Positions 1 to 62,960 of a DNA stretch of 62,960 nt are shown piece after piece. Under the pieces are notes generated by a model, which was given only the letters and a program-made list of their open reading frames with translations, was not told the DNA's origin and ran no database searches. The position numbers and the translations under genes were made by a program. The stretch covers positions 1-62,960 of the forward strand of contig NZ_JAMBOO010000023.1 in NCBI RefSeq assembly GCF_023715895.1, in the 5' to 3' direction. Position 1 is the first letter of the stretch, and each line of letters starts with the position of its first letter. This stretch comes from Domibacillus indicus. Lineage in GTDB: Bacteria; Bacillota; Bacilli; Bacillales; Domibacillaceae.

Positions 1-109
1 CGAATTTAGTGACTATGTCAACTGGTTTAACAAGCTACGAATTCACGGAACACTAGGCTATGTAAGCCCAATTGAATACAAGCAATCGTCCCTTAAAAAG
101 GCTGTCTGA
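1..109 (+). pseudogene. IS3/IS150-type transposase orfB, C-terminal fragment
   Basis: The window opens inside an open frame encoding the last 35 residues of an IS3-family (IS150-type) integrase-fold transposase. It includes the FNKLRIHGTLGYVSPIEY stretch typical of the orfB C-terminus. The same tail recurs at 9953-10057 with very few differences. The shared sequence runs past the stop into GTGTTGAcAATCCA near 126, so the IS right end lies there. Whether the part left of the window is intact cannot be seen. Confidence 0.85.
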
Positions 110-110
110 T

Positions 111-476
111 TTAGTGTTGACAATCCAAACTTCCTTGGTATGATTCCTGCTCATAAATTCTACTCAACAACATTCCATTCAAAAAGTTACGAACCACCTC
201 AATATTACGCTGCTCTTTTGGGAAAACGTCCATACGAGTCTTCAGCAGCCTGCCGATCTCGTCTAAAACAGAAAGGTATCCTTTTAGGATGGCTTCTGGA
301 TCATCATTGTATTCAGCTTCGAAATCTAGGTTCCCCAGTAACATCTTGATCGCACTAATTTGAGCGTCGGTTCCATCAATTACATCCTTATCGCCCGTCA
401 TTGATAAATGAATATCGATGAATGGATCAACAAAAAGGCGTGTGCTTCTGTTTAAGGCTTTGTCTTCTGCTGACAT
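111..476 (-). CDS. Hypothetical protein, 3' end formed by IS terminus
   Basis: A 121-aa soluble acidic protein that I do not recognise. The start is the ATG at 476, preceded by AGGGGAG; an upstream in-frame methionine at 572 has no ribosome site. The last codons (LDCQH and the stop) are read from the IS right end shared with the copy at 10057 onward. The natural C-terminus was therefore probably replaced when the IS inserted. Function is unknown, and the gene may be a truncated allele. Confidence 0.6.
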   Translation of the reverse strand: MSAEDKALNRSTRLFVDPFIDIHLSMTGDKDVIDGTDAQISAIKMLLGNLDFEAEYNDDPEAILKGYLSVLDEIGRLLKTRMDVFPKEQRNIEVVRNFLNGMLLSRIYEQESYQGSLDCQH

Positions 477-572
477 AAATGCTCTCCCCTTTCTTTTATC
501 GGTTTTATTGTAACAAGGAATGAATGTTAAGATTGTAAAAGTTTGGTTAAAAAGTGTTTGAGTCCTTCTCAT

Positions 573-888
573 TGACCTCTAGATTTCATCATGTTCCATA
601 CACTAATGACATGTAGCTGTATGTACTTCATATTTATTCCTAAATCAAAGGATGTTCAACTTCTTAAAACTACCAGGTCTCCATAGACAAGAAGCAGCTG
701 CTATAACCAAACCGTTCCGTATATATATATCATGTATGTATCAACAGAAACCGCCACTTCTTTTCCCAGATAATCTATGGGAAACTAGCAGCAGGTAATT
801 GATCCTCTGTTATTGTTAATTTTCCCTTTAACGGGTTGTTGCATCATAGGAACGAAGCATGCCTCATACTAATTCCAGAACAACAGCA
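573..888. other. Intergenic, no gene seen
   Basis: No open frame with a ribosome site is present on either strand. There is a short AT run (TATATATATA near 720). Otherwise I see nothing that can be supported. Confidence 0.5.
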
Positions 889-961
889 GGATGACTACTA
901 GGTTCGAACCAGCGACTTCTACTCTGTCAAGGAAACGCTCTCCCATTCCGTTATTTCTTCC
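889..961 (-). pseudogene. Degenerate tRNA-Val(GAC)-like relic
   Basis: Read on the minus strand, this segment contains GGGAGAGCG (D-arm), CCTTGACAG (anticodon loop GAC) and GTCGCTGGTTCGAACC (variable and T arm) in correct order and spacing for a tRNA-Val. The D stem, anticodon stem and acceptor no longer pair. It could be a tRNA relic left by a mobile element. A coincidental match inside decayed phage coding sequence cannot be excluded. Confidence 0.35.
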
Positions 962-1040
962 ATTTCCCCCAGCGTCAAGTCACCGGTATGTCAGACGTTA
1001 AGTCAATCGGTTTGTCGCACGTTTTCTTCCATTTTCGCAA

Positions 1041-1071
1041 TAAAAAAAGAGCCACCCGCGTGGGGTCGCTC
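1041..1071 (-). terminator. Rho-independent terminator after holin
   Basis: The minus strand carries GAGCGACCCC-acgc-GGGTGGCTC followed by seven T, directly after the holin stop. Confidence 0.75.
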
Positions 1072-1072
1072 A

Positions 1073-1270
1073 TTATTTTTCTTCATCTTTGTAACCGCTT
1101 CCATTTGACGGATTATTGATAATGCCAGCCGCAATCAGTATCGTCAGTCCTATGTTTACGTAGGCATCATACTTTTCCGGCGCAGTCACAATTCCAGCGT
1201 CCTGTAGCACCATACCTCCAAGCGCCGCCACTGCGACCCACAATCCGTAGTTTTTAAATCGGTTTGTCAT
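1073..1270 (-). CDS. Phage holin, phi-LC3 type
   Basis: A 65-aa protein matching the phi-LC3-type holin family: basic N-terminus (MTNRFKNYGLW), one hydrophobic segment, a PEKYDAYV turn and a second hydrophobic segment ending in GIINNPS. Holins form membrane lesions that release endolysin. The start has AGAAGGAG at good spacing. A second copy, about 65% identical by eye, lies at 5493-5681. No endolysin follows, so this is an isolated prophage remnant. Confidence 0.85.
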   Translation of the reverse strand: MTNRFKNYGLWVAVAALGGMVLQDAGIVTAPEKYDAYVNIGLTILIAAGIINNPSNGSGYKDEEK

Positions 1271-1442
1271 GTGTTAGCACTCCTTCTGTACTTCGACTCC
1301 AGTCAAACTTTTTACCGATAGCCACCGTTGCGCCTAAACCGAGCGTACCGTTCATTACATGATATTCGCCCAGCGTTGAGGCTGCGACTGTTTTCTTTTT
1401 TCTTAGCCCTTCAAACGTGCTCTTTATTCGTTTTGAACACAA
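1254..1442 (-). pseudogene. Phage gene fragment upstream of holin
   Basis: The open frame encodes KTVAASTLGEYHVMNGTLGL and runs a few codons into the holin start. It begins at a TTG without a ribosome site, right after a GC-rich inverted repeat. Similar sequence (TVLASAPGEYLVVD) precedes the second holin near 5770-5810. Both appear to be 3' ends of the same unidentified phage gene. Confidence 0.4.
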
Positions 1443-1549
1443 AAACGAGCCGCCCCCGTGGGACCGCCCGTAGAGTTACGTTATTTAGTTTTCGCTAGTC
1501 AACAAATTGTTCAACTGAATTTGCTTCGGCATAACTTCTATATAAACAC

Positions 1550-1586
1550 AAAAAGACGCCCCTCGAGGAGCAGGCGTTTTTATTTT
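1550..1586. terminator. Bidirectional terminator-like hairpin
   Basis: ACGCCcCTCgaGGAGcaGGCGT is flanked by an A run on the left and a T run on the right. Confidence 0.6.
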
Positions 1587-1649
1587 TGGAATAAAGCTGT
1601 ATAAAAGCGCAAATAATACGGGTTAAACATCCTTTAGGGAGCTGAGATA

Positions 1650-2240
1650 GTGGCAAAAAGGCGCAGCAAAAGACTTAGATATGACAAAATGTCAATTTAC
1701 ATGCTTTACGCCATCATTCTTTTATTCATCCTGCGAAACATTAAAGTATTTATCGGCTATGCCCTGCTCGCCGTTCTTTTAGCGATACCGTATTTTTTAC
1801 TTTGCTGGTATGTAAAGAATGAGGAGAAACGAAAATTACTGCAGGCAGGATTAGATGAAATCGACCGTATGGACGGTATCCATTTCGAGCAATACTTAGG
1901 CGCTTTGTTCACGGTTAATGGTTATACAGTGCAATATACTCCCGCAACCGGCGACTATGGTGCCGATTTGTTGCTGCGCAAGGAAAACCGGACCATCGCA
2001 GTCCAAGCGAAGCGATATAATAGTGCTGTTGGAGTTAAAGCTGTCCAGGAAGTAAGCGGTGCTAAAGGGTATTATCGAACAGACGAGGCATGGGTCATAA
2101 CGAATAATACGTTCACCAAAAACGCCTGCAACTGCGCGGAACGGCTTAACGTGAGATTAATCGACCGCAGCGACTTGATAAAACTAATTGCGGAAAGCAA
2201 GGCGATCACTCAGGCGCATGAAAAGCCCCGTCCGGTTTAG
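1650..2240 (+). CDS. Membrane-anchored Mrr-type restriction endonuclease-like protein
   Basis: A 196-aa protein with two adjacent N-terminal membrane segments (about residues 16-52) and a C-terminal Mrr_cat (restriction endonuclease-like) domain. The catalytic motif is visible as GDYGADLLL followed by IAVQAKRY (D...QxK). The HFEQYLGALF helix before it is also typical. This family cuts DNA, often modified or foreign DNA, but many anchored members are uncharacterised. The start is GTG with AGGGAG upstream. It stands alone among phage remnants and has its own terminator. Confidence 0.8.
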   Translation: MAKRRSKRLRYDKMSIYMLYAIILLFILRNIKVFIGYALLAVLLAIPYFLLCWYVKNEEKRKLLQAGLDEIDRMDGIHFEQYLGALFTVNGYTVQYTPATGDYGADLLLRKENRTIAVQAKRYNSAVGVKAVQEVSGAKGYYRTDEAWVITNNTFTKNACNCAERLNVRLIDRSDLIKLIAESKAITQAHEKPRPV

Positions 2241-2260
2241 TCCGGCGGGGTTATTTTATT
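2225..2260 (+). terminator. Terminator of Mrr-like gene
   Basis: CCCCGtCCGG-tttag-TCCGGcGGGG followed by TTATTTTATTT. The stem overlaps the stop codon at 2238-2240. Confidence 0.75.
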
Positions 2261-2503
2261 TAACACTTTTCTAAAACAGCGTCACACCTCGGCTCATTAA
2301 CGATTGTACAAGGCAATGTTAACCCGGCAACAATCGAGTCAAATGGGGCGGCAGTAAGTACGTTATAAGACCGGAGTAAAAATATTGCGCACAAAAAAGC
2401 CGCCGACAAAAGCGAATCGCTGAATGTATAACCAAGATTTTTACCGTTCACTCCCATAAATACGAATGTTATTCAAGTCGGTAAAAGCATAATATTCCGC
2501 GTA

Positions 2504-2776
2504 TTAGTAATAATGATTGACTACCATCGAGCCAAGTTTATTAACCGCCAATTGGCGCACTGCATCATCGTCTGTTGACACTACAGTCGAGTATATCTTT
2601 GCGACATGCTGGTTCAGCACGATTTCAACCCGGTCAAACAACACAATGCCATCGTTGCTTGCAAAATTTGACCGGAATGTTTGAGTAAATTTCTCCGATA
2701 AAGCTTCGTCTACCGTACTAGGATATTCTTGTGCCGACTCTTTCGCAGATACAAACACGATTAATGCTGTTATCAA
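2504..2776 (-). CDS. Small exported hypothetical protein, start uncertain
   Basis: A 90-aa frame starting at a TTG. Codons upstream of it, back to a stop, spell IIGALTVFSLITALIVFVSA, which looks like a signal peptide or anchor without a standard start codon. The mature part carries no motif I know. Either it starts at a rare ATT/ATA codon or its 5' end has decayed. A weaker 65-aa frame at 2260-2457 on the same strand has no ribosome site and is not called. Confidence 0.3.
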   Translation of the reverse strand: MITALIVFVSAKESAQEYPSTVDEALSEKFTQTFRSNFASNDGIVLFDRVEIVLNQHVAKIYSTVVSTDDDAVRQLAVNKLGSMVVNHYY

Positions 2777-2969
2777 ACTAAATACAGTAAGCGCACCAAT
2801 TATTTAATTGAGCTCACAAGGGTTTGGCTGTATTCATACTAAGGTAGTTGTCGGCCCATAGGTCTTTTCCCTTATTTCGAAGTCGGTTGGCGCAATTTAC
2901 GAAAAACTTTAATTTACTTAACAAATCATCGTTACCATAAGAGAGAAACTAGCGAATAGGAGTGATGTT

Positions 2970-4301
2970 ATGAAAAAGCAATTTCTCGGTAAAATGAAAG
3001 TGTGCGGATTTGCTCTCATTGCGACTGGATATGTTGCAAGCTGCTTCTCCCCGGCAGTTCAAGCTTCGGAGCATTCTGCTAAGGACTCGAACGAAAAGAC
3101 ACCTGACCTGGTGTTTCCTGTAATTAGTGATGTACATATCAAAGACAACGGCACTGACGACTTAGAAAAGTTCCAGAATGCTTTTAACCAGTTGAATGAG
3201 CAAGCTCCAAAACAAGATTCTTTTGCTATAGTCGGAGATTTAACAGATTCCGGAACACTGGAACAATACGACCGTTTCTTCTCAATTTATAATAAGAATA
3301 AACAATCAGAAGCGGTTTCCCTGTCCGCGATTGGCAATCATGATTACTGGAACGGGTTATCTTTTAGTGATGCCCAAAAAAGGTTTCTCGCACAAACGGG
3401 AATGGAATCTATTTACTCTCACAAGGTCGTTAAAGGTTACCATTTTATAATTCTTGCACCAGAAGATGATTTAACAGAAGGATATTATTCAAAACAGCAA
3501 ATTACATGGCTCGGGGAGCAGTTGAAGAAGGCCGCAAAAGATGACCCTCAAAAACCTATATTCGTCTTAATGCATCACCCGATGAAAAATACGGTGTTCG
3601 GCAGTGAGTGGGGTACCGAGGCAAATGGCCAGCTGATTTATGATACATTAAAAAAATATCCACAAGTAATCCATTTTTCCGGCCATACCCATTACCCATT
3701 AGATGATCCGAGAACGATAGATCAAAAAGATTTCACGACGGTTGGTACCTCTTCCGTGAACTATATGTGGACAGAGGCGGGTTATCTTCAAGGAGAGCTG
3801 CCACCTGGGAATGAAAAGATAAGCCAAGGCCTAGTTGTAGAAGCGTATAAAAACAAAGTCGTCATTAAGCGTCGTGATTTTCATAACAATGACTGGACCA
3901 GTGAACCATGGGTCATTAAATTGCCAATAAAGGATCACAAGTTTGAATACACCGACTCAAGAGATCAAATCAAACCGTCATTTAATAAGAAGGACACTAT
4001 TACTTTAATAGAGGAAAAGAGTACTGCGGGAAGTCTGGAAATGAAGTTTGACCAAGCTCATGACAACTTACTTCTTCATTCTTATAAAGTAGTCACAAAA
4101 GAGAAGGAAACGGGGAAAACTGTCTCAGAGTTTAAAGCCTTTTCCGACTATTATGTGGATCCTGTACCAAAAACAATGACACTTCCGGTTCAAGAATTAA
4201 AACCTGATACCACTTATGTCATTAAGGTCACCGCAATAGATGCATTTGGGAATGAAAGTAAAAACTTTTTAACAGTTGAAGGTAAAACGACTTCTGAATA
4301 A
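2970..4301 (+). CDS. Secreted calcineurin-like metallophosphoesterase
   Basis: A 443-aa protein with a signal peptide (residues 1 to about 33, ending VQA-SEH). The metallophosphatase domain shows the full metal-binding series: SDVHI, VGDLTDSG, IGNHDYW, MHHPM and SGHTHYP. After about residue 290 comes a DUF4073/fibronectin-like beta domain (LPVQELKPDTTYVIKVTAID). It probably hydrolyses phosphoesters outside the cell; the substrate is not deducible. The start has AGGAGTG. It is monocistronic, with a terminator directly after it. Confidence 0.85.
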   Translation: MKKQFLGKMKVCGFALIATGYVASCFSPAVQASEHSAKDSNEKTPDLVFPVISDVHIKDNGTDDLEKFQNAFNQLNEQAPKQDSFAIVGDLTDSGTLEQYDRFFSIYNKNKQSEAVSLSAIGNHDYWNGLSFSDAQKRFLAQTGMESIYSHKVVKGYHFIILAPEDDLTEGYYSKQQITWLGEQLKKAAKDDPQKPIFVLMHHPMKNTVFGSEWGTEANGQLIYDTLKKYPQVIHFSGHTHYPLDDPRTIDQKDFTTVGTSSVNYMWTEAGYLQGELPPGNEKISQGLVVEAYKNKVVIKRRDFHNNDWTSEPWVIKLPIKDHKFEYTDSRDQIKPSFNKKDTITLIEEKSTAGSLEMKFDQAHDNLLLHSYKVVTKEKETGKTVSEFKAFSDYYVDPVPKTMTLPVQELKPDTTYVIKVTAIDAFGNESKNFLTVEGKTTSE

Positions 4302-4317
4302 CCAGCTTAAATTATGT

Positions 4318-4355
4318 AAAAAGGAGCTGTTGCTATAAGCACCAACTCCTTTTTG
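4318..4355. terminator. Bidirectional terminator
   Basis: AAAAAGGAG...CTCCTTTTT hairpin between the convergent genes ending at 4301 and 4397. Confidence 0.8.
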
Positions 4356-4396
4356 ATAATAATATGGTGGAGTATACTGTTTGTAGCAGTTTGTTA

Positions 4397-4714
4397 CTAT
4401 TCTTGGTCCACTTCCTCCTCCGGCGGTAAAACAGGCTTTTTATTCGGATCGAGGAAAAGAAGTTGAATGCGGCTTTTATAAACCCTGTGCTCTTTTGCCA
4501 GTCGAGCCCTTTCAGTCCACAATTCTTTTTCCTTTTCAAAATGCTTAATGACTAAAATGACAGTTTTATCTTCAAACGTTACCTCCAGCTCTTCTTCTGA
4601 AAGCCCAGGATCTAGAATTTCTCCATCAAGATTCCGTACCAAAGTGCCATCTTCTTTAAAATCCGCGATATACACTGGCCGGATAACATTCAGCAAAAAG
4701 GCAACTCGAATCAT
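4397..4714 (-). CDS. Hypothetical protein, translationally coupled
   Basis: A 105-aa charged protein with a beta-rich N-terminal half (DGTLVRNLDGEILDPG, VTFEDKTVILVIKHFEKE) and an acidic tail. No family is recognised. Its ATG overlaps the stop of an 18-codon frame (ATGA), and AAAGGAGGAA lies inside that frame. A phage late-gene origin is possible given the neighbours but cannot be shown. Confidence 0.6.
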   Translation of the reverse strand: MIRVAFLLNVIRPVYIADFKEDGTLVRNLDGEILDPGLSEEELEVTFEDKTVILVIKHFEKEKELWTERARLAKEHRVYKSRIQLLFLDPNKKPVLPPEEEVDQE

Positions 4715-4767
4715 ACAGCAACTTCCTCCTTTACTTGTTCAAACTGCTCAATTTCAAATGTAAACAT
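4711..4767 (-). CDS. 18-aa leader-like peptide
   Basis: ATG at 4767 preceded by GGGAGG encodes MFTFEIEQFEQVKEEVAV. The peptide stops in an ATGA overlap with the next gene. It contains that gene's ribosome site, which suggests translational coupling or a leader role. Confidence 0.45.
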   Translation of the reverse strand: MFTFEIEQFEQVKEEVAV

Positions 4768-4994
4768 TGTTTTATCCTCCCTTACCTGGCTTGACCCGCC
4801 AATAATGTAGCACGAACTGTATGAGTTAATGCATTAAAAGTGAGTGTAATGATGATAGAGTCTCCGGTCTGCTAAGATCTGATTCAAATAACTTATCATC
4901 ATTAAAGTGGCAAGCTGATTGTGTTGTATTATACCCTTGCTATTCCTATCCTTAGGCTTAGAAGCCTTCACATTACCTTTTCCAGCCTTTGCAG

Positions 4995-5285
4995 ACTTTG
5001 GTGAGAAACCGGAAAGTGTCCAAATCGATTCATGATACAGGATGGGGAATGTTCCGCCAGTTTCTGGCGTATAAGTGCGAGCTCAATGGCGGCCAGCTGG
5101 TCGAATTGAAGCCGCATTTTACAACCCAGGACTGTTCGGACTTTGGAAAAAGAGTAAAAAAATCTCTTTCCGTCCGAACACATGCCTGTCCGGATTGCGG
5201 TCTTGTGCTGGAGCGCGACCATACTGCCGCCTTAAACATTGAAAAAGCCGGGCTGGCCCAGACAGAGTTCATTCCGGCAAAATAA
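4995..5285 (+). pseudogene. TnpB (IS605/IS1341) C-terminal fragment
   Basis: The frame matches the last about 95 residues of the intact TnpB at 13059-14210 (VSKSIHDxGWGMFRQFLAYK). Homology begins near 4995. The zinc ribbon is damaged: CSGCGKR has become CSDFGKR. The RuvC-III Asp region reads ERDHTAA instead of DRDHNAA. The 5' three quarters are gone, so it is inactive. Confidence 0.85.
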
Positions 5286-5368
5286 TTCTTTTACACCTGT
5301 AACCTGTAGGTCGAGTTCCCGCCCGAACAGTATAAAAAACGCATGTGGAGATGATCTAAGGCCCTTGC
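5286..5368 (+). mobile_element. Right-end sequence of the TnpB fragment
   Basis: After the stop, the sequence CTGTAGGTCGAG-TCCCGCCCGAACAGTATAAAA...CGC-TGTGGAGAT is shared with the segment after the intact tnpB (12985-13050, minus strand). Similarity ends around 5368 (GGCCCT). This is the conserved 3' non-coding part of the element, where TnpB guide RNAs are normally encoded. Confidence 0.65.
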
Positions 5369-5370
5369 TG

Positions 5371-5460
5371 CCTATGTTTTTTACGACATTATCAACAGCA
5401 CCGAACAGCGCCTTTAATTTCCCGATTTGATCGTTTTTTTTATCGCCAGCCTTTCGGGAT
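5371..5460 (-). pseudogene. Phage gene fragment after holin 2
   Basis: An open minus-strand frame reads AGDKKNDQIGKLKALFGAVD with no start codon and runs into the IS end at about 5368. It appears to be a remnant cut by the TnpB element. Confidence 0.35.
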
Positions 5461-5491
5461 AAAATAAAAATGAGCCGCCCGGAGGCCGCTC
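5461..5491 (-). terminator. Terminator after holin 2
   Basis: Minus strand GAGCGGCCtccGGGCGGCTC followed by ATTTTTATTTT, directly downstream of the holin stop. Confidence 0.7.
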
Positions 5492-5492
5492 G

Positions 5493-5681
5493 CTATTTCT
5501 TTTCTTCATTGGTTCCTGATGGGTTGTTGATGATTCCGGCCAGTACTGCGATCGTTAGTAAGATATCTACGTAAGCATCGTACCTTTCCGATGGGATCAC
5601 TACACCAAAATCCTGCAGCACCATACCGACAAGCGCTGCAACTGCGATCCACAATCCATAGCTCTTCCAACGTTGTTTCAT
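5493..5681 (-). CDS. Phage holin, phi-LC3 type, second copy
   Basis: A 62-aa holin paralogous to 1073-1270, with the same layout (YGLWIAVAALVGMVLQDFGV, SERYDAYVD, GIINNPSG). ATG at 5681 follows GGAAGGAGGG. An upstream in-frame start at 5723 has no ribosome site. No lysin is adjacent. Confidence 0.85.
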   Translation of the reverse strand: MKQRWKSYGLWIAVAALVGMVLQDFGVVIPSERYDAYVDILLTIAVLAGIINNPSGTNEEKK

Positions 5682-5830
5682 GCCCCAGCCCTCCTTCCGT
5701 ACTTTCGGATTCCGGCTGAACATATCCCACTTCCGATGCTGCGTTTGAGCTGGACATGCCGGTCTACTACAAGATATTCACCTGGTGCTGAGGCTAGGAC
5801 TGTTTACGTTTGTTATTTTTCATTCAACCG
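5682..5830 (-). pseudogene. Phage gene fragment upstream of holin 2
   Basis: The minus strand reads TVLASAPGEYLVVD, similar to the fragment before the first holin. The frame is then broken. It is the matching half of a duplicated phage lysis-region remnant. Confidence 0.35.
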
Positions 5831-5923
5831 CCTTTCAACCGCGCAGGTGAATTACTCTGCTTTTGCTGTTAATTCCACGTAATAATGCGGCTTGTTTGCG
5901 TGTTCCATAAACTCTGAGCCGAT

Positions 5924-5952
5924 CGATCGCTCTAACGACTGCAGAGCGATCG
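5924..5952. repeat. Perfect 10-bp inverted repeat
   Basis: CGATCGCTCT-aacgactgc-AGAGCGATCG. It is followed about 30 bp later by GCCGGGCTTTTTT. It may be an operator or a structured 3' end; no role can be assigned. Confidence 0.4.
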
Positions 5953-5989
5953 AATTTTGCAGGAACAAGTCGCCGGGCTTTTTTGTGTA

Positions 5990-6373
5990 TCACCAATACC
6001 CAGAATAAAAGTTAGTATCCATAGCTATATCTTCATCTGGATTAATAGTTATTTTATTGTTAATTACTAATGTGAAACCTGGTGCAGGGTCTTCAGAAAT
6101 TACCTTGCTCCTTGCTTCAATCTCAGCTACCTCTATTTCTCGATAGTTTAGATTTATAATCTCACTGGCAACCCCAGCAAAATCATAGTTGTTTCCTAGA
6201 TCTCCAGTACCTTCACCATGTACTGCTTGATAGAAGAAGAGTTGTTTTAGTCCTTCAGGATTCGATCTTTCCATAAACCAATTCAATACTCTTCCGCTAA
6301 AAGTAATGGATTCGTCATTATAAGGGTTAGAAATCTCCAACGAGATATTAATTTCTTCAAAAAAATTAACCAT
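5990..6373 (-). CDS. Hypothetical protein
   Basis: A 127-aa acidic soluble protein, unrecognised, preceded by AAAGGAGGTAGATAA at ideal spacing. The C-terminus is rich in beta-type sequence (PGFTLVINNKITINPDEDIA). It lies between phage debris and an IS remnant and is probably accessory. Confidence 0.55.
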   Translation of the reverse strand: MVNFFEEINISLEISNPYNDESITFSGRVLNWFMERSNPEGLKQLFFYQAVHGEGTGDLGNNYDFAGVASEIINLNYREIEVAEIEARSKVISEDPAPGFTLVINNKITINPDEDIAMDTNFYSGYW

Positions 6374-6470
6374 TTATCTACCTCCTTTCCTTATACTATG
6401 GCAAAGAAGGCAAGCAGCTTAATTGGATTAACTATTTTCAAATATTTTTTAAATAATTGATAGAAACCTG

Positions 6471-6811
6471 CTAGAATCGCTCCGAACGGACTTTTCTATG
6501 TTTACACCACTTCCTCTCCAATTCTTCGTACTTTTTTAAGACTTCAATCTGCTGTTTCAGATACCGACTTTCTCTCTGTAATTTCTCTGTTTCACTTTTA
6601 TATTCAGGCCCTTTTCCTAAGAAATACTGCTTGCCCACCGGCTGTTCAAACCGATGAAGTTCACCTGCTTTGTACATTTCATCCATGTTTTAAGCGGTGT
6701 ATAGTTTCGAATATTTAATTCTTTCATCACTTCTTTAACAGCCACTCCAGCTAGTCTCATCTGTACAGCTTTCATTTTTATTTCTGCCGGATAACTTACT
6801 CTCGTCCCCAT
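6471..6811 (-). pseudogene. IS3/IS150-type orfA, frameshifted
   Basis: Two overlapping frames together encode an IS150-type OrfA. The N-terminal helix-turn-helix (YPAEIKMKAVQMRLAGVAVK) is in one frame. GELHRFEQPVGKQYFLGKGP and the coiled-coil RYLKQQIEVLKKYEELERKW are in another, so there is a frameshift around 6620-6685. The start at 6811 has TTGGAGGTG. The element's left end is near 6905 (minus strand GGACTGACCCC). orfB is missing here. Confidence 0.8.
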
Positions 6812-7056
6812 AAAGAAAAACACCTCCAAGTTGGCTTTTTAGATACTTACATACCCATTTTTCAACTTTAAGGTGTTTTTATTTGTCTCACTCTATGGGG
6901 TCAGTCCCTTTAAAGAGCCGGGACTTTTCTCGGCTTTTTATTTGGCTTAAAAAAGCATATTTTTAGAACGTTTGTCGAATGTATTGTTATTATTGCTGAA
7001 TTATTTTATGCTCTTTCCGTTCTGTTTTTAATAAAAAATGAGTCAGGGGATACAGT

Positions 7057-7230
7057 ATGATAAACAATCAATCTAGCTTGGTGTTGGCTGTCCAAATTAA
7101 CAAACTTCGTCGACTAATGATTTTAAATGCTAAGATATATGGCCTTGGTAGCCAAGAAACATTACATTACAGTGAACAATTAGATGAGCTGATTCTTCAA
7201 TATCAATTTCAAAATAGATGTTCTTCTTAA
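7057..7230 (+). CDS. Spo0E-like aspartyl-phosphatase-type peptide
   Basis: A 57-aa peptide with AGGGGA before the ATG. It has two helices: VQINKLRRLMILNAKIYGLG and TLHYSEQLDELILQYQFQN. This is the Spo0E-like family pattern (SExLDxLI), whose founding member dephosphorylates Spo0A~P. A paralogue is at 61239-61421. It is followed by a short hairpin and T run (7234-7256) and by the non-coding elements below. Confidence 0.75.
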   Translation: MINNQSSLVLAVQINKLRRLMILNAKIYGLGSQETLHYSEQLDELILQYQFQNRCSS

Positions 7231-7285
7231 ATCGAGGGGCTCTTCGGCTTTTTTCATATTTTTCTTAAAATGTGGAAAATAACCA

Positions 7286-7375
7286 ATATCAAGGCGTTAA
7301 GGAGATCCCCTATAATTAGCGTTCTCGATGCTCCTATTTTGGCCTTGGAGCCTGGTAAGCTTCTTGGCTTTTTTA
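7286..7375 (+). ncRNA. Candidate small RNA element, divergent copy
   Basis: AAGGAG is followed by a long loop, then CTCCTATTTT, then a GCC...GGC hairpin with TTTTTT. The layout matches the four better copies (7411, 38655, 56585, 61441) but similarity is weak. Confidence 0.3.
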
Positions 7376-7410
7376 TTTTCTTGTATGAAATTTCATCTTA
7401 CGGGACATAA

Positions 7411-7492
7411 TGGTATTGTTACAACCCAACCTCTACTCCTATAACTCGTAACCTTGTCTACAGTCAGACCTCAACCTGGCTGTCTTTTTTAT
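7411..7492 (+). ncRNA. Candidate small RNA, CTCCTATAA family
   Basis: ATTGTTACAACCCAACCT is followed by CTACTCCTATAACTCGTAAC and then by CAGacctcaaCCTGGCTG with TTTTTT. The core and its distance to the terminator match copies at 56585-56680 and 61441-61519. No open frame is present. The CTCCT core could pair with Shine-Dalgarno sequences. Confidence 0.4.
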
Positions 7493-7730
7493 GCAAATCC
7501 CCACCGCTTCTTCCTTCCTGTAACCATACAATTGTCAGCTGAGGATACTGATTAATAATGTTTTCTTCCGTAAGACCTTGTTTCAGATACCTCTCGTATT
7601 GCTGCTTATTTGGCCTTGTCAGACACAAATCATTTCTTTTGCGTTCACCCTTTTTAGAAAAACGAAGAGCATCTTCTTCCTCTGCCTTCTTTACATGTAT
7701 CGGACGCTTTGATCCGAACTTTTTATCACA
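7490..7730 (-). pseudogene. Fragment of a phage-like regulatory protein
   Basis: An open minus-strand frame of about 75 codons without a start reads TRPNKQQYERYLKQGLTEEN and QYPQLTIVWLQEG. This looks like the helical 'G-t-e-e-I' DNA-binding segment of small phage proteins. A TGA stands directly upstream. Identity is not established. Confidence 0.3.
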
Positions 7731-7745
7731 ATAAGTTTTACTTTC

Positions 7746-8075
7746 TCAGGTGTCCATTGTTGCACTGTTACTACTCCTTGATATGCCGTTTTTTAATCCT
7801 CCCGTCAATTCTTCAAACCATTTCTTGTCCTTTGTCATAAGTGCTAGATCAATGAGTGCTGTTTTATCCTGAATATTATCCAGCAGTGTGCCAAGGGGTT
7901 CTAGACGATGCTCCCTAAATAGCAACCTTGTTGGCGTTCCCCATTTCATTATGCCGTTTTTGATTCTGCCCACTATCGCTATTTCAATTTGACTTTCGTA
8001 ATAATCAATTCGACTGACGTATCCGATGACTGTAACCTCCCCAATTTTGGCTTTTTTCCACTCTCCGATCTCCAA
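7746..8075 (-). CDS. IDEAL-domain protein, paralogue 1
   Basis: A 109-aa protein starting at TTG 8075, preceded by AAGGGGG. It begins MEIGEWKKAKIGEVTVIGYV, a small beta-barrel-like region. It ends in TALIDLALMTKDKKWFEEL, the IDEAL motif known from ComK, YpiB and relatives. Paralogues are at 33888-34178 and 38038-38334. The C-terminal tail after WFEEL is longer than in the paralogues and may be altered. Function is unknown. Confidence 0.65.
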   Translation of the reverse strand: MEIGEWKKAKIGEVTVIGYVSRIDYYESQIEIAIVGRIKNGIMKWGTPTRLLFREHRLEPLGTLLDNIQDKTALIDLALMTKDKKWFEELTGGLKNGISRSSNSATMDT

Positions 8076-8741
8076 GGCTGTTTCCCCCTTTTTTAATAAG
8101 CAAAAATACAAGCTATATTAGGGAGGAAAAAGGCGATAAACTCATGGATTCTCCTGCAATACACGCAAAATTTTTGGACTCTATTATATGTGTCTTACCT
8201 AAAAAAAGTGGGACGTGAATAATATATGAAAGTTCACTATTCGGCAAGTTGTATTTTACTTTCTTTATCATCGCTATACATACCAAATTTACCCATATAC
8301 CTTTTTGCCCATATTCAGGAATTTTTGAAGTAATTATTCTTGGTTGGAATAGTTACTTTTTTCACCTAGCAATGCCCCTCAAGTTTCTACTGTTTCACCT
8401 TTCAAATTTTCACTCCTATTGCTTTAAACTTAAGGTCAACGCTTCCGCCTCCACTCCCCTTTTTATATTTTATTACCACTGCTTCCTGCCCGATCCCCTG
8501 CTATAGAAGCTTTCTTCGAAGTCAGAAATCCTGGGAAGTTGGCTCACCTTCAACATCAAAAATAACCTAATCTCTCTGAAAAATCTCAAGACTGCCACCC
8601 CTTTTATTCAATTTTTTGGCCGTACTGCACACCAAACTTCTTCGCTTTTGACTTCGATTTTTTCGGTGTTTATCTTTAAAGAATTTTTTGTCATTCTCCG
8701 ACATATATATATTTATTAAACTAAAGTTAGGAGCTAATAAA

Positions 8742-8828
8742 ATGGGGATCATTTTATGAATTCCTATTTTTTCAGGTACCTTTATCGCAATATTCGCCAC
8801 TAATAACAAAAGCAAAGGGAAAAAATGA
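8742..8828 (+). pseudogene. Tiny membrane peptide with in-frame TGA
   Basis: GGAGCTAATAAA precedes an ATG. The frame reads MGIIL-stop-IPIFSGTFIAIFATNNKSKGKK. The TGA falls where the related peptide at 9250 has hydrophobic or Trp residues, so a TGG-to-TGA change is likely. Confidence 0.35.
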
Positions 8829-9036
8829 AATTCCTTTGTTTCACCTTACCGGTCTACTATTAAGGAGGGGAATCCCACCATAGTGATTAAGCAGCGCCAT
8901 ACTGCTTATCTTACTCATTTTGTGTAATAATCCCTTCGAACACTCTTATTCTTATCAAGGCTCCCACCCCTTCACTTAAACTTTTTCTTTTACCTAAAGT
9001 TAGAAAATAGTGATTCATTTTCTTTTTACTGGGTAA

Positions 9037-9126
9037 ATGAATAATTCAATGAACAAATTTCTTAAAGCACTTCACACATTTTTTATTTTCGCTACTGTCA
9101 CTTCTTATCCACTCTTCAATCTTTAA
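9037..9126 (+). CDS. Tiny hydrophobic peptide, uncertain
   Basis: A 29-aa frame (MNNSMNKFLKALHTFFIFAT...) lies between two copies of the repeated element. The ribosome site is weak. It is kept only because of its position in the array. Confidence 0.25.
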   Translation: MNNSMNKFLKALHTFFIFATVTSYPLFNL

Positions 9127-9249
9127 TAAAGCTGCCACGCCTTCTATTTAATTTAGACGAACTATTTTATCTATCAATCAATCTGCTAGTTCGAAGTTTT
9201 CGCTTAGCCAGACATAAGAATACCCAAATACTTGCAAGGAGCTGATACT

Positions 9250-9339
9250 ATGAGCTATCCCTTGTTTTTATGGATTTTTATGTTCCTCCTTTTTTCAACT
9301 GTTATCACTTTCAGCTACTATTGGGAGAAAAGAGACTAA
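9250..9339 (+). CDS. 29-aa membrane peptide
   Basis: AAGGAGCTGATACT precedes the ATG. The product MSYPLFLWIFMFLLFSTVIT continues to a short charged tail (YYWEKRD). It is a single-pass membrane peptide of unknown role, the best-preserved short unit of the array at 8.4-9.75 kb. Confidence 0.5.
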   Translation: MSYPLFLWIFMFLLFSTVITFSYYWEKRD

Positions 9340-9580
9340 GCTGTTTGCGGTAATCTGAAAGAGGAAGAGCCCCTCCCATATTAATCAAGCAACTCCGTGC
9401 TGCTCGTTTTCCTCTTTCTGTAAGATAACCTCTTTGTACTATTCTTTGCTTTTTATCAAGGTTACCAAGCCTTTAGCTACACTTTTTTATGTAAAATAAA
9501 CTAACAAACTAATATTTAATTTTTTTCGCATCCGTTATACTACAATTCAACAATTCGAATAAAAAAGGAGGTGTTCACGT

Positions 9581-9751
9581 ATGGTACCAATTGAACTTTT
9601 CGGATGGATTTTGTCCCTGCTTTTGTTGGTCGGCTTTATTGGTTCACTAGTATTCGTATCAAGAAAGCCCTTGTTATTATCAAGATCCGACCATGATTAT
9701 TTAAAAGATAATCATCAAAGTTCCAGTGAAAGAAGGAGACAATTTTATTAA
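9581..9751 (+). CDS. FGW-family small membrane protein, paralogue 1
   Basis: A 56-aa protein: MVPIELFGWILSLLLLVGFI, then SRKPLLLSRSD and a charged tail. AAAAGGAGGTG precedes the ATG. Paralogues at 42404-42568 and 43558-43722 share M-x-PI-[ED]-[LM]-FGW, one membrane helix and a polar tail. Function is unknown. The stop codon abuts an IS remnant, so the last residues may have been altered by the insertion. Confidence 0.65.
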   Translation: MVPIELFGWILSLLLLVGFIGSLVFVSRKPLLLSRSDHDYLKDNHQSSSERRRQFY

Positions 9752-9763
9752 AGCGCGATGTTT

Positions 9764-10057
9764 CATACCGACCGTGGCAGCGAGTTTAAAAATCGCTAAT
9801 CGATGAGACATTAGCCGCCTTCCAGATTGCCGCTCTTTAGCATGAAGGGCTGTCCATATGATAATGCCGTGGCGGAAGCCACATTTAAAATCATCAAAAC
9901 AGAATTTATCAGCCAAATGAAGTTGGATAGCCTGGAGCACCTTACGCTTGAATTTAGTGATTATATTAACTGGTTTAACAAGCTGCGAATTCATGGAACA
10001 CTAGGCTATGTAAGCCCGATTGAATACAAACGATCGTCCCTTAAAAAAGCTGTCTGA
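9764..10057 (+). pseudogene. IS3/IS150-type orfB remnant
   Basis: The 3' third of orfB with at least two frameshifts. It reads HTDRGSEFKNR, then SMKGCPYDNAVAEATFKIIK, and ends with the same tail as 1-109. The catalytic D..E of the DDE domain lies partly in this piece, but the gene is not functional. The IS right end is near 10078. Confidence 0.85.
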
Positions 10058-10081
10058 TTTAGTGTTGAAAATCCATTCCAT

Positions 10082-10444
10082 CCCTACCTCAGTTAGAATT
10101 CCCATCCATCTTACTAAAAGCTGACTCCCAAAGCTTTCGCTAGTCAAACTTAAAAGGCAGCATAATCCCTATTCTTTTTGTCTCCAACTGATTGACTCAA
10201 ATCCCTATTCTCTGTATATGTTATAGATCTTAGAAACTTATAATACATTGGAGACAACACATCTTCTACCTTTATTCCGCTATTCTTAACCTATTATTTA
10301 TACTGTACTTTTTAGTATAAACAAATATATATTTATAATTAGGGAGATCACCCTTAATATGGAATTAGGCAAACACTGAAAATACAAGTCTTTAAAATCC
10401 ATGTTAGCGATAACATGTCATATTATTATAAATTCGGAGGATAT
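10082..10444. other. Intergenic, no gene seen
   Basis: AT-rich sequence between the IS end and the acetyltransferase. TATAAT-like boxes occur near 10325-10345, and the ribosome site of the next gene is at 10435. No open frame can be supported. Confidence 0.5.
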
Positions 10445-10978
10445 ATGAAAGTTAGAAAAGGATTGAATTCAGACATTCGGGAGGTACTCCAACTGGAGTA
10501 TCGTCTCTATCCAGAGCAGTGGCATGTCCCTGAAGAAATTATAAGGAAGGTTTTGGCCCGTAATGAGGAAGTGATTCGAGTCCTTGAAACGAACGGTGCT
10601 TTAAAAGGACACTACGCATTTTTACCTTTAGAAAAGGATGTCTATGAAAAAGTTCTGCACGGTACATTGGATGAAAAAGAACTTGCTGATTATATAGTAG
10701 ATTACAAAGAACCAAAAGACATATACTTGTATTGGACAACTGTAATGGTCGATACTGAAGACACAAATCGTTCGCAATTCTCCAAATGCTTGTTGAATGA
10801 CATCCCCCTCTATTTAAAGAGTTTACAAGAAAGGGGAATTAACATAGTGGAAATTGGCGGCATCTTTATTTCTGACAATGGCGTTCGTGTGGCCCAACGT
10901 TTTGGAATGGTACAGACCGGTACAATCTACTATGCGGGTAAAAGCTATCCTGTTTATCGCACTGCTACTATCCACTGA
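10445..10978 (+). CDS. GNAT-like acyltransferase
   Basis: A 177-aa protein starting at the ATG after TTCGGAGGATAT. The N-terminus (MKVRKGLNSDIREVLQLEY) and the late SDNGVRVAQRFGM segment fit the GNAT fold, in which the latter helix follows the acetyl-CoA loop. The central Q/RxxGxG/A loop is not clear, so substrate and activity are open. A long imperfect hairpin (11020-11067, GGCGCTAA arm) follows it. Confidence 0.6.
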   Translation: MKVRKGLNSDIREVLQLEYRLYPEQWHVPEEIIRKVLARNEEVIRVLETNGALKGHYAFLPLEKDVYEKVLHGTLDEKELADYIVDYKEPKDIYLYWTTVMVDTEDTNRSQFSKCLLNDIPLYLKSLQERGINIVEIGGIFISDNGVRVAQRFGMVQTGTIYYAGKSYPVYRTATIH

Positions 10979-11162
10979 TGGACCAGCGGTTCACTCAATG
11001 AATTGAACAAAAAATTAGCGCCGCATTCCCCTTCAAAATCTCCGATTTAGTGGGGTTAGGCGCTAAGGTCTTTATTCTTCTTGTTCTTCTATCTTTTTAT
11101 TATACCGATTGCCACTTCCTACTTATCATCATTCATACTGATTCTCTTTTCGTTTCACAAGT

Positions 11163-11213
11163 GATTTCCATTTTGATACGATCAATGTATCATAAGGACT
11201 AAAAAATGGAAAG
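11163..11213 (+). mobile_element. Left-end region of TnpB element 1
   Basis: TTTCCATTTTGATAC, the palindrome TGATACgatcaatGTATCA, and AAAAATGGAAA precede the gene. TTTCCtTTTTGATATAC occurs at the same place before tnpB 2 (14241-14260, minus strand). This marks a shared left end. Confidence 0.5.
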
Positions 11214-11225
11214 GAGGGTTTGGCC

Positions 11226-12584
11226 ATGAAAGTTGCGAAGTCGCTGCTGCACAAAATTACAAACCAGACGGAAATCTTCCATGCTACGCTGGATATTTAC
11301 AATGACGCCCTGTCCTTCATCATTAGGGTTATCGACAAAGAGTTTGATAATACAGACGACCTGACAACAAAGTCGATTGTGCCGGCAGTAGAAAAACTGA
11401 TTCACGCAACTAAATCAAACCCTCAACCTAAATACAAAGAGTTTAACGAACGTTTTTATAAGTTTCCGTCTTACTTCCGCAGAAGTGCCATTGCTTCTGC
11501 TTTTGGCAAAGTAAAGAGCTTCCGCTCTAACTATCAAAACTGGGAAAAAGAGCAGAAGTATGCTCTTTCCGAAGGGAAGAAATTTAAGAAACAGCCTCCG
11601 CGTCTGCAGTTGGAACATAAAGAATTCCCCGTTTTTTATCGCGGAAACATGTTCAATAGAACATCTAATACGACCGCGCAAATAAAGGTATTCCATCAGA
11701 ATGACTGGGTATGGATGGATATCGAATTTAAAGAGCAGGATCATTATAAGCGTGGTGTCTGGGAGTGGAAAGAGAACAACCCTAAGCTAATTAAGCGGGG
11801 AAAGAAATTCTTTCTTTCCATCAGCTATGAAAATAAAGTCACTTTAACGAAAACACCTATTCAAAAACAAAAAGTTTGTGCAGTAGACCTCGGACTGACG
11901 AACTCTGCGGTTTGTTCGGTTATCGATGCAACAGGCACTGTCTTAGGCCGGACATTTATTAACCAGCCTAAAGAAAAAGACCGTCTGCAGACGTTAACGA
12001 ACAAACTGCGGAAAGCCCAGCGGGCAAGCGGCCGTATTCAGGCGCCGAATTTTTGGCGGCAGATCAATGGGTACCAGCAGCATATTGTCCGTCACACAAG
12101 CCATGAAATTGTAAAGTTCGCGGCAAAACATGGCTGTGACGTTATCGTATTCGAGTACTTGGGCAGAATGAAAATCCCAAAGGGGTTTTATGGAGCCAGG
12201 AAACTTCGTTTCAAGCTTCACGGGTGGCGAAAAATAGGCATCCAGAACAAAGTGGAGGAAATGGTGCACTACCTTGGCATGCGCATTTCCCGGATCAATC
12301 CGCGGAACACCAGCGCCCTGGCGTTCGATGGCTCTGGAAAGGTGGAACGGAACCCCAAAAAAGACCTTGTCGTGTTTTCAACGGGCAAAGTCTATCACGC
12401 GGATTTATCTGCTTCGTATAATATCGGCGCCCGCTACTTCATTCGGGCTTTTCAAAAATTCACTTCGGAAACGAAATGGTTGTCTCTTCAGGCAAAAGTT
12501 CCTGATCTGGCAATAAGGACATCCCAGACCTTGTCTTCGTTCATTAGTCTCCATCATGCACTCGGGCTTCCGCAGGAAGCTTAA
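11226..12584 (+). CDS. tnpB: TnpB-family RNA-guided nuclease without zinc ribbon
   Basis: A 452-aa IS605/IS1341 OrfB. The RuvC residues are in place: AVDLGLTNS (Asp), VIVFEYLGR (Glu) and YHADLSASYNIG (Asp). The DPRNTS-like INPRNTSALAF is present, but the four zinc-ribbon cysteines normally between it and RuvC-III are all missing (FDGSGKVERN, VVFSTGKVY). ATG 11226 follows AAAGGAGGG. No tnpA is in the window, so it is moved in trans if at all. TnpB enzymes cut DNA guided by RNA from the element's right end. Confidence 0.85.
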   Translation: MKVAKSLLHKITNQTEIFHATLDIYNDALSFIIRVIDKEFDNTDDLTTKSIVPAVEKLIHATKSNPQPKYKEFNERFYKFPSYFRRSAIASAFGKVKSFRSNYQNWEKEQKYALSEGKKFKKQPPRLQLEHKEFPVFYRGNMFNRTSNTTAQIKVFHQNDWVWMDIEFKEQDHYKRGVWEWKENNPKLIKRGKKFFLSISYENKVTLTKTPIQKQKVCAVDLGLTNSAVCSVIDATGTVLGRTFINQPKEKDRLQTLTNKLRKAQRASGRIQAPNFWRQINGYQQHIVRHTSHEIVKFAAKHGCDVIVFEYLGRMKIPKGFYGARKLRFKLHGWRKIGIQNKVEEMVHYLGMRISRINPRNTSALAFDGSGKVERNPKKDLVVFSTGKVYHADLSASYNIGARYFIRAFQKFTSETKWLSLQAKVPDLAIRTSQTLSSFISLHHALGLPQEA

Positions 12585-12657
12585 CTGGCTGATGTTGTAC
12601 CGTATTCAAGACAAGGGATGCTCCATCAAAATCTTTGATTTAGGTGGAGAGGTTCAC
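12530..12657 (+). ncRNA. Putative guide-RNA scaffold, right end of TnpB element 1
   Basis: This covers the end of tnpB and 73 nt beyond. It has the hairpin GCTTCC-gca-GGAAGC and a terminal hairpin CTCCATCAAA-atc-TTTGATTTAGGTGGAG followed by AGGTTCAC. The window-end copy (62835-62960) is nearly identical up to GGTTCAC and then differs at once. The sequence from 12658 (CAGCTATTGATGCGG) is thus the expected guide. Named by analogy with TnpB omega RNAs; expression is inferred. Confidence 0.6.
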
Positions 12658-12678
12658 CAGCTATTGATGCGGCTTTGC

Positions 12679-12861
12679 CTATTTGATTGTTGCACCTTGT
12701 GACAACTTTTTTGACGTTGGTAAAATGGCCAGGTTTAAGTTTGTATCTTTTAGGTCAATTCTATGAAACTGGGTTTCCCAGTACCCTTGTATTATATAAA
12801 CTTTTGGATGTTCGCCGCTTTTGACGGACATCTCTCTCGTTTCATAAGTTTCACCGATCGT
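12679..12861 (-). pseudogene. Host gene fragment between two TnpB right ends
   Basis: A minus-strand open frame (GETYETREMSVKSGEHPKVY, ending at 12679) is fused to codons of the right-end hairpin. The 204 bp from 12658 to 12861 separate the facing ends of both TnpB elements and look like pre-insertion sequence. No family is recognised. Confidence 0.35.
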
Positions 12862-13058
12862 GTGAACCTCTCCAACTAATTGCTGCGCAATTTGATGGAG
12901 CATCTCTGCCAGAAACATGAAAAAACATACTCTGACTTCATTGATTTTCCTGCTTCATCGATATCTGCCCTGTTCTTCCGAACAGGGTCTTACATTATCT
13001 CCACAGGCGTTGTTTTATACTGTTCGGGCGGGACCTCGACCTACAGTTTGTAAAGGAA
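12862..13058 (-). ncRNA. Putative guide-RNA scaffold, right end of TnpB element 2
   Basis: It follows the tnpB 2 stop. It has the block CTGTAGGTCGAGGTCCC shared with 5290-5368, a CCCTGTTCggaaGAACAGGG hairpin, and a terminal hairpin CTCCATCAAATTGC-gca-GCAATTAGTTGGAG followed by AGGTTCAC at 12862. Loop and stem bases differ from element 1 yet still pair. The presumed guide starts at 12861 (ACGATCGGTGAAACTT). Confidence 0.6.
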
Positions 13059-14210
13059 TTATATTGCCGGAATAAGTCCGATCTGAACCAGCCCGGCTTT
13101 TTCAATGTTTAAGGCAGCATTGTGGTCACGGTCCAGCACAAGACCGCAATCCGGACAGGCATGTGTTCGGATGGAAAGGGATTTTTTCACCCTTTTTCCG
13201 CAGCCTGAACAGTCCTGGGTGGTAAAATGCGGCTTCACTTTGACCAGCTGGCCGCCATTGCGCTCGCATTTGTACGCAAGGAACTGGCGGAACATTCCCC
13301 ATCCTGCATCATGAATCGATTTGGACACTTTCCGGTTTTTCACCAGATTGCGGATGTTCAAATCTTCTACACAAACGACACTGTAGGTGTTTGCCAGGCG
13401 GAACGATGCTTTATGCAGGAAATCCTTCCGCTGGTTCGCTACCCTGGCATGAAGCTTCTGCAGCCTGGCCACTTGTTTTTGCCAGTTTGAGGAGCCTTTT
13501 TTCTTTCTTGAAAGTTTCTTCTGAGCACGCTTGAGCTTTTTCTCCTCCTTACGGAGAAAGCCCGGGTTTAGAATCTCTTCGCCGTTCGACAGGACGGCAA
13601 ATTTCTTGATGCCGACATCAATACCGGCTGTTTTAGAGGCTTTATGGACAGCCTGCGGCGGCTCTGCCTGTCTTTCGACACAGAAAATAGCAAACCAGCG
13701 CCCATTCTGGCGCTTAATGATCACCTGCTTTACTTTGCCATCTAGTTTCCGGTGGAGGCGGATATCTATTAAGCCTAGCTTAGAAATGAGGAGCTTTCCC
13801 CCTTTTCCGAAGGAAACGGCCCGACGGACAGTATGAACCTTTCCTTTTTTATCTTTTTGTTTACTCATGCCAAACTGTGTAAATGTAATGGAATGGTAGT
13901 CTTTATGTGTTTTCACCTTTGGGTAGCGTGCTTCTTTTTTGAAAAATTGATCAAACGCTTTTCCCAGCCTGTCCAGTGTTTCCTGAAGAGGCTGAGAAGG
14001 CACTTTTTTAAGGTATGGATGATGCTTCTTGGATAGTGTTAACAGGGTACTGAGATCAGATTTAGCCAGGTTTTTCTTATTCTTTTGGTAGGCTCTTTGT
14101 TTATCGAGAAGAGCGGAATTATACTGCTGGCGGCAGAGGTTGACCCATGAGTGAAGCGTGCTTTTTTGTTCTTCAGTCGGAAAAATTTCGAACCGGTAAT
14201 TCAACATCAT
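13059..14210 (-). CDS. tnpB: TnpB-family RNA-guided nuclease (IS1341 type)
   Basis: A 383-aa canonical TnpB. It has an N-terminal helix-turn-helix (FEIFPTEEQKSTLHSWVNLC), RuvC-I GIDVGIKKFAVLS, RuvC-II VCVEDLNIRNL, zinc ribbon CSGCGKR...CPDCG and RuvC-III DRDHNAALNI. ATG 14210 follows TGGAGGTG. It is intact, unlike the fragment at 4995. It is convergent with tnpB 1, and their proteins are only distantly alike although the element ends match. Confidence 0.9.
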   Translation of the reverse strand: MMLNYRFEIFPTEEQKSTLHSWVNLCRQQYNSALLDKQRAYQKNKKNLAKSDLSTLLTLSKKHHPYLKKVPSQPLQETLDRLGKAFDQFFKKEARYPKVKTHKDYHSITFTQFGMSKQKDKKGKVHTVRRAVSFGKGGKLLISKLGLIDIRLHRKLDGKVKQVIIKRQNGRWFAIFCVERQAEPPQAVHKASKTAGIDVGIKKFAVLSNGEEILNPGFLRKEEKKLKRAQKKLSRKKKGSSNWQKQVARLQKLHARVANQRKDFLHKASFRLANTYSVVCVEDLNIRNLVKNRKVSKSIHDAGWGMFRQFLAYKCERNGGQLVKVKPHFTTQDCSGCGKRVKKSLSIRTHACPDCGLVLDRDHNAALNIEKAGLVQIGLIPAI

Positions 14211-14306
14211 CTCGATTCACCTCCAGTATTTAACAAATACAGTATATCAAAAAGGAAACATACGTTTCAACTACCAAGCAGCAAACACAAAAAAGTGGCC
14301 ATTCAT

Positions 14307-14345
14307 CTCCCACTAATTGCGAAGCAATTTGAAGGAGTCTTCTGG
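14307..14345 (-). repeat. Right-end hairpin relic
   Basis: Minus strand CTCCTTCAAATTGC-ttc-GCAATTAGTGGGAG closely resembles the terminal hairpin of TnpB element 2, but GAGGTTCAC is changed to GATGAATGG. No tnpB lies upstream of it. It is likely the end of a lost element. The frame at 14303-14503 that spans it is not called. Confidence 0.45.
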
Positions 14346-14592
14346 CCCGTAATGCGATAAATCTTCTTTCCTGTTGCTAAAATAGCCATTCGCTGCAAGG
14401 CAAATGTCCCAAACATGATAAGTAGCTCTGTATCGTTTATAACTTGAATTGCAGAAGCATCAAAATCAATAAAAGTAATGAACAAATGACTGCATTCTTT
14501 CATTTTTTAGTTAGCTAGAAAACGAAAACAAAAAAGAACTCCTGCTTCTCTAAGGAGTTCTTTTAGGAATAATACACTGTACATCCATGGTA

Positions 14593-14984
14593 CTACCCTG
14601 TTAAAGATTCGGTTTCCAGCTTTTTCTCCTGTTCAATAGAAAACGACTGTTCCAGCGGGTTTCTCTTTAGGTGTTGGTAATTCTGCTCCAAAGGTCTATG
14701 CCTTTTCGCCATTCGTCGGAACGGATCCGAATAAGTGGAAAGTTTAAATGTTCCCCGGTGAATGGTGAGTGCCGAACGTACTGAAATATCCCCCATTTTG
14801 GGCATTTTCTGTTCAGCCCGCTCTTCATATCGGGCATACAGCTCCTTATCAGGGAACATTTCACTCTCAAACTCGCTGCCATCGTCTCACTGAGTTCCAG
14901 GAGCGATTTCAAACGGCTCCATGTCTTCTTCCACGTCCACCGTGGTCACGTTGAAAGCGAGAGAATTCAGCCTTCTGCTAAGTC
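14593..14984 (-). pseudogene. PhyH-type dioxygenase C-terminal relic with nonsense codon
   Basis: The frame reads FNVTTVDVEEDMEPFEIAPG, TQ, then TGA at 14887-14889, then DDGSEFESEMFP and MGDISVRSALTIHRGT. The PG-T/SH-like and HRGT motifs are those of phytanoyl-CoA dioxygenase-type Fe(II)/2-oxoglutarate enzymes. The TGA is probably a mutated TGG. The 5' half is missing. The break at about 14985 is the edge of the repeat copied from upstream of the integrase. Confidence 0.6.
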
Positions 14985-15174
14985 CACGCAAAAAAACCAC
15001 CTTTCCAAGTTAATCAATTAACAAGTAAAGATGGTTATCGTTATTTACATAAGAAATTAACCGAAATATGACTGAATTTGTGGTGAAGGATTAACCTTTT
15101 CCACGATTCAAACAAATGAACAATGGATCAATACTGACTTATATACAGTTTGAACCATTGATACAAGTGGATTC
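14985..15174 (-). repeat. Duplicate of integrase-yneF spacer, copy 1
   Basis: Resembles 20360-20552 over its whole length. It includes the AACCACCTT...AAGATGGTT hairpin (14995-15036), GAAATTAACCGAAATA and GGATTAACCTTTTCC. The recurring GATTAACC/AATTAACC boxes could be arm-type recombinase sites. The integrase that should follow on the left has been replaced by the PhyH relic. Confidence 0.7.
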
Positions 15175-15266
15175 TTACTTCTTCTCCATCTTGTTCATTT
15201 GTGCCATCATTTGGTTGATTTTCTTTTGTGATGGTTTCATACCCATTTGCATCATCATCATACGCA
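15175..15266 (-). pseudogene. Duplicate 3' end of yneF (att-like), copy 1
   Basis: These 92 bp are identical by eye to the last 92 bp of yneF (20553-20644), including its stop. Beyond 15266 the sequence changes to AAACGTTGATACAACGGGCTT, which also follows the middle copy at 17959. This is what integration of an element into the yneF 3' end leaves behind. Confidence 0.8.
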
Positions 15267-15740
15267 AACGTTGATACAACGGGCTTTATCCAGACAAGAA
15301 AATGCTTAATCTATTATTCGAAAATATACCACGATAAATGATAATTGTCTATGTAAAAACCAGAAAAGAAGTTTAAAATGATGAAACTTTCTATTTAAAA
15401 GGGCTTTAATTACAAAACAAAAAACACGCCCCTAGAGGCGTGTCAGAATTATCTCTCTTTAATAACAATCCTAGATAAAAACAAAAACTGCTACCTACAG
15501 GTTTGGAAGCTGTTGACAATACTCATACGGCAAGGCAGGCTTTACAGAAATGATTTTCAAGCATTGTTTGATGGAACGCTGTGTCAAATACCGCTGCAGC
15601 CGGCACTTTTTGGCAGTACTCGCTGAAACCAATATAGCAATTTCATTTGAGGCGAGCGGAGCAAGGAGTTTACTTTAAAAAAGACCGAATCAGTATAGAA
15701 GCTGATCTGGCCTTTTGTAATAAAGAAAGCTGCACTGCTG
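15267..15740. other. Island end, no gene seen
   Basis: Contains the element end AAACGTTGATACAACGGG, a terminator-like ACACGCCcctaGAGGCGTGT at 15428-15449, and short frames without ribosome sites. Nothing larger can be supported. Confidence 0.45.
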
Positions 15741-17306
15741 TTACGTATTTTGCACTTGTTTTGTTGTCCAGGATTCCACATTCCAAATGTCTGTAGCGAT
15801 GTCCTGATAAAACTCAGGCTCATGGGAAATCAAGAGGATGCTTCCTTTATACTCTTTAAGCGACCGTTTTAATTCATTTTTTGCATCAACATCCAAATGG
15901 TTGGTCGGTTCGTCAAAAACGAGAACATTGCTTTCCCGGTTCATCAGTTTACAAAGCCGTACTTTTGCTTTTTCGCCGCCGCTCAGTACGGATATTTTAC
16001 TTTCAATGTGTTTTCTTGTTAATCCGCATCTTGCTAATGCCGCCCGGACTTCGCCTTGCGTTAAACTCGGAAATTCATTCAGCACTTCTTCAATGCATGT
16101 GTTATTGTTTTCTTTTTTTACTTCTTGCTCAAAATAACCGATATACTGATAGTCTCCCCGCTCTACGCTTCCGGAAAGAGGGTTGATTTCACCGAGTATG
16201 CTTTTTAACAAAGTAGTTTTTCCAATTCCGTTTGCCCCGACCAAAGCAATTTTTTGGCCACGGTCCATCGAAAGGTCAAGCGGCTTGGAAAGTGGGTTAT
16301 CGTAGCCGATCACTAACTTTTCCGTTTGGAAAATTAGCTTCCCAGATGTTCTTGCTTCTTTAAAACGGAAATCAGGCTTTGGCCGGTCTCCTGCCACTTC
16401 AATAATATCCATTTTATCCAGCTTTTTTTGCCGGGACATCGCCAGGCTGCTTGTTGAAGCACGTGCTTTGTTTCTCGCTACAAAATCTTTTAAGTTGGCG
16501 ATTTCCTGTTGCTGCTTTTTAGCGGCTGCCTCTACTTGAAGTTTTTTTGCCTCATAAACTTTTAAAAAGTTATGGTAATCTCCGACATAGCGGGTTAATT
16601 CTTTGTTTTCCAAATGATAAATAATATTCACAACGCTGTTTAAAAAAGGGATATCATGGGAGATTAGAAGGAACGCATTTTCATAGTCCAGCAAATAGCG
16701 TTTTAACCATTCAATATGCACTTCATCCAAATAGTTGGTTGGCTCATCGAGGAGTAAAATATCAGGTTTTTCAAGAAGAAGCTTAGCCAGAAGAACTTTT
16801 GTCCGCTGCCCTCCGCTTAAATCATACACATCTTTTTCAAGCCCTATCCCATCTAAGCCGAGTCCTCTCGCGACTTCTTCCACTTTTGCATCAATGGTGT
16901 AAAAATCATTGGTTGTCAGTATATCTTGAAGGGTTCCAACTTCATCGAGCATTTTTTCCATTTCTTCTGGACTTACATCGGCCATTTGGCCGTAAATATG
17001 ATTAATAGTTGCTTCCATGTCAAATAAATATTGAAAAGCTGTTTTCAGGACATTACGAATCGTTTTTCCTTTTTCTAAAACGGCATGCTGGTCAAGATAA
17101 CCGACCCGCTGATTTTTGGACCATTCAATTTTTCCATCATCCGCCTGAATTTGTCCGGTAATAATATTCATAAACGTCGATTTGCCTTCGCCATTAGCGC
17201 CAACTAATCCAATATGTTCCCCTTTTAACAAACGAAAAGATACGTTTTGAAAAATAACGCGATCGCCAAAATCATGACTTAAATCTGTTACGGTTAGGAT
17301 GCTCAA
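15741..17306 (-). CDS. ykpA: ABC-F family ATPase, YkpA-like
   Basis: A 521-aa protein with two ABC ATPase domains and no membrane segment. Walker A motifs are GANGEGKST and GANGIGKTT. Signatures are LSGGQRTKV and LSGGEKAKV. Walker B/EPT motifs are LLLDEPTNYLD and LVFDEPTNHLD. The linker is KDFVARNKARASTSSLAMSR. It agrees closely with B. subtilis YkpA along its length. ABC-F proteins act on the ribosome, and some protect against antibiotics; this branch is usually housekeeping. Here it lies between two yneF-end repeats. Confidence 0.85.
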   Translation of the reverse strand: MSILTVTDLSHDFGDRVIFQNVSFRLLKGEHIGLVGANGEGKSTFMNIITGQIQADDGKIEWSKNQRVGYLDQHAVLEKGKTIRNVLKTAFQYLFDMEATINHIYGQMADVSPEEMEKMLDEVGTLQDILTTNDFYTIDAKVEEVARGLGLDGIGLEKDVYDLSGGQRTKVLLAKLLLEKPDILLLDEPTNYLDEVHIEWLKRYLLDYENAFLLISHDIPFLNSVVNIIYHLENKELTRYVGDYHNFLKVYEAKKLQVEAAAKKQQQEIANLKDFVARNKARASTSSLAMSRQKKLDKMDIIEVAGDRPKPDFRFKEARTSGKLIFQTEKLVIGYDNPLSKPLDLSMDRGQKIALVGANGIGKTTLLKSILGEINPLSGSVERGDYQYIGYFEQEVKKENNNTCIEEVLNEFPSLTQGEVRAALARCGLTRKHIESKISVLSGGEKAKVRLCKLMNRESNVLVFDEPTNHLDVDAKNELKRSLKEYKGSILLISHEPEFYQDIATDIWNVESWTTKQVQNT

Positions 17307-17464
17307 TTATCGTTTCCTCATTTCGCTTCAAAATTTCTATTAAACTTTAATAGTACCATATCATCTTACATTTAAACAAGGGAGTGTTCTGATCTCCATT
17401 GTCCTAAGCCAGCATAGCATAAAAGTTTTATTTCTCGCCTTTTGTTTTGGTAAAAAAAGTAATC

Positions 17465-17820
17465 AAACGCCTAAATCATACCGAAAACTTCATCAGCGCT
17501 GAACTCTTCCATTATTTTCTTCGTTACTTTTGGCAGCTCCATTTTCCGCATTGATTTTCATTTTAATACCCTTATTAATGTACCAATTAAAAAAAGCCGC
17601 AATCATCTTAGCCATTGATTCCACACTTTGCGGTTGTAAGCCTCCCTGCTACTTAAAACGAATGTATGCCCTCAAATCGTCTGTGTGGATGCTATTTATT
17701 GAGTTGTTGTATCCCACGCCTTTTCTCGAGAAATCCCTTTAGCTGCTTTTATTCCTGGCGTTTGTTTATCATCTTTTTTTCGTATAGCCTTTAAGGACAC
17801 AGTGAAAGTCACACTCTCCC
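17465..17820 (-). pseudogene. Decayed tyrosine recombinase
   Basis: The minus strand encodes DDLRAYIRFK-stop-QGGLQPQSV and AFFNWYINK. This matches residues 49-92 of the intact integrase (DDLRAYIRFKYQSGLQPQSV). The Tyr codon has become TAG, and catalytic C-terminal parts are missing. It is the integrase of the older, inner island. Confidence 0.75.
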
Positions 17821-17843
17821 ATAGTATTTCTAACAACACAAAA

Positions 17844-17885
17844 AACCGCCTCTTATGGTGTATCTTTCACCAGAAAAAGGCGGTT
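17844..17885 (-). promoter_or_regulatory. Hairpin before decayed recombinase, copy 2
   Basis: AACCGCCT...AAGGCGGTT. The stem pairs CCGCC with GGCGG, where the other copies pair CCACC with GGTGG, a compensating change. Confidence 0.6.
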
Positions 17886-17923
17886 ATCTTAGTTTTTATG
17901 AAAAATTAATCAAATTTCGCTCA

Positions 17924-17959
17924 TTGTGATGGTTTCATACCCATTTGCATCATCATACG
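17924..17959 (-). repeat. Duplicate 3' end of yneF (att-like), copy 2
   Basis: TTGTGATGGTTTCATACCC...CATCATACG matches yneF 20604-20642 with one ATC triplet fewer. It is then followed by AAACGTTGATgtAgCGGGCTT, as after copy 1. It marks the junction between two tandem islands. Confidence 0.75.
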
Positions 17960-18081
17960 TAAACGTTGATGTAGCGGGCTTCACCAGCTAACGATAACTC
18001 CTTAAGTTGTGTACGAAAAATATACCTTAAATTGACTTCTTTGTCTACGATTAAGCAGGATTTCCAATGGAAAGTGGTTAA

Positions 18082-19074
18082 TCACTCATCTGAATTCATT
18101 GGTTGTTCTGTCTCTTCCACATCTGTTATATGGCTCTCTCGGACAAGAGCTTGATTCGCTTCAAATATGTTCTTCTTATGCCATTTAAAAAACACCTTAT
18201 TTTCAGAGTGAATCCGTATCTTAGTTAATGGTATCAAGCCATACAGTGGATAGTCTTCCTCACAGATCACTGAGGAAATGTGCAAACGTCCTTGACCATC
18301 AAAAGCAATTAAGCCTCTATCATAAAGAGCATCATGATTACAACAAAGTAGAACGCCGTTATACGGGTTTACACGTTCTGCATTTGTACTGTCTTTCCAA
18401 GGTTTTGAATGGCTGGCTCTTAGTAATTCTGATAAGTTTATACCGCATAGGGCACACTTACTTTCCCATAACGGCATTAAGTCCTTTCTGAACTTTTGCT
18501 GACCCAATCGAATTTTCGTTTTCACTTCAGATTCAGTCTCAGCAATCACTGGAATTAATGTATTGTGTTCTGTTCTTCTTACATCATCAATGGACAATTC
18601 CAATTGTTCTTTATCTACTTGATAAATATTCAACTCGCTAATTAGCTCAAGTAATTTGATGGCTAATTCCTCATTACATGGATATAAGTAGCCTTGATTG
18701 CCATTTGCATCATCCTGGAATGGTGAGTATTTGACAGGCAGCAACGGTAGGATTTCCTCAAACTTGTCACGCACATTAACCGCTCTATCTAATTCATGAT
18801 ATTCTAAATTCACTAAATACCCATCATTTTCCCATTCACTATGACCTTGCAAAGTATCTGGTTTACTGGCTGCCTTACAGTCTTCTTTGGCAATACTCAC
18901 AGCCACAATGTTTCCTTTTACATAATGAAATACTTGATCTCCCTTTTTTACTTCTTTCATTCGCAGCCATGAATGTGGTACAGTGTTTCCCTTACCTTGC
19001 TGTGGTGACCAAATGATTCCTAAATCTTTTTCTTCTTGGTAAGTACGACCTTGCATAACGATAAAACTGTTCAA
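18082..19074 (-). CDS. EVE-HNH modification-dependent endonuclease-like protein
   Basis: A 330-aa protein. The N-terminus (FIVMQGRTYQEEKDLGIIWS ... GDQVFHYVKGNIVAVSIA) is an EVE/PUA-like domain, which reads modified bases. The C-terminal half is an HNH nuclease: CALCG, LLRASHSKPW, NPYNGVLLCCNHDALYDRG. EVE-HNH fusions include enzymes cutting 5-methyl- or hydroxymethylcytosine DNA, so an anti-phage role is likely. The start is ATG or a nearby codon with TAAGGAGGAAG upstream. It is cargo of the outer yneF island. Confidence 0.8.
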   Translation of the reverse strand: MNSFIVMQGRTYQEEKDLGIIWSPQQGKGNTVPHSWLRMKEVKKGDQVFHYVKGNIVAVSIAKEDCKAASKPDTLQGHSEWENDGYLVNLEYHELDRAVNVRDKFEEILPLLPVKYSPFQDDANGNQGYLYPCNEELAIKLLELISELNIYQVDKEQLELSIDDVRRTEHNTLIPVIAETESEVKTKIRLGQQKFRKDLMPLWESKCALCGINLSELLRASHSKPWKDSTNAERVNPYNGVLLCCNHDALYDRGLIAFDGQGRLHISSVICEEDYPLYGLIPLTKIRIHSENKVFFKWHKKNIFEANQALVRESHITDVEETEQPMNSDE

Positions 19075-19176
19075 CTTACTTCCTCCTAAACCACGTACAT
19101 GTATTGATGTTTTTCATTTTATATTAAATATTCTATTGAATTAACATGGTCTGACGCTCACTCTAAAAACACAAAA

Positions 19177-19250
19177 AAAGGTTAATATATGCGGATGATC
19201 TCAAATTATCATTAATCTGAGATCATCGATATATCACCTTTTTTCCAAAA
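19177..19250. terminator. Long palindromic terminator after tRNA-Arg
   Basis: AAAAAAGGT...GATGATCTCA-aattatcattaaTC-TGAGATCATC...ACCTTTTTT forms a nested hairpin with T runs on both strands. Confidence 0.6.
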
Positions 19251-19251
19251 A

Positions 19252-19325
19252 CGTCCCAGATAGGAATCGAACCTACGACCTACAGCTTAGGAGGCTGTTG
19301 CTCTATCCTGCTGAGCTACTGGGAC
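19252..19325 (-). tRNA. tRNA-Arg (anticodon CCU)
   Basis: The minus strand folds as a full cloverleaf: acceptor GTCCCAG/CTGGGAC, D-arm GCTC..GAGC, anticodon arm ACAGC-CTCCTAA-GCTGT and T-arm GTAGG-TTCGATT-CCTAT. The 3' CCA is not encoded. It lies between the nuclease and the integrase inside the island. Either it is island cargo or it is a host gene trapped by the second insertion. Confidence 0.93.
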
Positions 19326-19483
19326 AAAAATTCAGTTGATATATATAGGTTTGTTGGATTTGCTCTGTCTTGTTTTTGTTCTTTTGTCTCGCAGCTATCC
19401 TTTAGCAGTGCCCTACTTTTCCCCCTTATTTTATCATATAGCAAGCCAAAGTAAAAAGGCAGCTGTTTAAATTTAGCTGTCTT

Positions 19484-20359
19484 TTAACATATAAAACTAC
19501 AAGTTTCATCTGTCAATGATTCTAGATACCTCTGAGTAGTTAAAATGCTCGTATGTCCTAGCAGGCGTGACAGGGAATAAATATCAATTCCATTCATTAA
19601 TAACGTTAAGGCAAAGTAATGACGGAACGTATGAGGCGAAATTCGTTTCCCTTTGACTCCTGCCCGTCCCCCTGCTTCCTTTATCACTTTATCTAAAGAC
19701 ACATGAGAAAGTCCTCGTCCTTGATAAGATAAAAAGTACGTATCCTCCTTAAGTATCTTATCCTTTACATACTCTCTACGGATTCTCTCATACTTCACTA
19801 ACACTTTCTTCAAAGCAGGACTAATATAGGCAGTACGCTCCTTATTCCCTTTCCCATATACAAGAATCGACGTTTCTCCTACATTCTCATAAGGCAATGT
19901 CCTTATTTCCATCGCCCTAAGCCCACAGTCCGCCAGCATGGCGATGATTGCCTTGTTCCTGGCTTCTTGATAGGACTTATAGCTAAATGCCTCTATCATG
20001 CTGTATATGTCGTCTACGTTAAAGCCCTTCAAGACTTTCTTCGGTACTTTGGATGTCTCAACCTTCTTCATTAAATTTTCTTCCGAATATCCTTCACGGA
20101 CACACCAATTAAAAAACGCTGAAACCATCTTATACATAGAGACAACACTTTGCGGCTGTAGCCCCGACTGATACTTGAAGCGGATATAGGCTCTCAAATC
20201 ATCTAAGTGAATATTTTGAAGCTGTGAAATTCCCCGCTTCTCTTTCAGGTATAGTTTAAGGTTCTTGAGTTCCTGTTTCTTATTAATCAAAGTCTTTTTC
20301 GTAAAGCCTTTTGCTAAACAGTAATAGATGTATTCCTCAATTACATCTTCTAACTCCAT
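19484..20359 (-). CDS. Tyrosine recombinase / integrase
   Basis: A 291-aa XerC/D-like recombinase. It has an N-terminal SAM-like core-binding domain (EEYIYYCLAKGFTKKTL), then the catalytic domain with Arg in DCGLRAMEIRTL, HTFRHYFALTLL (HxxR), LLGHTSILTT (His) and TQRYLESL (Tyr). ATG 20359 has its GGAAGGTGG ribosome site inside the 3' arm of a hairpin (20365-20405). It lies 190 bp from the yneF stop, as expected for an integrase acting at that site. Confidence 0.9.
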   Translation of the reverse strand: MELEDVIEEYIYYCLAKGFTKKTLINKKQELKNLKLYLKEKRGISQLQNIHLDDLRAYIRFKYQSGLQPQSVVSMYKMVSAFFNWCVREGYSEENLMKKVETSKVPKKVLKGFNVDDIYSMIEAFSYKSYQEARNKAIIAMLADCGLRAMEIRTLPYENVGETSILVYGKGNKERTAYISPALKKVLVKYERIRREYVKDKILKEDTYFLSYQGRGLSHVSLDKVIKEAGGRAGVKGKRISPHTFRHYFALTLLMNGIDIYSLSRLLGHTSILTTQRYLESLTDETCSFIC

Positions 20360-20364
20360 AAAAA

Positions 20365-20405
20365 AACCACCTTCCTTGGTTAATCTTTCACAAGAAAAGG
20401 TGGTT
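20365..20405 (-). promoter_or_regulatory. Hairpin covering the integrase ribosome site
   Basis: Minus strand AACCACCTT-ttcttgtgaaagattaaccaagg-AAGGTGGTT followed by TTTTT and the ATG. It can act as an intrinsic terminator or hide the ribosome site. Copies at 14995-15036 and 17844-17885 keep the fold. Confidence 0.6.
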
Positions 20406-20552
20406 ATCGTTATCTAAAAGAGAAATTAACCGAAATACGGCTGAATTTGTGGAGAAGGATTAACCTTTTCAACAAAAACATCCAAATGAACAATGGCTTA
20501 AAAAAGTTCGAAAATAGCCCAAATCCTTGATGTATCAAGGTTTAAAGGCAAA

Positions 20553-20768
20553 TTACTTCTTCTCCATCTTGTTCATTTGTGCCATCATTTGGTTGATTTT
20601 CTTTTGTGATGGTTTCATACCCATTTGCATCATCATCATACGCAGCATTTGTTCGTTAATCGGTGGATTTTTCTTTAAGTAATCCATCATGTAACGGCGT
20701 GCGATGAAAAATCCGAGGGCTACACCAGCAGCAAGCGCCAGGACAGCCGTAAGCACATACCCAAACAT
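20553..20768 (-). CDS. yneF: YneF family membrane protein
   Basis: A 71-aa protein with one N-terminal membrane helix ([20 protein letters not shown]), a conserved [20 protein letters not shown] core and a Met/Lys-rich tail. It is a full-length match to YneF, whose function is unknown. Its 3' 92 bp are duplicated at 15175-15266. The coding end therefore serves as an integration site and is regenerated by the incoming element. Confidence 0.92.
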
Positions 20769-20861
20769 AAACGTGTTCCTCCTTCAAGTTATCTATTCAA
20801 AGTGTACTAAACCAGCGCCCATTATACAACTAGAGGCTGTAAATTTTTGCAGAATCGTGAC

Positions 20862-20899
20862 AAAAAAAGTCCGGAACCGAGGTTCCGGACAGCTTTTTT
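20862..20899. terminator. Terminator after tkt
   Basis: GTCCGGAACC-gag-GGTTCCGGAC with flanking A and T runs, just beyond the tkt stop. The 130-bp gap up to yneF holds no sirA. Confidence 0.8.
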
Positions 20900-20901
20900 A
20901 T

Positions 20902-22905
20902 TTACTTTTCTAAAAGAGCTTTTACGCGGGCCACAACGTTTTCCACGGTAAAGCCGAATTCTTTCATCACAAGATCACCAGGTCCAGAAGCGCCAAATTG
21001 ATCGATTGCCAAAATGTCTCCTTCATCACCTGTGTATTTGTGCCAGCCAAATGAAGAACCAACTTCAACGGCAAGACGTTTTTTCACTGATTTCGGGATA
21101 ACGGATTCTTTGTACGCAGCATCCTGCTGTTCAAAGCGGTCAAATGACGGCATGCTGACAACATTTGCGTGAATACCTTCACCTTGAAGAACTTTTTGTG
21201 CTTCTACAGCAAGACCGACTTCTGAACCCGTTGCCAAAAGAAGAACATCTGGTGTTTTTTCGGCTTTTACGACCGTGTAAGCACCTTTTTGGACACCTTC
21301 ATGCGCCTGCTCTTTTGAACCCGGAAGAACCGGAAGATTTTGGCGGGTCAACACAAGAGCTGTTGGTGTTGATTTGCTTTGAAGCGCCACTTTCCAGGCT
21401 GCTGCTGTTTCATTACCGTCTGCCGGACGAATTACAGACAGGTTTGGCATGCTGCGGAATGAAGAAAGATGTTCGACCGGCTCATGTGTAGGACCGTCTT
21501 CACCGACTGCGATACTGTCATGTGTAAACACGTATGTGACAGGAAGACCCATCAGCGCTGCAAGACGAATTGCTGGACGCAGGTAGTCAGAGAACACGAA
21601 GAATGTTCCGCCAAACACTTGCAGACCGCCGTGAAGGGCCATTCCGTTCATTGCAGCACCCATCGCAAATTCGCGGACACCAAACCAGATGTTGCGGCCT
21701 TCATAGCTGCCTGGCAAAAAGTCTGCTGTGTTTTTGATCGTTGTTTTGTTTGATCCAGCCAGGTCAGCAGAACCACCGATAAATGTCGGCACAGCTTTTG
21801 CAATCGCATTTAACGCTTCACCAGATGTGTTACGCGTTGCGTTTGATGTTCCTTCTTCATAAACAGGAAGACCATCTTCCCAGCCTTCTGGCAGCTCGCC
21901 GTTGATCGCTTTTTCAAGCTGTGCTGCCAATTCGGGATAACTTTCTTTATACGAAGCAAATAATTTGTCCCACTCATCTTGCGCATGAGCACCACGCTGA
22001 ACCGTTTCCTGTTCAAAACGCTCTTTTACTTCTTCAGGAACATAGAAGTCTTCTTCAAATGTCCACTTGTAGTATTCTTTCGTCAGCTTCATTTCATCTT
22101 CACCAAGCGGTGCACCGTGAGAAGCTGATTTACCGGATTTGTTTGGAGAACCATAGCCGATCACTGTTTTTACTTCAATCATGGTTGGCGCGTTCTCGTT
22201 TTGTTTCGCTGATTCAAGCGCTTTTGTAACAGCTTCGAGATCATTGCCGTCCTCAACACGAATGTAGTTCCAGCCGTATGCTTTAAAGCGGCCTTCCACA
22301 CTTTCAGAGAATGACTTATCAAGGTCTCCATCCAGTGAAATATCATTCGAATCATAAAGAACAACAAGACGGCTTAATTTCAAGTGCGCCGCAAGTGATG
22401 CTGCTTCTGATGCTACACCTTCCATTAAGTCACCATCACCACATAGCGCATATGTATGGTGGCCGATCACTTCATGTCCTTCTTTGTTGTACACAGATGC
22501 CAGGTGGCGTTCAGCCATTGCCATACCCACTGCCATCGCAATACCCTGTCCAAGCGGACCGGTTGTCGCTTCTACGCCAGGTGTATGTTTGTATTCAGGG
22601 TGTCCTGGAGTTTTACTTCCCCATTGACGGAAATTTTTGATTTCATCAAGCGAAAGACCGTAGCCCGCAAGATGAAGCAAGCTGTATAACAACATGGAAC
22701 CGTGACCTGCTGAAAGTACGAATCGATCCCGGTTGAACCATTCTGGATTTTTTGGATTGTGATTCATTACTTTTGTCCAAAGCGCGTACGCCATTGGCGC
22801 TGCACCCATTGGCAAACCCGGGTGGCCGGAATTTGCTTTTTCAATTGCGTCGATTGACAGCGTACGGATCGTTGTGACCGCAAGCTGATCTGTTTTATCA
22901 AACAT
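20902..22905 (-). CDS. tkt: Transketolase
   Basis: A 667-aa thiamine-diphosphate enzyme of the pentose phosphate pathway, transferring two-carbon ketol units. Visible motifs are [29 protein letters not shown], the ThDP/Mg motif CGDGDLMEG...[10 protein letters not shown], and [23 protein letters not shown] 22905 follows AAAGGATG; the ATG three codons earlier overlaps that ribosome site. The order ynzC-tkt-yneF is as in B. subtilis, without sirA. Confidence 0.95.
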
Positions 22906-22989
22906 CAGATTCATCCTTTCAAAAGGGGATTTACCCTTATATATTAAATGTCTTTGTCACAATATACAACAAAAACACAGAACAATGTG

Positions 22990-23022
22990 AAAAAAGAGAC
23001 AGCTTTCACTGTCTCTTTTTTT
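22990..23022. terminator. Terminator after ynzC
   Basis: AAAAAAGAGACAG-ctttca-CTGTCTCTTTTTTT at the 3' end of ynzC. Confidence 0.8.
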
Positions 23023-23025
23023 CCA

Positions 23026-23259
23026 TTAATTCATTTTTCTGCGTTTTTGAATATCTCGCACTTTTTTCGGTGTTACTTCATTGCCGTTTGGATCAAACAC
23101 CCGGACGTGTTCCACTGTGTCCCGCATTGACGTACGGAAAACACGTAAATATTCCTGCCGAAGCGCAGTTTGTTCCTGCAGCTCTTCGTCTGTCAGCGCC
23201 GTTCTTTTTGCTTTTTGGGCCAGTTCATTTATACGTGCAATCTTATCAGATGATAACAT
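23026..23259 (-). CDS. ynzC: YnzC, DUF896 family
   Basis: A 77-aa protein: an N-terminal helical hairpin ([30 protein letters not shown]) and the typical [19 protein letters not shown] end. It is a small cytosolic SOS-regulon member in B. subtilis whose function is unclear. It follows yneA-yneB. Confidence 0.92.
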
Positions 23260-23333
23260 CGTTTCCCGCTCCTTTCCGATACTTCCAATACCGTTATCGT
23301 ACAGAAATGCACAAGAGTTGACAAGAAAAAAGC

Positions 23334-24316
<983 letters not shown>

Positions 24317-24324
24317 CCTTTCCT

Positions 24325-24401
24325 CGAATACTCGTTCGTGATATAATCCATTCTAAGGCGAACGATTGTTTCAGTCAAGCGATAATTCGAACTTACGTTT
24401 G
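24325..24401. promoter_or_regulatory. Three LexA (DinR) boxes between yneA and lexA
   Basis: Sites close to CGAACNNNNGTTCG: CGAATACTCGTTCG (24325-24338), CGAACGATTGTTTC (24359-24372) and CGAACTTACGTTTG (24388-24401). A weaker GAACACATGTT lies at 24412-24422. This arrangement controls both divergent SOS transcripts. Confidence 0.85.
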
Positions 24402-24460
24402 TGAAAATTCAGAACACATGTTATACTATACGTAAATATTTCCTAAGTGAGGTGCAAACA

Positions 24461-25078
24461 TTGACTAAGTTATCAAAACGCCAGCAGGATATTCTCGATT
24501 TCATTAAAGATGAGGTTCGTCAAAAGGGCTATCCGCCATCTGTTCGTGAAATTGGAGAAGCTGTTGGACTCGCATCAAGTTCAACGGTCCACGGACACCT
24601 TGCCCGCCTTGAAGCAAAAAATTATATTCGGCGGGACCCGACAAAACCTCGTGCAATCGAGATTTTAGATACAGACAGCTCAGTGCCTAAACAGCACCCT
24701 GTTAATGTACCGGTTGTCGGAAAAGTAACGGCTGGTCTTCCTATCACAGCGATCGAAAATGTAGAAGAGTACTTTCCTCTTCCGGAACGTCTTGCTCCAC
24801 CGGATGAGCAGGTATTTATGCTGGAAATCGTGGGTGAAAGTATGCGTGAAGCTGGTATTTTAGACGGCGACTATGTAGTGGTCAGACAGCAACAAACGGC
24901 GAAAAATGGTGATATTGTTGTGGCTATGACTGAAGACGACGAAGCAACCGTGAAGCGTTTCTACAAAGAAGCTGACCATATTCGCCTGCAGCCGGAAAAC
25001 TCTTCAATGGAGCCTATTTTACTGCCGAATGTGACTGTTCTAGGAAAAGTCATTGGTGTATATCGCCAAGTTCATTAA
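24461..25078 (+). CDS. lexA: LexA repressor
   Basis: 205 aa starting at TTG 24461 after GTGAGGTG, the usual LexA length. It has an N-terminal winged helix ([20 protein letters not shown]...SSSTVHGHL), the Ala-Gly cleavage site in VTAGLPITA, catalytic Ser in VGESMRE and Lys in ATVKRFY. It represses the SOS regulon until RecA triggers self-cleavage. An upstream in-frame stretch to 24401 contains a LexA box and is not coding. Confidence 0.97.
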
Positions 25079-25114
25079 GCTTGTTCATCCTATGTAACAA
25101 AAGTGCGCAGCATG

Positions 25115-25185
25115 AAAAAATCCCCTAAAAAATTTTAGGGGATTTTTTGGTATATAAAAACACCCTGTTCGAAAACAGGGTGTTT
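25115..25185. terminator. Two adjacent terminators after lexA
   Basis: AAAAAATCCCCT...AGGGGATTTTTT (25115-25148) and AAAAACACCCTGTTcgAAAACAGGGTGTTT (25156-25185). Between them they serve lexA and the convergent diguanylate cyclase gene. Confidence 0.8.
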
Positions 25186-25282
25186 CTCGAAAATTTGCGG
25201 CGTTCAAGCCATGCTCCACAACATGCTCCTATAAAGGAATGCTTGATCGTCTTACGCAAACGAGCTCATCGCATAAACTATA

Positions 25283-26533
25283 TTACACGCTATTGTGTAA
25301 TATGTCAACTTTATTTTTATTTATGGCCACTTGATTCCGCCCATTTTCTTTTGCCTGATACAGCGCATCATCTGCCAGAGCCAGCAGGCTGTCTATTCCT
25401 TCCTCAACATGCCCTGTTTGAATGCCCACGCTGATCGTTACATAATAGGCAGCTGTTGAACGAGCATGCTCGATTTGCAGCTCCCGAACCTTTCGGCAAA
25501 TCGTATTGCCCAGCTCTCTCACCCATTCTTCTGTTTGATCAAACAACACAACGACAAATTCTTCGCCGCCATAGCGCGCTGCAAAGCCAACGTGAGAAGG
25601 AATATGCTGATGAATAGTTTGGGCAGTGGACCGGATCACGGCATCTCCTCTCACATGGCCATAAAAATCGTTGTATTGCTTAAAGCAGTCAATATCAATC
25701 ATCATAAAAGCAACAGGGCGCGTTTCAGCTGAACGTTTTTGTTCTTCTGTTAAACGGTCCCTGAAGCCTCTGCGATTTGGAATGCCTGTCAGGTCATCTG
25801 TCAGCATAAGTACCTGCAGCTGTTTATTGGCTTCTTCGAGCTGAACATTCATCTGGATATTTTTTTGGATTTGCTCTTCTAAATCTTTATTTGCGTTATG
25901 CAGCAGCCAGTTTTGGTAAAAATCTTTATAGTAATGGGCATAAAGCATTCGTGAAGTAAGCCAGCAAAAAAATAAAAAGACCGTTAAATTAATATAATGG
26001 CCGGCTAAAACATCGGCAGATGACTGAAAAAAAGGCAGGCCGCCATATACAACCAAAACAGGCAGGCTGTAGATCCAAAGCATCGCCCGATTTGTGGCAT
26101 GAAATAAAATCGACACACACATAACATTCACGGCAAATGCCATCACATGGCCGTAATGCCGCTGGTCTTCAAGTGTCACAACGCCTCCCCATGTAAGAAA
26201 AAGAACAACGACAGCCAGCAGCCCTTTTCGGTACCAGCGAGTGTGGATCGAATCGGCACTGCCACCTTTTTCAAAGAATCGGACCATGATTAAGTGCGCG
26301 ATACTTAAACCGGTCAGCACAAGATACATGGTTAAATAAAAGTCAAATGAAAAAATGTTTCTTCCTTCTGAGACAGCAGTTGAAAGGTTAAACACAATCA
26401 AAAGCATTTCGAAAAAAAGGACTAGTTTGGCGAACAGCTTTGTCCGCTGCATGTTTTCTTTGAACAGTTTATGTTCCAGCTTTTTTTTCTCTTCCGCGGG
26501 CAGTCCTGCAGGAAGACGCAATAATGTCATATG
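25283..26533 (-). CDS. Membrane diguanylate cyclase (GGDEF)
   Basis: About 416 aa from ATG 26533. It has five to six membrane segments (about residues 40-220), a short coiled coil, then a GGDEF domain: DDLTGIPNRRGFRDR, MIDIDCFKQYNDFYGH and the active-site loop RYGGEEFVVVL. Such enzymes make cyclic di-GMP. The start is uncertain because the ribosome site is weak; an upstream in-frame extension runs to 26611. A c-di-GMP riboswitch lies elsewhere in the window at 51381-51461. Confidence 0.88.
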   Translation of the reverse strand, partial: HMTLLRLPAGLPAEEKKKLEHKLFKENMQRTKLFAKLVLFFEMLLIVFNLSTAVSEGRNIFSFDFYLTMYLVLTGLSIAHLIMVRFFEKGGSADSIHTRWYRKGLLAVVVLFLTWGGVVTLEDQRHYGHVMAFAVNVMCVSILFHATNRAMLWIYSLPVLVVYGGLPFFQSSADVLAGHYINLTVFLFFCWLTSRMLYAHYYKDFYQNWLLHNANKDLEEQIQKNIQMNVQLEEANKQLQVLMLTDDLTGIPNRRGFRDRLTEEQKRSAETRPVAFMMIDIDCFKQYNDFYGHVRGDAVIRSTAQTIHQHIPSHVGFAARYGGEEFVVVLFDQTEEWVRELGNTICRKVRELQIEHARSTAAYYVTISVGIQTGHVEEGIDSLLALADDALYQAKENGRNQVAINKNKVDILHNSV

Positions 26534-26695
26534 CATTCTCTTTTCTTTATATCGTTCTTTTTTCCTATTCCCAATGATATTCATTGTACAAAATTCTCTT
26601 TCATTTATCAAAATGAAAAAAGAGACAGGCTTGTTTTTGCAAAATGCCTTTTCTTCTCTTATTGTTATAGTAGCAAAGAAAAGGAGCTGAAGAGA

Positions 26696-27457
26696 ATGAA
26701 TAAAACAGCTTTGATCACAGGCGCCTCAGGCGGCCTGGGGCTGGAATTTGCCAAAATATTTGCGGAGGCCGAATATAACCTTGTTCTTGTGGCCCGCAGC
26801 CGGGAAAAGCTGGAGGCTTTCGCCGATGCGTACCCAGATACAGAAATGAAATTAATCGTAAAAGATCTTGGCCGGCCGGGAGCCGCTAAGGAAGTAGCAG
26901 ATGAAGTGCATCGATCCGGCATTCATATTGATGTACTTATTAATAACGCTGGGTTTGGCCTGTTTGGCCCTTTTGACGAGCTTAGTTTAGAAAAGCAAAC
27001 AGAAATGATGCAGCTGAACGTGATTACACTCACCGAACTTACCCACTGTTTTCTTCCCGGCATGCGCGAACAAAATTCCGGCCGCATTTTAAACGTAGCC
27101 AGCACAGCCGCATTTCAGCCTGGACCGCTGATGGCCGTTTATTTTGCAACAAAAGCATTTGTTTTGTCTTTTTCAGAAGCACTCGCCGAGGAATTAAGCG
27201 CCACCAACATTACGGTAACTGCGCTTTGTCCAGGCCCGACAAAAACAAACTTTGGGACAGTGGCAAGCGTGGAAGAAACGAAGATGTTCAGCCAGCCTAT
27301 GTCAGCTGCACAGGTGGCCAGAGAAGGTGTGGAGGGTCTTTTGAAAAATAAACGAGTAGTCATTACAGGCAGCAAAAACAAAGCCGGCGCTTTTGCAGCC
27401 AAGTTTCTGCCGCGGAGTACCACTGCCAAAGTGGCCAAGTCTATTACACAAGGATAA
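26696..27457 (+). CDS. Short-chain dehydrogenase, DltE/YqjQ-like
   Basis: 253 aa from ATG 26696 after AAAGGAGCTG. NADP-binding TGASGGLGLEFA, NNAGFG, catalytic Ser in NVASTAAF and YFATK (an altered YxxxK with catalytic Tyr shifted to the VYFATK context). It is probably an oxidoreductase on acyl or keto compounds. The longer upstream frame is not coding. Confidence 0.88.
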   Translation: MNKTALITGASGGLGLEFAKIFAEAEYNLVLVARSREKLEAFADAYPDTEMKLIVKDLGRPGAAKEVADEVHRSGIHIDVLINNAGFGLFGPFDELSLEKQTEMMQLNVITLTELTHCFLPGMREQNSGRILNVASTAAFQPGPLMAVYFATKAFVLSFSEALAEELSATNITVTALCPGPTKTNFGTVASVEETKMFSQPMSAAQVAREGVEGLLKNKRVVITGSKNKAGAFAAKFLPRSTTAKVAKSITQG

Positions 27458-27467
27458 AAGCATAAAG

Positions 27468-27500
27468 AAAACGCCAGCCCGATAACGGCTGGCGTTTTTT
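27468..27500. terminator. Bidirectional terminator
   Basis: AAAACGCCAGCC-cgataa-CGGCTGGCGTTTTTT between the convergent SDR and ABC-2 genes. Confidence 0.85.
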
Positions 27501-28284
27501 AGTTTCCGGCTCCCCGGTATTTTGTCACTCCCACATTCCACATAAAAATAGAAAACAGAAAGAACACAAGACCGATAACCGGTGTTAAAAATGCATACGT
27601 ATACCATTCTTCCCGCCCTAAAAAATAAGCGGCCGGGTATACACCTACAAATGCAAACGGCAAAATCCAGGTGAGAACGAACCGGATCATATTGTTGTAA
27701 ATGTTGACCGGATAACGGCCATAATTCCCGATATTGTACATCATCGGCATAATACTCGTCGGGCTGTCCGACCAAAAACTGATACTGGCAATCAAAACGA
27801 AAATAGACGCGTACACGAGCGTTCCGCCAAGTACAAGCAGGACCATCACAAAAGGATCGTACCAGGCAAATGACAAGTCAAGCCGGCTTCCCGCATAAAT
27901 CATAACAGCAGTTCCCGTGACGACGCCAAACAGCGATTCAAGCTCCATCCGCTCGAGCACAATTTGAAAAAGACTGTGAATCGGGCGGGTTAAAATACGA
28001 TCCATTTCTCCTTTTACGATATATCGATCATTAAAATCCCAAATATTAAAGAAAGCACCGAATATCGCAAAAGGCACAAGGAAAAAGCCGTAAATAAAAA
28101 TAATTTCATCCCGGCTCCAGCCGCTGATCATCGTTGTATGGCCGAAAACAAGCAAAATAAAAATAAAATTAACTGCCTGGGACATTAAATCTGATCCAAT
28201 TTCGACAATCATATCTGTCCGGTAGGTAAGCCGCGTTTTCATGTATTGGGCGGCATATTGAAAAAAGAGCCCTATATATTTCAT
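27499..28284 (-). CDS. ABC-2 type permease, second subunit
   Basis: A 261-aa membrane protein with six hydrophobic segments, of the COG3694 type (RTDMIVEIGSDLMSQAVNF, GEMDRILTRPIHSLFQIVLE). It is the last gene of an ABC export operon and starts 3 nt after the preceding permease, with GGGGGGATAA upstream. The substrate is unknown; related systems export drugs or peptides. Confidence 0.85.
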   Translation of the reverse strand: MKYIGLFFQYAAQYMKTRLTYRTDMIVEIGSDLMSQAVNFIFILLVFGHTTMISGWSRDEIIFIYGFFLVPFAIFGAFFNIWDFNDRYIVKGEMDRILTRPIHSLFQIVLERMELESLFGVVTGTAVMIYAGSRLDLSFAWYDPFVMVLLVLGGTLVYASIFVLIASISFWSDSPTSIMPMMYNIGNYGRYPVNIYNNMIRFVLTWILPFAFVGVYPAAYFLGREEWYTYAFLTPVIGLVFFLFSIFMWNVGVTKYRGAGN

Positions 28285-28287
28285 TCT

Positions 28288-29079
28288 TTATCCCCCCTGT
28301 ACAACAAGCTGTTTTCTGGCGATCAGCCAAATCATTTGAATAGGGAGAATTAAAATAAGCACCCAGATAATCTGGAACAGAACAGCATGAATAATTTGGG
28401 GCTGCGTAAAGCTTTCTGTAAAAATCATGCTCGGCACATAACTGATCCCTTGAAACGGCAAATAATTCATCACCTGCTGAGCCCAAGCAGGAAAAAAGCT
28501 GATGGGCAGCAGCAGGCCGGAAAACAAGTCAATTACCACGCGTTTTGCCCGAATAAGCCCGGTATTGTTATAAAAGAAAAATGTTAAAATACCGGTGAGC
28601 AGATTGATTTGCATGTTAATCAAAAAGCTGAAGACGAGCGAAACGGCAAAAAGCAGCCATGTTGCCGGGTTGGCGGAAAAAGCAATCGGAAAAACAAGTG
28701 CAACAATAATCATGCCCGGCAATGAAAAAAATGACAGGCGAAAAATCCCTTCTCCAAGTCCCTGCATCGTTTTCATCAGCAGGTAGTTATAGGGACGTAT
28801 AAGCTCAACCGCTACTTTTCCTTCTTTAATTTCCTGTGCAATTTCCCGGTCGATATTGTTAAAATAAAACGCCCGTGCCATCCAGGCAATGGCTATATAA
28901 GACGTCATCTGCAACGCACTCATGCCTTCAATCGACCCTTTTTCACCGTAAATGGCGTTCCAAAGAAAGTAATACGCGCCAATATTAATGCTGTAAATCA
29001 AAATGCCGCTGTAATAATTAGTCCGGTATGCCAGCATCATTAAAAAGCGAATCCGGATCATTTCGATGTATTTACCCAT
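28288..29079 (-). CDS. ABC-2 type permease, first subunit
   Basis: A 263-aa six-segment membrane protein of the COG4587 type (YRTNYYSGILIYSINIGAYY, EGKVAVELIRPYNYLLMK). The start overlaps the end of the ATPase gene by 8 nt. It forms a heterodimeric channel with the next gene product. Confidence 0.85.
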   Translation of the reverse strand: MGKYIEMIRIRFLMMLAYRTNYYSGILIYSINIGAYYFLWNAIYGEKGSIEGMSALQMTSYIAIAWMARAFYFNNIDREIAQEIKEGKVAVELIRPYNYLLMKTMQGLGEGIFRLSFFSLPGMIIVALVFPIAFSANPATWLLFAVSLVFSFLINMQINLLTGILTFFFYNNTGLIRAKRVVIDLFSGLLLPISFFPAWAQQVMNYLPFQGISYVPSMIFTESFTQPQIIHAVLFQIIWVLILILPIQMIWLIARKQLVVQGG

Positions 29080-30088
29080 TTGTCACGCCTTCTTCGTAAA
29101 TATTGCGAATAATATCTTCAATCGAAATCTCGTGCACTTTTAAATCAGTAATTTTATGGGCAGCCGCCACGCGGCCGATCACTTCAGAAATCACATGCTC
29201 TTCATTGAGTACATTGGCAATCCAGACATTTTGACGGTCTCCCGGTGTCCATGCTCCGTCCAGTTCGGCCAAAAGCGGCTGAAGCTCTTCTTTTGTAACA
29301 CCGGCATTGGCAAACTGAAATTCAATTTGTTTGCCTTCTCCCCAGTTAGAACGCAGGCTTTCGAGCTGGCCATCATAAATAATTTTGCCTTCATCAAGCA
29401 TGACAACCCGCTCACACAGTGCTTCAATATCACTTAAATCATGTGTAGTCAGCAGCACGGTTGTGTTGTATGTGGCATTCATCTCTTTTAAAAATTCGCG
29501 AATCTTTAGTTTCACCAATACATCAAGCCCAATTGTCGGCTCGTCCAAAAACAACAGCGGCGGGTTATGCAGCAGTGCTGCCGCCAGCTCACACCGCATT
29601 CGCTGGCCAAGTGACAGCTTGCGGACCGGCTTGTCTAAAAGCGGGCCAATATCAAGAGATTCGATTACATGACCCATATGCTTCTTATATACATCATCCG
29701 GCACATTGTATACTTTTTTCAGCAGGCGGAATGATTCCTGCACGGCAATATCCCACCAAAGCTGTGACCTCTGGCCGAAAACAACACCAATCGAACGAAC
29801 AAACTGTTCCCGCTCTTTATGCGGGTCCATTCCGTTCACGCGGACAATGCCGGATGTCGGTGTTAAAATGCCTGTCAGCATTTTGATGCTTGTTGATTTT
29901 CCCGCCCCATTTTCTCCGATATAGCCGACCATTTCTCCCCGTTTTACGGTAAAGGAAATATCGTTTACAGCCGGAACCACTTTATACTGGCGCGTGAATA
30001 AATCACGAAAAGCTCCTTTTAATCCGGAGCGGCTCGAATGCGATTTAAACTCTTTGCGCAAATCTTTTACTTCAATCATATTTTCCAC
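29072..30088 (-). CDS. ABC transporter ATP-binding protein
   Basis: A 338-aa ATPase of the COG4586 class: Walker A GENGAGKST, signature LSLGQRMRCELA, Walker B LLFLDEPTIGLD and His-loop TTHDLSDIEAL. A C-terminal 80-residue extension is typical for this group. First gene of a three-gene operon with two ABC-2 permeases. Confidence 0.9.
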   Translation of the reverse strand: MENMIEVKDLRKEFKSHSSRSGLKGAFRDLFTRQYKVVPAVNDISFTVKRGEMVGYIGENGAGKSTSIKMLTGILTPTSGIVRVNGMDPHKEREQFVRSIGVVFGQRSQLWWDIAVQESFRLLKKVYNVPDDVYKKHMGHVIESLDIGPLLDKPVRKLSLGQRMRCELAAALLHNPPLLFLDEPTIGLDVLVKLKIREFLKEMNATYNTTVLLTTHDLSDIEALCERVVMLDEGKIIYDGQLESLRSNWGEGKQIEFQFANAGVTKEELQPLLAELDGAWTPGDRQNVWIANVLNEEHVISEVIGRVAAAHKITDLKVHEISIEDIIRNIYEEGVTNG

Positions 30089-30186
30089 GATACACGTCTC
30101 CTCTTCTTTTACACCTTCAATAGTTTACCGGAGAGCACAGAGAGACACAAATAATTTTTCTTGAATACTAAAACTCTGCTTCCAAA

Positions 30187-30218
30187 TAAAAAAGCCATTT
30201 TCTCCATAGAAAATGGCA
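30187..30218. terminator. Terminator after dsdA
   Basis: AAAAAAGCCATTTTC-tccata-GAAAATGGC with an A run that reads as a T run for the minus-strand operon. Confidence 0.7.
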
Positions 30219-30226
30219 GATTGTAT

Positions 30227-31549
30227 TTATTTTTTGATGTTCAGGCAATCAGTTAGAACCGTGCGTCCTTTTTGAATGTATGCGTCCATATTTTCATCTG
30301 GGACCATGCTGCCGCCGGTCGCCCATACAAGATGAATCGGCTGGCCGCCTGTCTCCTTTTCTCCTGCCAATAGTACAGGCCCGATCATGCCGGCTAAAGC
30401 GGACGGTTCAAGCTTGATCCCTTCTGCTTCGGCAAGCCCGTTCAACATGGCAAACAATTGATCATCATGCACCGTGCAGCTGCCGGCTATAAAAGGTTCA
30501 ACAAGCTTTCCGACAAATCCGGACGGACGGCCGACGGCAAGGCCGTCAGCTTCCGTTTGATTCGTTAAGCCGATATCCTGTACCGAAATATGATCATGCA
30601 GTCCGGTGGCAAGCCCGAGCAGCATACTGGCGCTTTCTGCCGGCTCGGCGAAAAAACAGTGAACGTGCGGGCCAAAAGCAAGATGAAGGCCGAATGCCAC
30701 ACCGCCCGGGCCTCCCCCAATGCCGCACGGCAAATAAACATAAAGAGGCTGCTGTTCGTTCACAAGGATTCCTTTTTCATCAAACCGGCGCTTCAGCCGA
30801 AGTCCTGCCACTGCGTAGCCTAAAAACAGCCGATGCGAATGTTCATCATCTATAAAGTATGCACGCGAATCCTGTGCAGCTTCTTCTCTTCCTTCGGCAA
30901 CGGCTTTTTCATAATCCGCTTTATGTTCCACAACAAGGGCGCCTTTTTGACGAAGCAGCTCTTTTTTCCATTTCTTTGCGTCTGCCGACATATGCACGGT
31001 TACTTGAAACCCCATCTTGGCACCCATTATGCCAATGCTGAGTCCGAGATTCCCCGTGGAGCCGACGATAATTCGATGCGATGAGAAAAGAGCTTTAAAA
31101 GCCGGGCTATTAAAAGCACGGTAATCATCTTCTTCTGTGATCAGGCCTTCTTTCAGTGCCAGCTCTTCGGCATATGTTAATACTTCATAAATCCCGCCGC
31201 GCGCCTTGATCGAACCGGAAATTGGAAGCTTGTGATCTTCTTTTAGCCATAAACCGCCTTCGATCTGCCGGTCTGCTGCCGTCTCCAGCCATGCTTTCAT
31301 CCCCGGGATTGGCACGACGGGCGATTCAATAAATCCTTTTTCTTTCTCCAGCTCAGGAAAAAGGACTTCCAGATAAGGGGCAAACCGCTGAAGCCTTCTT
31401 TCTGCTTCTTCCACGTCCTGGAGTGAAAACAGGGGCGGAACCCGGTTATGCCGATTTTGGTTTACCCATAGGACATTTTGACGCTGCTGCAGGCTTTCAA
31501 TAACAGCCGCCGCAGGTTCACTAAACGACATTTGTGTGTCTCTTTTCAT
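30227..31549 (-). CDS. dsdA: D-serine ammonia-lyase
   Basis: A 440-aa PLP enzyme turning D-serine into pyruvate and ammonia. The PLP lysine is in [21 protein letters not shown] and the glycine loop [13 protein letters not shown] bind substrate and phosphate. ATG 31549 overlaps the dinB stop (ATGA) and follows AAAAGGGGTG; GTG 31558 is an alternative. It is co-transcribed with dinB, an unexpected functional pairing. Confidence 0.93.
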
Positions 31550-32736
31550 TGTACCCACCCCTTTTTAATAATACCCTCTCCAAATTTCCGCTTTAATGCT
31601 TCTACTGTCGTTACAAGCGGTTCAAGCTTGTCCGCTTCTTCCTGAAAAGAAAATAAATCCATTTGGGTTTCGAGCGTCTGCTTATGGACGGCATTTTGTG
31701 CGGTAATGCCCAGCAGGCGGACCGGCTCTCCTGTCCAGTGCTTGAAAAAAATCGCTTCTGCCGCTGAGAGGAGCTCTTCTTCTTCCTGAATTTCAGCCGG
31801 CAGCGTCTGGCTTCTAGTGATTGTTTTAAAATCACTGTAACGGATCATCACTTGAATGGTGCGCGAAACCGCCCTCTTCGCTTTCATCCTTTCGCTGACC
31901 GAGCGGGCGAGCAGACGAAGCTTAGCATAAATAATGGCCGGCTCGGTAAGATTCTCGGGGAAAGTCGTGGAGTTTCCAATGCTCTTATACGACGTATTTG
32001 CTTCCGGATCCACTGGCCGGTCATCTATTCCGTTGACCCGCTCCCGCATCCGTATCCCTCGTACGCCCATGATAGACTGGAGTTTTTTCACATCTGCTTT
32101 TGCCAGGTCGCCCATCGTGGCAATTCCATGTTCCATCAGCTTTGCAGCTGTTTTGGCCCCGATCCCGTGTGCTTCCACCACCGGCCTGCTCCAAAGCACA
32201 CGCTCAACATCCCGTTTTCTTAATACAGTAATGCCAAGCGGCTTTTTCATGTCGCTTGCCATTTTAGCTAAAAATTTATTCGGAGCAATACCAATAGAAA
32301 GCGGAATGGAAAACTCATCCATTATTTTCTTCTGAATGCCCGTCGCAATATCAATTGGTGAGCCCAGGTGTTCACAAGCTGTAATATCAAGATACGCTTC
32401 ATCAATAGAAGCATACTCAATCAAGGGAGAGATCTCGGCTATTTGCGCAAAAATCCGCTTTGAGTACATTTTATATAACGCATGATTCGGTTTGATCACA
32501 ACCGCTTCCGGCACAAGCTTCAGCGCTTCCCGCAGCGCCATCGTTGTATAAACCCCTTTATGTTTACATAAATAGTTGGCTGCCACCACAATGCCTCTCC
32601 GCTCCTGCGGGTTTCCGGCGATGATGACCGGCTTATCTTTTAATGCCGGATTTTCAGCTATCTCTACACTGGCAAAAAACGCATTCGCATCGATATGAAA
32701 AATCACACGGCCATTTTTCGGATAAAAGCCCGCCAT
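31546..32736 (-). CDS. dinB: DNA polymerase IV (Y family)
   Basis: 396 aa from ATG 32736 after GGGAGGTGAG; a longer frame to 32781 lacks a ribosome site. Catalytic motifs are [12 protein letters not shown] and [10 protein letters not shown]. There is a helix-hairpin-helix ([15 protein letters not shown]), and a little-finger domain follows. It is a translesion polymerase. The C-terminal MDLF resembles a beta-clamp binding motif (QMDLFSF). No LexA box is evident upstream. Confidence 0.95.
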
Positions 32737-32896
32737 GTGCTCACCTCCCTCTCCAACCGCTGTCATTTTTTGATTGCACATGGATTACATAACGGCCAAT
32801 TTTTTCTATTCTTATTTTAGCATTTTTTTCGCTCTGCCGCTTTGCTGCTGGCCTAAAGGAAAGAAGTTTACCCCCATGAAGGACTTCATGAGGGTG

Positions 32897-33376
32897 TTAA
32901 TCAAATTCCTTATATACTTTTCCAAATTTAAGCACATCGTAAATCGCTTTTCCATCACTCGGTCTTTCCCTTCCATAATCGACCGGAAGGATAGAAAAAA
33001 ACACAAGATAAATCGAAAAATAAACAAACTGATAAAAAAAGAGATGTGGAGGCAAAATGCCATGATAAATCAAGCCGTTCACAACAAAAATCGATAAAAG
33101 ATTAAAAATGGAGCCTCCTGCATAAATAAGCGCATGCTTCCAGCGGCGGTCATGTTTCAGGTCATTGTAATGGCATGCAGAATCAATAAAATAAAATCTT
33201 CGGATTTCCAGGTTTTTTACCCGGCACAGTTTGGCTCCCCGTCCAATCACAAGAGAGGTTTTGCTGCCAAACAAGCGGGCAAAAAACGCATGGCCTGCTG
33301 TATGAATGAGCAGCGTCAGCGGAAGCGTAATGAAAAATGCCCATATAAACGCACCCATATCGTCTAAACTAAACAT
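32897..33376 (-). CDS. M50-like membrane protein lacking the catalytic Glu
   Basis: A 159-aa protein with about four membrane segments, resembling site-2-protease family members. The zinc motif HExxH is HTAGH (LLIHTAGHAFFARLFG), so the catalytic Glu is Thr. The downstream metal-binding Asp region reads RPSDGKAIYDV. It is likely an inactive M50 homologue. A hairpin (ACCCcCATGAAG-ga-CTTCATGaGGGT) lies directly after its stop. Confidence 0.65.
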   Translation of the reverse strand: MFSLDDMGAFIWAFFITLPLTLLIHTAGHAFFARLFGSKTSLVIGRGAKLCRVKNLEIRRFYFIDSACHYNDLKHDRRWKHALIYAGGSIFNLLSIFVVNGLIYHGILPPHLFFYQFVYFSIYLVFFSILPVDYGRERPSDGKAIYDVLKFGKVYKEFD

Positions 33377-33485
33377 GCAAAAACCCCTTTTAAATAAACA
33401 TTCGTAAGGAGTTTACCTCTTTTAACCCTATTAAAACGTCTGATCCTGATATAACCCATTTTTAATAATTGTTATGGCGTTGATA

Positions 33486-33520
33486 TAAAAAAACTCCTTG
33501 ATCGCTCAAGGAGTCAAAAC
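33486..33520. terminator. Terminator after Dabb gene
   Basis: AAAAAAACTCCTTGA-tcgc-TCAAGGAGT. Its A run is the T tract for the minus-strand gene. Confidence 0.75.
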
Positions 33521-33522
33521 TG

Positions 33523-33816
33523 TTAAATTTCAATATCAACGACGATACTGTCGAGACGGCCAACTTCACGAATAAAAGCAGCGACAGCTTGATGCTCCGG
33601 ATGAGGACCGTATGCTTCAAGAGCTGCTTTATTTTCAAAACGCGTGGTAAGGACAACCTGGTAGCCTTGATTTTTTTCTGAAAAGTTAATTCCAGCTTGA
33701 ATATCAATGACACCCTCAAGGTGCTGTTCAAGTGCTTTAAAGCGCTTGACTACTTCCTCAAGCTGTTCGACAGTCGTCGTTTCTGCAAATTTAACGAGTA
33801 CAATATGGTCAATCAT
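33523..33816 (-). CDS. Dabb (stress-responsive alpha/beta barrel) protein
   Basis: A 97-aa single-domain protein starting MIDHIVLVKFAE and containing INFSEKNQGYQVVLTTRFEN and HPEHQAVAAFI, the Dabb signature. These dimeric ferredoxin-like proteins are stress-linked, and their exact reaction is often unknown. AGAGGATAAAGC precedes the ATG. Confidence 0.88.
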   Translation of the reverse strand: MIDHIVLVKFAETTTVEQLEEVVKRFKALEQHLEGVIDIQAGINFSEKNQGYQVVLTTRFENKAALEAYGPHPEHQAVAAFIREVGRLDSIVVDIEI

Positions 33817-33887
33817 GCTTTATCCTCTTTTCATCATCCATTTACTGTGAATATATCATTTTTAAGCCTGGCGGTAAATATGTGTTT

Positions 33888-34178
33888 TTATCCCGGTTTT
33901 CTTTTGGATAATTGTCGAAACCATTGCTCATCATCGGTCATGATGGCCAGATCAATCATTGCGTCCCAATCTTCTTTTGCAAGGGTTAAGCCGACAGCCA
34001 TAATTTTTTTGCTTTCCACTACTTCAAGGACTGGTTTCATAGGTGTAATTCGTTTATCCATATACGTTGATACCTGCACAATATATACTTCATTCCGCAG
34101 CCTGGAAAAATCACGTATGAAGCCGATAATTCGTTCCTGCCCATTCGCAATAATAACCCAATCACCCGGTTTAAGCAT
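33888..34178 (-). CDS. IDEAL-domain protein, paralogue 2
   Basis: 96 aa with KGPGDWV-like start (LKPGDWVIIANGQERIIGFI, a small beta-barrel) and the C-terminal IDEAL motif AMIDLAIMTDDEQWFRQLS. AAGGAGGGGG precedes the ATG. It is similar in plan to 7746-8075 and 38038-38334. It is possibly a regulator of protein stability or interactions, as for other IDEAL proteins, but this is not shown. Confidence 0.7.
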   Translation of the reverse strand: MLKPGDWVIIANGQERIIGFIRDFSRLRNEVYIVQVSTYMDKRITPMKPVLEVVESKKIMAVGLTLAKEDWDAMIDLAIMTDDEQWFRQLSKRKPG

Positions 34179-34276
34179 ATGTCCCCCTCCTTGCCGCCAC
34201 TGCTATTTATATTAGATGCATACACGCACATGAATGCGCTCCTTTTTACCATTTAAATTCTTTGTTTATTTGGCAT

Positions 34277-34324
34277 AAAAAAGAAGCTGCTTTTACCGGC
34301 TGTTACCGGCCTTCAGCAGCTTCT
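34277..34324. terminator. Terminator after YjcQ-like gene
   Basis: AGAAGCTGCT...CCGGctgttaCCGG...AGCAGCTTCT with an A run at the left; it serves the minus-strand gene. Confidence 0.65.
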
Positions 34325-34332
34325 CCATGTGT

Positions 34333-34584
34333 TTATTCCGTTCGTCCCGCATTTTTTTCAAGAAATTCATATCCCGACTCTGTAACGGAGCATTCATCTT
34401 CAATCGTGCAGCTGACAATGTCTCCTTCATCGGACCGGTTCACTGTAATGCCTGTTGCAAGGTTATTGGAATCAAGAAAATGCAGCGCTTCTCCGAATGA
34501 CTGAAGGCTTGTTCCTTCCTGTCTTGGCTTTTGGCCGTTTTTCATGATATTTAGCAAATCTAATGCGCGTTTTTCAATTTGCAT
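34333..34584 (-). CDS. Hypothetical, possibly YjcQ-like winged helix
   Basis: An 83-aa protein: helix (KRALDLLNIMKNGQ), SFGEALHFLDSNNLATGITV, beta segment and TESGYEFLEKN. The pattern resembles YjcQ-type winged-helix proteins. GGAAGTGACC precedes the ATG. The assignment is tentative. Confidence 0.6.
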   Translation of the reverse strand: MQIEKRALDLLNIMKNGQKPRQEGTSLQSFGEALHFLDSNNLATGITVNRSDEGDIVSCTIEDECSVTESGYEFLEKNAGRTE

Positions 34585-34758
34585 GGCTGGTCACTTCCTT
34601 TTTTCTTTGTCGATAACATTCTTTTCCCTTTCCTGCTTTATTATAAGCCTTTTTTTATAATTTATTTGAATTTAGCACATAATGTAATAAATAAGAATAT
34701 TTTTTAAAAGACCATCCATACTAAGAATGAGCAGCTTATGAAAAAGGAGCGTTTTGTT

Positions 34759-34863
34759 ATGAAGCAAACAGACCAGCGCAATTTTATTTATCTGTGTGTG
34801 TACGGATTGATTGTTTTGGCGGTGGCGTTCACCCTTTCGCCTGATAAGTCCGGAACCATTTGA
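34759..34863 (+). CDS. 34-aa membrane peptide overlapping a convergent gene
   Basis: AAAAAGGAGCG precedes the ATG. The product is MKQTDQRNFIYLCVYGLIVL with a short tail, a one-helix membrane peptide. Its last 76 bp overlap the 3' end of the convergent C92 peptidase gene. Only ribosome site and composition support it. Confidence 0.45.
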   Translation: MKQTDQRNFIYLCVYGLIVLAVAFTLSPDKSGTI

Positions 34864-35438
34864 AACATCGGGTAAACATTGGGATCTGCCGCAATATGTT
34901 CGGGGTAAATAAAACCTTCTTTTGTCCGCGGAAACTCAACGCCTATTTGTTTAAAACATAAATCTACAAACTCCGAACAAATATATTCTTCATTTTCTTT
35001 ATGCCGTCCAATACCCAGTTTAATTCTCGTTAAAATTCGGACCAGCTCTGCCTGGTCATAATTTTGATGAAGCAAATCAAGTGCTTTTCCAATCATATAG
35101 TGCAGCTTTCTTCTATCAAATGAAGAATCAATGAGGGTTTTGTGGCGCGCTATGTACAGCGCCCCTTTATACTTTTCACCTGTCTGCCGATTTCCCTTTA
35201 CGTATTCAGCCAGCGGAATCACACGCACCCCGGCACTTTCTACACTTTCAAATACGAGAATCCGGCCGTGCCAGCGCACTAAAAAAGCGACATGGCTCAT
35301 AAGAGAATTGGATGCTTTTTTAATAAATTCAGAGATCAAAGAAGTTCCACTGCAAAATAAGAGATCGCCGGTTTGAATTTTCGAAACGGCCTGCGAATAG
35401 GGAATTTGAATGATACCATTAAACTTTTGAGAGCTCAT
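34788..35438 (-). CDS. YiiX-like papain-fold hydrolase (C92)
   Basis: A 216-aa permuted papain-like (YaeF/YiiX, peptidase C92) protein. TGDLLFCSGTSLISEFIKKA and SLMSHVAFLVRW hold the Cys/His region, and EEYICSEFVDLCF the second Cys. The family is related to NlpC/P60 and may cleave amide or ester bonds. AAGGAGGGGG precedes the ATG. No signal peptide is seen. Confidence 0.75.
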   Translation of the reverse strand: MSSQKFNGIIQIPYSQAVSKIQTGDLLFCSGTSLISEFIKKASNSLMSHVAFLVRWHGRILVFESVESAGVRVIPLAEYVKGNRQTGEKYKGALYIARHKTLIDSSFDRRKLHYMIGKALDLLHQNYDQAELVRILTRIKLGIGRHKENEEYICSEFVDLCFKQIGVEFPRTKEGFIYPEHIAADPNVYPMFQMVPDLSGERVNATAKTINPYTHR

Positions 35439-35581
35439 TTTCCCCCTCCTTCAAAAATCAGTTTCATTCTTTATACGGTATGCTTCCAATTCGAAGCTGT
35501 CCCTAAGAAATACCCTTGTCTGCCGATTTGTCCAGGAATGTTTTTTTCTGCCGCATATACTACTATGTGGAGGTGGAAAAA

Positions 35582-35686
35582 ATGGGTGCTAAACAGGAAG
35601 GAAACAGCTGGGGGTATGGATCAGGTTTCGCACTTGTTGTCGTTTTGTTTATTCTCCTCATTATTATCGGTACAGCGTTTGTTTAA
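35582..35686 (+). CDS. YjcZ-family sporulation peptide 1
   Basis: A 34-aa peptide: [20 protein letters not shown] then [13 protein letters not shown]. This is the YjcZ family of tiny membrane peptides linked to sporulation. GTGGAGGTGG precedes the ATG. A paralogue is at 56984-57094. Confidence 0.8.
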   Translation: MGAKQEGNSWGYGSGFALVVVLFILLIIIGTAFV

Positions 35687-35698
35687 TGTATGGACAAA

Positions 35699-35731
35699 CA
35701 AAAAAGCCTGAGCCGGCGGCTCTGGCTTTTT
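35699..35731. terminator. Bidirectional terminator
   Basis: AAAAAAGCCtgAGCCGgcggctCTGGCTTTTT between the YjcZ-type gene and convergent cotJC. Confidence 0.7.
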
Positions 35732-35736
35732 CTCGT

Positions 35737-36306
35737 TTAAAATATTTTTTTCTGGCTGCGGTCTTCCTTCACGATTTCAACAGCTTCCCGGAAACGCTGG
35801 GAATGTACAACTTCCCTTTCCCGCAGGAAACGGAGGGAATCGTTTAAGTCCGGGTCATCGGATATATCAATAAGCCACTGATAGGTGGCCCGGGCTTTTT
35901 CTTCAGCGGCGATATCTTCGTATAAATCCGCAATCGGATCCCCTTTTGCTTGAATGTACGCAGCGGTAAACGGCACACCAGCTGCATTATTATAGAAAAG
36001 AGCACTGTCATGGCTGACATAATGCTCAGCGAGCCCGGCTTCACGGAGCTGCTCGGGCGTGGCATCTTTTGTCAGCTTGTAAATCATGGTGGCAATCATT
36101 TCAAGATGAGCAAATTCCTCTGTGGCAATATCGTTTAAAAGCCCAACTACCTTATCCGGAATTGTATAGCGCTGATTCATGTAGCGGAGTGCAGCGGCAA
36201 GCTCTCCATCTGCTCCTCCGTACTGTTCCATTAAATATTTGGCAAGCGTTGGGTTGCATGTACTTACTTTCACGGGATATTGCAGCTTTTTTTCATAAAT
36301 CCACAT
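35737..36306 (-). CDS. cotJC: Spore coat protein CotJC (Mn-catalase-like)
   Basis: A 189-aa ferritin-like protein of the manganese-catalase group with paired metal-binding helices (GELAAALRYMNQRYTIPD, ATEEFAHLEMIATMIYK, AAEEKARATYQWLI, REVVHSQRF). Third gene of cotJABC. In B. subtilis the operon is transcribed by sigma-E and its products join the spore coat. Confidence 0.95.
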   Translation of the reverse strand: MWIYEKKLQYPVKVSTCNPTLAKYLMEQYGGADGELAAALRYMNQRYTIPDKVVGLLNDIATEEFAHLEMIATMIYKLTKDATPEQLREAGLAEHYVSHDSALFYNNAAGVPFTAAYIQAKGDPIADLYEDIAAEEKARATYQWLIDISDDPDLNDSLRFLREREVVHSQRFREAVEIVKEDRSQKKIF

Positions 36307-36328
36307 TCGATAGCCACCTTTTCATTTT

Positions 36329-36592
36329 TTAGACCTGCCACGGCCAGGGAGAAGTGCTCCACGTCCATTCAGCCGTAGATGTATTTGGACTGTTCTGCTG
36401 GAGCGGGCCAAACTGCGCTTCAAAAGCCTGCTTCAGCTGTTTACTGTACTGAGCAAACTGTTTATACTGCACAAGAGCCTGCGGATCATGAGGATGCGTG
36501 TCTAAATAAAGAATTAATTCAAGCACAACAAAGTCAGCCGCTTGAATTTCTTCGAGCTGCTGGTAATATTCCTTTGGCAGAGGATTAGCCAC
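36329..36592 (-). CDS. cotJB: Spore coat protein CotJB
   Basis: 87 aa from GTG 36592 after AAAAGGAGGACG; the longer frame to 36625 is not needed. It contains YYQQLEEIQAADFVVLELIL and YLDTHPHDPQAL, typical of CotJB. The start overlaps the cotJA end by 8 bp. Confidence 0.93.
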   Translation of the reverse strand: MANPLPKEYYQQLEEIQAADFVVLELILYLDTHPHDPQALVQYKQFAQYSKQLKQAFEAQFGPLQQNSPNTSTAEWTWSTSPWPWQV

Positions 36593-36830
36593 GGCTTCGT
36601 CCTCCTTTTCGGTACGGATTATCATAGTAATCGTAAAATACTTTCCAAAGAGTCCCTTTTTTCAGCGCCTCTCTAGGAGAAAATTGTGGAAGGCCCGGCG
36701 GCTGAAAGCCCACGTACAAATTCGGAGGCGTACTGTAATACTTACATCCGATCGGCGGACAAGGATCAAACGGCCCATGTCGTGGTACATAAGACTTCAA
36801 AGATGAAAAAGATTGCGGCTGGCTGCTCAT
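36585..36830 (-). CDS. cotJA: Spore coat-associated protein CotJA
   Basis: An 81-aa Pro-rich protein (SYVPRHGPFDPCPPIGCKYY, PPNLYVGFQPPGLPQFSPRE, KGTLWKVFYDYYDNPY) matching CotJA. First gene of the cotJ operon. Confidence 0.92.
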   Translation of the reverse strand: MSSQPQSFSSLKSYVPRHGPFDPCPPIGCKYYSTPPNLYVGFQPPGLPQFSPREALKKGTLWKVFYDYYDNPYRKGGRSRG

Positions 36831-36969
36831 ACTTTGTCCTCCTATCTCTTGTTCTTTTCCTATGTGTATGTACAGGCATCAAGATTATGCGCAAGTAGAG
36901 AAACCGAAAAAGAAAAGGTTTTTCCTTTTCCCTTTTTTGGGTAGAGCATGTAAAAAGGAGCGATGCAGC

Positions 36970-37188
36970 ATGCACATTGATTATCAGCGTCTTTATGAAG
37001 ATTATTTGATTGCAAAAGAAGAAAGAACAAGACAGCTTGAGCTTGATGAATTCCAAAGCGAACAAGAACATATGTCCAATTGGCTGCAAAAAGTGCGCGG
37101 CATGACGGCCGAGCAGGCGCAGGCAGTTATCGATCATTCACCCATCCGCAGCCAGATTGAAGAAGAACATAAAAGAAAAAAAGAATGA
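36970..37188 (+). CDS. Hypothetical helical protein
   Basis: A 72-aa charged helical protein (DYLIAKEERTRQLELDEFQS, NWLQKVRGMTAEQAQAVIDH). AAAAAGGAGCG precedes ATG 36970; the longer frame to 36862 has no support. It is divergent from cotJ. No family is known to me. Confidence 0.65.
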   Translation: MHIDYQRLYEDYLIAKEERTRQLELDEFQSEQEHMSNWLQKVRGMTAEQAQAVIDHSPIRSQIEEEHKRKKE

Positions 37189-37205
37189 GTCAAACGAGTA
37201 ATGGT

Positions 37206-37245
37206 TAAAAAAGCGCCTCTTTTAAAAGAGGCGCTTTTTTATTTT
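37206..37245. terminator. Terminator
   Basis: AAAAAAGCGCCTCTT-ttaa-AAGAGGCGCTTTTTT downstream of the 72-aa gene. Confidence 0.85.
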
Positions 37246-37293
37246 CGAAAGGAATGTGTTTTATTTCTGCTGCATAAACCAGTTTAACAGAAT

Positions 37294-37364
37294 AGTAGTA
37301 TCACCAATCGGTAAGGCAAAGGTCTGCAAAACTTTTATCCTCGGTTCGATTCCGAGTACCACCT
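37294..37364 (+). tRNA. tRNA-Cys (GCA)-like, probably impaired
   Basis: 71 nt with the tRNA-Cys layout: GGTAAGGC, anticodon loop CTGCAAA, T-arm TCGG-TTCGATT-CCGA and U73. The acceptor pairs AGTAGTA with TACCACC, leaving A-C mismatches at pairs 1-72 and 4-69. The D stem has A10 opposite C25. All three fit G-to-A changes. It may be a pseudogene. Confidence 0.6.
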
Positions 37365-37644
37365 TTTTTGACCAGTACTCGCCTGTTCTATTTTCAGCAG
37401 GCGGATATCTTCAAATGCCTGATAAAGACGGGCTTTCACTTAAAGCCCATCCATATTTAACCCGATGAACGGCTTCCGCTCTGCTCTTTTTTTGTTTATA
37501 ATAGCTCCGCCTAATAGACTCCATTCATCGTTTACACGATTTCCTCCTTTATCGTTTGAACGCCCATATGTTTTATCATAAACAAATTCATGCCGTGTAT
37601 CCTATGGCCGTTCTGAGCTCTCCGCTTTTGGATTTTTCACAAAC

Positions 37645-37687
37645 AAAAAAGCACAGAAATGCCGCCCGGCGGCGATATTTCTGCGCT
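37645..37687 (-). terminator. Terminator
   Basis: Minus strand GCGCAGAAATaTCGCCGCCgGGCGGCATTTCTGTGC plus TTTTTTG, after the gene ending at 37713. Confidence 0.75.
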
Positions 37688-37712
37688 TGGTATCCTGCCC
37701 TTTAAAAGGTAC

Positions 37713-37949
37713 TTATAAAGCAGTTTTAAACTGGCTGTATTTCTTTTTTCGAAACGGCTTAGAGGCCGCCAAAATATTGTCACGCTTAAACGTGCGTAAT
37801 GTTCCACGTTTAAAGCAGTAAGCCCGAATATAGTCAGGATGAATTTTCCTTACAATAATGCTGCGGTCGGTAATAACCCGATCGTCCGTCATGTACATAA
37901 TCACAATTGGCTTTTTTTCTTCAAGGGACATTTGAAACAATCCATTCAT
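37713..37949 (-). CDS. WYL-like small protein
   Basis: A 78-aa protein. KKPIVIMYMTDDRVITDRSI followed by DYIRAYCFKRGTLRTFKRDN resembles the ligand-binding WYL domain of transcriptional regulators, without a DNA-binding part. AAAGGGAGG precedes the ATG. Confidence 0.65.
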   Translation of the reverse strand: MNGLFQMSLEEKKPIVIMYMTDDRVITDRSIIVRKIHPDYIRAYCFKRGTLRTFKRDNILAASKPFRKKKYSQFKTAL

Positions 37950-38037
37950 TTTTTAACCTCCCTTTCTTCTTCTATTATACCGAACAAACGTTCAAAAAGC
38001 AACCGAAAATCGAACGTCTGTCCGCAAACAGCGGGGG

Positions 38038-38334
38038 TTAAAAAATATCTACTGTTAATTCCTCAAACCATTCTTTGTCTCTTGTCAGCAATGCCAAATC
38101 AATCAGCGCTGTTTTATCTTGATAAAAGTCGAGTAGCTGTGCAGCAGAGTGGAAACGGCTCGATTCATAAATTCCCTGAGTCGGTTTGCGCCACTGGATC
38201 GTATTGTTTGTGATCCATCCTACTTTTGTAAATTCAACGCATTCTCTATGCCAGCTGTGATTTTTGATACTGCTCACATAGCCGATGGCTGTTGAACCTC
38301 CAATTTCGATCATTTTCCACTCTCCTATATTCAT
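38038..38334 (-). CDS. IDEAL-domain protein, paralogue 3
   Basis: 98 aa from ATG 38334 after AGGGAGGCG. It begins MNIGEWKMIEIGGSTAIGYV, very like 7746-8075, and ends in TALIDLALLTRDKEWFEELT, the IDEAL motif. It is the closest of the paralogues to paralogue 1. Function is unknown. Confidence 0.7.
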   Translation of the reverse strand: MNIGEWKMIEIGGSTAIGYVSSIKNHSWHRECVEFTKVGWITNNTIQWRKPTQGIYESSRFHSAAQLLDFYQDKTALIDLALLTRDKEWFEELTVDIF

Positions 38335-38533
38335 TTTAAACGCCTCCCTATGTTTTTTGTTTAGAGATCCTTTTTCACGCCCTTGAGGGAAATAAACCAT
38401 CCATATATCATGTTCAGCTTCACTGCCGATTTGTTTGGCGGCCTTTTATGATTTCATTTGATTTGAATGTATGCACTATACTATGTTAATAGACTTCTTT
38501 TTTGTTTTATTTATATGATAAAAGAGGAGGACC

Positions 38534-38653
38534 ATGCTAAAAAATTTACTGCACAAAAAAAGCAGCCATAAAAAAAAGCATTTTTTCAAGCGCTCTCCTT
38601 TAATCGGATTCTTTTTTACTTTCTATTGCATATTGTTGAGAAAAGTTGGATAA
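38534..38653 (+). CDS. 39-aa basic membrane peptide
   Basis: AGAGGAGGACC precedes the ATG. The product MLKNLLHKKSSHKKKHFFKR is followed by a hydrophobic segment (SPLIGFFFTFYCILL) and a basic end. The strong ribosome site supports a real gene. It is followed directly by a candidate small RNA. Confidence 0.55.
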   Translation: MLKNLLHKKSSHKKKHFFKRSPLIGFFFTFYCILLRKVG

Positions 38654-38654
38654 G

Positions 38655-38740
38655 CTGTAGGTGTTGGGAACTTCATCCCTCCAACTCCTATTTCAGCTGG
38701 TTATTCGTTTGCCGAGGAAACTCCTCGGCTTTTTTTGTGA
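38655..38740 (+). ncRNA. Candidate small RNA, CTCCTAT family
   Basis: GTTGGGAACTTCATCCCTCC is followed by AACTCCTATTTCAGC and the terminator GCCGAGGAaacTCCTCGGC with TTTTTTT. It is less similar than the copies at 56585 and 61441. It may simply be a 3' UTR of the 39-aa gene. Confidence 0.35.
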
Positions 38741-38750
38741 GCTCTTTTCT

Positions 38751-39407
38751 TTAGGATTTAATAAGCTGAATACAGGCTAACATCAGAAACGAAATGCCAA
38801 TCATACTGCCCACCCACATCCAGGCCATTCCCATATTTCCCGAATCAATCGCCATGTAAATAGCTGTCGAAGCCGTTTGTGTTTTTCCGGGAATGTTTCC
38901 GGCAAACATAAGCGTTGCGCCAAATTCGCCCAATGCCCGTGCAAAGCTTAATAAAAATCCCGAAACAATGGATTTAGTTGCGAGCGGTGCGGTTACAAAT
39001 AAAAACAGGGCGAACTCACCCGCTCCATCCACACGTGCCGCATGTTCAATGTCCCGATCAACAGATTGGAAGCCGGTTTTGCATGATTGATACATAAGGG
39101 GGAAAGCCACCACCGTTGACGCAATGACGGCAGCCCACCACGTAAACATAATGCCCTGGCCCCATACTAATTGAATAAGTCTGCCGACCGGGCTGTTTTG
39201 TCCAAACAGCACAATTAATAGAAACCCGACGACCGTCGGCGGCAGGACGAGCGGCAGTAAAAAAAGAGTTTCTACAGCCGCTTTTCCTTTAAACGACACA
39301 TTTGCCATCACTCTGCCGAAAAAAAGACCGGTGATTAAGACGATGAAGCTGGACACAAAAGCGATCTCAACCGAAAGACGGAGCGGCGGCCAGAATGAAT
39401 ACTCCAT
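38751..39407 (-). CDS. modB: Molybdate ABC transporter permease
   Basis: A 218-aa ModB with five to six membrane helices and the ABC-interaction loop HAARVDGAGEFALFLFVTAP plus SFARALGEFGATLMFAGN. ATG 39407 lies 4 nt after the modA stop. No modC ATPase gene follows in the window, so the ATPase must be elsewhere. Confidence 0.92.
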   Translation of the reverse strand: MEYSFWPPLRLSVEIAFVSSFIVLITGLFFGRVMANVSFKGKAAVETLFLLPLVLPPTVVGFLLIVLFGQNSPVGRLIQLVWGQGIMFTWWAAVIASTVVAFPLMYQSCKTGFQSVDRDIEHAARVDGAGEFALFLFVTAPLATKSIVSGFLLSFARALGEFGATLMFAGNIPGKTQTASTAIYMAIDSGNMGMAWMWVGSMIGISFLMLACIQLIKS

Positions 39408-39411
39408 CGTG

Positions 39412-40215
39412 TCAGCGCAACCCTTTGAATCCGTACTTCTCAAAAATGTTCATCGCTTCTTCACTCTGCAGATATTGATAAAAAAGCGCTGCTTCCTTTT
39501 TCTGCTTGCTGCTTTCAATAATGCCTGCCGGATAAATGATCGGTGCATGGCTTTTTTCCTCGGCTGCCGCCGCTATCTTTATTTTCGAAGAAATGAGTGC
39601 ATCGGTTTTGTAGACCAGTCCCGCATCGACATTTCCTGTTTCTACGTATGTAAGCACCTGCCGTACGTCTTTTGCATATATTAATTTTTCGCTCACTTTA
39701 TCCCAAATATAGAGATGCTGCAGCGTTTCTTTTGCATATTGACCCGCTGGAACCGATTCGGGCGTACCGATGGCGACCTTCTGTGCTGCTGGAAGCTCTT
39801 CAAACGATTGGACAGCGGCATCCCCTTCTTTCGGTACGATGAGAACAAGATCATTGCCTACAAGGTCGGCACTGTTTTCCTGCTTAATGGATCCGTCTTT
39901 TACTAAAGCATCAAATTTGTCCTCTGCTGCTGAAAAAAACAAATCAACTGGCGCTCCCTGCGAAATTTGCTGTGCCAGTGTTCCTGAAGAACCAAAATTG
40001 TATGTAACGTCTACATTGGAATACTTTTTTTCGAATGATTTTTTTATTTCACCGAGTGCATCCTGAAGGCTGGCCGCGGCTGACACTGTAATGGTTACGG
40101 TTTCCTCTTCCTGCCCGTTGTTCTTCGCCTGTTTGCTTTGTTCTGCTGATGAGCAGGCTGCACAGCCAATGATCAATACAAGCAGCAGGCAAGCAAACAT
40201 TCTTTTTTTCTTCAT
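39412..40215 (-). CDS. modA: Molybdate-binding lipoprotein
   Basis: 267 aa with a lipoprotein signal (LLLVLIIGCAAC). The ModA fold is seen as VSAAASLQDALGEIKKSFEK, NFGSSGTLAQQISQGAPVDL and ATPESVPAGQY-like GTPESVPAGQYAKETL. It captures molybdate outside the membrane for ModB. CTAGGAGGGGG precedes the ATG. Confidence 0.94.
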   Translation of the reverse strand: MKKKRMFACLLLVLIIGCAACSSAEQSKQAKNNGQEEETVTITVSAAASLQDALGEIKKSFEKKYSNVDVTYNFGSSGTLAQQISQGAPVDLFFSAAEDKFDALVKDGSIKQENSADLVGNDLVLIVPKEGDAAVQSFEELPAAQKVAIGTPESVPAGQYAKETLQHLYIWDKVSEKLIYAKDVRQVLTYVETGNVDAGLVYKTDALISSKIKIAAAAEEKSHAPIIYPAGIIESSKQKKEAALFYQYLQSEEAMNIFEKYGFKGLR

Positions 40216-40230
40216 GCTTCCCCCTCCTAG

Positions 40231-40266
40231 TTATAATTGGTTATAACTCATTATAACTAATTATAA
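40231..40266. promoter_or_regulatory. Four TTATAA boxes at 10-bp steps
   Basis: TTATAA begins at 40231, 40241, 40251 and 40261, that is once per helical turn on one face. It lies between divergent modA and the YvgK-type regulator gene. This is a likely cooperative operator, and it may also overlap promoter elements. Confidence 0.6.
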
Positions 40267-40338
40267 TTTATCCTTGGCCGGGAAGGAATATTTCCTTTGA
40301 AGAAAGGCTCGAGTAAAATAAAAGGTGGAGGGATGAAA

Positions 40339-41256
40339 ATGACGATAGAACACTCATATACGATCGAAGAAGTCGCTAATTTATTAAAAGTATCGAAATT
40401 AACCATATATGATCTTGTTAAAAAAGGAGAGCTTCCGGTTTTTCGAGTTGGCCGGCAGATACGCATGTCTGCAGCAGATTTAGACCGTTATGTAAAAAAG
40501 CAGACCACTACTGCCCCGACAGCGGTCCCTTCCCACAGTAATTCAGAACACAAAGCCAGTATTGTGATCAGCGGACAGGATATTGCGCTTGATATCCTTG
40601 CCCAGCATATTGAAAAAGAGTCTTCTTACAAGGCGCTGCGTTCACATGCCGGAAGCTTGAACAGCCTCATTTCGATGTATCAGGGGAAGTGTGATATTGT
40701 CAGCCTTCATATGTATGATGGAGATACCGGTGACTATAATCTGCCTTATGTGAAAAGAATTTTGAGCGGGTACTCGTATACTGTCATTCACCTTTTAGCA
40801 AGGAAAGCCGGGCTGTACGTTCAAAAAGGGAATCCACTGCACATCCGCGCATGGACGGATTTAAGGCAGGAACATGTAACCATTATCAACCGTGAAAAAG
40901 GATCTGGAGCCAGAATTCTGCTTGATGAGCAGCTAAGAATTCATAACCTCTCTCCCCGATTTATAAACGGCTATGAGCGGGAAGAAAACAGCCACTTGCG
41001 CGTTGCATCGGCGGTTTTAAGCGGAACAGCCGATGCAGGCGTCGGCATTGAAAAAGCCGCACAAATGGTGGGTGTTGATTTTATTCCGCTTATTACAGAA
41101 TGCTATGATCTTGTTCTATTAAAAACGCCCGAAACAGAAGAGCTCGTTCAAACGGTTCAAAAAATCGTATCTTCTCCGTTGTTCCAGACTGAAATCGGAT
41201 CTCTCGGGAATTATGACTGTTCACAAACAGGCCGTATTTTATTTGAAACCGATTAA
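40339..41256 (+). CDS. YvgK-like molybdate-responsive regulator
   Basis: A 305-aa protein: an excisionase-type helix-turn-helix (YTIEEVANLLKVSKLTIYDL...FRVGRQIRM) fused to a periplasmic-binding-like domain (IVISGQDIALDILAQHI ... SGTADAGVGIEKAA). B. subtilis has yvgK beside its molybdate genes, so ligand and target are probably molybdate and modAB. ATG 40339 sits 7 nt after GGAGGG; ATG 40333 is too close. Confidence 0.82.
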   Translation: MTIEHSYTIEEVANLLKVSKLTIYDLVKKGELPVFRVGRQIRMSAADLDRYVKKQTTTAPTAVPSHSNSEHKASIVISGQDIALDILAQHIEKESSYKALRSHAGSLNSLISMYQGKCDIVSLHMYDGDTGDYNLPYVKRILSGYSYTVIHLLARKAGLYVQKGNPLHIRAWTDLRQEHVTIINREKGSGARILLDEQLRIHNLSPRFINGYEREENSHLRVASAVLSGTADAGVGIEKAAQMVGVDFIPLITECYDLVLLKTPETEELVQTVQKIVSSPLFQTEIGSLGNYDCSQTGRILFETD

Positions 41257-41259
41257 AAA

Positions 41260-41311
41260 GAAAACCAGTTAAAGAATGGCCCCTTTGATAGGCATCTCTT
41301 TAACTGGTTTT
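41260..41311. terminator. Bidirectional terminator, 15-bp stem
   Basis: AAAACCAGTTAAAGA and TCTTTAACTGGTTTT pair perfectly across a 21-nt loop between convergent genes. Confidence 0.8.
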
Positions 41312-41327
41312 CTGTGCTGATATTCTA

Positions 41328-42164
41328 TTACATTTCACTGGCAGCCATCGCATGTGACAGCGTGGAAGAAATCGACAGCTTGTCAAAGTTAAGACCCAGC
41401 TGCACGGCTGTTTGCGCAAGCTCCGGACGGATGCCTGACAGCGTGGTTTTGACGCCGATTAAGCCTAGCGCTTCTACAAGATGGAACAGCTGCTGGGCCA
41501 CCATTGTATCAATCATAATCACACCTGACAAATCAATGAACAGACAATCCACTCGTTTTTCCGCGCACTGCTCGAGCGTTTTTTCGAGAATCAGCTTGGC
41601 GCGTGCAGTATCAATATCCCCTACCAGCGGCAGAAGTCCCGTTCCGCGATTTAATGTAATAACAGGAGAACTCAGCTCGTTAATCATTTCCTGCTGGCAT
41701 TGAAGCCGTTTCACAGAGAATTTATGGTGCTCTTCCATAAACCAGATCACGACGCTGTCAATGCCCCGGCTGACCCGCTGATTCCATAGGTCAACAGTCT
41801 CCTGTGGAAAAGCGGACCGATGCGCAGGAAAAAACTCTCCTAAAAACTGGAGGTACTGGTCGCGTGTTCTAAAAAATTCCCTCACAATAAAATGCATCGG
41901 TGTATTTAAGTGCTGCTCATCTTTTGCGACTTGAATAATCCATTGTTCCAGGTCCTTTAAAAAAACACTTTCTTCTTTTACGAACAACTCGCAGAATTGC
42001 AGATGGAATTCGTAATTTTGCTTTTTAAGCAGTTCAATAGCATGGGGATCTGTTGTGGAATAAACGCCGCTTGGATCATTTTTATCCAAAGAAGCGTACC
42101 ACTCTTCAGTGATCTGCTTTGCTTTATCTAATAAAAACTCACGGATTTCTTGAGCTGGCTTCAT
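41328..42164 (-). CDS. RsbR-family stressosome protein
   Basis: 278 aa from ATG 42164 after AGGAGG. It has an N-terminal helical globin-like sensor and a C-terminal STAS domain (LFIDLSGVIMIDTMVAQQLF, SGIRPELAQTAVQLG). Both phosphorylatable Thr positions of RsbR proteins are kept (DTMVA and AQTAV). Such proteins build stressosomes with RsbS and RsbT and feed sigma-B activation. No rsbS/T is next to it, as for B. subtilis rsbR paralogues. Confidence 0.9.
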   Translation of the reverse strand: MKPAQEIREFLLDKAKQITEEWYASLDKNDPSGVYSTTDPHAIELLKKQNYEFHLQFCELFVKEESVFLKDLEQWIIQVAKDEQHLNTPMHFIVREFFRTRDQYLQFLGEFFPAHRSAFPQETVDLWNQRVSRGIDSVVIWFMEEHHKFSVKRLQCQQEMINELSSPVITLNRGTGLLPLVGDIDTARAKLILEKTLEQCAEKRVDCLFIDLSGVIMIDTMVAQQLFHLVEALGLIGVKTTLSGIRPELAQTAVQLGLNFDKLSISSTLSHAMAASEM

Positions 42165-42403
42165 ATTTTTTCCTCCTGCGGCTGAATAAATGAACATTTG
42201 TTATTTTAAACGATTTTTGTAAAATAAGTTATCCTTGCACGGCCTCTCTGCATAAGCAGCCTTTTTCTTTTAAAAAACATATAGACAATCAAAAACAGGC
42301 AGCAGCTACAGTATTTTTTATTTTTGGACTGAATATGTTTTATTTTTCTTAAGATGGGTAAAGAAGTAATTCATTACGATAAAACAAGGAGGTTTTCTAC
42401 AAG

Positions 42404-42568
42404 ATGACACCAATTGAACTTTTCGGATGGTCTTTATCCACTTTGCTGACAGCCGGCTTCGCTGGTTCACTTTTTTTCATGTCGAGAAAACCAAAATTGT
42501 TTTCCGAATCTGAGTACAGCTCCTCACGAAAGCATGATCGTGAAAACAGACAAAACCACAGCCGATAA
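42404..42568 (+). CDS. FGW-family small membrane protein, paralogue 2
   Basis: A 54-aa protein: MTPIELFGWSLSTLLTAGFA, then SRKPKLFSESEY and a basic tail. ACAAGGAGGT precedes the ATG. It is closest to the paralogue at 9581-9751. Confidence 0.65.
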   Translation: MTPIELFGWSLSTLLTAGFAGSLFFMSRKPKLFSESEYSSSRKHDRENRQNHSR

Positions 42569-42671
42569 CTGTTGAATGTTTTTGTTGAGCAAACCGGAAA
42601 ATCAACAACTGGGGAGTTTAAGTGAGCTCCTTTTTGCTTTATGACCATGGATGCCATACACTTGAAACCTG

Positions 42672-42711
42672 AAAAAGCTCCAAAGCCGCTCTTTAGCGGC
42701 TGGGGCTTTTT
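42672..42711. terminator. Bidirectional terminator
   Basis: AAAAAGCtCCaAAGCCGCT-cttt-AGCGGCTggGGCTTTTT before the convergent muramidase gene. Confidence 0.75.
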
Positions 42712-42712
42712 G

Positions 42713-43366
42713 TCATTTATCCCCTGTTATTTTATTCACAAATGAAACAGCGAGATCGATTATACTCTCCGCTTTTGTTTTCGTTACGGCTTCAGACGGG
42801 CTGTTAAGAAACCATTCCAATGATTTTGTTCCAGTTAATCGATTTAAATCAACTGGTCCCTTAATTCCTTCAATTTTCCCCCTGTCTGTATACTGCCATA
42901 TGTCACACGGAAAGTCCGGCTGTTTCTGGCTGTACCGCGGAATCCAGACAAAATCAGCCCTTACTTTTTCTGCTTCAAATGCCTTGTATGTATGATGGCC
43001 GACATACAAGCCAACTTTTTTGGCCCCTAAACGCCGAAGCTCATCAATAAACGCTTGTGTACCGGCACGCATATCATTCATCGTTTTCACTTCCACATCT
43101 GCCGCCCAAAAAGCGGCTCTTTGATCACCCCGTTTCCAAAAGTCGCGCGCTTCGATGATCGCATCATTAACTGAAACAAACCGGCAGAACGCATAATTGC
43201 CGAATGGAACATCATACTCGTTACATGCTGCAGCATTAGCTGCATAACAGCGGTCCCTTGTTGTGCTGCCATCCTGCACCCGCAGAATGGCCAGCTCTAT
43301 ATGGCCATGAGCTGTTTTCCAGTCAATGACGCCTTGGTGATGGGAAATATCTATAATCTGTTTCAT
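42713..43366 (-). CDS. GH25 family muramidase (lysozyme)
   Basis: 217 aa from ATG 43366. It has [23 protein letters not shown] (the DxE pair), [13 protein letters not shown] and [20 protein letters not shown], the GH25 pattern. It cleaves the peptidoglycan glycan chain. No signal peptide is seen, so it may need a holin or act after mother-cell lysis. The ribosome site is weak, and a GTG at 43381 is possible. Confidence 0.9.
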
Positions 43367-43557
43367 CCGTCTGTCTTTCACTCCATATCAAATAATGTTT
43401 TATTCCCTGCTTTTCTATTTTTAAAACCTCTATTTATTTTTTTATCGAAAAGGTGGGACAGCTTACATCTCTCTTGCATATTTATAGTGCTAAGTGTCCA
43501 AACTAGCGCATATCTTATTTATAATATCGTGTTTTTTCAACAAAGGAGGTTTTGCAA

Positions 43558-43722
43558 ATGGCTCCCATTGATATGTTCGGATGGCTGTTATGTGTATTGT
43601 TAACCATTAGCTTTATTGCTTCAATTATTTTCCTTCCAAAAAACATAGACTCCGAAGAGGAATCGGATGAGGTCTTTTCAAAGAGTATTCCCATTAAAAA
43701 AGAAATAAAAAAGGAACATTAA
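43558..43722 (+). CDS. FGW-family small membrane protein, paralogue 3
   Basis: A 54-aa protein: MAPIDMFGWLLCVLLTISFI, then a mixed-charge tail rich in Glu and Lys. CAAAGGAGGT precedes the ATG. Confidence 0.65.
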   Translation: MAPIDMFGWLLCVLLTISFIASIIFLPKNIDSEEESDEVFSKSIPIKKEIKKEH

Positions 43723-43742
43723 GCGCTTAAGGCGCTTTTTTT
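43721..43742 (+). terminator. Terminator
   Basis: AGCGCtTAAgGCGCT followed by TTTTTTT, starting within the stop codon of the FGW gene. Confidence 0.7.
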
Positions 43743-43877
43743 ATGTGCCAAAATATACAATTGCACGCTGCAGGAGTCAAAACGGCTGCTTTGGGAATCA
43801 TACTTTAAAAGAGCTTGCCCTTTTCAACATGAATATGCTGAAAGACGTTAAAAATGGACTGTAAAGGACTGAACCTT

Positions 43878-44627
43878 ATGCTGAACAAAACCCAATTAGC
43901 CGATTTTCAAACAGAGTTAACGAACAGAAAAAAGGAATTGGAATCCCGTTTTGAGGGTACGGATCACTTCCAATTGCAAAGAAGCTTGTCTGACTCGACG
44001 AGGGAATTGTCCGTTTATGATAATCATCCGGGTGATGTGGGGACAGAGTTATATGAGCGGGAAAAAGATATAGCGTTGAATGAACATAGCCGGTTTGAAT
44101 TGGAAGGAATCAATACAGCACTAGAAGCGATTCAAAATGGAACGTATGGTATTTGTAAGACCTGTAAAGAAGAAATTCCTGTAGAGCGTTTAGAAGCCGT
44201 GCCAACCACTTTGTTTTGTCTGAAGCATTCACAGGACCAAAACATTTCAAATGACCGGCCCGTTGAAGAAGCTGTTCTTGCGCCGCCATTTGGACAGTTT
44301 GATTTTGATGATAAATCAGAAAATGTTGCCTACGATGCAGAAGACGCCTGGCAGGATGTCGCCCAATACGGTACTTCTGAGACACCGGCGGACTTTATGA
44401 ATGCGCCAGAGGAATACGGAGACATGTACGTGGAATCACAGGAAAATAAAGGTTATGTAGAGGATTATGAAAACTTTGCGGCCGTTGATATTCACGGAAA
44501 CAGAGTGGACGTTTATCCAAGCAGAGAGCATAAATTGTATGAAGAAGTGCTTGATGATGAAGACTTAATGTCTTCTTTAGGCGATCTTCCTCCGGCGGAA
44601 AAAGACCCGTACACAGAACGAAAATAA
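43878..44627 (+). CDS. YteA-family DksA/TraR-type zinc-finger protein
   Basis: 249 aa from ATG 43878 after AAAGGACTG. It has an N-terminal coiled coil (LADFQTELTNRKKELESRF), DNHPGDVGTELYEREKD, and the zinc motif CKTCKEEIP...TLFCLKH with His in the fourth position. The long acidic C-terminus is typical of the YteA sporulation-associated group. It may modulate RNA polymerase as DksA relatives do. Confidence 0.85.
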   Translation: MLNKTQLADFQTELTNRKKELESRFEGTDHFQLQRSLSDSTRELSVYDNHPGDVGTELYEREKDIALNEHSRFELEGINTALEAIQNGTYGICKTCKEEIPVERLEAVPTTLFCLKHSQDQNISNDRPVEEAVLAPPFGQFDFDDKSENVAYDAEDAWQDVAQYGTSETPADFMNAPEEYGDMYVESQENKGYVEDYENFAAVDIHGNRVDVYPSREHKLYEEVLDDEDLMSSLGDLPPAEKDPYTERK

Positions 44628-44639
44628 ACTTCTTGTTTG

Positions 44640-44669
44640 CCAGCTGTTCATGAGACAGCTGGTTTTTAT
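44640..44669 (+). terminator. Terminator
   Basis: CCAGCTGT-tcatgag-ACAGCTGG followed by TTTTTATTT. Confidence 0.8.
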
Positions 44670-44729
44670 TTCCACAATTATTTTTACACGTTATAATAAA
44701 AAAAGCTTATGCTGCAAAGGAGCTGGACA

Positions 44730-44762
44730 ATGCACAGAGAAACCAACACTTTTATTCAATAA
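44730..44762 (+). CDS. 10-aa leader-like frame
   Basis: AAAGGAGCTGGACA precedes ATG and a frame MHRETNTFIQ. It ends 29 bp before the acetyltransferase start. It may be a leader peptide. Evidence is only the ribosome site. Confidence 0.25.
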   Translation: MHRETNTFIQ

Positions 44763-44791
44763 CTCATCTTGCATGTGGAGGGGGAAAAAGA

Positions 44792-45325
44792 TTGTTGATC
44801 GATTTCTTTGAAACGAGACGGCTCATACTCCGCAAAGTAACAGAAGCGGATGCTGCTTCCCTATTTTCAGTCTGGTCTGATCCAGCCGTTACAAGGTTTA
44901 TGAACATTGATACTTTTACTAATGTGGAACAAGCGGAGCAAATGATTCATTTTTTAAACCAATTGGCAGACGAAAACAGAGCTGTCCGGTATACTTTAAC
45001 CGAGAAAAAAACGGAGCAAGTCATTGGCTCATGCGGGTTTAACAGCCTTGATTTCGAAAATGCAAAAGCTGAAATTGGATATGATCTTGGCCGGCCTTAT
45101 TGGGGAAACGGATATGCGGGAGAAGCGGTATTGTGTTTGATTGATTACGCATTTCATCATTTACAATTGATGAGGGTGGAAGCAAAAGCAGAGCCTGAAA
45201 ACCTTTCTTCTATTAGAGTGCTGCAAAAAACAGGTTTTTCATTTGAAGGCATCCTTCGAAAAAGCGAAAAGTCAAAAGGAACATTTATTGACCTTGCTCT
45301 TTATTCACGTTTAAAAACAGATTGA
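44792..45325 (+). CDS. GNAT N-acetyltransferase, RimJ/RimL type
   Basis: A 177-aa protein starting at TTG after GGAGGGGGAAAAAGA. It has FETRRLILRKVTEADAASLF, IGSCGFNSLD, then DLGRPYWGNGYAGEAV (acetyl-CoA loop) and EPENLSSIRVLQKTGFSFEG. The fold is that of ribosomal-protein acetyltransferases. The target is unknown. Confidence 0.9.
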   Translation: MLIDFFETRRLILRKVTEADAASLFSVWSDPAVTRFMNIDTFTNVEQAEQMIHFLNQLADENRAVRYTLTEKKTEQVIGSCGFNSLDFENAKAEIGYDLGRPYWGNGYAGEAVLCLIDYAFHHLQLMRVEAKAEPENLSSIRVLQKTGFSFEGILRKSEKSKGTFIDLALYSRLKTD

Positions 45326-45597
45326 TTGCGGCTCATCGCTGTCCTCATCTCCTGATGAGGCGGCGATTGATAATCCGTCATAAAACACCCGTGTACTATT
45401 TGTTATCCTTCATCCCCTTTATCACTTTTTTATTTGAGGCGGCTCCTTAGGTTTACCGAATGTACTTTCCTCCTCGAAATCCTTCCATTACATGACTCGT
45501 TTTCTGCGAGAGAAATCCCTGCCTTGTGAATAAAACGAACTGGTCTCTGCCATGATAACGACTGAACAACCAATATGAAGAAATGAGGCAGGGATAT
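45326..45597. other. Intergenic, no gene seen
   Basis: Contains a hairpin CCTCATctcctGATGAGG just after the acetyltransferase and the catalase promoter region. There is no supported frame. Confidence 0.45.
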
Positions 45598-46455
45598 ATG
45601 TATTATTACAAGGAAGAATTAATCAATATTGTAGCACCAGACCAGCCCGATCCCGCTGCTGCAAAAGTGTTGCAGGAAATATTAGGCGGACATTTCGGGG
45701 AAATGCGGACAATGATGCAGTTTTTCTTTCAAAGCTCCAATTTCAGAGGCAAGGCCGTTCAATACCGGGATCTTCTTCGCGGTATTTTTCTTGAAGAAAT
45801 TGCCCATGTAGAGCTTGTACAAAACACCATTAACCAGCTGCTCAATGGTTCCGGTGAGTCCCCTATGCCAGGCAATTCCGGAGCAGATGGAGCGCCGCTC
45901 GGTGACGTAGTCAAGCATGCGAATCCGCATCATTATATTATCGGCGCCCAGGCTTCTCTTCCAGTAGACGCAGCAGGAAATCCGTGGAATGGCTCCTGGG
46001 TGTACAGCCACGGAAACCTGATCGGGGATTTGCTTGATAACCTCGTTCTCGAATCAACGGGTGTTCTGCAAAAAACACGTATTTACGAAATGAGCAGCAA
46101 CCAAACATTTCGTGAAACGCTGGCTTTCCTAATTGTCCGGGATAATGCCCATCAAAATGCATTTGCCAAAGCACTTGAAACACTGGGAGTTGATTGGGGC
46201 AAGCTGTTCCCGGTTCCAAATTACGATATCAATAAATACCCAGAATGCCGGAAGTACGTAGAAATGGGCTACCATAATGCGCTGTTTAACTTCAGAATGG
46301 ACGAAACAAAAATAGCCCAAATTTTCCAAGGCGAGTCTCCAAGCCGGAATGATGGTACGCTTTCGGTTGTCGATCCGCCGGCCGGCTTCCCTGTTCCCCT
46401 CATGCCGGAGATGCCAAATGAACACAGTCCAGGAACAAACGACTTAAACGCTTAG
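45598..46455 (+). CDS. Manganese catalase
   Basis: 285 aa from ATG 45598 after AGGCAGGG. It is a ferritin-like di-manganese enzyme: LGGHFGEMRTMMQFFFQ, FLEEIAHVELV, and FRETLAFLIVRDNAHQ carry the Glu/His ligands. It decomposes hydrogen peroxide. In Bacillus, relatives such as YjqC and CotJC are spore-associated. It is monocistronic with a terminator. Confidence 0.93.
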   Translation: MYYYKEELINIVAPDQPDPAAAKVLQEILGGHFGEMRTMMQFFFQSSNFRGKAVQYRDLLRGIFLEEIAHVELVQNTINQLLNGSGESPMPGNSGADGAPLGDVVKHANPHHYIIGAQASLPVDAAGNPWNGSWVYSHGNLIGDLLDNLVLESTGVLQKTRIYEMSSNQTFRETLAFLIVRDNAHQNAFAKALETLGVDWGKLFPVPNYDINKYPECRKYVEMGYHNALFNFRMDETKIAQIFQGESPSRNDGTLSVVDPPAGFPVPLMPEMPNEHSPGTNDLNA

Positions 46456-46465
46456 TCCATCATAC

Positions 46466-46510
46466 ACCTACACCCCGGGTCACACAGACTCGGGGTGTAG
46501 GTGCTTTTTT
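46466..46510 (+). terminator. Terminator after catalase
   Basis: ACCTACACCCCGggtcacacagactCGGGGTGTAGGT followed by GCTTTTTT. Confidence 0.85.
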
Positions 46511-46592
46511 ACTTCGTTCAGTCACTGTACGTATTGAATACAGATTTACCGTCAAAACTGTAAACGAACTTTCGGAACAGGAGTGAAGAAAT

Positions 46593-47021
46593 ATGTTAAA
46601 GCTGCAAACAGAGCTGGAAGGAAAAACGGCCCGCTTTGGTGATATAAGAGACAAAATGAATGAGCTTGGATACGACTTGGGCGGAAATTGGGAGTATGAC
46701 GCTGGCAGCTTTGATCACACATTATGGAACAGTAAAAGCGAAACCATTTATATTCGCCTTCCATTTACGGTACTCGACGGTATGCTTGATGAGTATGATG
46801 CTTTTATTTCGTTTAAATCCCCTTTTATTATTAAACATGTGATCAATACCGGCTTAGAAAAAGACGAGCATTCTTTACTGACAGCATCCGGCTGGAACCA
46901 ATTTCAAGATCCCGTTTCTTCTGACGCGCCCATCAATCAAAAAAATAAATGGGAAGAAGCAGGAGAAAAAGCAGTCAGCCGGCTGATTCAACATTTGGAA
47001 AAAGGGCTGAGCGCCAGCTGA
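46593..47021 (+). CDS. YugN-family protein
   Basis: A 142-aa protein with LGGNWEYDAGSFDHTLW, IYIRLPFTVLDG and FIIKHVINTGLEKDEH, the YugN-like signature. AGGAGTGAAG precedes the ATG. Function is unknown. A FNxFQDP-like WNQFQDPVSSD segment lies near the end. Confidence 0.85.
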   Translation: MLKLQTELEGKTARFGDIRDKMNELGYDLGGNWEYDAGSFDHTLWNSKSETIYIRLPFTVLDGMLDEYDAFISFKSPFIIKHVINTGLEKDEHSLLTASGWNQFQDPVSSDAPINQKNKWEEAGEKAVSRLIQHLEKGLSAS

Positions 47022-47125
47022 TGTTCATACTGTTACTTATATTAGTATGAATATTAGTACGATTTCTCCCATTTTGCAGCGGCCTTGAATAAACTAAAGG
47101 GTCAAAGCAAAAAAGGAGGAATCAC

Positions 47126-47620
47126 GTGATTCATACTGTAAAACGCGGGGAAACACTTTCCTCAATTGCAGGAGACTACCGGATTTCATTAGCTGCTCTC
47201 ATTGCCAGCAATCCGGGTATTACGCCCAATTTGATTTATGTGGGACAGCGCATTACCATTCCAGGCTTTCCTTCTCCCGCAAGCCTTCCTTTTTCCATTG
47301 TGGTCTCTCTTTCGAATCGGACTTTAACGTTATTTTACCGGGACCAAGTCAGAAAAGTATACCCGATTGGTGTTGGCAGAATGCTGCATGAAACACCTGT
47401 AGGAGATTTTATCATTATTAATAAAGCACCCAACCCGGGGGGGCCGTACGGAACGATGTGGATGAGTTTGTCGAAGAAAAGTTATGGCATTCACGGTACA
47501 AATGATCCTTCTTCTATCGGAAAGTATGTTTCTAGAGGCTGTGTTCGAATGCACAATAAGGATGTGGAAGAGCTGTCCCGGACGATTCCTATCGGGACTC
47601 CTGTATCCATTCGGCCTTAG
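47126..47620 (+). CDS. ykuD: LysM L,D-transpeptidase, YkuD-like
   Basis: 164 aa from GTG after AAAGGAGG, the same length as B. subtilis YkuD. It has an N-terminal LysM ([20 protein letters not shown]) and a YkuD domain with [13 protein letters not shown] and the catalytic [11 protein letters not shown] (His, Ser, Cys). It crosslinks peptidoglycan, in B. subtilis in the spore-forming cell envelope. No signal peptide, as in YkuD. Confidence 0.92.
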
Positions 47621-47630
47621 GATACTGAAC

Positions 47631-47664
47631 TGAAAAAGCCCGGCTTGTAAGCCAGGCTTTTTCA
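47631..47664. terminator. Bidirectional terminator
   Basis: GAAAAAGCCcGGCT-tgta-AGCCaGGCTTTTTC between ykuD and the convergent kinase gene. Confidence 0.85.
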
Positions 47665-47679
47665 GGTGATGTTCATTTG

Positions 47680-48939
47680 TTATTCATGGACGGTCGGAAG
47701 CTCGATTACAAAACACGTTCCTTTATTGACTTTACTTGTAACCTGGGTTCTTCCGCCTAAACTTTGAATAATGCTAAAAGAAACCATCGTCCCGAGACCG
47801 GTTCCATTTTCTTTCGTTGTAAAGTACGGTTCACCAAGACGATCTATTTGCTTTTGTGTCATTCCTTTTCCCTGATCGCAAATACGGATTTTAGCAAGAT
47901 GATGTTCATATGTTGTTTTGATCCTTATTTTACCGCCGTTCGGCATGGCTTCGATGGCATTTTTAATGATATTGATTAAAGCCTGCTCGAGCTTTTTTCG
48001 TTCGCCAAGAATATAACAGTGCTCTTTTTTTTCTACAGACACGTCGAGCTCTATACTGTTCATATTGGCCAGCGGCATTAACACGTTCACAGCATGATTT
48101 ATTGTTTCGTGAAGAATAATGGCTTCTGCCTCATCGGGAGCGGGTTTTGCAAATGTTAAATAATCATTAATAATGCCAGTAGCCCGGTCCAGTTCCTGAA
48201 TGGAAATCAGAATTTGCTCTTTTGTTTCCGATGGTATGTCACTTTCATAGGAAAGCTGCATAAATCCCCGGCTGGCCGTCAGCGGATTTCGCACTTCATG
48301 TGAAATGCTGGCGGCAAGGTTGCTGACAATCTCTAATTTCTCTGCTTTCATCAGCTTTTGCAATACATCAAAATTGGTTTTAATCACCTCTAACAAAACG
48401 GCAGCAATCAGGATACAAACAATATTAAGCATGTAAAAAATCACCCACATACTTACCGTCATATGCATATCATATATTTGCCCGGCCACGTACGTTGTAA
48501 GCAGCAAAGAAAAAAGAGTAAGCACGCCCACTGAAGGGAGTTTTTGTTTTAACGGCATCTTTAAATAGTACTTCGAGAAAAACATCGCCAGCACGGCAAT
48601 AGGCGTAAAGGTAAAAAGGGTTATAAAAAAGCCGGATCCTCCTATAAAAAAGCGGGCAGCAAGCAGAGCCGGAAGCAGCCATGCAGCGAATCCCGGCCCT
48701 CCATATAAAATCCCCAGCAGAAAAGGAACCCGGCGCAAGTCAAAGTTAAATCCGTCTCCAAATGAAAAAGGAAACAGCATACATAAAACAAAAGATATAA
48801 TCGGAAACACAACAAACCATGATGCCTTTACTTTTTCAAAACGGTATAAGTAGGAAACGAGGTAAAGCATTTGCATAAAAAAGATCGGAAGAAGAACAAA
48901 TAAAAAATTAATGAGTAAATCTTTTATGATAAGCTCCAT
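47680..48939 (-). CDS. Sensor histidine kinase, 5TM KinB-like, copy 1
   Basis: About 419 aa. A 5TM-5TMR_LYT membrane sensor (six hydrophobic stretches, RVPFLLGILYGGPGFAAWLL) is followed by a HisKA domain with phospho-His in SISHEVRNPLTASRGF. The ATPase has NIIKNAIEAMPNGG, DQGKGMTQ and GTGLGTMVSF. It resembles KinB, which feeds the Spo0A phosphorelay. No response regulator is adjacent. The start is ATG 48939 or 48954, and neither has a strong ribosome site. Confidence 0.88.
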   Translation of the reverse strand: MELIIKDLLINFLFVLLPIFFMQMLYLVSYLYRFEKVKASWFVVFPIISFVLCMLFPFSFGDGFNFDLRRVPFLLGILYGGPGFAAWLLPALLAARFFIGGSGFFITLFTFTPIAVLAMFFSKYYLKMPLKQKLPSVGVLTLFSLLLTTYVAGQIYDMHMTVSMWVIFYMLNIVCILIAAVLLEVIKTNFDVLQKLMKAEKLEIVSNLAASISHEVRNPLTASRGFMQLSYESDIPSETKEQILISIQELDRATGIINDYLTFAKPAPDEAEAIILHETINHAVNVLMPLANMNSIELDVSVEKKEHCYILGERKKLEQALINIIKNAIEAMPNGGKIRIKTTYEHHLAKIRICDQGKGMTQKQIDRLGEPYFTTKENGTGLGTMVSFSIIQSLGGRTQVTSKVNKGTCFVIELPTVHE

Positions 48940-49045
48940 CAAGGCACCGACCATTCTTGAATGTATAAAATCGGCTCATTCATGTTATTTCTTTAAGAAT
49001 AATCGATCCTTCGCTGGAACTGCAACTGCTTTTTAAAAGCGTTTT

Positions 49046-49465
49046 CTACTTCTCAATAATCACTGCATTGATAGCCGGTGTCCCATCTTTCGCTTTTTCC
49101 ACTGCCACTGTTCCATACACCGTAACGCTCTCATTTATTTCGATTTCCGTCTGCGTGGCATTCATAATCACATATGTGCCATCCGATGCCTGAAGGAAAA
49201 ATGAGCCCGTTAAGCCGGGTTCGATCACTTCCGTAACGCGTCCTGTCGCAGCCACTTTTTTACCGACTGGCGGCTCGTCAGCAGTTAACTCCGTAAATTT
49301 CGCCGGCACGGCTTCCTCTTTCATCTGTTCGGCCAGCTCTTCCTCTGACGGCTCTTCAATAATTGATTCCGTCCCTTCTGAAAACGTGCTTTGAACCATT
49401 TCTTCTTCTGCTGAACAGGCACTTAATACGATAGCCGCTGAAGCCGCTGCGATCCATTTTTTCAT
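49046..49465 (-). CDS. Lipoprotein with OB-fold-like domain
   Basis: 139 aa with a lipobox (SAAIVLSACSAEEE), an acidic Glu-rich linker, then a beta-barrel-like domain (GKKVAATGRVTEVIEPG, SDGTYVIMNATQ, VTVYGTVAVEKAKDG) of the tRNA_anti/OB type seen in exported proteins. AAAGGAGGATG precedes the ATG. The ligand is unknown. Confidence 0.75.
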   Translation of the reverse strand: MKKWIAAASAAIVLSACSAEEEMVQSTFSEGTESIIEEPSEEELAEQMKEEAVPAKFTELTADEPPVGKKVAATGRVTEVIEPGLTGSFFLQASDGTYVIMNATQTEIEINESVTVYGTVAVEKAKDGTPAINAVIIEK

Positions 49466-49589
49466 TACAGCATCCTCCTTTTTTCTGCTTGTCCTAACAT
49501 TATGAGCGAGCTAAGCCGGAAAGTACACGGAGGCAAAGTGTCACTCCGCCAATGAACGCATACTGTAACTATATAAAGGAGTGAAATCG

Positions 49590-49907
49590 ATGGTACAGGA
49601 ATATCCAAATCCGCCTCAACACTCGCTGTTGCCGCCAGGACATTATTTGTATTCTCCCCAATTTCCAGCCATTATGCAGCAATTATCACCGGTTTATACC
49701 GTGACAGCAGAACCCGTCTTTCTCGACCACCTTCTAATGCATAGCGGTAAAACGATTCAAGTAGCCACAACCGGCGGGTTATTGACCGGAAAGCTGACTG
49801 GAGTGGCCATTGATCATCTTCAGTTAACCATCAATGATGTTCACCATCACATTCGATATCCGCATATTATTTCTTTCAGCATGGCACAATCGAACCAAAA
49901 AACCTGA
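49590..49907 (+). CDS. DUF2642 (YuzF-like) spore-associated protein
   Basis: 105 aa from ATG 49590 after AAAGGAG. Pro-rich N-terminus (PQHSLLPPGHYLYSPQFP), then LMHSGKTIQVATTGGLLTGK and HLQLTINDVHHHIRYPHII, the DUF2642 pattern. The last codons and stop form the left arm of a 25-bp perfect inverted repeat. Confidence 0.75.
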   Translation: MVQEYPNPPQHSLLPPGHYLYSPQFPAIMQQLSPVYTVTAEPVFLDHLLMHSGKTIQVATTGGLLTGKLTGVAIDHLQLTINDVHHHIRYPHIISFSMAQSNQKT

Positions 49908-49942
49908 AACTGGACACTTTCAGGTTTTTTGGTTCGATTGTG
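49885..49942 (+). repeat. 25-bp perfect inverted repeat at gene end
   Basis: The arms 49885-49909 and 49918-49942 are exact complements around an 8-nt loop. The inner part includes CCTGAAA/TTTCAGG and an A6/T6 pair, so it may terminate transcription. Its length is far above a normal terminator. Confidence 0.8.
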
Positions 49943-50247
49943 TATAAACTTCTTTCAAAAGGTCATCCTGCATGTATAACTGCGTTTGTTTATTTTGCGG
50001 CCGCTATCACCATGATCGGCCCGCTTTTTTATGAAGGCTTCAGCCCAAACAGCAAATTAAATGCACCAGAGAAACAAAACTAGAAAGCAGACCATCTGCC
50101 CAACGGACGGCCGATGCCTTCTTCCAATTAAGTCGTTTGCGTCTTTCAAAAAACGGGTACGCTGGATATACATTCTCTTATCTGCTTTTTCCAACACATT
50201 TCTCCACTTTTTCAGATAACAGAGAATAAAGGGTGGGAGGTGATCAT

Positions 50248-50445
50248 ATGAGGAGAGTTCAAGGCATTCCCAGCTTACTCACATATCTTAATACCCATCA
50301 TTATTCGCTCACACATGAAGAGGTTGAGGATTTAATCCGAAAAAGACAATTTCCTCACCGAAAGCTGATGAACGGGGCGATGATCTTTGACTTAAATCAT
50401 ATTGACTGGTGGTTATCGGAAAATCAGCCTTCAAAGAATCCTTGA
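50248..50445 (+). CDS. Small helix-turn-helix protein, paralogue 1
   Basis: 65 aa from ATG 50248 after GGGAGGTGATC. MRRVQGIPSLLTYLNTHHYS, LTHEEVEDLIRKRQFPHRKL and MIFDLNHIDWWLSE resemble excisionase-type winged helices (last part like IxFxxxxIDxWL). The paralogue is at 60304-60495. It may bind DNA; the target is unknown. Confidence 0.7.
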   Translation: MRRVQGIPSLLTYLNTHHYSLTHEEVEDLIRKRQFPHRKLMNGAMIFDLNHIDWWLSENQPSKNP

Positions 50446-50536
50446 AGCTCACACGTGGCTTGTATCATCTGCATTTTTATAAAAGCGGACCGATCATTCC
50501 CGGTTCGCTTTTGGTTTGCCGTCCTGGTGATATCCT

Positions 50537-50764
50537 TTACTGAACAAATTTTTCGGTTACACGCAGGGTTCGTGGCTTTCTATCTTCCCAGGTTACATAG
50601 CCAGATTCTTTCAAGCGGTCTAAATGACCTTTTACAGTTGAAGCAGATTTTAGTTCTACCGCTTCGCCAATCTCACGTATCGTAGGCGGATAATTTTTCG
50701 TGCGGACAAACTCATTTATATAAAGAAGCATTTTCTGCTGGCGGACGGAAAGCTGATTAAGCAT
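50537..50764 (-). CDS. Stand-alone LexA-type DNA-binding domain
   Basis: 75 aa from ATG 50764 after AAAGGAGGAAAAA. It matches the LexA winged helix throughout: VRQQKMLLYINEFVRTKNYP, PTIREIGEAVELKSASTVKG and HLDRLKESGYVTWEDRKPRT. The autocleavage/dimerisation domain is absent. It could compete with LexA or control its own genes. A LexA-like box lies 134 bp upstream (50898-50911). Confidence 0.85.
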   Translation of the reverse strand: MLNQLSVRQQKMLLYINEFVRTKNYPPTIREIGEAVELKSASTVKGHLDRLKESGYVTWEDRKPRTLRVTEKFVQ

Positions 50765-50897
50765 ATGGTTTTTCCTCCTTTTCGCAGGATTTCTTCGGCT
50801 GACACTCAAATAGCAGGACAAAAATGTTTTTACTTCTTAAAATGTAAAGCGATACATGGTTATATAATCTGCTTAATCTCCTCCTTTTTTATTGTAA

Positions 50898-50911
50898 CGA
50901 ACAAGCGTTTC
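50898..50911 (-). promoter_or_regulatory. LexA-like box
   Basis: CGAACAAGCGTTTC fits CGAACNNNNGTTCG except for two bases. It is upstream of the stand-alone LexA-domain gene. Confidence 0.45.
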
Positions 50912-50972
50912 TTTTTCAAATAAAATCCAACCACATATTTCTACAATTAAAGGAAAACCCCCGCTTTTAAAC

Positions 50973-51002
50973 AAAAAAAGCTCCCTTCATCAGGAGCTTT
51001 TC
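50973..51002. terminator. Terminator overlapping gene end
   Basis: AAAAAAAGCTCC-cttcatca-GGAGCTTTT. It overlaps the 3' end of the gene ending at 50990. Confidence 0.75.
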
Positions 51003-51325
51003 TTTGTTTTATATTCCCGGCTTTCATATATGGCTTGAAGCTTATTTTCGGCTTCCTGGGGACTCATCGATAAACCCGTTAAAAAAGCCAATAGGTCATC
51101 CCGTTCTGAAAGCTTTCTCATAGAGTGAAACGCGATCGGCTTATGTTCTTTTAAAAGTGTCATAATTTCAATCGTAGGCAGTACTTCCGGCTGGGAGCGA
51201 TCCCTTAAAAAAGAGCGTAAAAACCGCACAAAAACTAAAGCTGAATCTGTACTGTCCGGATAGTTTTTCAATAAAACAAAAAATTTTTCTACATGTGCTT
51301 TTACGTCGTTCGATTTTCTCCGCAT
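50990..51325 (-). CDS. Hypothetical protein behind a c-di-GMP riboswitch
   Basis: A 111-aa helical protein (HVEKFFVLLKNYPDSTDSAL, FVRFLRSFLRDRS, LTGLSMSPQEAENKLQAIYE) with no known family. GCAGGAGGAAAC precedes the ATG. A cyclic-di-GMP-I aptamer ends 56 nt upstream, so expression probably follows c-di-GMP level. This hints at motility, biofilm or sporulation use. Confidence 0.65.
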   Translation of the reverse strand: MRRKSNDVKAHVEKFFVLLKNYPDSTDSALVFVRFLRSFLRDRSQPEVLPTIEIMTLLKEHKPIAFHSMRKLSERDDLLAFLTGLSMSPQEAENKLQAIYESREYKTKKSS

Positions 51326-51353
51326 GTTTCCTCCTGCTTTAAACAGCTATTCA

Positions 51354-51461
51354 ACCAAATACGGAGAAACTTCCCTATTTGGCAACCCGGCTGTCGTTTT
51401 TCACTGGCTGAAAAGTAGACCCGTGGCTTTGCGTCCTTCCCTTTCGGAGAAGTTTGCCTTT
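51354..51461 (-). promoter_or_regulatory. Cyclic-di-GMP-I riboswitch (GEMM-I)
   Basis: The minus strand shows the GEMM-I core in order: AAAGGCAAAC, GAAA tetraloop hairpin (TTCTCC-gaaa-GGGAAG), GGACGCAAAGCC, acGGGTCTA, a variable hairpin, and ACAGCCGGGTTGCC closing on GGCAA. A hairpin CCAAATA...TATTTGG (51354-51382) follows and may be the expression platform. It controls the 111-aa gene. Confidence 0.85.
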
Positions 51462-51727
51462 ATCTTTAGTCCCATTAAATCATGTCGAATTATGTCAAGT
51501 CAAGCCGAAATGAACTATATCCCAAACCCGATTAGCTTTTTATACCTATATACTATTCAACCTTTTGACTCAATCGCCGTCTGCCTTAACCTGTTCTGGT
51601 TAGCGATAAATAGCGGATTCGTTTTGCCTGCCAAAAATTTTTTGGTCGCCCTGCTCTTTTTGTTTACTTCTTCATACACTGGGCATGCTACCATTGACGA
51701 CAACCTTACTTAAAGGAGAATGCACAC

Positions 51728-52192
51728 ATGAAATTGACCGGCACAAAAGAACTTCTTGTCAGCGGACTAACGGCTTTGCTCATACTCGGGCTGGCTGGCT
51801 GCGGCGGCGGACAAAACGACGACACCAATAATGAGCAGGATCAAATGGAAGAACAAAACAATACCGATACCCAAAATCAAACTGAACAAGATGAAACAGA
51901 AGGCGATTTAGATACCGAACTAAGAGATGAAAACGACAAAGGAAATGGCGTCAATGATGGGACGGATCAAGAAAGCGGCGGCAACAACGAAGATGCTAAC
52001 GGTATCAATGACGGAAAAGATCAGGATAACGGTATCGATGATGGAACAAAAGATGACCAGCTGGACCCTGAAAATAACCCAGAGGATGCTAACGATATCA
52101 ATAACGGAAAAGATCAGGATAACGGTATTGATGATGGAACAAAAGATGACCAGCTGGACCCTGAAAATGATCCAACGGAAAACAATCAATAA
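51728..52192 (+). CDS. Acidic repeat lipoprotein
   Basis: 154 aa with a lipobox (LLILGLAGCGGG) and an extremely acidic Asp/Asn/Gln-rich body. Two tandem 29-residue units contain DGKDQDNGIDDGTKDDQLDP / NGKDQDNGIDDGTKDDQLDP. AAAGGAG precedes the ATG. It may bind cations at the cell or spore surface. It is related in plan to 59113-59355. Confidence 0.75.
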   Translation: MKLTGTKELLVSGLTALLILGLAGCGGGQNDDTNNEQDQMEEQNNTDTQNQTEQDETEGDLDTELRDENDKGNGVNDGTDQESGGNNEDANGINDGKDQDNGIDDGTKDDQLDPENNPEDANDINNGKDQDNGIDDGTKDDQLDPENDPTENNQ

Positions 52193-52196
52193 CATA

Positions 52197-52231
52197 AAAA
52201 GTCCCGGCCTGTATGCGGCCGGGATTTTCTT
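52197..52231. terminator. Bidirectional terminator
   Basis: AAAAAGTCCCGGCCtgtatGCGGCCGGGATTTTC between convergent genes. Confidence 0.8.
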
Positions 52232-52246
52232 TTTCCAAAGGGTGTC

Positions 52247-52918
52247 TTAGTCTCTTGAAGTGAAAAAGTTCAGCACCCGCAAAATATCCAGGAAGATATT
52301 AATAAAATTCAAATATAAATCAAAGACTGCTGCTGGCACGTCCGCTTCTTTAAACCCTGACTCCTTCATCCGGGAAATATCATATAGCATATATCCGGAG
52401 AAAATAAGGATTCCAGCAAAAGCAAGACCAAGGTCCATAAAGCTGGAACCAATAAAAATGTTGGCAATGCTAAGCAGGATCAGTGTAAGCAGTGCAAAAA
52501 AGAGCATACCGCCTAAAAAGGAGAAATCTTTTTTCGTAAAGTATGTGTAAACAAACAACCCGCCGAATAAAGCGGAAGCAATACCGAACGCTGCTACGAC
52601 GAGCGCCATCCCCATCGCATCGACATATAGATCGATAGCCGGATAAATAGAAATTCCAACCAGCAGCGTAAACACGTACACGAGCCACATAGGAAGCCTT
52701 AATCCATACGTACTGAGTCCTTTCTTTCTTTTTCTTCCCGCTGAAAATGATTTTATTAAAAGTAGCAGCAGTACAAGGATCGGAACCAGGCCTAAAGCAA
52801 GTGCTACTGTTTCTGGAATAAACATCCCGCCAACTAATGTACCGATAAACGAAAGCAAAAGCGTACTGAAAAACCTCGGCAGCACATGAGACGTAATTAA
52901 TGATTTTCCTGATTGCAT
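52247..52918 (-). CDS. Bax-inhibitor-1 family membrane protein (YetJ-like)
   Basis: 223 aa with seven membrane segments. The typical end is FSGYMLYDISRMKESGFKEA, DLYLNFINIFLDILRVL. B. subtilis YetJ is a pH-sensitive calcium leak channel, and the paired Asp residues (YDIS, DLYLN) are present here. AGAAGGAGACTGG precedes the ATG. Confidence 0.85.
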   Translation of the reverse strand: MQSGKSLITSHVLPRFFSTLLLSFIGTLVGGMFIPETVALALGLVPILVLLLLLIKSFSAGRKRKKGLSTYGLRLPMWLVYVFTLLVGISIYPAIDLYVDAMGMALVVAAFGIASALFGGLFVYTYFTKKDFSFLGGMLFFALLTLILLSIANIFIGSSFMDLGLAFAGILIFSGYMLYDISRMKESGFKEADVPAAVFDLYLNFINIFLDILRVLNFFTSRD

Positions 52919-53056
52919 AATAACCAGTCTCCTTCTCTTTGTTTCATTTTTTTCTACGGATCAACCCCTCCTTTTGTTTCATTGTTTTTCACTTTCTCTA
53001 TCACTTAATGTTTCATTTCCGCTTTTAATAACCAGTAATAAAGCCGATCAGCCGCA

Positions 53057-53088
53057 CAAAAAAGCTTCCTTTTTTATAAGGAAGCTTC
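53057..53088 (-). terminator. Terminator
   Basis: Minus strand AAGCTTCCTTataaaAAAGGAAGCTTTTTT, downstream of the gene ending at 53155. A second hairpin GAGCATCC-gaat-GGATGCTC lies at 53129-53151. Confidence 0.7.
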
Positions 53089-53154
53089 AAGCTTGTATAG
53101 GCAAAGTTAGAAGGCAGGCTGAGAGCAAGAGCATCCGAATGGATGCTCTTTTTA

Positions 53155-53460
53155 TTACGAGTGCTTCTGCTGAACGAGCAGCTGCCGCTCATGGTATTCA
53201 TCAATTTCTTTCATGAGCTTTTTTTCAATCCATTGCCGGGTGCTGCTCTCTAGATTGCCAAATGAAGTGTTTAAACTATCTGCGACAACTTCACGTTTAT
53301 TTTTATTAAATGTAATAGTCCCATAAATAGGCACTGGCTTGATAAAAGGCTGATCCCGGTCTCTTTGTTCTGCCACAATGGCAAAACGGTAAAACGGACG
53401 GTTTAAAATTTCAATTAACATAATGTGCCCGGACAGCATCATGCGGCTGTTTGTTATCAT
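53155..53460 (-). CDS. Hypothetical protein
   Basis: A 101-aa protein (MLSGHIMLIEILNRPFYRFA, VPIYGTITFNKNKREVVADS) with a mixed beta N-terminus and helical C-terminus. AGGTGGTGAAACG precedes the ATG. I do not recognise the family. Confidence 0.55.
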   Translation of the reverse strand: MITNSRMMLSGHIMLIEILNRPFYRFAIVAEQRDRDQPFIKPVPIYGTITFNKNKREVVADSLNTSFGNLESSTRQWIEKKLMKEIDEYHERQLLVQQKHS

Positions 53461-53504
53461 CGTTTCACCACCTGTATCCGTCAGTATGGTCCATTTATTA
53501 TTTT

Positions 53505-53702
53505 TTATTCAATAAAAAACGCTTTTTTTAACACGTTTAAAAAAACAAAGCCGCCTGCCTCTTCCATTGCCAGACGACTTTTCTCCTGTTTAGATACCCC
53601 TTTCATCAGGAGACGGAAATAAGCGGCGAAAAAAGACATCTCTTTTAAGGGACCGCATATAATGGGTTCGTGCAGAACGGGTTCTTGGCAAACAGGAATC
53701 AC
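53505..53702 (-). CDS. Hypothetical small protein, start uncertain
   Basis: A 65-aa frame from GTG, or 44 aa from ATG 53639 (MSFFAAYFRLLMKGVSKQEK ... GGFVFLNVLKKAFFIE). Both ribosome sites are weak. Composition is plausible for a small membrane-associated protein. Confidence 0.35.
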   Translation of the reverse strand: MIPVCQEPVLHEPIICGPLKEMSFFAAYFRLLMKGVSKQEKSRLAMEEAGGFVFLNVLKKAFFIE

Positions 53703-53788
53703 TGCATTCGTTTCTAGATAAGTGAACAGAAAGTCACTGCAGCTTCAAGGATGTATACTTATCGCTAGACAGAAACGGAGAGGATTTT

Positions 53789-53920
53789 ATGCACTGGTTT
53801 CGATTTGTTCCGGTTGTGTTTTTTTCTTTCTCCAGCCTGTTTTTATTTGTTCTGCAATTCAAAGAAATTATGCGTTCCATTCGAGAAATGATGGCATTTT
53901 ACAAAAAGAAATCATCCTAG
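53789..53920 (+). CDS. 43-aa membrane peptide
   Basis: CGGAGAGGATTTT precedes the ATG. The product MHWFRFVPVVFFSFSSLFLF continues to VLQFKEIMRSIREMMAFYKK, a one-helix membrane peptide with an amphipathic basic tail. A terminator-like GGCAG...CTGCC with T5 follows near 53943-53978. Confidence 0.5.
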   Translation: MHWFRFVPVVFFSFSSLFLFVLQFKEIMRSIREMMAFYKKKSS

Positions 53921-54121
53921 TCAAGCGCTGGTCATCCTTAAGGCAGACATTCATGCTGATTCTGCCTCCTTTTTATTTCGCATACAATTGTTTGAATGTT
54001 TTTCTTCCTATACACATAAAATTTAAAAATAACCATTTTTATTTTTTGTCCTTTTCAACCCCTCCATGTTCACAGACAGTATGTAAAATGGAGAGAATTT
54101 ATTTAAAGGAGAGTGTTTGCT

Positions 54122-54271
54122 CTGAAAGAGGTTGCCCTTCTTTTATCTGTTGAACTGGAACGGCTCGTTGATGACTATTTAAAATGTCCTGATTTAATCA
54201 TTAAAGAACAGATTCAAAATGATATCCAGCTTTTAAGCGAAGCTTTAGTACAATGTAAACAGCCGATATAA
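54122..54271 (+). CDS. 49-aa helical protein, paralogue 1, CTG start
   Basis: LKEVALLLSVELERLVDDYL and LIIKEQIQNDIQLLSEALVQ align without gaps to 61793-61942. The aligned start is a CTG, 9 nt after AAAGGAG; a GTG at 54113 is too close to the ribosome site. It has a helical hairpin of Spo0E-like size but not its motif. Function is unknown. Confidence 0.55.
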   Translation: MKEVALLLSVELERLVDDYLKCPDLIIKEQIQNDIQLLSEALVQCKQPI

Positions 54272-54440
54272 AAATGTTTTTATTTTTATCTAGATGTATA
54301 GTAAGCGAAACGAGCGGTGTCTGCTTCTGTACGGACTCGACCCGTTCATGTCGATAGATTGAGCATAAAAAGTACGGCCGAACTCATTTGATCGTTCCCC
54401 ATTTTATTTTTAAACTCTTTATACAAGAATGGTTATAGCA

Positions 54441-54471
54441 GGAAGCCTTTTTCATAAAGGCTTCTTTTTTA
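54441..54471 (+). terminator. Terminator
   Basis: GAAGCCTTTttcataAAGGCTTC followed by TTTTTTA. No gene lies in the 170 bp before it. Confidence 0.7.
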
Positions 54472-54547
54472 TCTCCATGGTATATTCCGGCATCCATTGG
54501 AGAAAATATCCTTTGTTCATTTTAACTTGTACAAAGGAGGATGTTCG

Positions 54548-55036
54548 ATGAAAAAAGCATCAATGTATTTGGCGGCTTGTATGACCATCTTTTTCTTGGC
54601 CGGATGTATGAATAATAATAATGATGAAACGGCAGACCAAGCCGACAATAATGCAACTGAACATGAAACGCATAATGAGCAGACAACAAATGACGAAGGC
54701 AATAATGAAGCCCGCCTGTCTGTATTGGATAAAGCAGAGGGCAGCCTTGAGGACATAGATAAAGTAGAAGACGCCACTGTTCTGGCAGCAGGAGAGCGTG
54801 CTTATGCCGCCGTTCAGTTAGAAAATGGCACTCAAGTAACGGACGAACTGAAAAAAGACATGGAAGACAAAGTAAAAAAATCAGATACGACCCTTGAAGA
54901 AGTATATATTTCGGAAGACCCGGATTTCACTACTCAAATGAAGGATTATGCTGAGCGGATTGAAGCAGGCGAGCCTGTAGAAGGACTTGTTGATGAATTT
55001 AGCGATACCGTTCGCAGAGTGTTTCCAAGCGAATAA
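54548..55036 (+). CDS. YhcN/YlaJ-family spore lipoprotein
   Basis: 162 aa from ATG 54548 after AAAGGAGGATG. It has a lipobox (TIFFLAGCMNNN), an Asn/Asp/Glu linker and the YhcN/YlaJ domain (DKVEDATVLAAGERAYAAVQ, DPDFTTQMKDYAERI). Family members are inner-membrane spore lipoproteins with a role in germination or outgrowth. Confidence 0.85.
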   Translation: MKKASMYLAACMTIFFLAGCMNNNNDETADQADNNATEHETHNEQTTNDEGNNEARLSVLDKAEGSLEDIDKVEDATVLAAGERAYAAVQLENGTQVTDELKKDMEDKVKKSDTTLEEVYISEDPDFTTQMKDYAERIEAGEPVEGLVDEFSDTVRRVFPSE

Positions 55037-55049
55037 CGGATCGCTTTTT

Positions 55050-55075
55050 ACCCGGCTGGGCAGCCGGGTTTTTTG
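55050..55075 (+). terminator. Terminator
   Basis: ACCCGGCT-ggg-CAGCCGGGTTTTTTG after the lipoprotein gene. Confidence 0.8.
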
Positions 55076-55224
55076 TTTAATTGAAGGCGTTTTTTTATTT
55101 TTCACATTTTTTACTAATCAAATAGAAGAAAAAAGCTCCTTCCGTGTTATGATAAAAAACGTATCAGAGCTGGAGTGAAAAATCCCTTCATCTTTTACCA
55201 CTTTACACGACTGGAGTTGCAAGA

Positions 55225-56508
55225 TTGGATATTCTTCTTACTAATATTCAAAGCTTCTTATTAAACACTCTTTTGATTTATTTCGGTTTTACAATTTATT
55301 TTAAATTCCTGGAACGGAAAGTAAACCAGATCGCACATACCCTGATTATTATATTGATTTGTGGGATATCGATTGTGTTTTCAATGAGTTTTCCTATTAT
55401 TCTTTTAAAAGAAATACCGATCGACTTCCGCCAAATTCCTTTGATGATTGGAGCATTATACGGAGGGCGCCGGGCTGCCTGCATTCTGACAGCCATTTTA
55501 CTCGGCTATCGTTTTGTATTGGGAGTTCCAGACTTTCTATCCGCCCTCTTCGTTTATTCTCTGCTGCTGCTTTTATGGGTTGTGGTTCTGCCTTTTTTCA
55601 AAAAAGCAGCCGTTCTTAAAAAGAAACTATGGGTTGCCCTGTGCATCTCCTTGACTGCAGCCCTATCTACACTCGCTCTGAACCTGCTTTTATTGCCATT
55701 AGCTGTCACGGCAGCGTTTATTATATTCGCTGTTTTGATCATAGTGCTTCAAACAATCGGTCTCCTCCTTTGCGTATGGATGATTGAAAAAGCAAAAAAA
55801 GAGATGATATTGTCCAAAGAAATAGCGAAGCTTGAGAAATTAAAAACCGTCAGCACCATTGCCGCCAGTATTTCTCATGAAGTGCGAAATCCGTTAACCG
55901 TCACGAAAGGTTTTCTTCAGCTGCTGCGCGACCCGCAGCTTTCCAATCAAGAAAAGAATTATTACATCAGCACGGCTGTAGAAGCCTTAAACAAAGCAGA
56001 ATCGATCATTACAGACTATCTTACCTTTGCCAAGCCTTCATTAGAAAATGTAGAAGTGTTAGATCTGCAGCATGAATTAACGAATATCTCACATTTTGTG
56101 GAGCCTTATGCAGCTATGAATGATGTAGAAATCAAAACAAATTTCCAGAAAAACAGCTTGCTGGCTGGAGAAAAAGAAAAGTTTCATCAATGTATCCTCA
56201 ATATTGCAAAAAACGGAATTGAAGCCATGCCCGGTGGCGGCACCCTGACAATCGAATTGAACCGCTTTAAAGATCATGCTGTTATTACTGTAGCGGATAC
56301 AGGCATTGGAATGAATAAAGAACAAATTGAACAGCTGGGAAACCCTTTTTTCACGACAAAGGATCTCGGCACAGGACTTGGCACAATGGTGGTCTACAGT
56401 ACCGTCAAGTCTATGCGCGGCAGCATTCAAGTAAAAAGTGAGCCTGCAAAAGGTACACGCTTTATTCTTTCCTTTCCTGCTGCTGAGCAGTCAGGCTCCG
56501 CTGGCTAG
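55225..56508 (+). CDS. Sensor histidine kinase, 5TM KinB-like, copy 2
   Basis: 427 aa from TTG after CTGGAGTTGCAAGA. It has the same layout as 47680-48939: a 5TM membrane sensor (RQIPLMIGALYGGRRAACIL), phospho-His in SISHEVRNPLTVTKGF, then NIAKNGIEAMPGGG, DTGIGMNKEQ and GTGLGTMVVY. Likely input to the sporulation phosphorelay. No regulator is adjacent. Followed by a candidate small RNA. Confidence 0.88.
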   Translation: MDILLTNIQSFLLNTLLIYFGFTIYFKFLERKVNQIAHTLIIILICGISIVFSMSFPIILLKEIPIDFRQIPLMIGALYGGRRAACILTAILLGYRFVLGVPDFLSALFVYSLLLLLWVVVLPFFKKAAVLKKKLWVALCISLTAALSTLALNLLLLPLAVTAAFIIFAVLIIVLQTIGLLLCVWMIEKAKKEMILSKEIAKLEKLKTVSTIAASISHEVRNPLTVTKGFLQLLRDPQLSNQEKNYYISTAVEALNKAESIITDYLTFAKPSLENVEVLDLQHELTNISHFVEPYAAMNDVEIKTNFQKNSLLAGEKEKFHQCILNIAKNGIEAMPGGGTLTIELNRFKDHAVITVADTGIGMNKEQIEQLGNPFFTTKDLGTGLGTMVVYSTVKSMRGSIQVKSEPAKGTRFILSFPAAEQSGSAG

Positions 56509-56584
56509 CCTGTCCCGCTTTTCTTTTAAAGCGGACATTCAAGAGGAAAGCGAAACGTTTTTTGGCTTTTTTGTATAAATTTTT

Positions 56585-56680
56585 ATGGAGAGGTTCATAA
56601 TAGGACTGTTAGTTCCCAACCCCAACTCCTATAAGTGAACATGACTTTTCAGCCAGGCAATGCCTGGCTGCTTTTTTTGC
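56585..56680 (+). ncRNA. Candidate small RNA, CTCCTATAAGT family
   Basis: AATAGGACTGTTAGTTCCCA, then ACCCCAACTCCTATAAGT, then AGCCAGGCaatGCCTGGCTG with TTTTTTT. ATAGGA can pair with TCCTAT, exposing the C-rich GTTCCCAACCCC loop. It is closest to 61441-61519. Confidence 0.5.
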
Positions 56681-56713
56681 GTATATTCTGCTGCTAATCT
56701 GGAAAAGGCGGTA

Positions 56714-56878
56714 TCAGTCTTTCGTTTTTTCCCTTTCTGCTTGATATTCTTCAGCAGACACCCACCTTATCCCGTAACCAGACATCATAAATGCGTGAGC
56801 AGCCATATTAAAGTTTTGCCCCTTGCCTCGAAATGTTGCGACAACCTTATTGTCCTTCACAACAAAGCCATACTTCAC
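56714..56878 (-). CDS. Small hypothetical protein
   Basis: 54 aa from GTG 56878 after [51 protein letters not shown], then a charged tail. Soluble and unrecognised. It is divergent from the YjcZ-type gene. Confidence 0.6.
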
Positions 56879-56983
56879 GCATTCTGCTCCTTTCACGATT
56901 CCTCTAACATTTTTTGTTTCACTATGACCATTCGCACAAGAGCCGCCTTTACTTTCTCATACTATATGGAAAAGGAGGTGATC

Positions 56984-57094
56984 ATGATGGGCTACAAAAA
57001 CGGTGATGGATACGGATCTGGCTTCGCGCTGATTGTTGTTCTATTTATCCTTCTTATTATCATTGGTGCGTCTTACGTTGGCGGAGGATTTTAA
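56984..57094 (+). CDS. YjcZ-family sporulation peptide 2
   Basis: A 36-aa peptide: [20 protein letters not shown] then [27 protein letters not shown] precedes the ATG. Membrane segment and GYGSGFAL motif match the peptide at 35582. Confidence 0.85.
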
Positions 57095-57314
57095 TAGGTA
57101 TTAAGAGAGTATGCACAAGATTTGCTTACATGACTCCTGCTTTTGCTTTCTGACCGGTTTTACCCGCCAAACCACTATGTTAACAGCTGTATGCCTGGTC
57201 ATACAGCTGCTTTTTTACATGCAGGCGAAAGCCTTGCTGCCTCGCACATTATGCCGGTTTTTGCATACAATGTGAACGAATATACGCTTATTCCATTGGG
57301 AGAGGAGGCACATC

Positions 57315-57578
57315 GTGAATCGGCGTTATGTAAAAGCAGCTCAACAGGAAAACTCCTCAACGTCTCTTGAAGTGAATGCAGCCAAGCTGACGGTTCTTGC
57401 TACAGCCCTTACAACCCTCGCGGATGCGGTTGCCACATTTGCTGCACTGCTCGCTTTAGAGGAAGCAGCAAGCGCTGAATCCTCGGCACCACAGCAGACA
57501 GAGTCGATTCAAAAACAATTAACAGCCATGCAAAAACAGCTTGATTTTTTAACAAGTGAAGCAGCTAAAAGACGGTAA
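57315..57578 (+). CDS. Hypothetical Ala-rich helical protein
   Basis: 87 aa from GTG after GAGGAGGCACATC. It has a long Ala/Leu/Thr helix (AKLTVLATALTTLADAVATF, AALLALEEAAS) and a Gln-rich coiled coil (SIQKQLTAMQKQLDFL). Unrecognised; possibly spore-associated by neighbourhood. The 220 bp before it hold only a terminator-like AACAGCTGTATGcctggtCATACAGCTG at 57180-57207. Confidence 0.6.
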   Translation: MNRRYVKAAQQENSSTSLEVNAAKLTVLATALTTLADAVATFAALLALEEAASAESSAPQQTESIQKQLTAMQKQLDFLTSEAAKRR

Positions 57579-57616
57579 ACTTCCGTCAAAACGCATGGTG
57601 TTTATGATACAATGCC

Positions 57617-57649
57617 AAAAAACAGCTCTCGTCCAAGAGTGCTGTTTTT
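57617..57649. terminator. Bidirectional terminator
   Basis: AAAAAACAGCtCTCgtccaaGAGtGCTGTTTTT between convergent genes. Confidence 0.75.
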
Positions 57650-57654
57650 CTCTT

Positions 57655-57903
57655 TTAATCAAATTCTTTGTCGTTAAATTTCTTTGTTATATAAGCATGA
57701 AGGCCCTTTCTGCAAGCGGCTGACAGAGAAGACTTTTGGGGATGAATGCTGTCTCCAAACGGCCTGCCCCTTAAAAACTTAATGACCTCTTCGAATGCCT
57801 TCCCCTTTTCGGCATCGAAGCCCGCTGCTTTTACAAATAAAATGTGCTGCCCTGTCCATTCATAATCAACAATGTAAAAGGTGCTCTGCTGTTTATCGCG
57901 CAT
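57655..57903 (-). CDS. Hypothetical protein
   Basis: 82 aa: STFYIVDYEWTGQHILFVKA, then KAFEEVIKFLRGRPFGDSIH, then ACRKGLHAYITKKFND. ATAGGAGGAATC precedes the ATG. Soluble alpha/beta composition. Family not recognised. Confidence 0.6.
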   Translation of the reverse strand: MRDKQQSTFYIVDYEWTGQHILFVKAAGFDAEKGKAFEEVIKFLRGRPFGDSIHPQKSSLSAACRKGLHAYITKKFNDKEFD

Positions 57904-58221
57904 GTAAAGATTCCTCCTATGTACTGTTTTTAGCTAACACTGTTTAAAAGAAAATAGCAACCTTTTTCAATAGATATTGTTATGATTTGTCGGCTTAAAG
58001 AGCTGGCTTTTCTTTGTTTTTTGGATGAAAATAAACATAATTATGTTCCCTCGTCAGCTGCCATCTTCCAGCCCAGGCGTGAATTCAAGGAAAATCACAG
58101 CTCGCTTGAAAGAAGGGATCGCTTGATTTTAGTTAGCCTGCTCGGACTTATTTTGATCGTTTTTGCTTGTTTATATTTTTTATTTCACTTTTTGTACAGC
58201 TTATTCAGCAGGAAGCATCGC

Positions 58222-58584
58222 ATGTTCAAGCGCATCTTTTACCCAGCACTTTTTGTGGGGATTTTTCTTGTTGCGCTGGCGATGCTTGGAAATGAAAACC
58301 AGGATTTTAAAGCCTCTTTGGATGAAAACAACCGGCTTAAACAGGAAATTACGATATTGGAAGAAGAGATAAGCACATTAGAGGGAAAGATGGTGGGTGC
58401 CGAACAATACAGCATGGCTTTGGAGAAAGCCCATGCAGCGGCTCTTTCAGAAAAAAAGATTGTAACGGAAGACATCGCCGCGCTTAAACAGGAAGTGGCC
58501 CGTTTAAAAAAAGAAAACGAAGCGCTTTCCGCCGAGCGGGACAGCCTCATCAAACAAAAAGCGGTTAATGAAGCCCAAAAGTAA
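58222..58584 (+). CDS. Membrane-anchored coiled-coil protein
   Basis: 120 aa from ATG 58222 after CAGGAAG. It has one membrane helix (IFYPALFVGIFLVALAML) and a long coiled coil (NNRLKQEITILEEEISTLEG ... DIAALKQEVARLKKENEALS). The frame is open upstream to 57982 and includes another membrane segment; a TTG at 58123 with AGAAGGG is the alternative start. Resembles division or wall-anchored coiled coils only in shape. Confidence 0.6.
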   Translation: MFKRIFYPALFVGIFLVALAMLGNENQDFKASLDENNRLKQEITILEEEISTLEGKMVGAEQYSMALEKAHAAALSEKKIVTEDIAALKQEVARLKKENEALSAERDSLIKQKAVNEAQK

Positions 58585-58847
58585 GCCCGCCTTCAGCTGG
58601 TGGAGTAGCGGCTGCTCTCATACATGAGATTATCCACTATAGCAGGAAAATGGCTTACCCATGCCAGACCATTCAAATACCGTAACCTTGTAAAGGATAT
58701 TTTGTTTGAACTTCTGGTACCCCCCTTCTCGTTTTACGCAGCCAAAACATTGGCAGCAGATACACTTTCGTTCACTTCACATCAAGCAGAATAAGGAACG
58801 CTTTTTAAGTAAACGTTAAAAGTGTTATCAAACAAAAGGAGGCCACA
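58585..58847. other. Intergenic, no gene seen
   Basis: 263 bp without a supported frame. It includes the presumed forespore promoter of sspH just upstream of AAAAGGAGG. Confidence 0.45.
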
Positions 58848-59030
58848 ATGATGAATTTACGACGAGCTCAGGAAATCGCCGCTTCTCCTGTAATGGCTGA
58901 CGTGACGTTTAACGAATTACCTATTTATATCCAACATGTAGACGAAGACAATGAAATGGCTCGTATTTATCCTCTGGATGAGCCCGAAAAAGAACAAAGT
59001 GTTCCCCTGGCTGCCTTAAAAGAGCATTAA
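58848..59030 (+). CDS. sspH: Small acid-soluble spore protein H
   Basis: 60 aa: NLRRAQEIAASPVMADVTFN, LPIYIQHVDEDNEMARIYPL, DEPEKEQSVPLAALKEH, a clear SspH match. AAAAGGAGGCCACA precedes two adjacent ATGs; the second (58851) gives the usual MNLRRAQEI start. Forespore-specific minor SASP. Confidence 0.93.
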   Translation: MMNLRRAQEIAASPVMADVTFNELPIYIQHVDEDNEMARIYPLDEPEKEQSVPLAALKEH

Positions 59031-59045
59031 TTTCTTTGTGTTGTC

Positions 59046-59084
59046 AGAAAAAGGTGTATCTGTGCGGGGCCAGATACACCTTTT
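59046..59084. terminator. Bidirectional terminator
   Basis: AAAAGGTGTATCTG-tgcggggc-CAGATACACCTTTT between convergent genes. Confidence 0.85.
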
Positions 59085-59112
59085 CATTAGTTCCCGGCAG
59101 CTCCTTTCCAGC

Positions 59113-59355
59113 TTAAGAACCTTGTCCATTCGTTTCGGTTTCGCCATCATTCGGATCGACTTCTACTTGATCGTCTTCATTCGTGCCTGTATCGTTCTCT
59201 TCATCCACTCCTTCATTAATGTCACTATGATTGTTTTGCTCAACTTCTTCCTGCTCAGTCGGCGGATTTTCTTCGTCTCCACAGCCAGCCAGTCCAAGTG
59301 TAAACAGAACGGCTAGTCCACTTATAAGCATTTGTTTTTTTAGCCTTACGCCCAT
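59113..59355 (-). CDS. Short acidic lipoprotein
   Basis: 80 aa from ATG 59355 after TAAGGAGG. Lipobox VLFTLGLAGCGDEE, then an Asp/Glu/Asn-rich tail (DINEGVDEENDTGTNEDDQV). The signal region closely resembles the lipoprotein at 51728 (GLAVLFTLGLAGC / GLTALLILGLAGC), so they are paralogues. Confidence 0.7.
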   Translation of the reverse strand: MGVRLKKQMLISGLAVLFTLGLAGCGDEENPPTEQEEVEQNNHSDINEGVDEENDTGTNEDDQVEVDPNDGETETNGQGS

Positions 59356-59519
59356 TTTCAAGTCCTCCTTAACGAGTTTCTTACTCAGTAGCATGTCCTT
59401 TCCCTTTATCTTCAACCAAAAAACATATCGACCCATACATCGCCTTGAAAAAAGCACCTGGACGACTTATAAATAATTTTTTTTCGTTTGTGCACGATAA
59501 AGCTCGGGAGGTGAAAAAG

Positions 59520-59885
59520 ATGGCGAATCAAAACCAAAACAACCAGCAGAATGGAAACGGCCAGCAGAACGACGGTATTTTAGAAACGATTGGCAAAGGC
59601 ATTGAAAATGTTATGGATACATTAACGGGCAATAACCAAAACCAAAATAACCAGAACCAAAATAACCAGAACCAAAACAACCAGAATCAAAACAACCAGA
59701 ATCAAAACGGCCAAAACCAGCCGAAAAACCAAGACAACAATGAAGGCGCATGGTATCAAACGAGCGGCCAAGACGTAATCCGTCAGAGGAACAATCAACA
59801 AAATGACTCATACAGCCGCCAGGGCTCGCAGCAGCAGAACGGCAAGCAGCAATTTGGCGATGCCAATACAATACGGGTAGAGTAA
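59520..59885 (+). CDS. Asn/Gln-rich low-complexity protein
   Basis: 121 aa from ATG 59520 after GGGAGGTG. An N/Q-rich body has about six copies of QNQNNQ encoded by an 18-bp repeat (59634-59712). Flanking parts are DGILETIGKGIENVMDTLTG and NEGAWYQTSGQDVIRQRNNQ. Probably a spore-associated or coat protein by composition and neighbours; not assigned. Confidence 0.65.
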   Translation: MANQNQNNQQNGNGQQNDGILETIGKGIENVMDTLTGNNQNQNNQNQNNQNQNNQNQNNQNQNGQNQPKNQDNNEGAWYQTSGQDVIRQRNNQQNDSYSRQGSQQQNGKQQFGDANTIRVE

Positions 59886-59972
59886 ACGTGCCAAACCCTT
59901 TTTAAATGTGTGTATGTGAAACAGGCTTTATTTTTTCATCTGCCCCTACTCCGTTGAAAAAGTGGTGATCAT

Positions 59973-60116
59973 ATGCTCCATTCCCGGGTAAAATGTATAC
60001 TTTTAGGCGGTACGATCTTATCAAGTGTGTTAAATATAATCATTTTGATTTTAACCGTTATTCATCATATAACCATTCAAGAACAGATGGATGACTTAAA
60101 AAGAAACAGCCATTGA
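59973..60116 (+). CDS. 47-aa membrane peptide
   Basis: AAGTGGTGATCAT precedes the ATG. MLHSRVKCILLGGTILSSVL continues to NIIILILTVIHHITIQEQMD, a one-helix membrane peptide. A strong terminator follows. Confidence 0.45.
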   Translation: MLHSRVKCILLGGTILSSVLNIIILILTVIHHITIQEQMDDLKRNSH

Positions 60117-60125
60117 GTTCAGACT

Positions 60126-60165
60126 TAAAATGGCAGCTGCTTATACATGACGCAGCTGCCATTTT
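60126..60165. terminator. Terminator, 14-bp perfect stem
   Basis: AAAATGGCAGCTGC and GCAGCTGCCATTTT pair exactly across TTATACATGAC. Confidence 0.8.
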
Positions 60166-60303
60166 ACATGGATTATTTAAAAATTGAACGATCAGGCATA
60201 TAGCTGGGCCCAACAGGGTAAAAAGGTTTATATTCACTCATTTGATCCTTTACACAAGTTTTTCTCTCCCAGGCCTGGAGAAATATTTGTGGGAGGTGAT
60301 GAA

Positions 60304-60495
60304 ATGAGAAGAATTCAAGGAATACAGAAATTAATCTCCTATCTTGAGTCGGTAAACTATCCACTTGCTGAAATGGATATTTATGATCTAATCACAAATA
60401 AAAAGCTTCCTCATAAAAAAATTGGTTTAGACATCATCATTTTTGATTTAGATCAAATCGACTGGTGGATCGAACAAGATCAAACACAAAGTTGA
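60304..60495 (+). CDS. Small helix-turn-helix protein, paralogue 2
   Basis: 63 aa from ATG 60304 after GGGAGGTGATG: MRRIQGIQKLISYLESVNYP, DLITNKKLPHKKIGLDIIIF, DLDQIDWWIEQ. About 45% identical by eye to 50248-50445. The longer frame to 60184 is not coding. Likely DNA-binding. Confidence 0.7.
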   Translation: MRRIQGIQKLISYLESVNYPLAEMDIYDLITNKKLPHKKIGLDIIIFDLDQIDWWIEQDQTQS

Positions 60496-60585
60496 CAGAA
60501 GAGCCCCTCGTTATCAAAACAGGGGCTTATTCCTGTTTGGCCATGTAAACAGGCAGAGAATCGCCTCGTTATGAGTTCGACTAAA

Positions 60586-60625
60586 TAAAAAAAGAGGAAC
60601 ACCCGCCGATGGTGTCCCTCTTTTA
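60586..60625. terminator. Terminator
   Basis: AAAAGAGGaACACCcgccgatGGTGTcCCTCTTTT. It overlaps the end of the minus-strand gene at 60623. Confidence 0.8.
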
Positions 60626-61051
60626 TTGATAAAGTTCCTTGTAAGCCAGCACTTTTAAAGCCTGTATTTCATCTTCAGTCAGCTTGCTCTGGAGTGTCTC
60701 TAATAATGCTTGTTTCTTTTCTTCTGTCAGGCCGCCTTGTACAGTCGATTGAATGTCTTTAAGCTCGCCCGGGCTGAACTTTTTCACCATTTCCCTTGCC
60801 GCTTCTTCTTTTGTCGTAAACGGCAGAGAAGAAGTGTCGGCATTTGCGCCTTCTTCCACCAGCTTTTTCAGCTCTGGGTTGTTGTTAATTTGCTGCTTAA
60901 TCTGTTCCACTTCTCCGCTGTTTTCAATCTGTTGTGCTACTTCATCCATTATTTTATCAGATGCAATTTTGGTTCCGAAGTAATACAGTCCGGCTCCTAG
61001 AAGAGCCACAAGCAATGCCAGTCCAATGAAGAGCTTGAATAATGTCTTCAC
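60623..61051 (-). CDS. Conserved membrane-anchored hypothetical protein
   Basis: 142 aa with an N-terminal membrane helix (LFIGLALLVALLGAGLYYFG) and an extracytoplasmic helical domain (NNPELKKLVEEGANADTSSL, PFTTKEEAAREMVKKFSPGE, LTEDEIQALKVLAYKELY). I recall similar Bacillus proteins of unknown function. AGGAGGATATAAAG precedes the ATG. Confidence 0.75.
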   Translation of the reverse strand: MKTLFKLFIGLALLVALLGAGLYYFGTKIASDKIMDEVAQQIENSGEVEQIKQQINNNPELKKLVEEGANADTSSLPFTTKEEAAREMVKKFSPGELKDIQSTVQGGLTEEKKQALLETLQSKLTEDEIQALKVLAYKELYQ

Positions 61052-61238
61052 TTTATATCCTCCTAAATGTACACCATGCTTTTATTAACATAACAAATTT
61101 CTCTTTCTTTTCCCAGTGCTTTAACAGCTTTCAACCATGTCTTTTATTCAAAGACCTTTTATATTTTATATAAATAGGTTTCCCCCCTTTCTTTTTTGGG
61201 TAACTGAACCTGCGAAGTACATAAATGGAGAAAAAAAG

Positions 61239-61421
61239 ATGCTAAATGAAAAAGACCCTATAAATTATTTGTATGAAGAAATCGAAAGAGTCCGCGGGCT
61301 GCTGGCTTCCGCGGTTCAGCTCTATGGACTTTCCAGTGCAGAAGCGCTTTATTACAGTGAAGAATTAAATACATTAATTCTTCATGCCCAGCTTCAAAAC
61401 AGGCAGGTGCTTCTTGTATAA
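61239..61421 (+). CDS. Spo0E-like peptide
   Basis: 60 aa from ATG 61239 after TGGAGAAAAAAAG: YLYEEIERVRGLLASAVQLY, GLSSAEALYYSEELNTLILH. Spo0E-like two-helix phosphatase pattern (SEELNTLI). Likely a modulator of Spo0A~P or a related regulator. Paralogue at 7057-7230. The longer frame to 61137 has no support. Confidence 0.8.
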   Translation: MLNEKDPINYLYEEIERVRGLLASAVQLYGLSSAEALYYSEELNTLILHAQLQNRQVLLV

Positions 61422-61440
61422 GATTTTTTCAAATGGTACA

Positions 61441-61519
61441 TACTAGAGCTGTTAGTTCCAAATCCTACTCCTATAAGTAAACCTTGTATCAGCCGGGTTT
61501 TCACCTGGCTGCTTTTTTA
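61441..61519 (+). ncRNA. Candidate small RNA, CTCCTATAAGT family
   Basis: CTAGAGCTGTTAGTTCCAAA, then TCCTACTCCTATAAGTAAACC, then CAGCCgGGTtttcACCtGGCTG with TTTTTTA. GTTAGTTCC and CTCCTATAAGT are shared with 56585-56680. Confidence 0.5.
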
Positions 61520-61792
61520 TGCGCTCCTAACTCTCCTGATCATTGAAAGCCCGACCGAAGCTTTTTAGGCTGAACCTTATATTGGCTTTCTGCTGTCATA
61601 ATGGAATCTGGCTCTGCCGATGGTTCACCTGAGCATTTTCTTTTCCGGCGGGCGGCCCAATGAGTTTTTTATTAAAAACCGGTCCGTTCATTTGCCTTAC
61701 GAAATATAGGTAATTATGTCTAGTATATTAAACCTATTTTAGGTAAAATTAAATAAGGATTACGCAAAAACCTTTATCTAGGAGCGTTTACT
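61520..61792. other. Intergenic, no gene seen
   Basis: No supported frame. The last 60 bp hold the presumed promoter of the next gene. Confidence 0.4.
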
Positions 61793-61942
61793 ATGGAAGA
61801 TCTAGCCATCATCCTGTCTAATGAGCTGGGAAAATTAATTAATGACTATTACCGATACGATGATCCGGAGATTAAAGAACTGATTCAAAGTGACATTCAG
61901 TTATTAAACGAAGCTATTTCTTTGTGTGAGCAGTCAACGTAG
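61793..61942 (+). CDS. 49-aa helical protein, paralogue 2
   Basis: MEDLAIILSNELGKLINDYY and IKELIQSDIQLLNEAISLCE form a helical hairpin. AGGAGCGTTTACT precedes the ATG. It has the same length as, and aligns end to end with, 54122-54271, where the start is CTG. Unknown function. Confidence 0.65.
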   Translation: MEDLAIILSNELGKLINDYYRYDDPEIKELIQSDIQLLNEAISLCEQST

Positions 61943-62137
61943 GGCAGCCCTTTCGGCTGCTTTATTTTTTTGAATTTTACACATTATTAATTTTGCCTAA
62001 TTCTTTGCTTGCAGTATAGGATATAAAAAAGCAGCCGCCTCTTCGGTTCTTTTCTTTCGTATTGTACAATAGCTTTATACTTTCACCATAAGTCCTGTTA
62101 TTGGAGATGAGCGGCTATAAAAATCTATAAATCGAGT

Positions 62138-62620
62138 ATGTACCTTTTGGTCTCCCTGCTTGCAGCACTTTCCTGTTTTTTGCTGCTTTTGAATGTTTTT
62201 TTAACAGACAAGCCAGAACAAAAAACCGAAGACGCAACAGCTGAACAAACCCAAACAACCGCACCGGAAAAGGAACAGCCTGCTGCCTCAAATGAAAACG
62301 ATACAACAAGCAATGAAACAACACAGGAAAAAGAAACAACATCCCAGGCGTCTGAAAAAAAAGACGGCCATGTATCCGATTGGTTTAACCAAGCAGATAT
62401 ACAAAAAAAGGAGAAAGCGGATTCTACAGCCGACAGTAAAACGGTGAATCAAGCAAACAATGAACTGGCTGACCGAGAAGAAACGGACCGAGAAACAAAT
62501 GAGGCGGATACACCCTCATCTGATAACCAAACGAGTGAAGAAGCGGGCGCAGAACAGCCTGTCCTGCAGCCTGTTCCCCCGGCCCAGCCAGAGCAGCCTG
62601 AGCTTTCTCTTGAAAAATAA
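62138..62620 (+). CDS. Membrane-anchored acidic low-complexity protein
   Basis: 160 aa with an N-terminal hydrophobic segment (LLVSLLAALSCFLLLLNVFL) and a Glu/Thr/Gln-rich extended tail ending in a Pro-rich QPVPPAQPEQPEL. ATG 62138 has no ribosome site. In frame upstream, ATA 62117 lies 10 nt after TTGGAG and would add KIYKSS. Function unknown. Confidence 0.6.
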   Translation: MYLLVSLLAALSCFLLLLNVFLTDKPEQKTEDATAEQTQTTAPEKEQPAASNENDTTSNETTQEKETTSQASEKKDGHVSDWFNQADIQKKEKADSTADSKTVNQANNELADREETDRETNEADTPSSDNQTSEEAGAEQPVLQPVPPAQPEQPELSLEK

Positions 62621-62635
62621 AGTTTTTCAGCCAAT

Positions 62636-62672
62636 AAAAAAGCACTCACGCCCTGTGAGTGCTTTTTTTATG
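62636..62672 (+). terminator. Terminator
   Basis: AAAAAAGCACTCACgccctGTGAGTGCTTTTTTT. Confidence 0.85.
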
Positions 62673-62834
62673 TGTGTACTATTTCGAAATGGGTACTTTA
62701 TATACACGGCTTACCAAACCATACTTTAGTGTACCCGTTGCAGCTGCTCATTAAACTGCCCCAAAGTCAGGTACCGTCAATTCCTTATCTCTTTCCACTT
62801 TTTCAAAAATAGGCGGTGTGCCCTTTCTTGCTCT

Positions 62835-62960
62835 GTGAACCTCTCCACCTAAATCAAAGATTTTGATGGAGCATCCCTTATCTTGAATACGGTACAACAT
62901 CAGCGGATTAAGCTTCCTTCGGAAGCCCGAGTGCATGATGGAGACTAATGAACGAAGACA
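62835..62960 (-). ncRNA. TnpB element right end and guide-RNA scaffold, cut by window edge
   Basis: The minus strand matches 12532-12657 with a handful of differences, including the last tnpB codons (frame continues beyond 62960). Hairpin GCTTCC-gaa-GGAAGC replaces gca by gaa in the loop. The terminal hairpin and GGTTCAC are identical. The next bases outside (62834 downward, AGAGCAAGAAAGGGC) differ and are the presumed guide. Confidence 0.7.

What the first reader, a model, noticed from the sequence alone, without database searches (positions are those of the whole stretch)
14985..20768. Tandem islands integrated into the 3' end of yneF
The last 92 bp of yneF (20553-20644) recur exactly at 15175-15266 and in part at 17924-17959. 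Both extra copies continue into the same foreign sequence (AAACGTTGAT..A.CGGGCTT), unlike yneF itself. An intact tyrosine recombinase sits beside yneF, and a decayed one lies beside the middle copy. The sequence between recombinase and yneF is also duplicated at 14985-15174. The simplest reading is at least two, probably three, successive insertions that rebuild the yneF 3' end each time. A protein-coding gene end as integration site next to tkt is, to my knowledge, not a described hotspot.
Basis: partly seen in the sequence, partly recalled or inferred. Interest (0 to 1): 0.78.

Follow-up and report, generated by a model that had tools for sequence, protein, structure and literature searches.

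The report
Gene-end integration hotspot at yneF
Mobile DNA elements in Domibacillus and related bacteria repeatedly insert into the last codons of the same small host gene, rebuilding its end each time, and here three such insertions lie stacked in various states of decay.

Summary
The window is a Domibacillus contig. Its tyrosine recombinase belongs to a clade tied to the 3' end of yneF: in an order-wide sample all 13 at 53% identity or more (own included) lie directly behind yneF. A second yneF 3' copy marking the far att site was found in 12 of 24 loci examined. Crossover is bounded to yneF nt 163-189, which holds the gene's most conserved 24 nt. A conspecific genome, G764, shares the ABC-F island but has a different recombinase and different last YneF codons at the yneF-proximal slot. 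The clade also serves 35-37-kb phage-like elements and 16.6-16.8-kb capsid-encoding, apparently tailless ones. Sister clades sit behind yebC, eno and guaA. Nearly all int genes examined follow a hairpin that could cover their ribosome-binding site. The kind (3'-end-targeting, gene-rebuilding, stacking islands) is known. yneF as a site was not found in my searches. Activity is untested.

The parts
20553..20768 (-). yneF (UPF0154, 71 aa), the target gene
   Evidence: Pfam PF03672 E 4.2e-30; ORF
20553..20644 (-). attL of island 1: 92-bp yneF 3' end
   Evidence: exact repeat; crossover within yneF nt 163-189, i.e. window 20580-20606 (bounds from other genomes)
20365..20405 (-). terminator-like hairpin, 3' arm holds the apparent Shine-Dalgarno of int
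   Evidence: SD placement read by eye
19484..20359 (-). int of island 1, yneF-specific tyrosine recombinase, 291 aa, open
   Evidence: R148 K173 H243 R246 H269 Y278 invariant in the 15-17 of 18 rows that cover them; clade 99/97
19251..19326 (-). tRNA-Arg(CCT), cargo of island 1
   Evidence: ARAGORN, Rfam RF00005
18082..19074 (-). HNH endonuclease gene, cargo of island 1
   Evidence: Pfam HNH_2 E 1.2e-10; PADLOC HNH E 3.3e-25
17961..17981 (.). island 1 end motif (AAACGTTGAT...CGGGCTT)
17924..17956 (-). truncated yneF core: attR of island 1 / attL of island 2, with an internal deletion of about 145 bp compared with G008
17844..17885 (-). leader hairpin of the island 2 int remnant
17361..17834 (-). 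decayed yneF-type int of island 2
   Evidence: tblastn residues 3-160, 8 in-frame stops; leader plus int start 80.9% nt identical to G010
15741..17306 (-). ABC-F ATPase gene, cargo of island 2
   Evidence: NCBIfam NF000355 395 bits, cut-off 380; region 97.7% identical in G008 and 98.2% in G764
15267..15287 (.). island 2 end motif
15175..15266 (-). attR of island 2 / attL of island 3: exact 92-bp copy
14985..15174 (-). spacer of island 3, including its leader hairpin (14995-15036); its int is gone

Best explanation
The yneF 3' end is the chromosomal attB of a dedicated clade of tyrosine recombinases. An element circle carries attP: an end motif, a copy of the yneF 3' end with its own last codons, a spacer, and int. 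Recombination inside yneF nt 163-189 joins the host's first ~55-63 codons to the element-borne tail (attL) and moves the host's own tail to the far end (attR). YneF stays in frame with an element-supplied C-terminus and attB is rebuilt, so further elements can insert and stack. In the window, island 1 (int, tRNA-Arg, HNH) lies in front of island 2 (dead int, ABC-F) and a remnant of island 3 (core and leader only). Shown: repeats, clade-specific placement, crossover bounds, different tails in conspecific genomes with different ints, close yneF-ccdA spacing in family members. Inferred: the int protein catalyses this; the leader hairpin keeps int off; loss of int froze islands 2 and 3.
For: Repeats and anatomy. 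13 of 13 ints at 53% identity or more (own included) lie behind yneF, and 0 of 5 weaker hits (34-42%) do. 5 of 5 above 50% in the named-genome scan do; two of these have the contig lengths of G008 and G210 and so repeat them. 18 yneF-adjacent ints form one group, 99/97. Far att copies in 12 of 24 loci examined. Crossover bounds: G006 mismatch at nt 162, G330 divergence from nt 190. G000 and G764 (same species): yneF identical over nt 1-201, all 6 differences in 202-216, while the island 2 region is shared at 98.2% over 1995 bp. Sister species G008 (96.9% on the tkt side) shares the island 2 region at 97.7% over 2284 bp but has a different proximal element. yneF-ccdA gap 504-905 bp in 10 of 11 family genomes and 2442 bp in the other, against 2.0-28.5 kb in the 9 Domibacillus genomes with both genes in the stretch read. 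All 12 informative Domibacillus genomes keep an int, an int remnant or at least the int leader behind yneF.
Against: No excision or circle was observed. Island 3 is absent at that place in G008 and G764, so its age relative to island 2 is open; insertion into an inner core copy is possible. G764 has no clean second yneF copy, only a 23-bp weak match, so its proximal element has a deletion-type far boundary. No far copy was found in G274, G213, G048, G010, G009, G004 (about 4 kb read), G764, or within 9 kb in REN3 and P. frigoritolerans, nor in G001, G002, G005. One int fragment of the clade (L178, G008) lies behind the ABC-F gene with no yneF copy in its 1.5-kb flanks. No element-free site was found in the species or the genus.
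Confidence: 0.93

Rival explanations
1. The copies arose by ordinary segmental duplication or homologous recombination between repeats; the recombinase is a bystander.
For: The G008 distal copy is long (185 bp identical in yneF; 213-bp match including spacer), as a duplication could give; islands 2 and 3 carry no working int.
Against: The int clade is tied to yneF in 8 genera. Copy boundaries in most elements fall at element ends, several with a shared motif. Far copies 16.6-36.7 kb away bound phage-like elements in other species and genera.
Confidence: 0.03
2. One composite island entered once and later decayed, rather than several successive insertions.
For: All three islands share leader, core and orientation.
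Against: Conspecific G764 and sister G008 share island 2 but carry different ints (70% and 78% identical to the window's) and different DNA next to yneF. The three spacers in the window differ clearly from one another (66.7% and 79.9% where aligned).
Confidence: 0.05
3. The int genes are now largely inactive and the hotspot is maintained by general recombination between flanking core genes.
For: Of 12 informative Domibacillus genomes only 6 have an open full-length int; 3 have remnants and 3 only a leader relic. G002 has about 14 kb of extra genes and no int.
Against: The window int is open with all catalytic residues; complete att pairs exist in several species.
Confidence: 0.15

Closest known systems
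Genomic islands and prophages that use a protein-coding gene 3' end as attB and restore it (SaPI and icd-type cases recalled; general statement in PMC12884075, passages seen)
   Same: Tyrosine recombinase beside the target, direct repeat equal to the gene 3' end, gene rebuilt
   Different: Target is yneF, not found in the searches made; the element-borne tail changes the last codons of YneF
guaA 3'-end islands (recalled as a known site)
   Same: Five ints in this tree (33-35% identical to the window's) sit behind guaA and have the leader hairpin
   Different: Separate clade and separate target
Tandem accretion of ICEs/IMEs and composite islands (e.g. PMC8978831, PMC7168690; search listing only)
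   Same: Successive insertion at a regenerated site
   Different: Here the inner recombinases are decayed; no conjugation gene was found among the few window ORFs scanned
Capsid-forming PICIs (recalled; on PICIs in general one passage of PMC10111431 was seen)
   Same: 16.6-16.8 kb elements with TerL, portal and major capsid but no tape-measure-sized ORF
   Different: SU10-type capsid, gene order unlike the recalled one, helper unknown; the window islands carry none of these genes

Membership tests
Site-specific, gene-restoring tyrosine-recombinase islands | Tyrosine recombinase with complete catalytic set next to the target | tested here: met
   Island 1 int; islands 2 and 3 have a dead or lost int
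Site-specific, gene-restoring tyrosine-recombinase islands | Direct repeats of the target end flank the element | tested here: met
Site-specific, gene-restoring tyrosine-recombinase islands | Empty site in relatives | tested here: met
   10 of 11 family genomes of other genera have yneF and ccdA 504-905 bp apart. No empty site within the species or genus: all 12 informative genomes keep an int, remnant or leader
Site-specific, gene-restoring tyrosine-recombinase islands | Element supplies the missing 3' end | tested here: met
   G011 attL/attR tails differ after nt 200, G330 after nt 189; G000/G764 tails differ
Site-specific, gene-restoring tyrosine-recombinase islands | Excision and integration activity | not testable with these tools
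   needs PCR or a recombination assay
Tandem accretion array | Two or more att copies in the same orientation with element DNA between | tested here: met
   three cores, three leaders
Capsid-forming PICI (elements of G210, G011, G006, not the window) | Own capsid and packaging genes, no tail genes | tested here: inconclusive
   TerL, portal and major capsid found in G210 and G011 (SU10_MCP in G210); no tape-measure-sized ORF; many small ORFs unassigned. G006 judged by DNA similarity to G011
Capsid-forming PICI (elements of G210, G011, G006, not the window) | Mobilised by a helper phage | not testable with these tools
   -
Prophage / ICE (the window islands themselves) | Structural or conjugation genes | tested here: not met
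   ORFs scanned in the islands: int, HNH, ABC-F, plus a tRNA; an 88-aa ORF at 14593-14859 had no hit; other small ORFs were not scanned

The most novel reading that the evidence does not exclude
One recombinase lineage has split into clades, each bound to the 3' end of a different housekeeping protein gene (yneF, yebC, eno, guaA). It keeps int under a shared hairpin that covers its own ribosome-binding site, and it serves full prophages, a new family of tailless capsid-encoding satellites, and small cargo islands that compete for and stack at the same site, each writing its own C-terminus onto the host protein.
Probability: 0.4. Interest if true: 0.68.

Novelty: new member of a known kind. Interest (0 to 1): 0.52.

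Why it matters
It gives an addressable integration site and recombinase family for Bacillales, seen in 8 genera of one sample. It shows in natural genomes how a gene-rebuilding insertion edits the end of a host protein. The match of recombinase clade and target gene makes target switching testable. Prophages and likely satellites sharing one site is a clean setting for studying competition.

Tried and rejected
A hairpin test by folding energy alone was rejected as evidence. z < -2 in 17 of 17 yneF-class ints (of 18 held) and 10 of 10 sister ints (of 11), but also in 13 of 17 distant control ints (of 19), whose hairpins are ordinary upstream terminators by inspection. The distinctive point is the SD inside the 3' arm, read by eye. 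G107 is an exception: its hairpin ends about 75 nt before the int start, and the stem that one search folded there is another one. The covariation controls are moderate: of 500 shuffles, 2 reach the observed cells paired, 6 the pairs changed on both sides, 0 the cells changed on both sides, 56 the further pair types, 5 the covariation score. The rows are related, so these are not probabilities.

Conservation of nt 163-186 (0.938) is the top window, but others come close (0.925 at 164, 0.924 at 132). The 30 sequences are the best-matching of 60 and include the window's own.

The 12-bp repeats GGTTAATCTTTC in the spacer as int arm sites: present in most but not all spacers, fewer on the other arm; left open. 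tRNA-Arg as a shared part of the islands: rejected; only the window has it among 26 loci.

Phages, plasmids and viral contigs searched for close int relatives: none above about 35%. Literature: no paper on yneF as attB (open-licence PMC texts, listings read); related searches. Supplementary tables and the TIGER/Islander database were not searched, so these elements may be catalogued there without comment.

In one search the G387 att search used a mis-framed query; one search repeated it correctly and found a decayed second copy. One search also showed that G001 and G002, which I had taken for int-free, keep the int leader hairpin.
Full report
OBSERVATION. The window is contig C97 of a 5.08-Mb assembly. 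Its genus is Domibacillus by a named relative, PGB-M46, whose contig has the length of G008's and the same int. The 92-bp repeat, the 33-bp middle copy, the shared end motif, the duplicated spacer and the decayed recombinase are all present as described. The middle copy is short because the window lacks about 145 bp that sister species G008 still has between core and leader.

TARGET SPECIFICITY. In 397 genomes sampled from the order, 18 have an int at E <= 1e-40 (at most six candidates per genome were scored). The 13 at 53% identity or more, own included, from 8 genera in 8 families, all have yneF directly upstream; the 5 at 34-42% do not. In the named-genome scan 55 relatives were found. The 5 above 50% all sit behind yneF; no yneF was found in the held loci of the other 50. 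A class-wide sample of 398 genomes gave no int above 37% besides the window's own. The weaker hits are not random: L121, L122, L150 and L164 sit behind a TACO1/YebC-family gene, L123 and L125 behind enolase, and L126 and L151-L154 behind guaA (Pfam confirmed for 8 of these 11). In a tree of 29 ints and 4 outgroup rows each target is one group (yneF 99/97, guaA 100/100, eno 100/98, yebC 92/95), and the target changes 3 times among the 29, the least possible. Remnants and two duplicate records were not in the tree.

CROSSOVER AND TAIL REPLACEMENT. attL and attR were compared in 11 loci (12 pairs, two from the window). G006 differs at nt 162 to the left and G330 diverges from nt 190 to the right, which bounds the crossover to nt 163-189 (codons QKKINQMMA). 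Over 30 yneF sequences the most conserved 24-nt window begins at nt 163 (mean 0.938; gene mean 0.842; the next best is 0.925). What follows is a variable tail. In G011 the far copy ends in QQDK while the gene now ends in MEKK. In G000 and G764, the same species, yneF is identical over nt 1-201 and all six differences lie in nt 202-216.

STACKING. G764 and G000 share the island 2 region (98.2% over 1995 bp) and deeper DNA (96.0% over 5677 bp), but the DNA next to yneF differs (int 70% identical). G008, a sister species (96.9% on the tkt side), shares the island 2 region at 97.7% over 2284 bp and again has another proximal element, 10.8 kb core to core. So the proximal slot has most simply been refilled since these lineages split. 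Against a simple order, the junction of island 3 is missing from both relatives, so island 3 could be an older relic lost twice or an insertion into an inner core; and G764 lacks a clean att between its proximal element and island 2. Of 13 Domibacillus genomes, 6 have an open full-length int at yneF (G000, G006, G008, G010, G011, G764), 3 have remnants (G003, G004, G009), and 3 have no int by tblastn but keep the leader hairpin behind yneF (G001, G002, G005). Fragmentary G007 shows no yneF.

WHAT USES THE SITE. G107 (36.7 kb) encodes a large terminase, SPP1-type portal, tape measure, tail endopeptidase and amidase. G257 (35.9 kb) has terminase, portal, minor and major head proteins, tape measure, an FtsK-like protein and a replication-relaxation protein. 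G335 (35.4 kb) has a minor-tail-type tape-measure protein, the only one of its proteins scanned. G330 (36.3 kb) was not scanned. G210 (16.8 kb) and G011 (16.6 kb) have terminase, portal and a major capsid protein (SU10 type in G210), with no ORF long enough for a tape measure. G006 (16.7 kb) matches G011 across much of its length at DNA level, terminase and portal included. These look like capsid-encoding satellites, an inference only. The window's own islands are small: int, tRNA-Arg(CCT) and HNH; and dead int plus ABC-F.

LEADER HAIRPIN. Directly before int lies a hairpin, then a T-run, then the start codon; the Shine-Dalgarno-like stretch lies in the 3' arm (by eye). G107 is an exception, its hairpin lying about 75 nt upstream. 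On 23 leaders, 9 pairs hold in 93.6% of cells, against 57-72% when slid, and 6 pairs show changes on both sides. A hairpin in this position also occurs before the 10 yebC-, eno- and guaA-type ints examined. Likely role, not tested: read-through from yneF is stopped and int translation is hindered in the integrated state.

COMPARISON. Gene-restoring insertion into protein-gene 3' ends and tandem accretion are known kinds (PMC12884075, passages; PMC8978831 and PMC7168690, listings only; SaPI, icd and guaA cases recalled). yneF as a site was not found, which cover open-licence PMC full text only. I therefore rate it a new member of a known kind, with a within-species demonstration of tail exchange and a broader clade-target pattern that deserves follow-up.

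Noticed in passing
window 18082-19326; L184 / L215 (G003:C1): The tRNA-Arg(CCT)+HNH block (88.9% over 1339 bp) also sits in G003 beside what looks like a different, longer integrase (read by eye, not scanned). Closest matches in G764 and G008 are TCT-type only, so in G000 this tRNA may be an acquired one.
   Followed up: partly
L121, L122, L150, L164; L123, L125; L126, L151-L154: Sister recombinase clades sit behind yebC, eno and guaA. The yebC element in G004 (L183) has a 188-bp second copy of the yebC end (98.9% identical) about 5.7 kb beyond the int start.
   Followed up: partly
L036, L038, L127: 16.6-16.8 kb elements with terminase, portal and capsid genes but no recognisable tail: possible satellite family.
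   Followed up: partly
window 1-2808; L149: The window left end is a transposase-like fragment (read by eye), and contig C169, which carries ccdA, ends in what reads as 23S rRNA sequence. G008 gene order suggests they are neighbours, so yneF-ccdA is broken in the assembly.
   Followed up: partly
window 11220-12584 and 13059-14210: Two ORFs that look like TnpB-type proteins (by eye, not scanned) lie in the same interval.
   Followed up: no
window 15741-17306: The ABC-F gene has a 76-78% identical paralogue in all 13 genus genomes searched and 96% identical copies at other places in G002, G003 and G005.
   Followed up: partly
L035, G008 13441-13769 past yneF (L178): In G008 a second int remnant (C-terminal part) lies on the other side of the ABC-F gene, overlapping in residues with the first remnant, so two dead ints flank the gene.
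   Followed up: partly
L055: The record titled Chryseobacterium sp. ISL-80 has the contig length of G210, which is placed in the window's own order; the title looks wrong.
   Followed up: no
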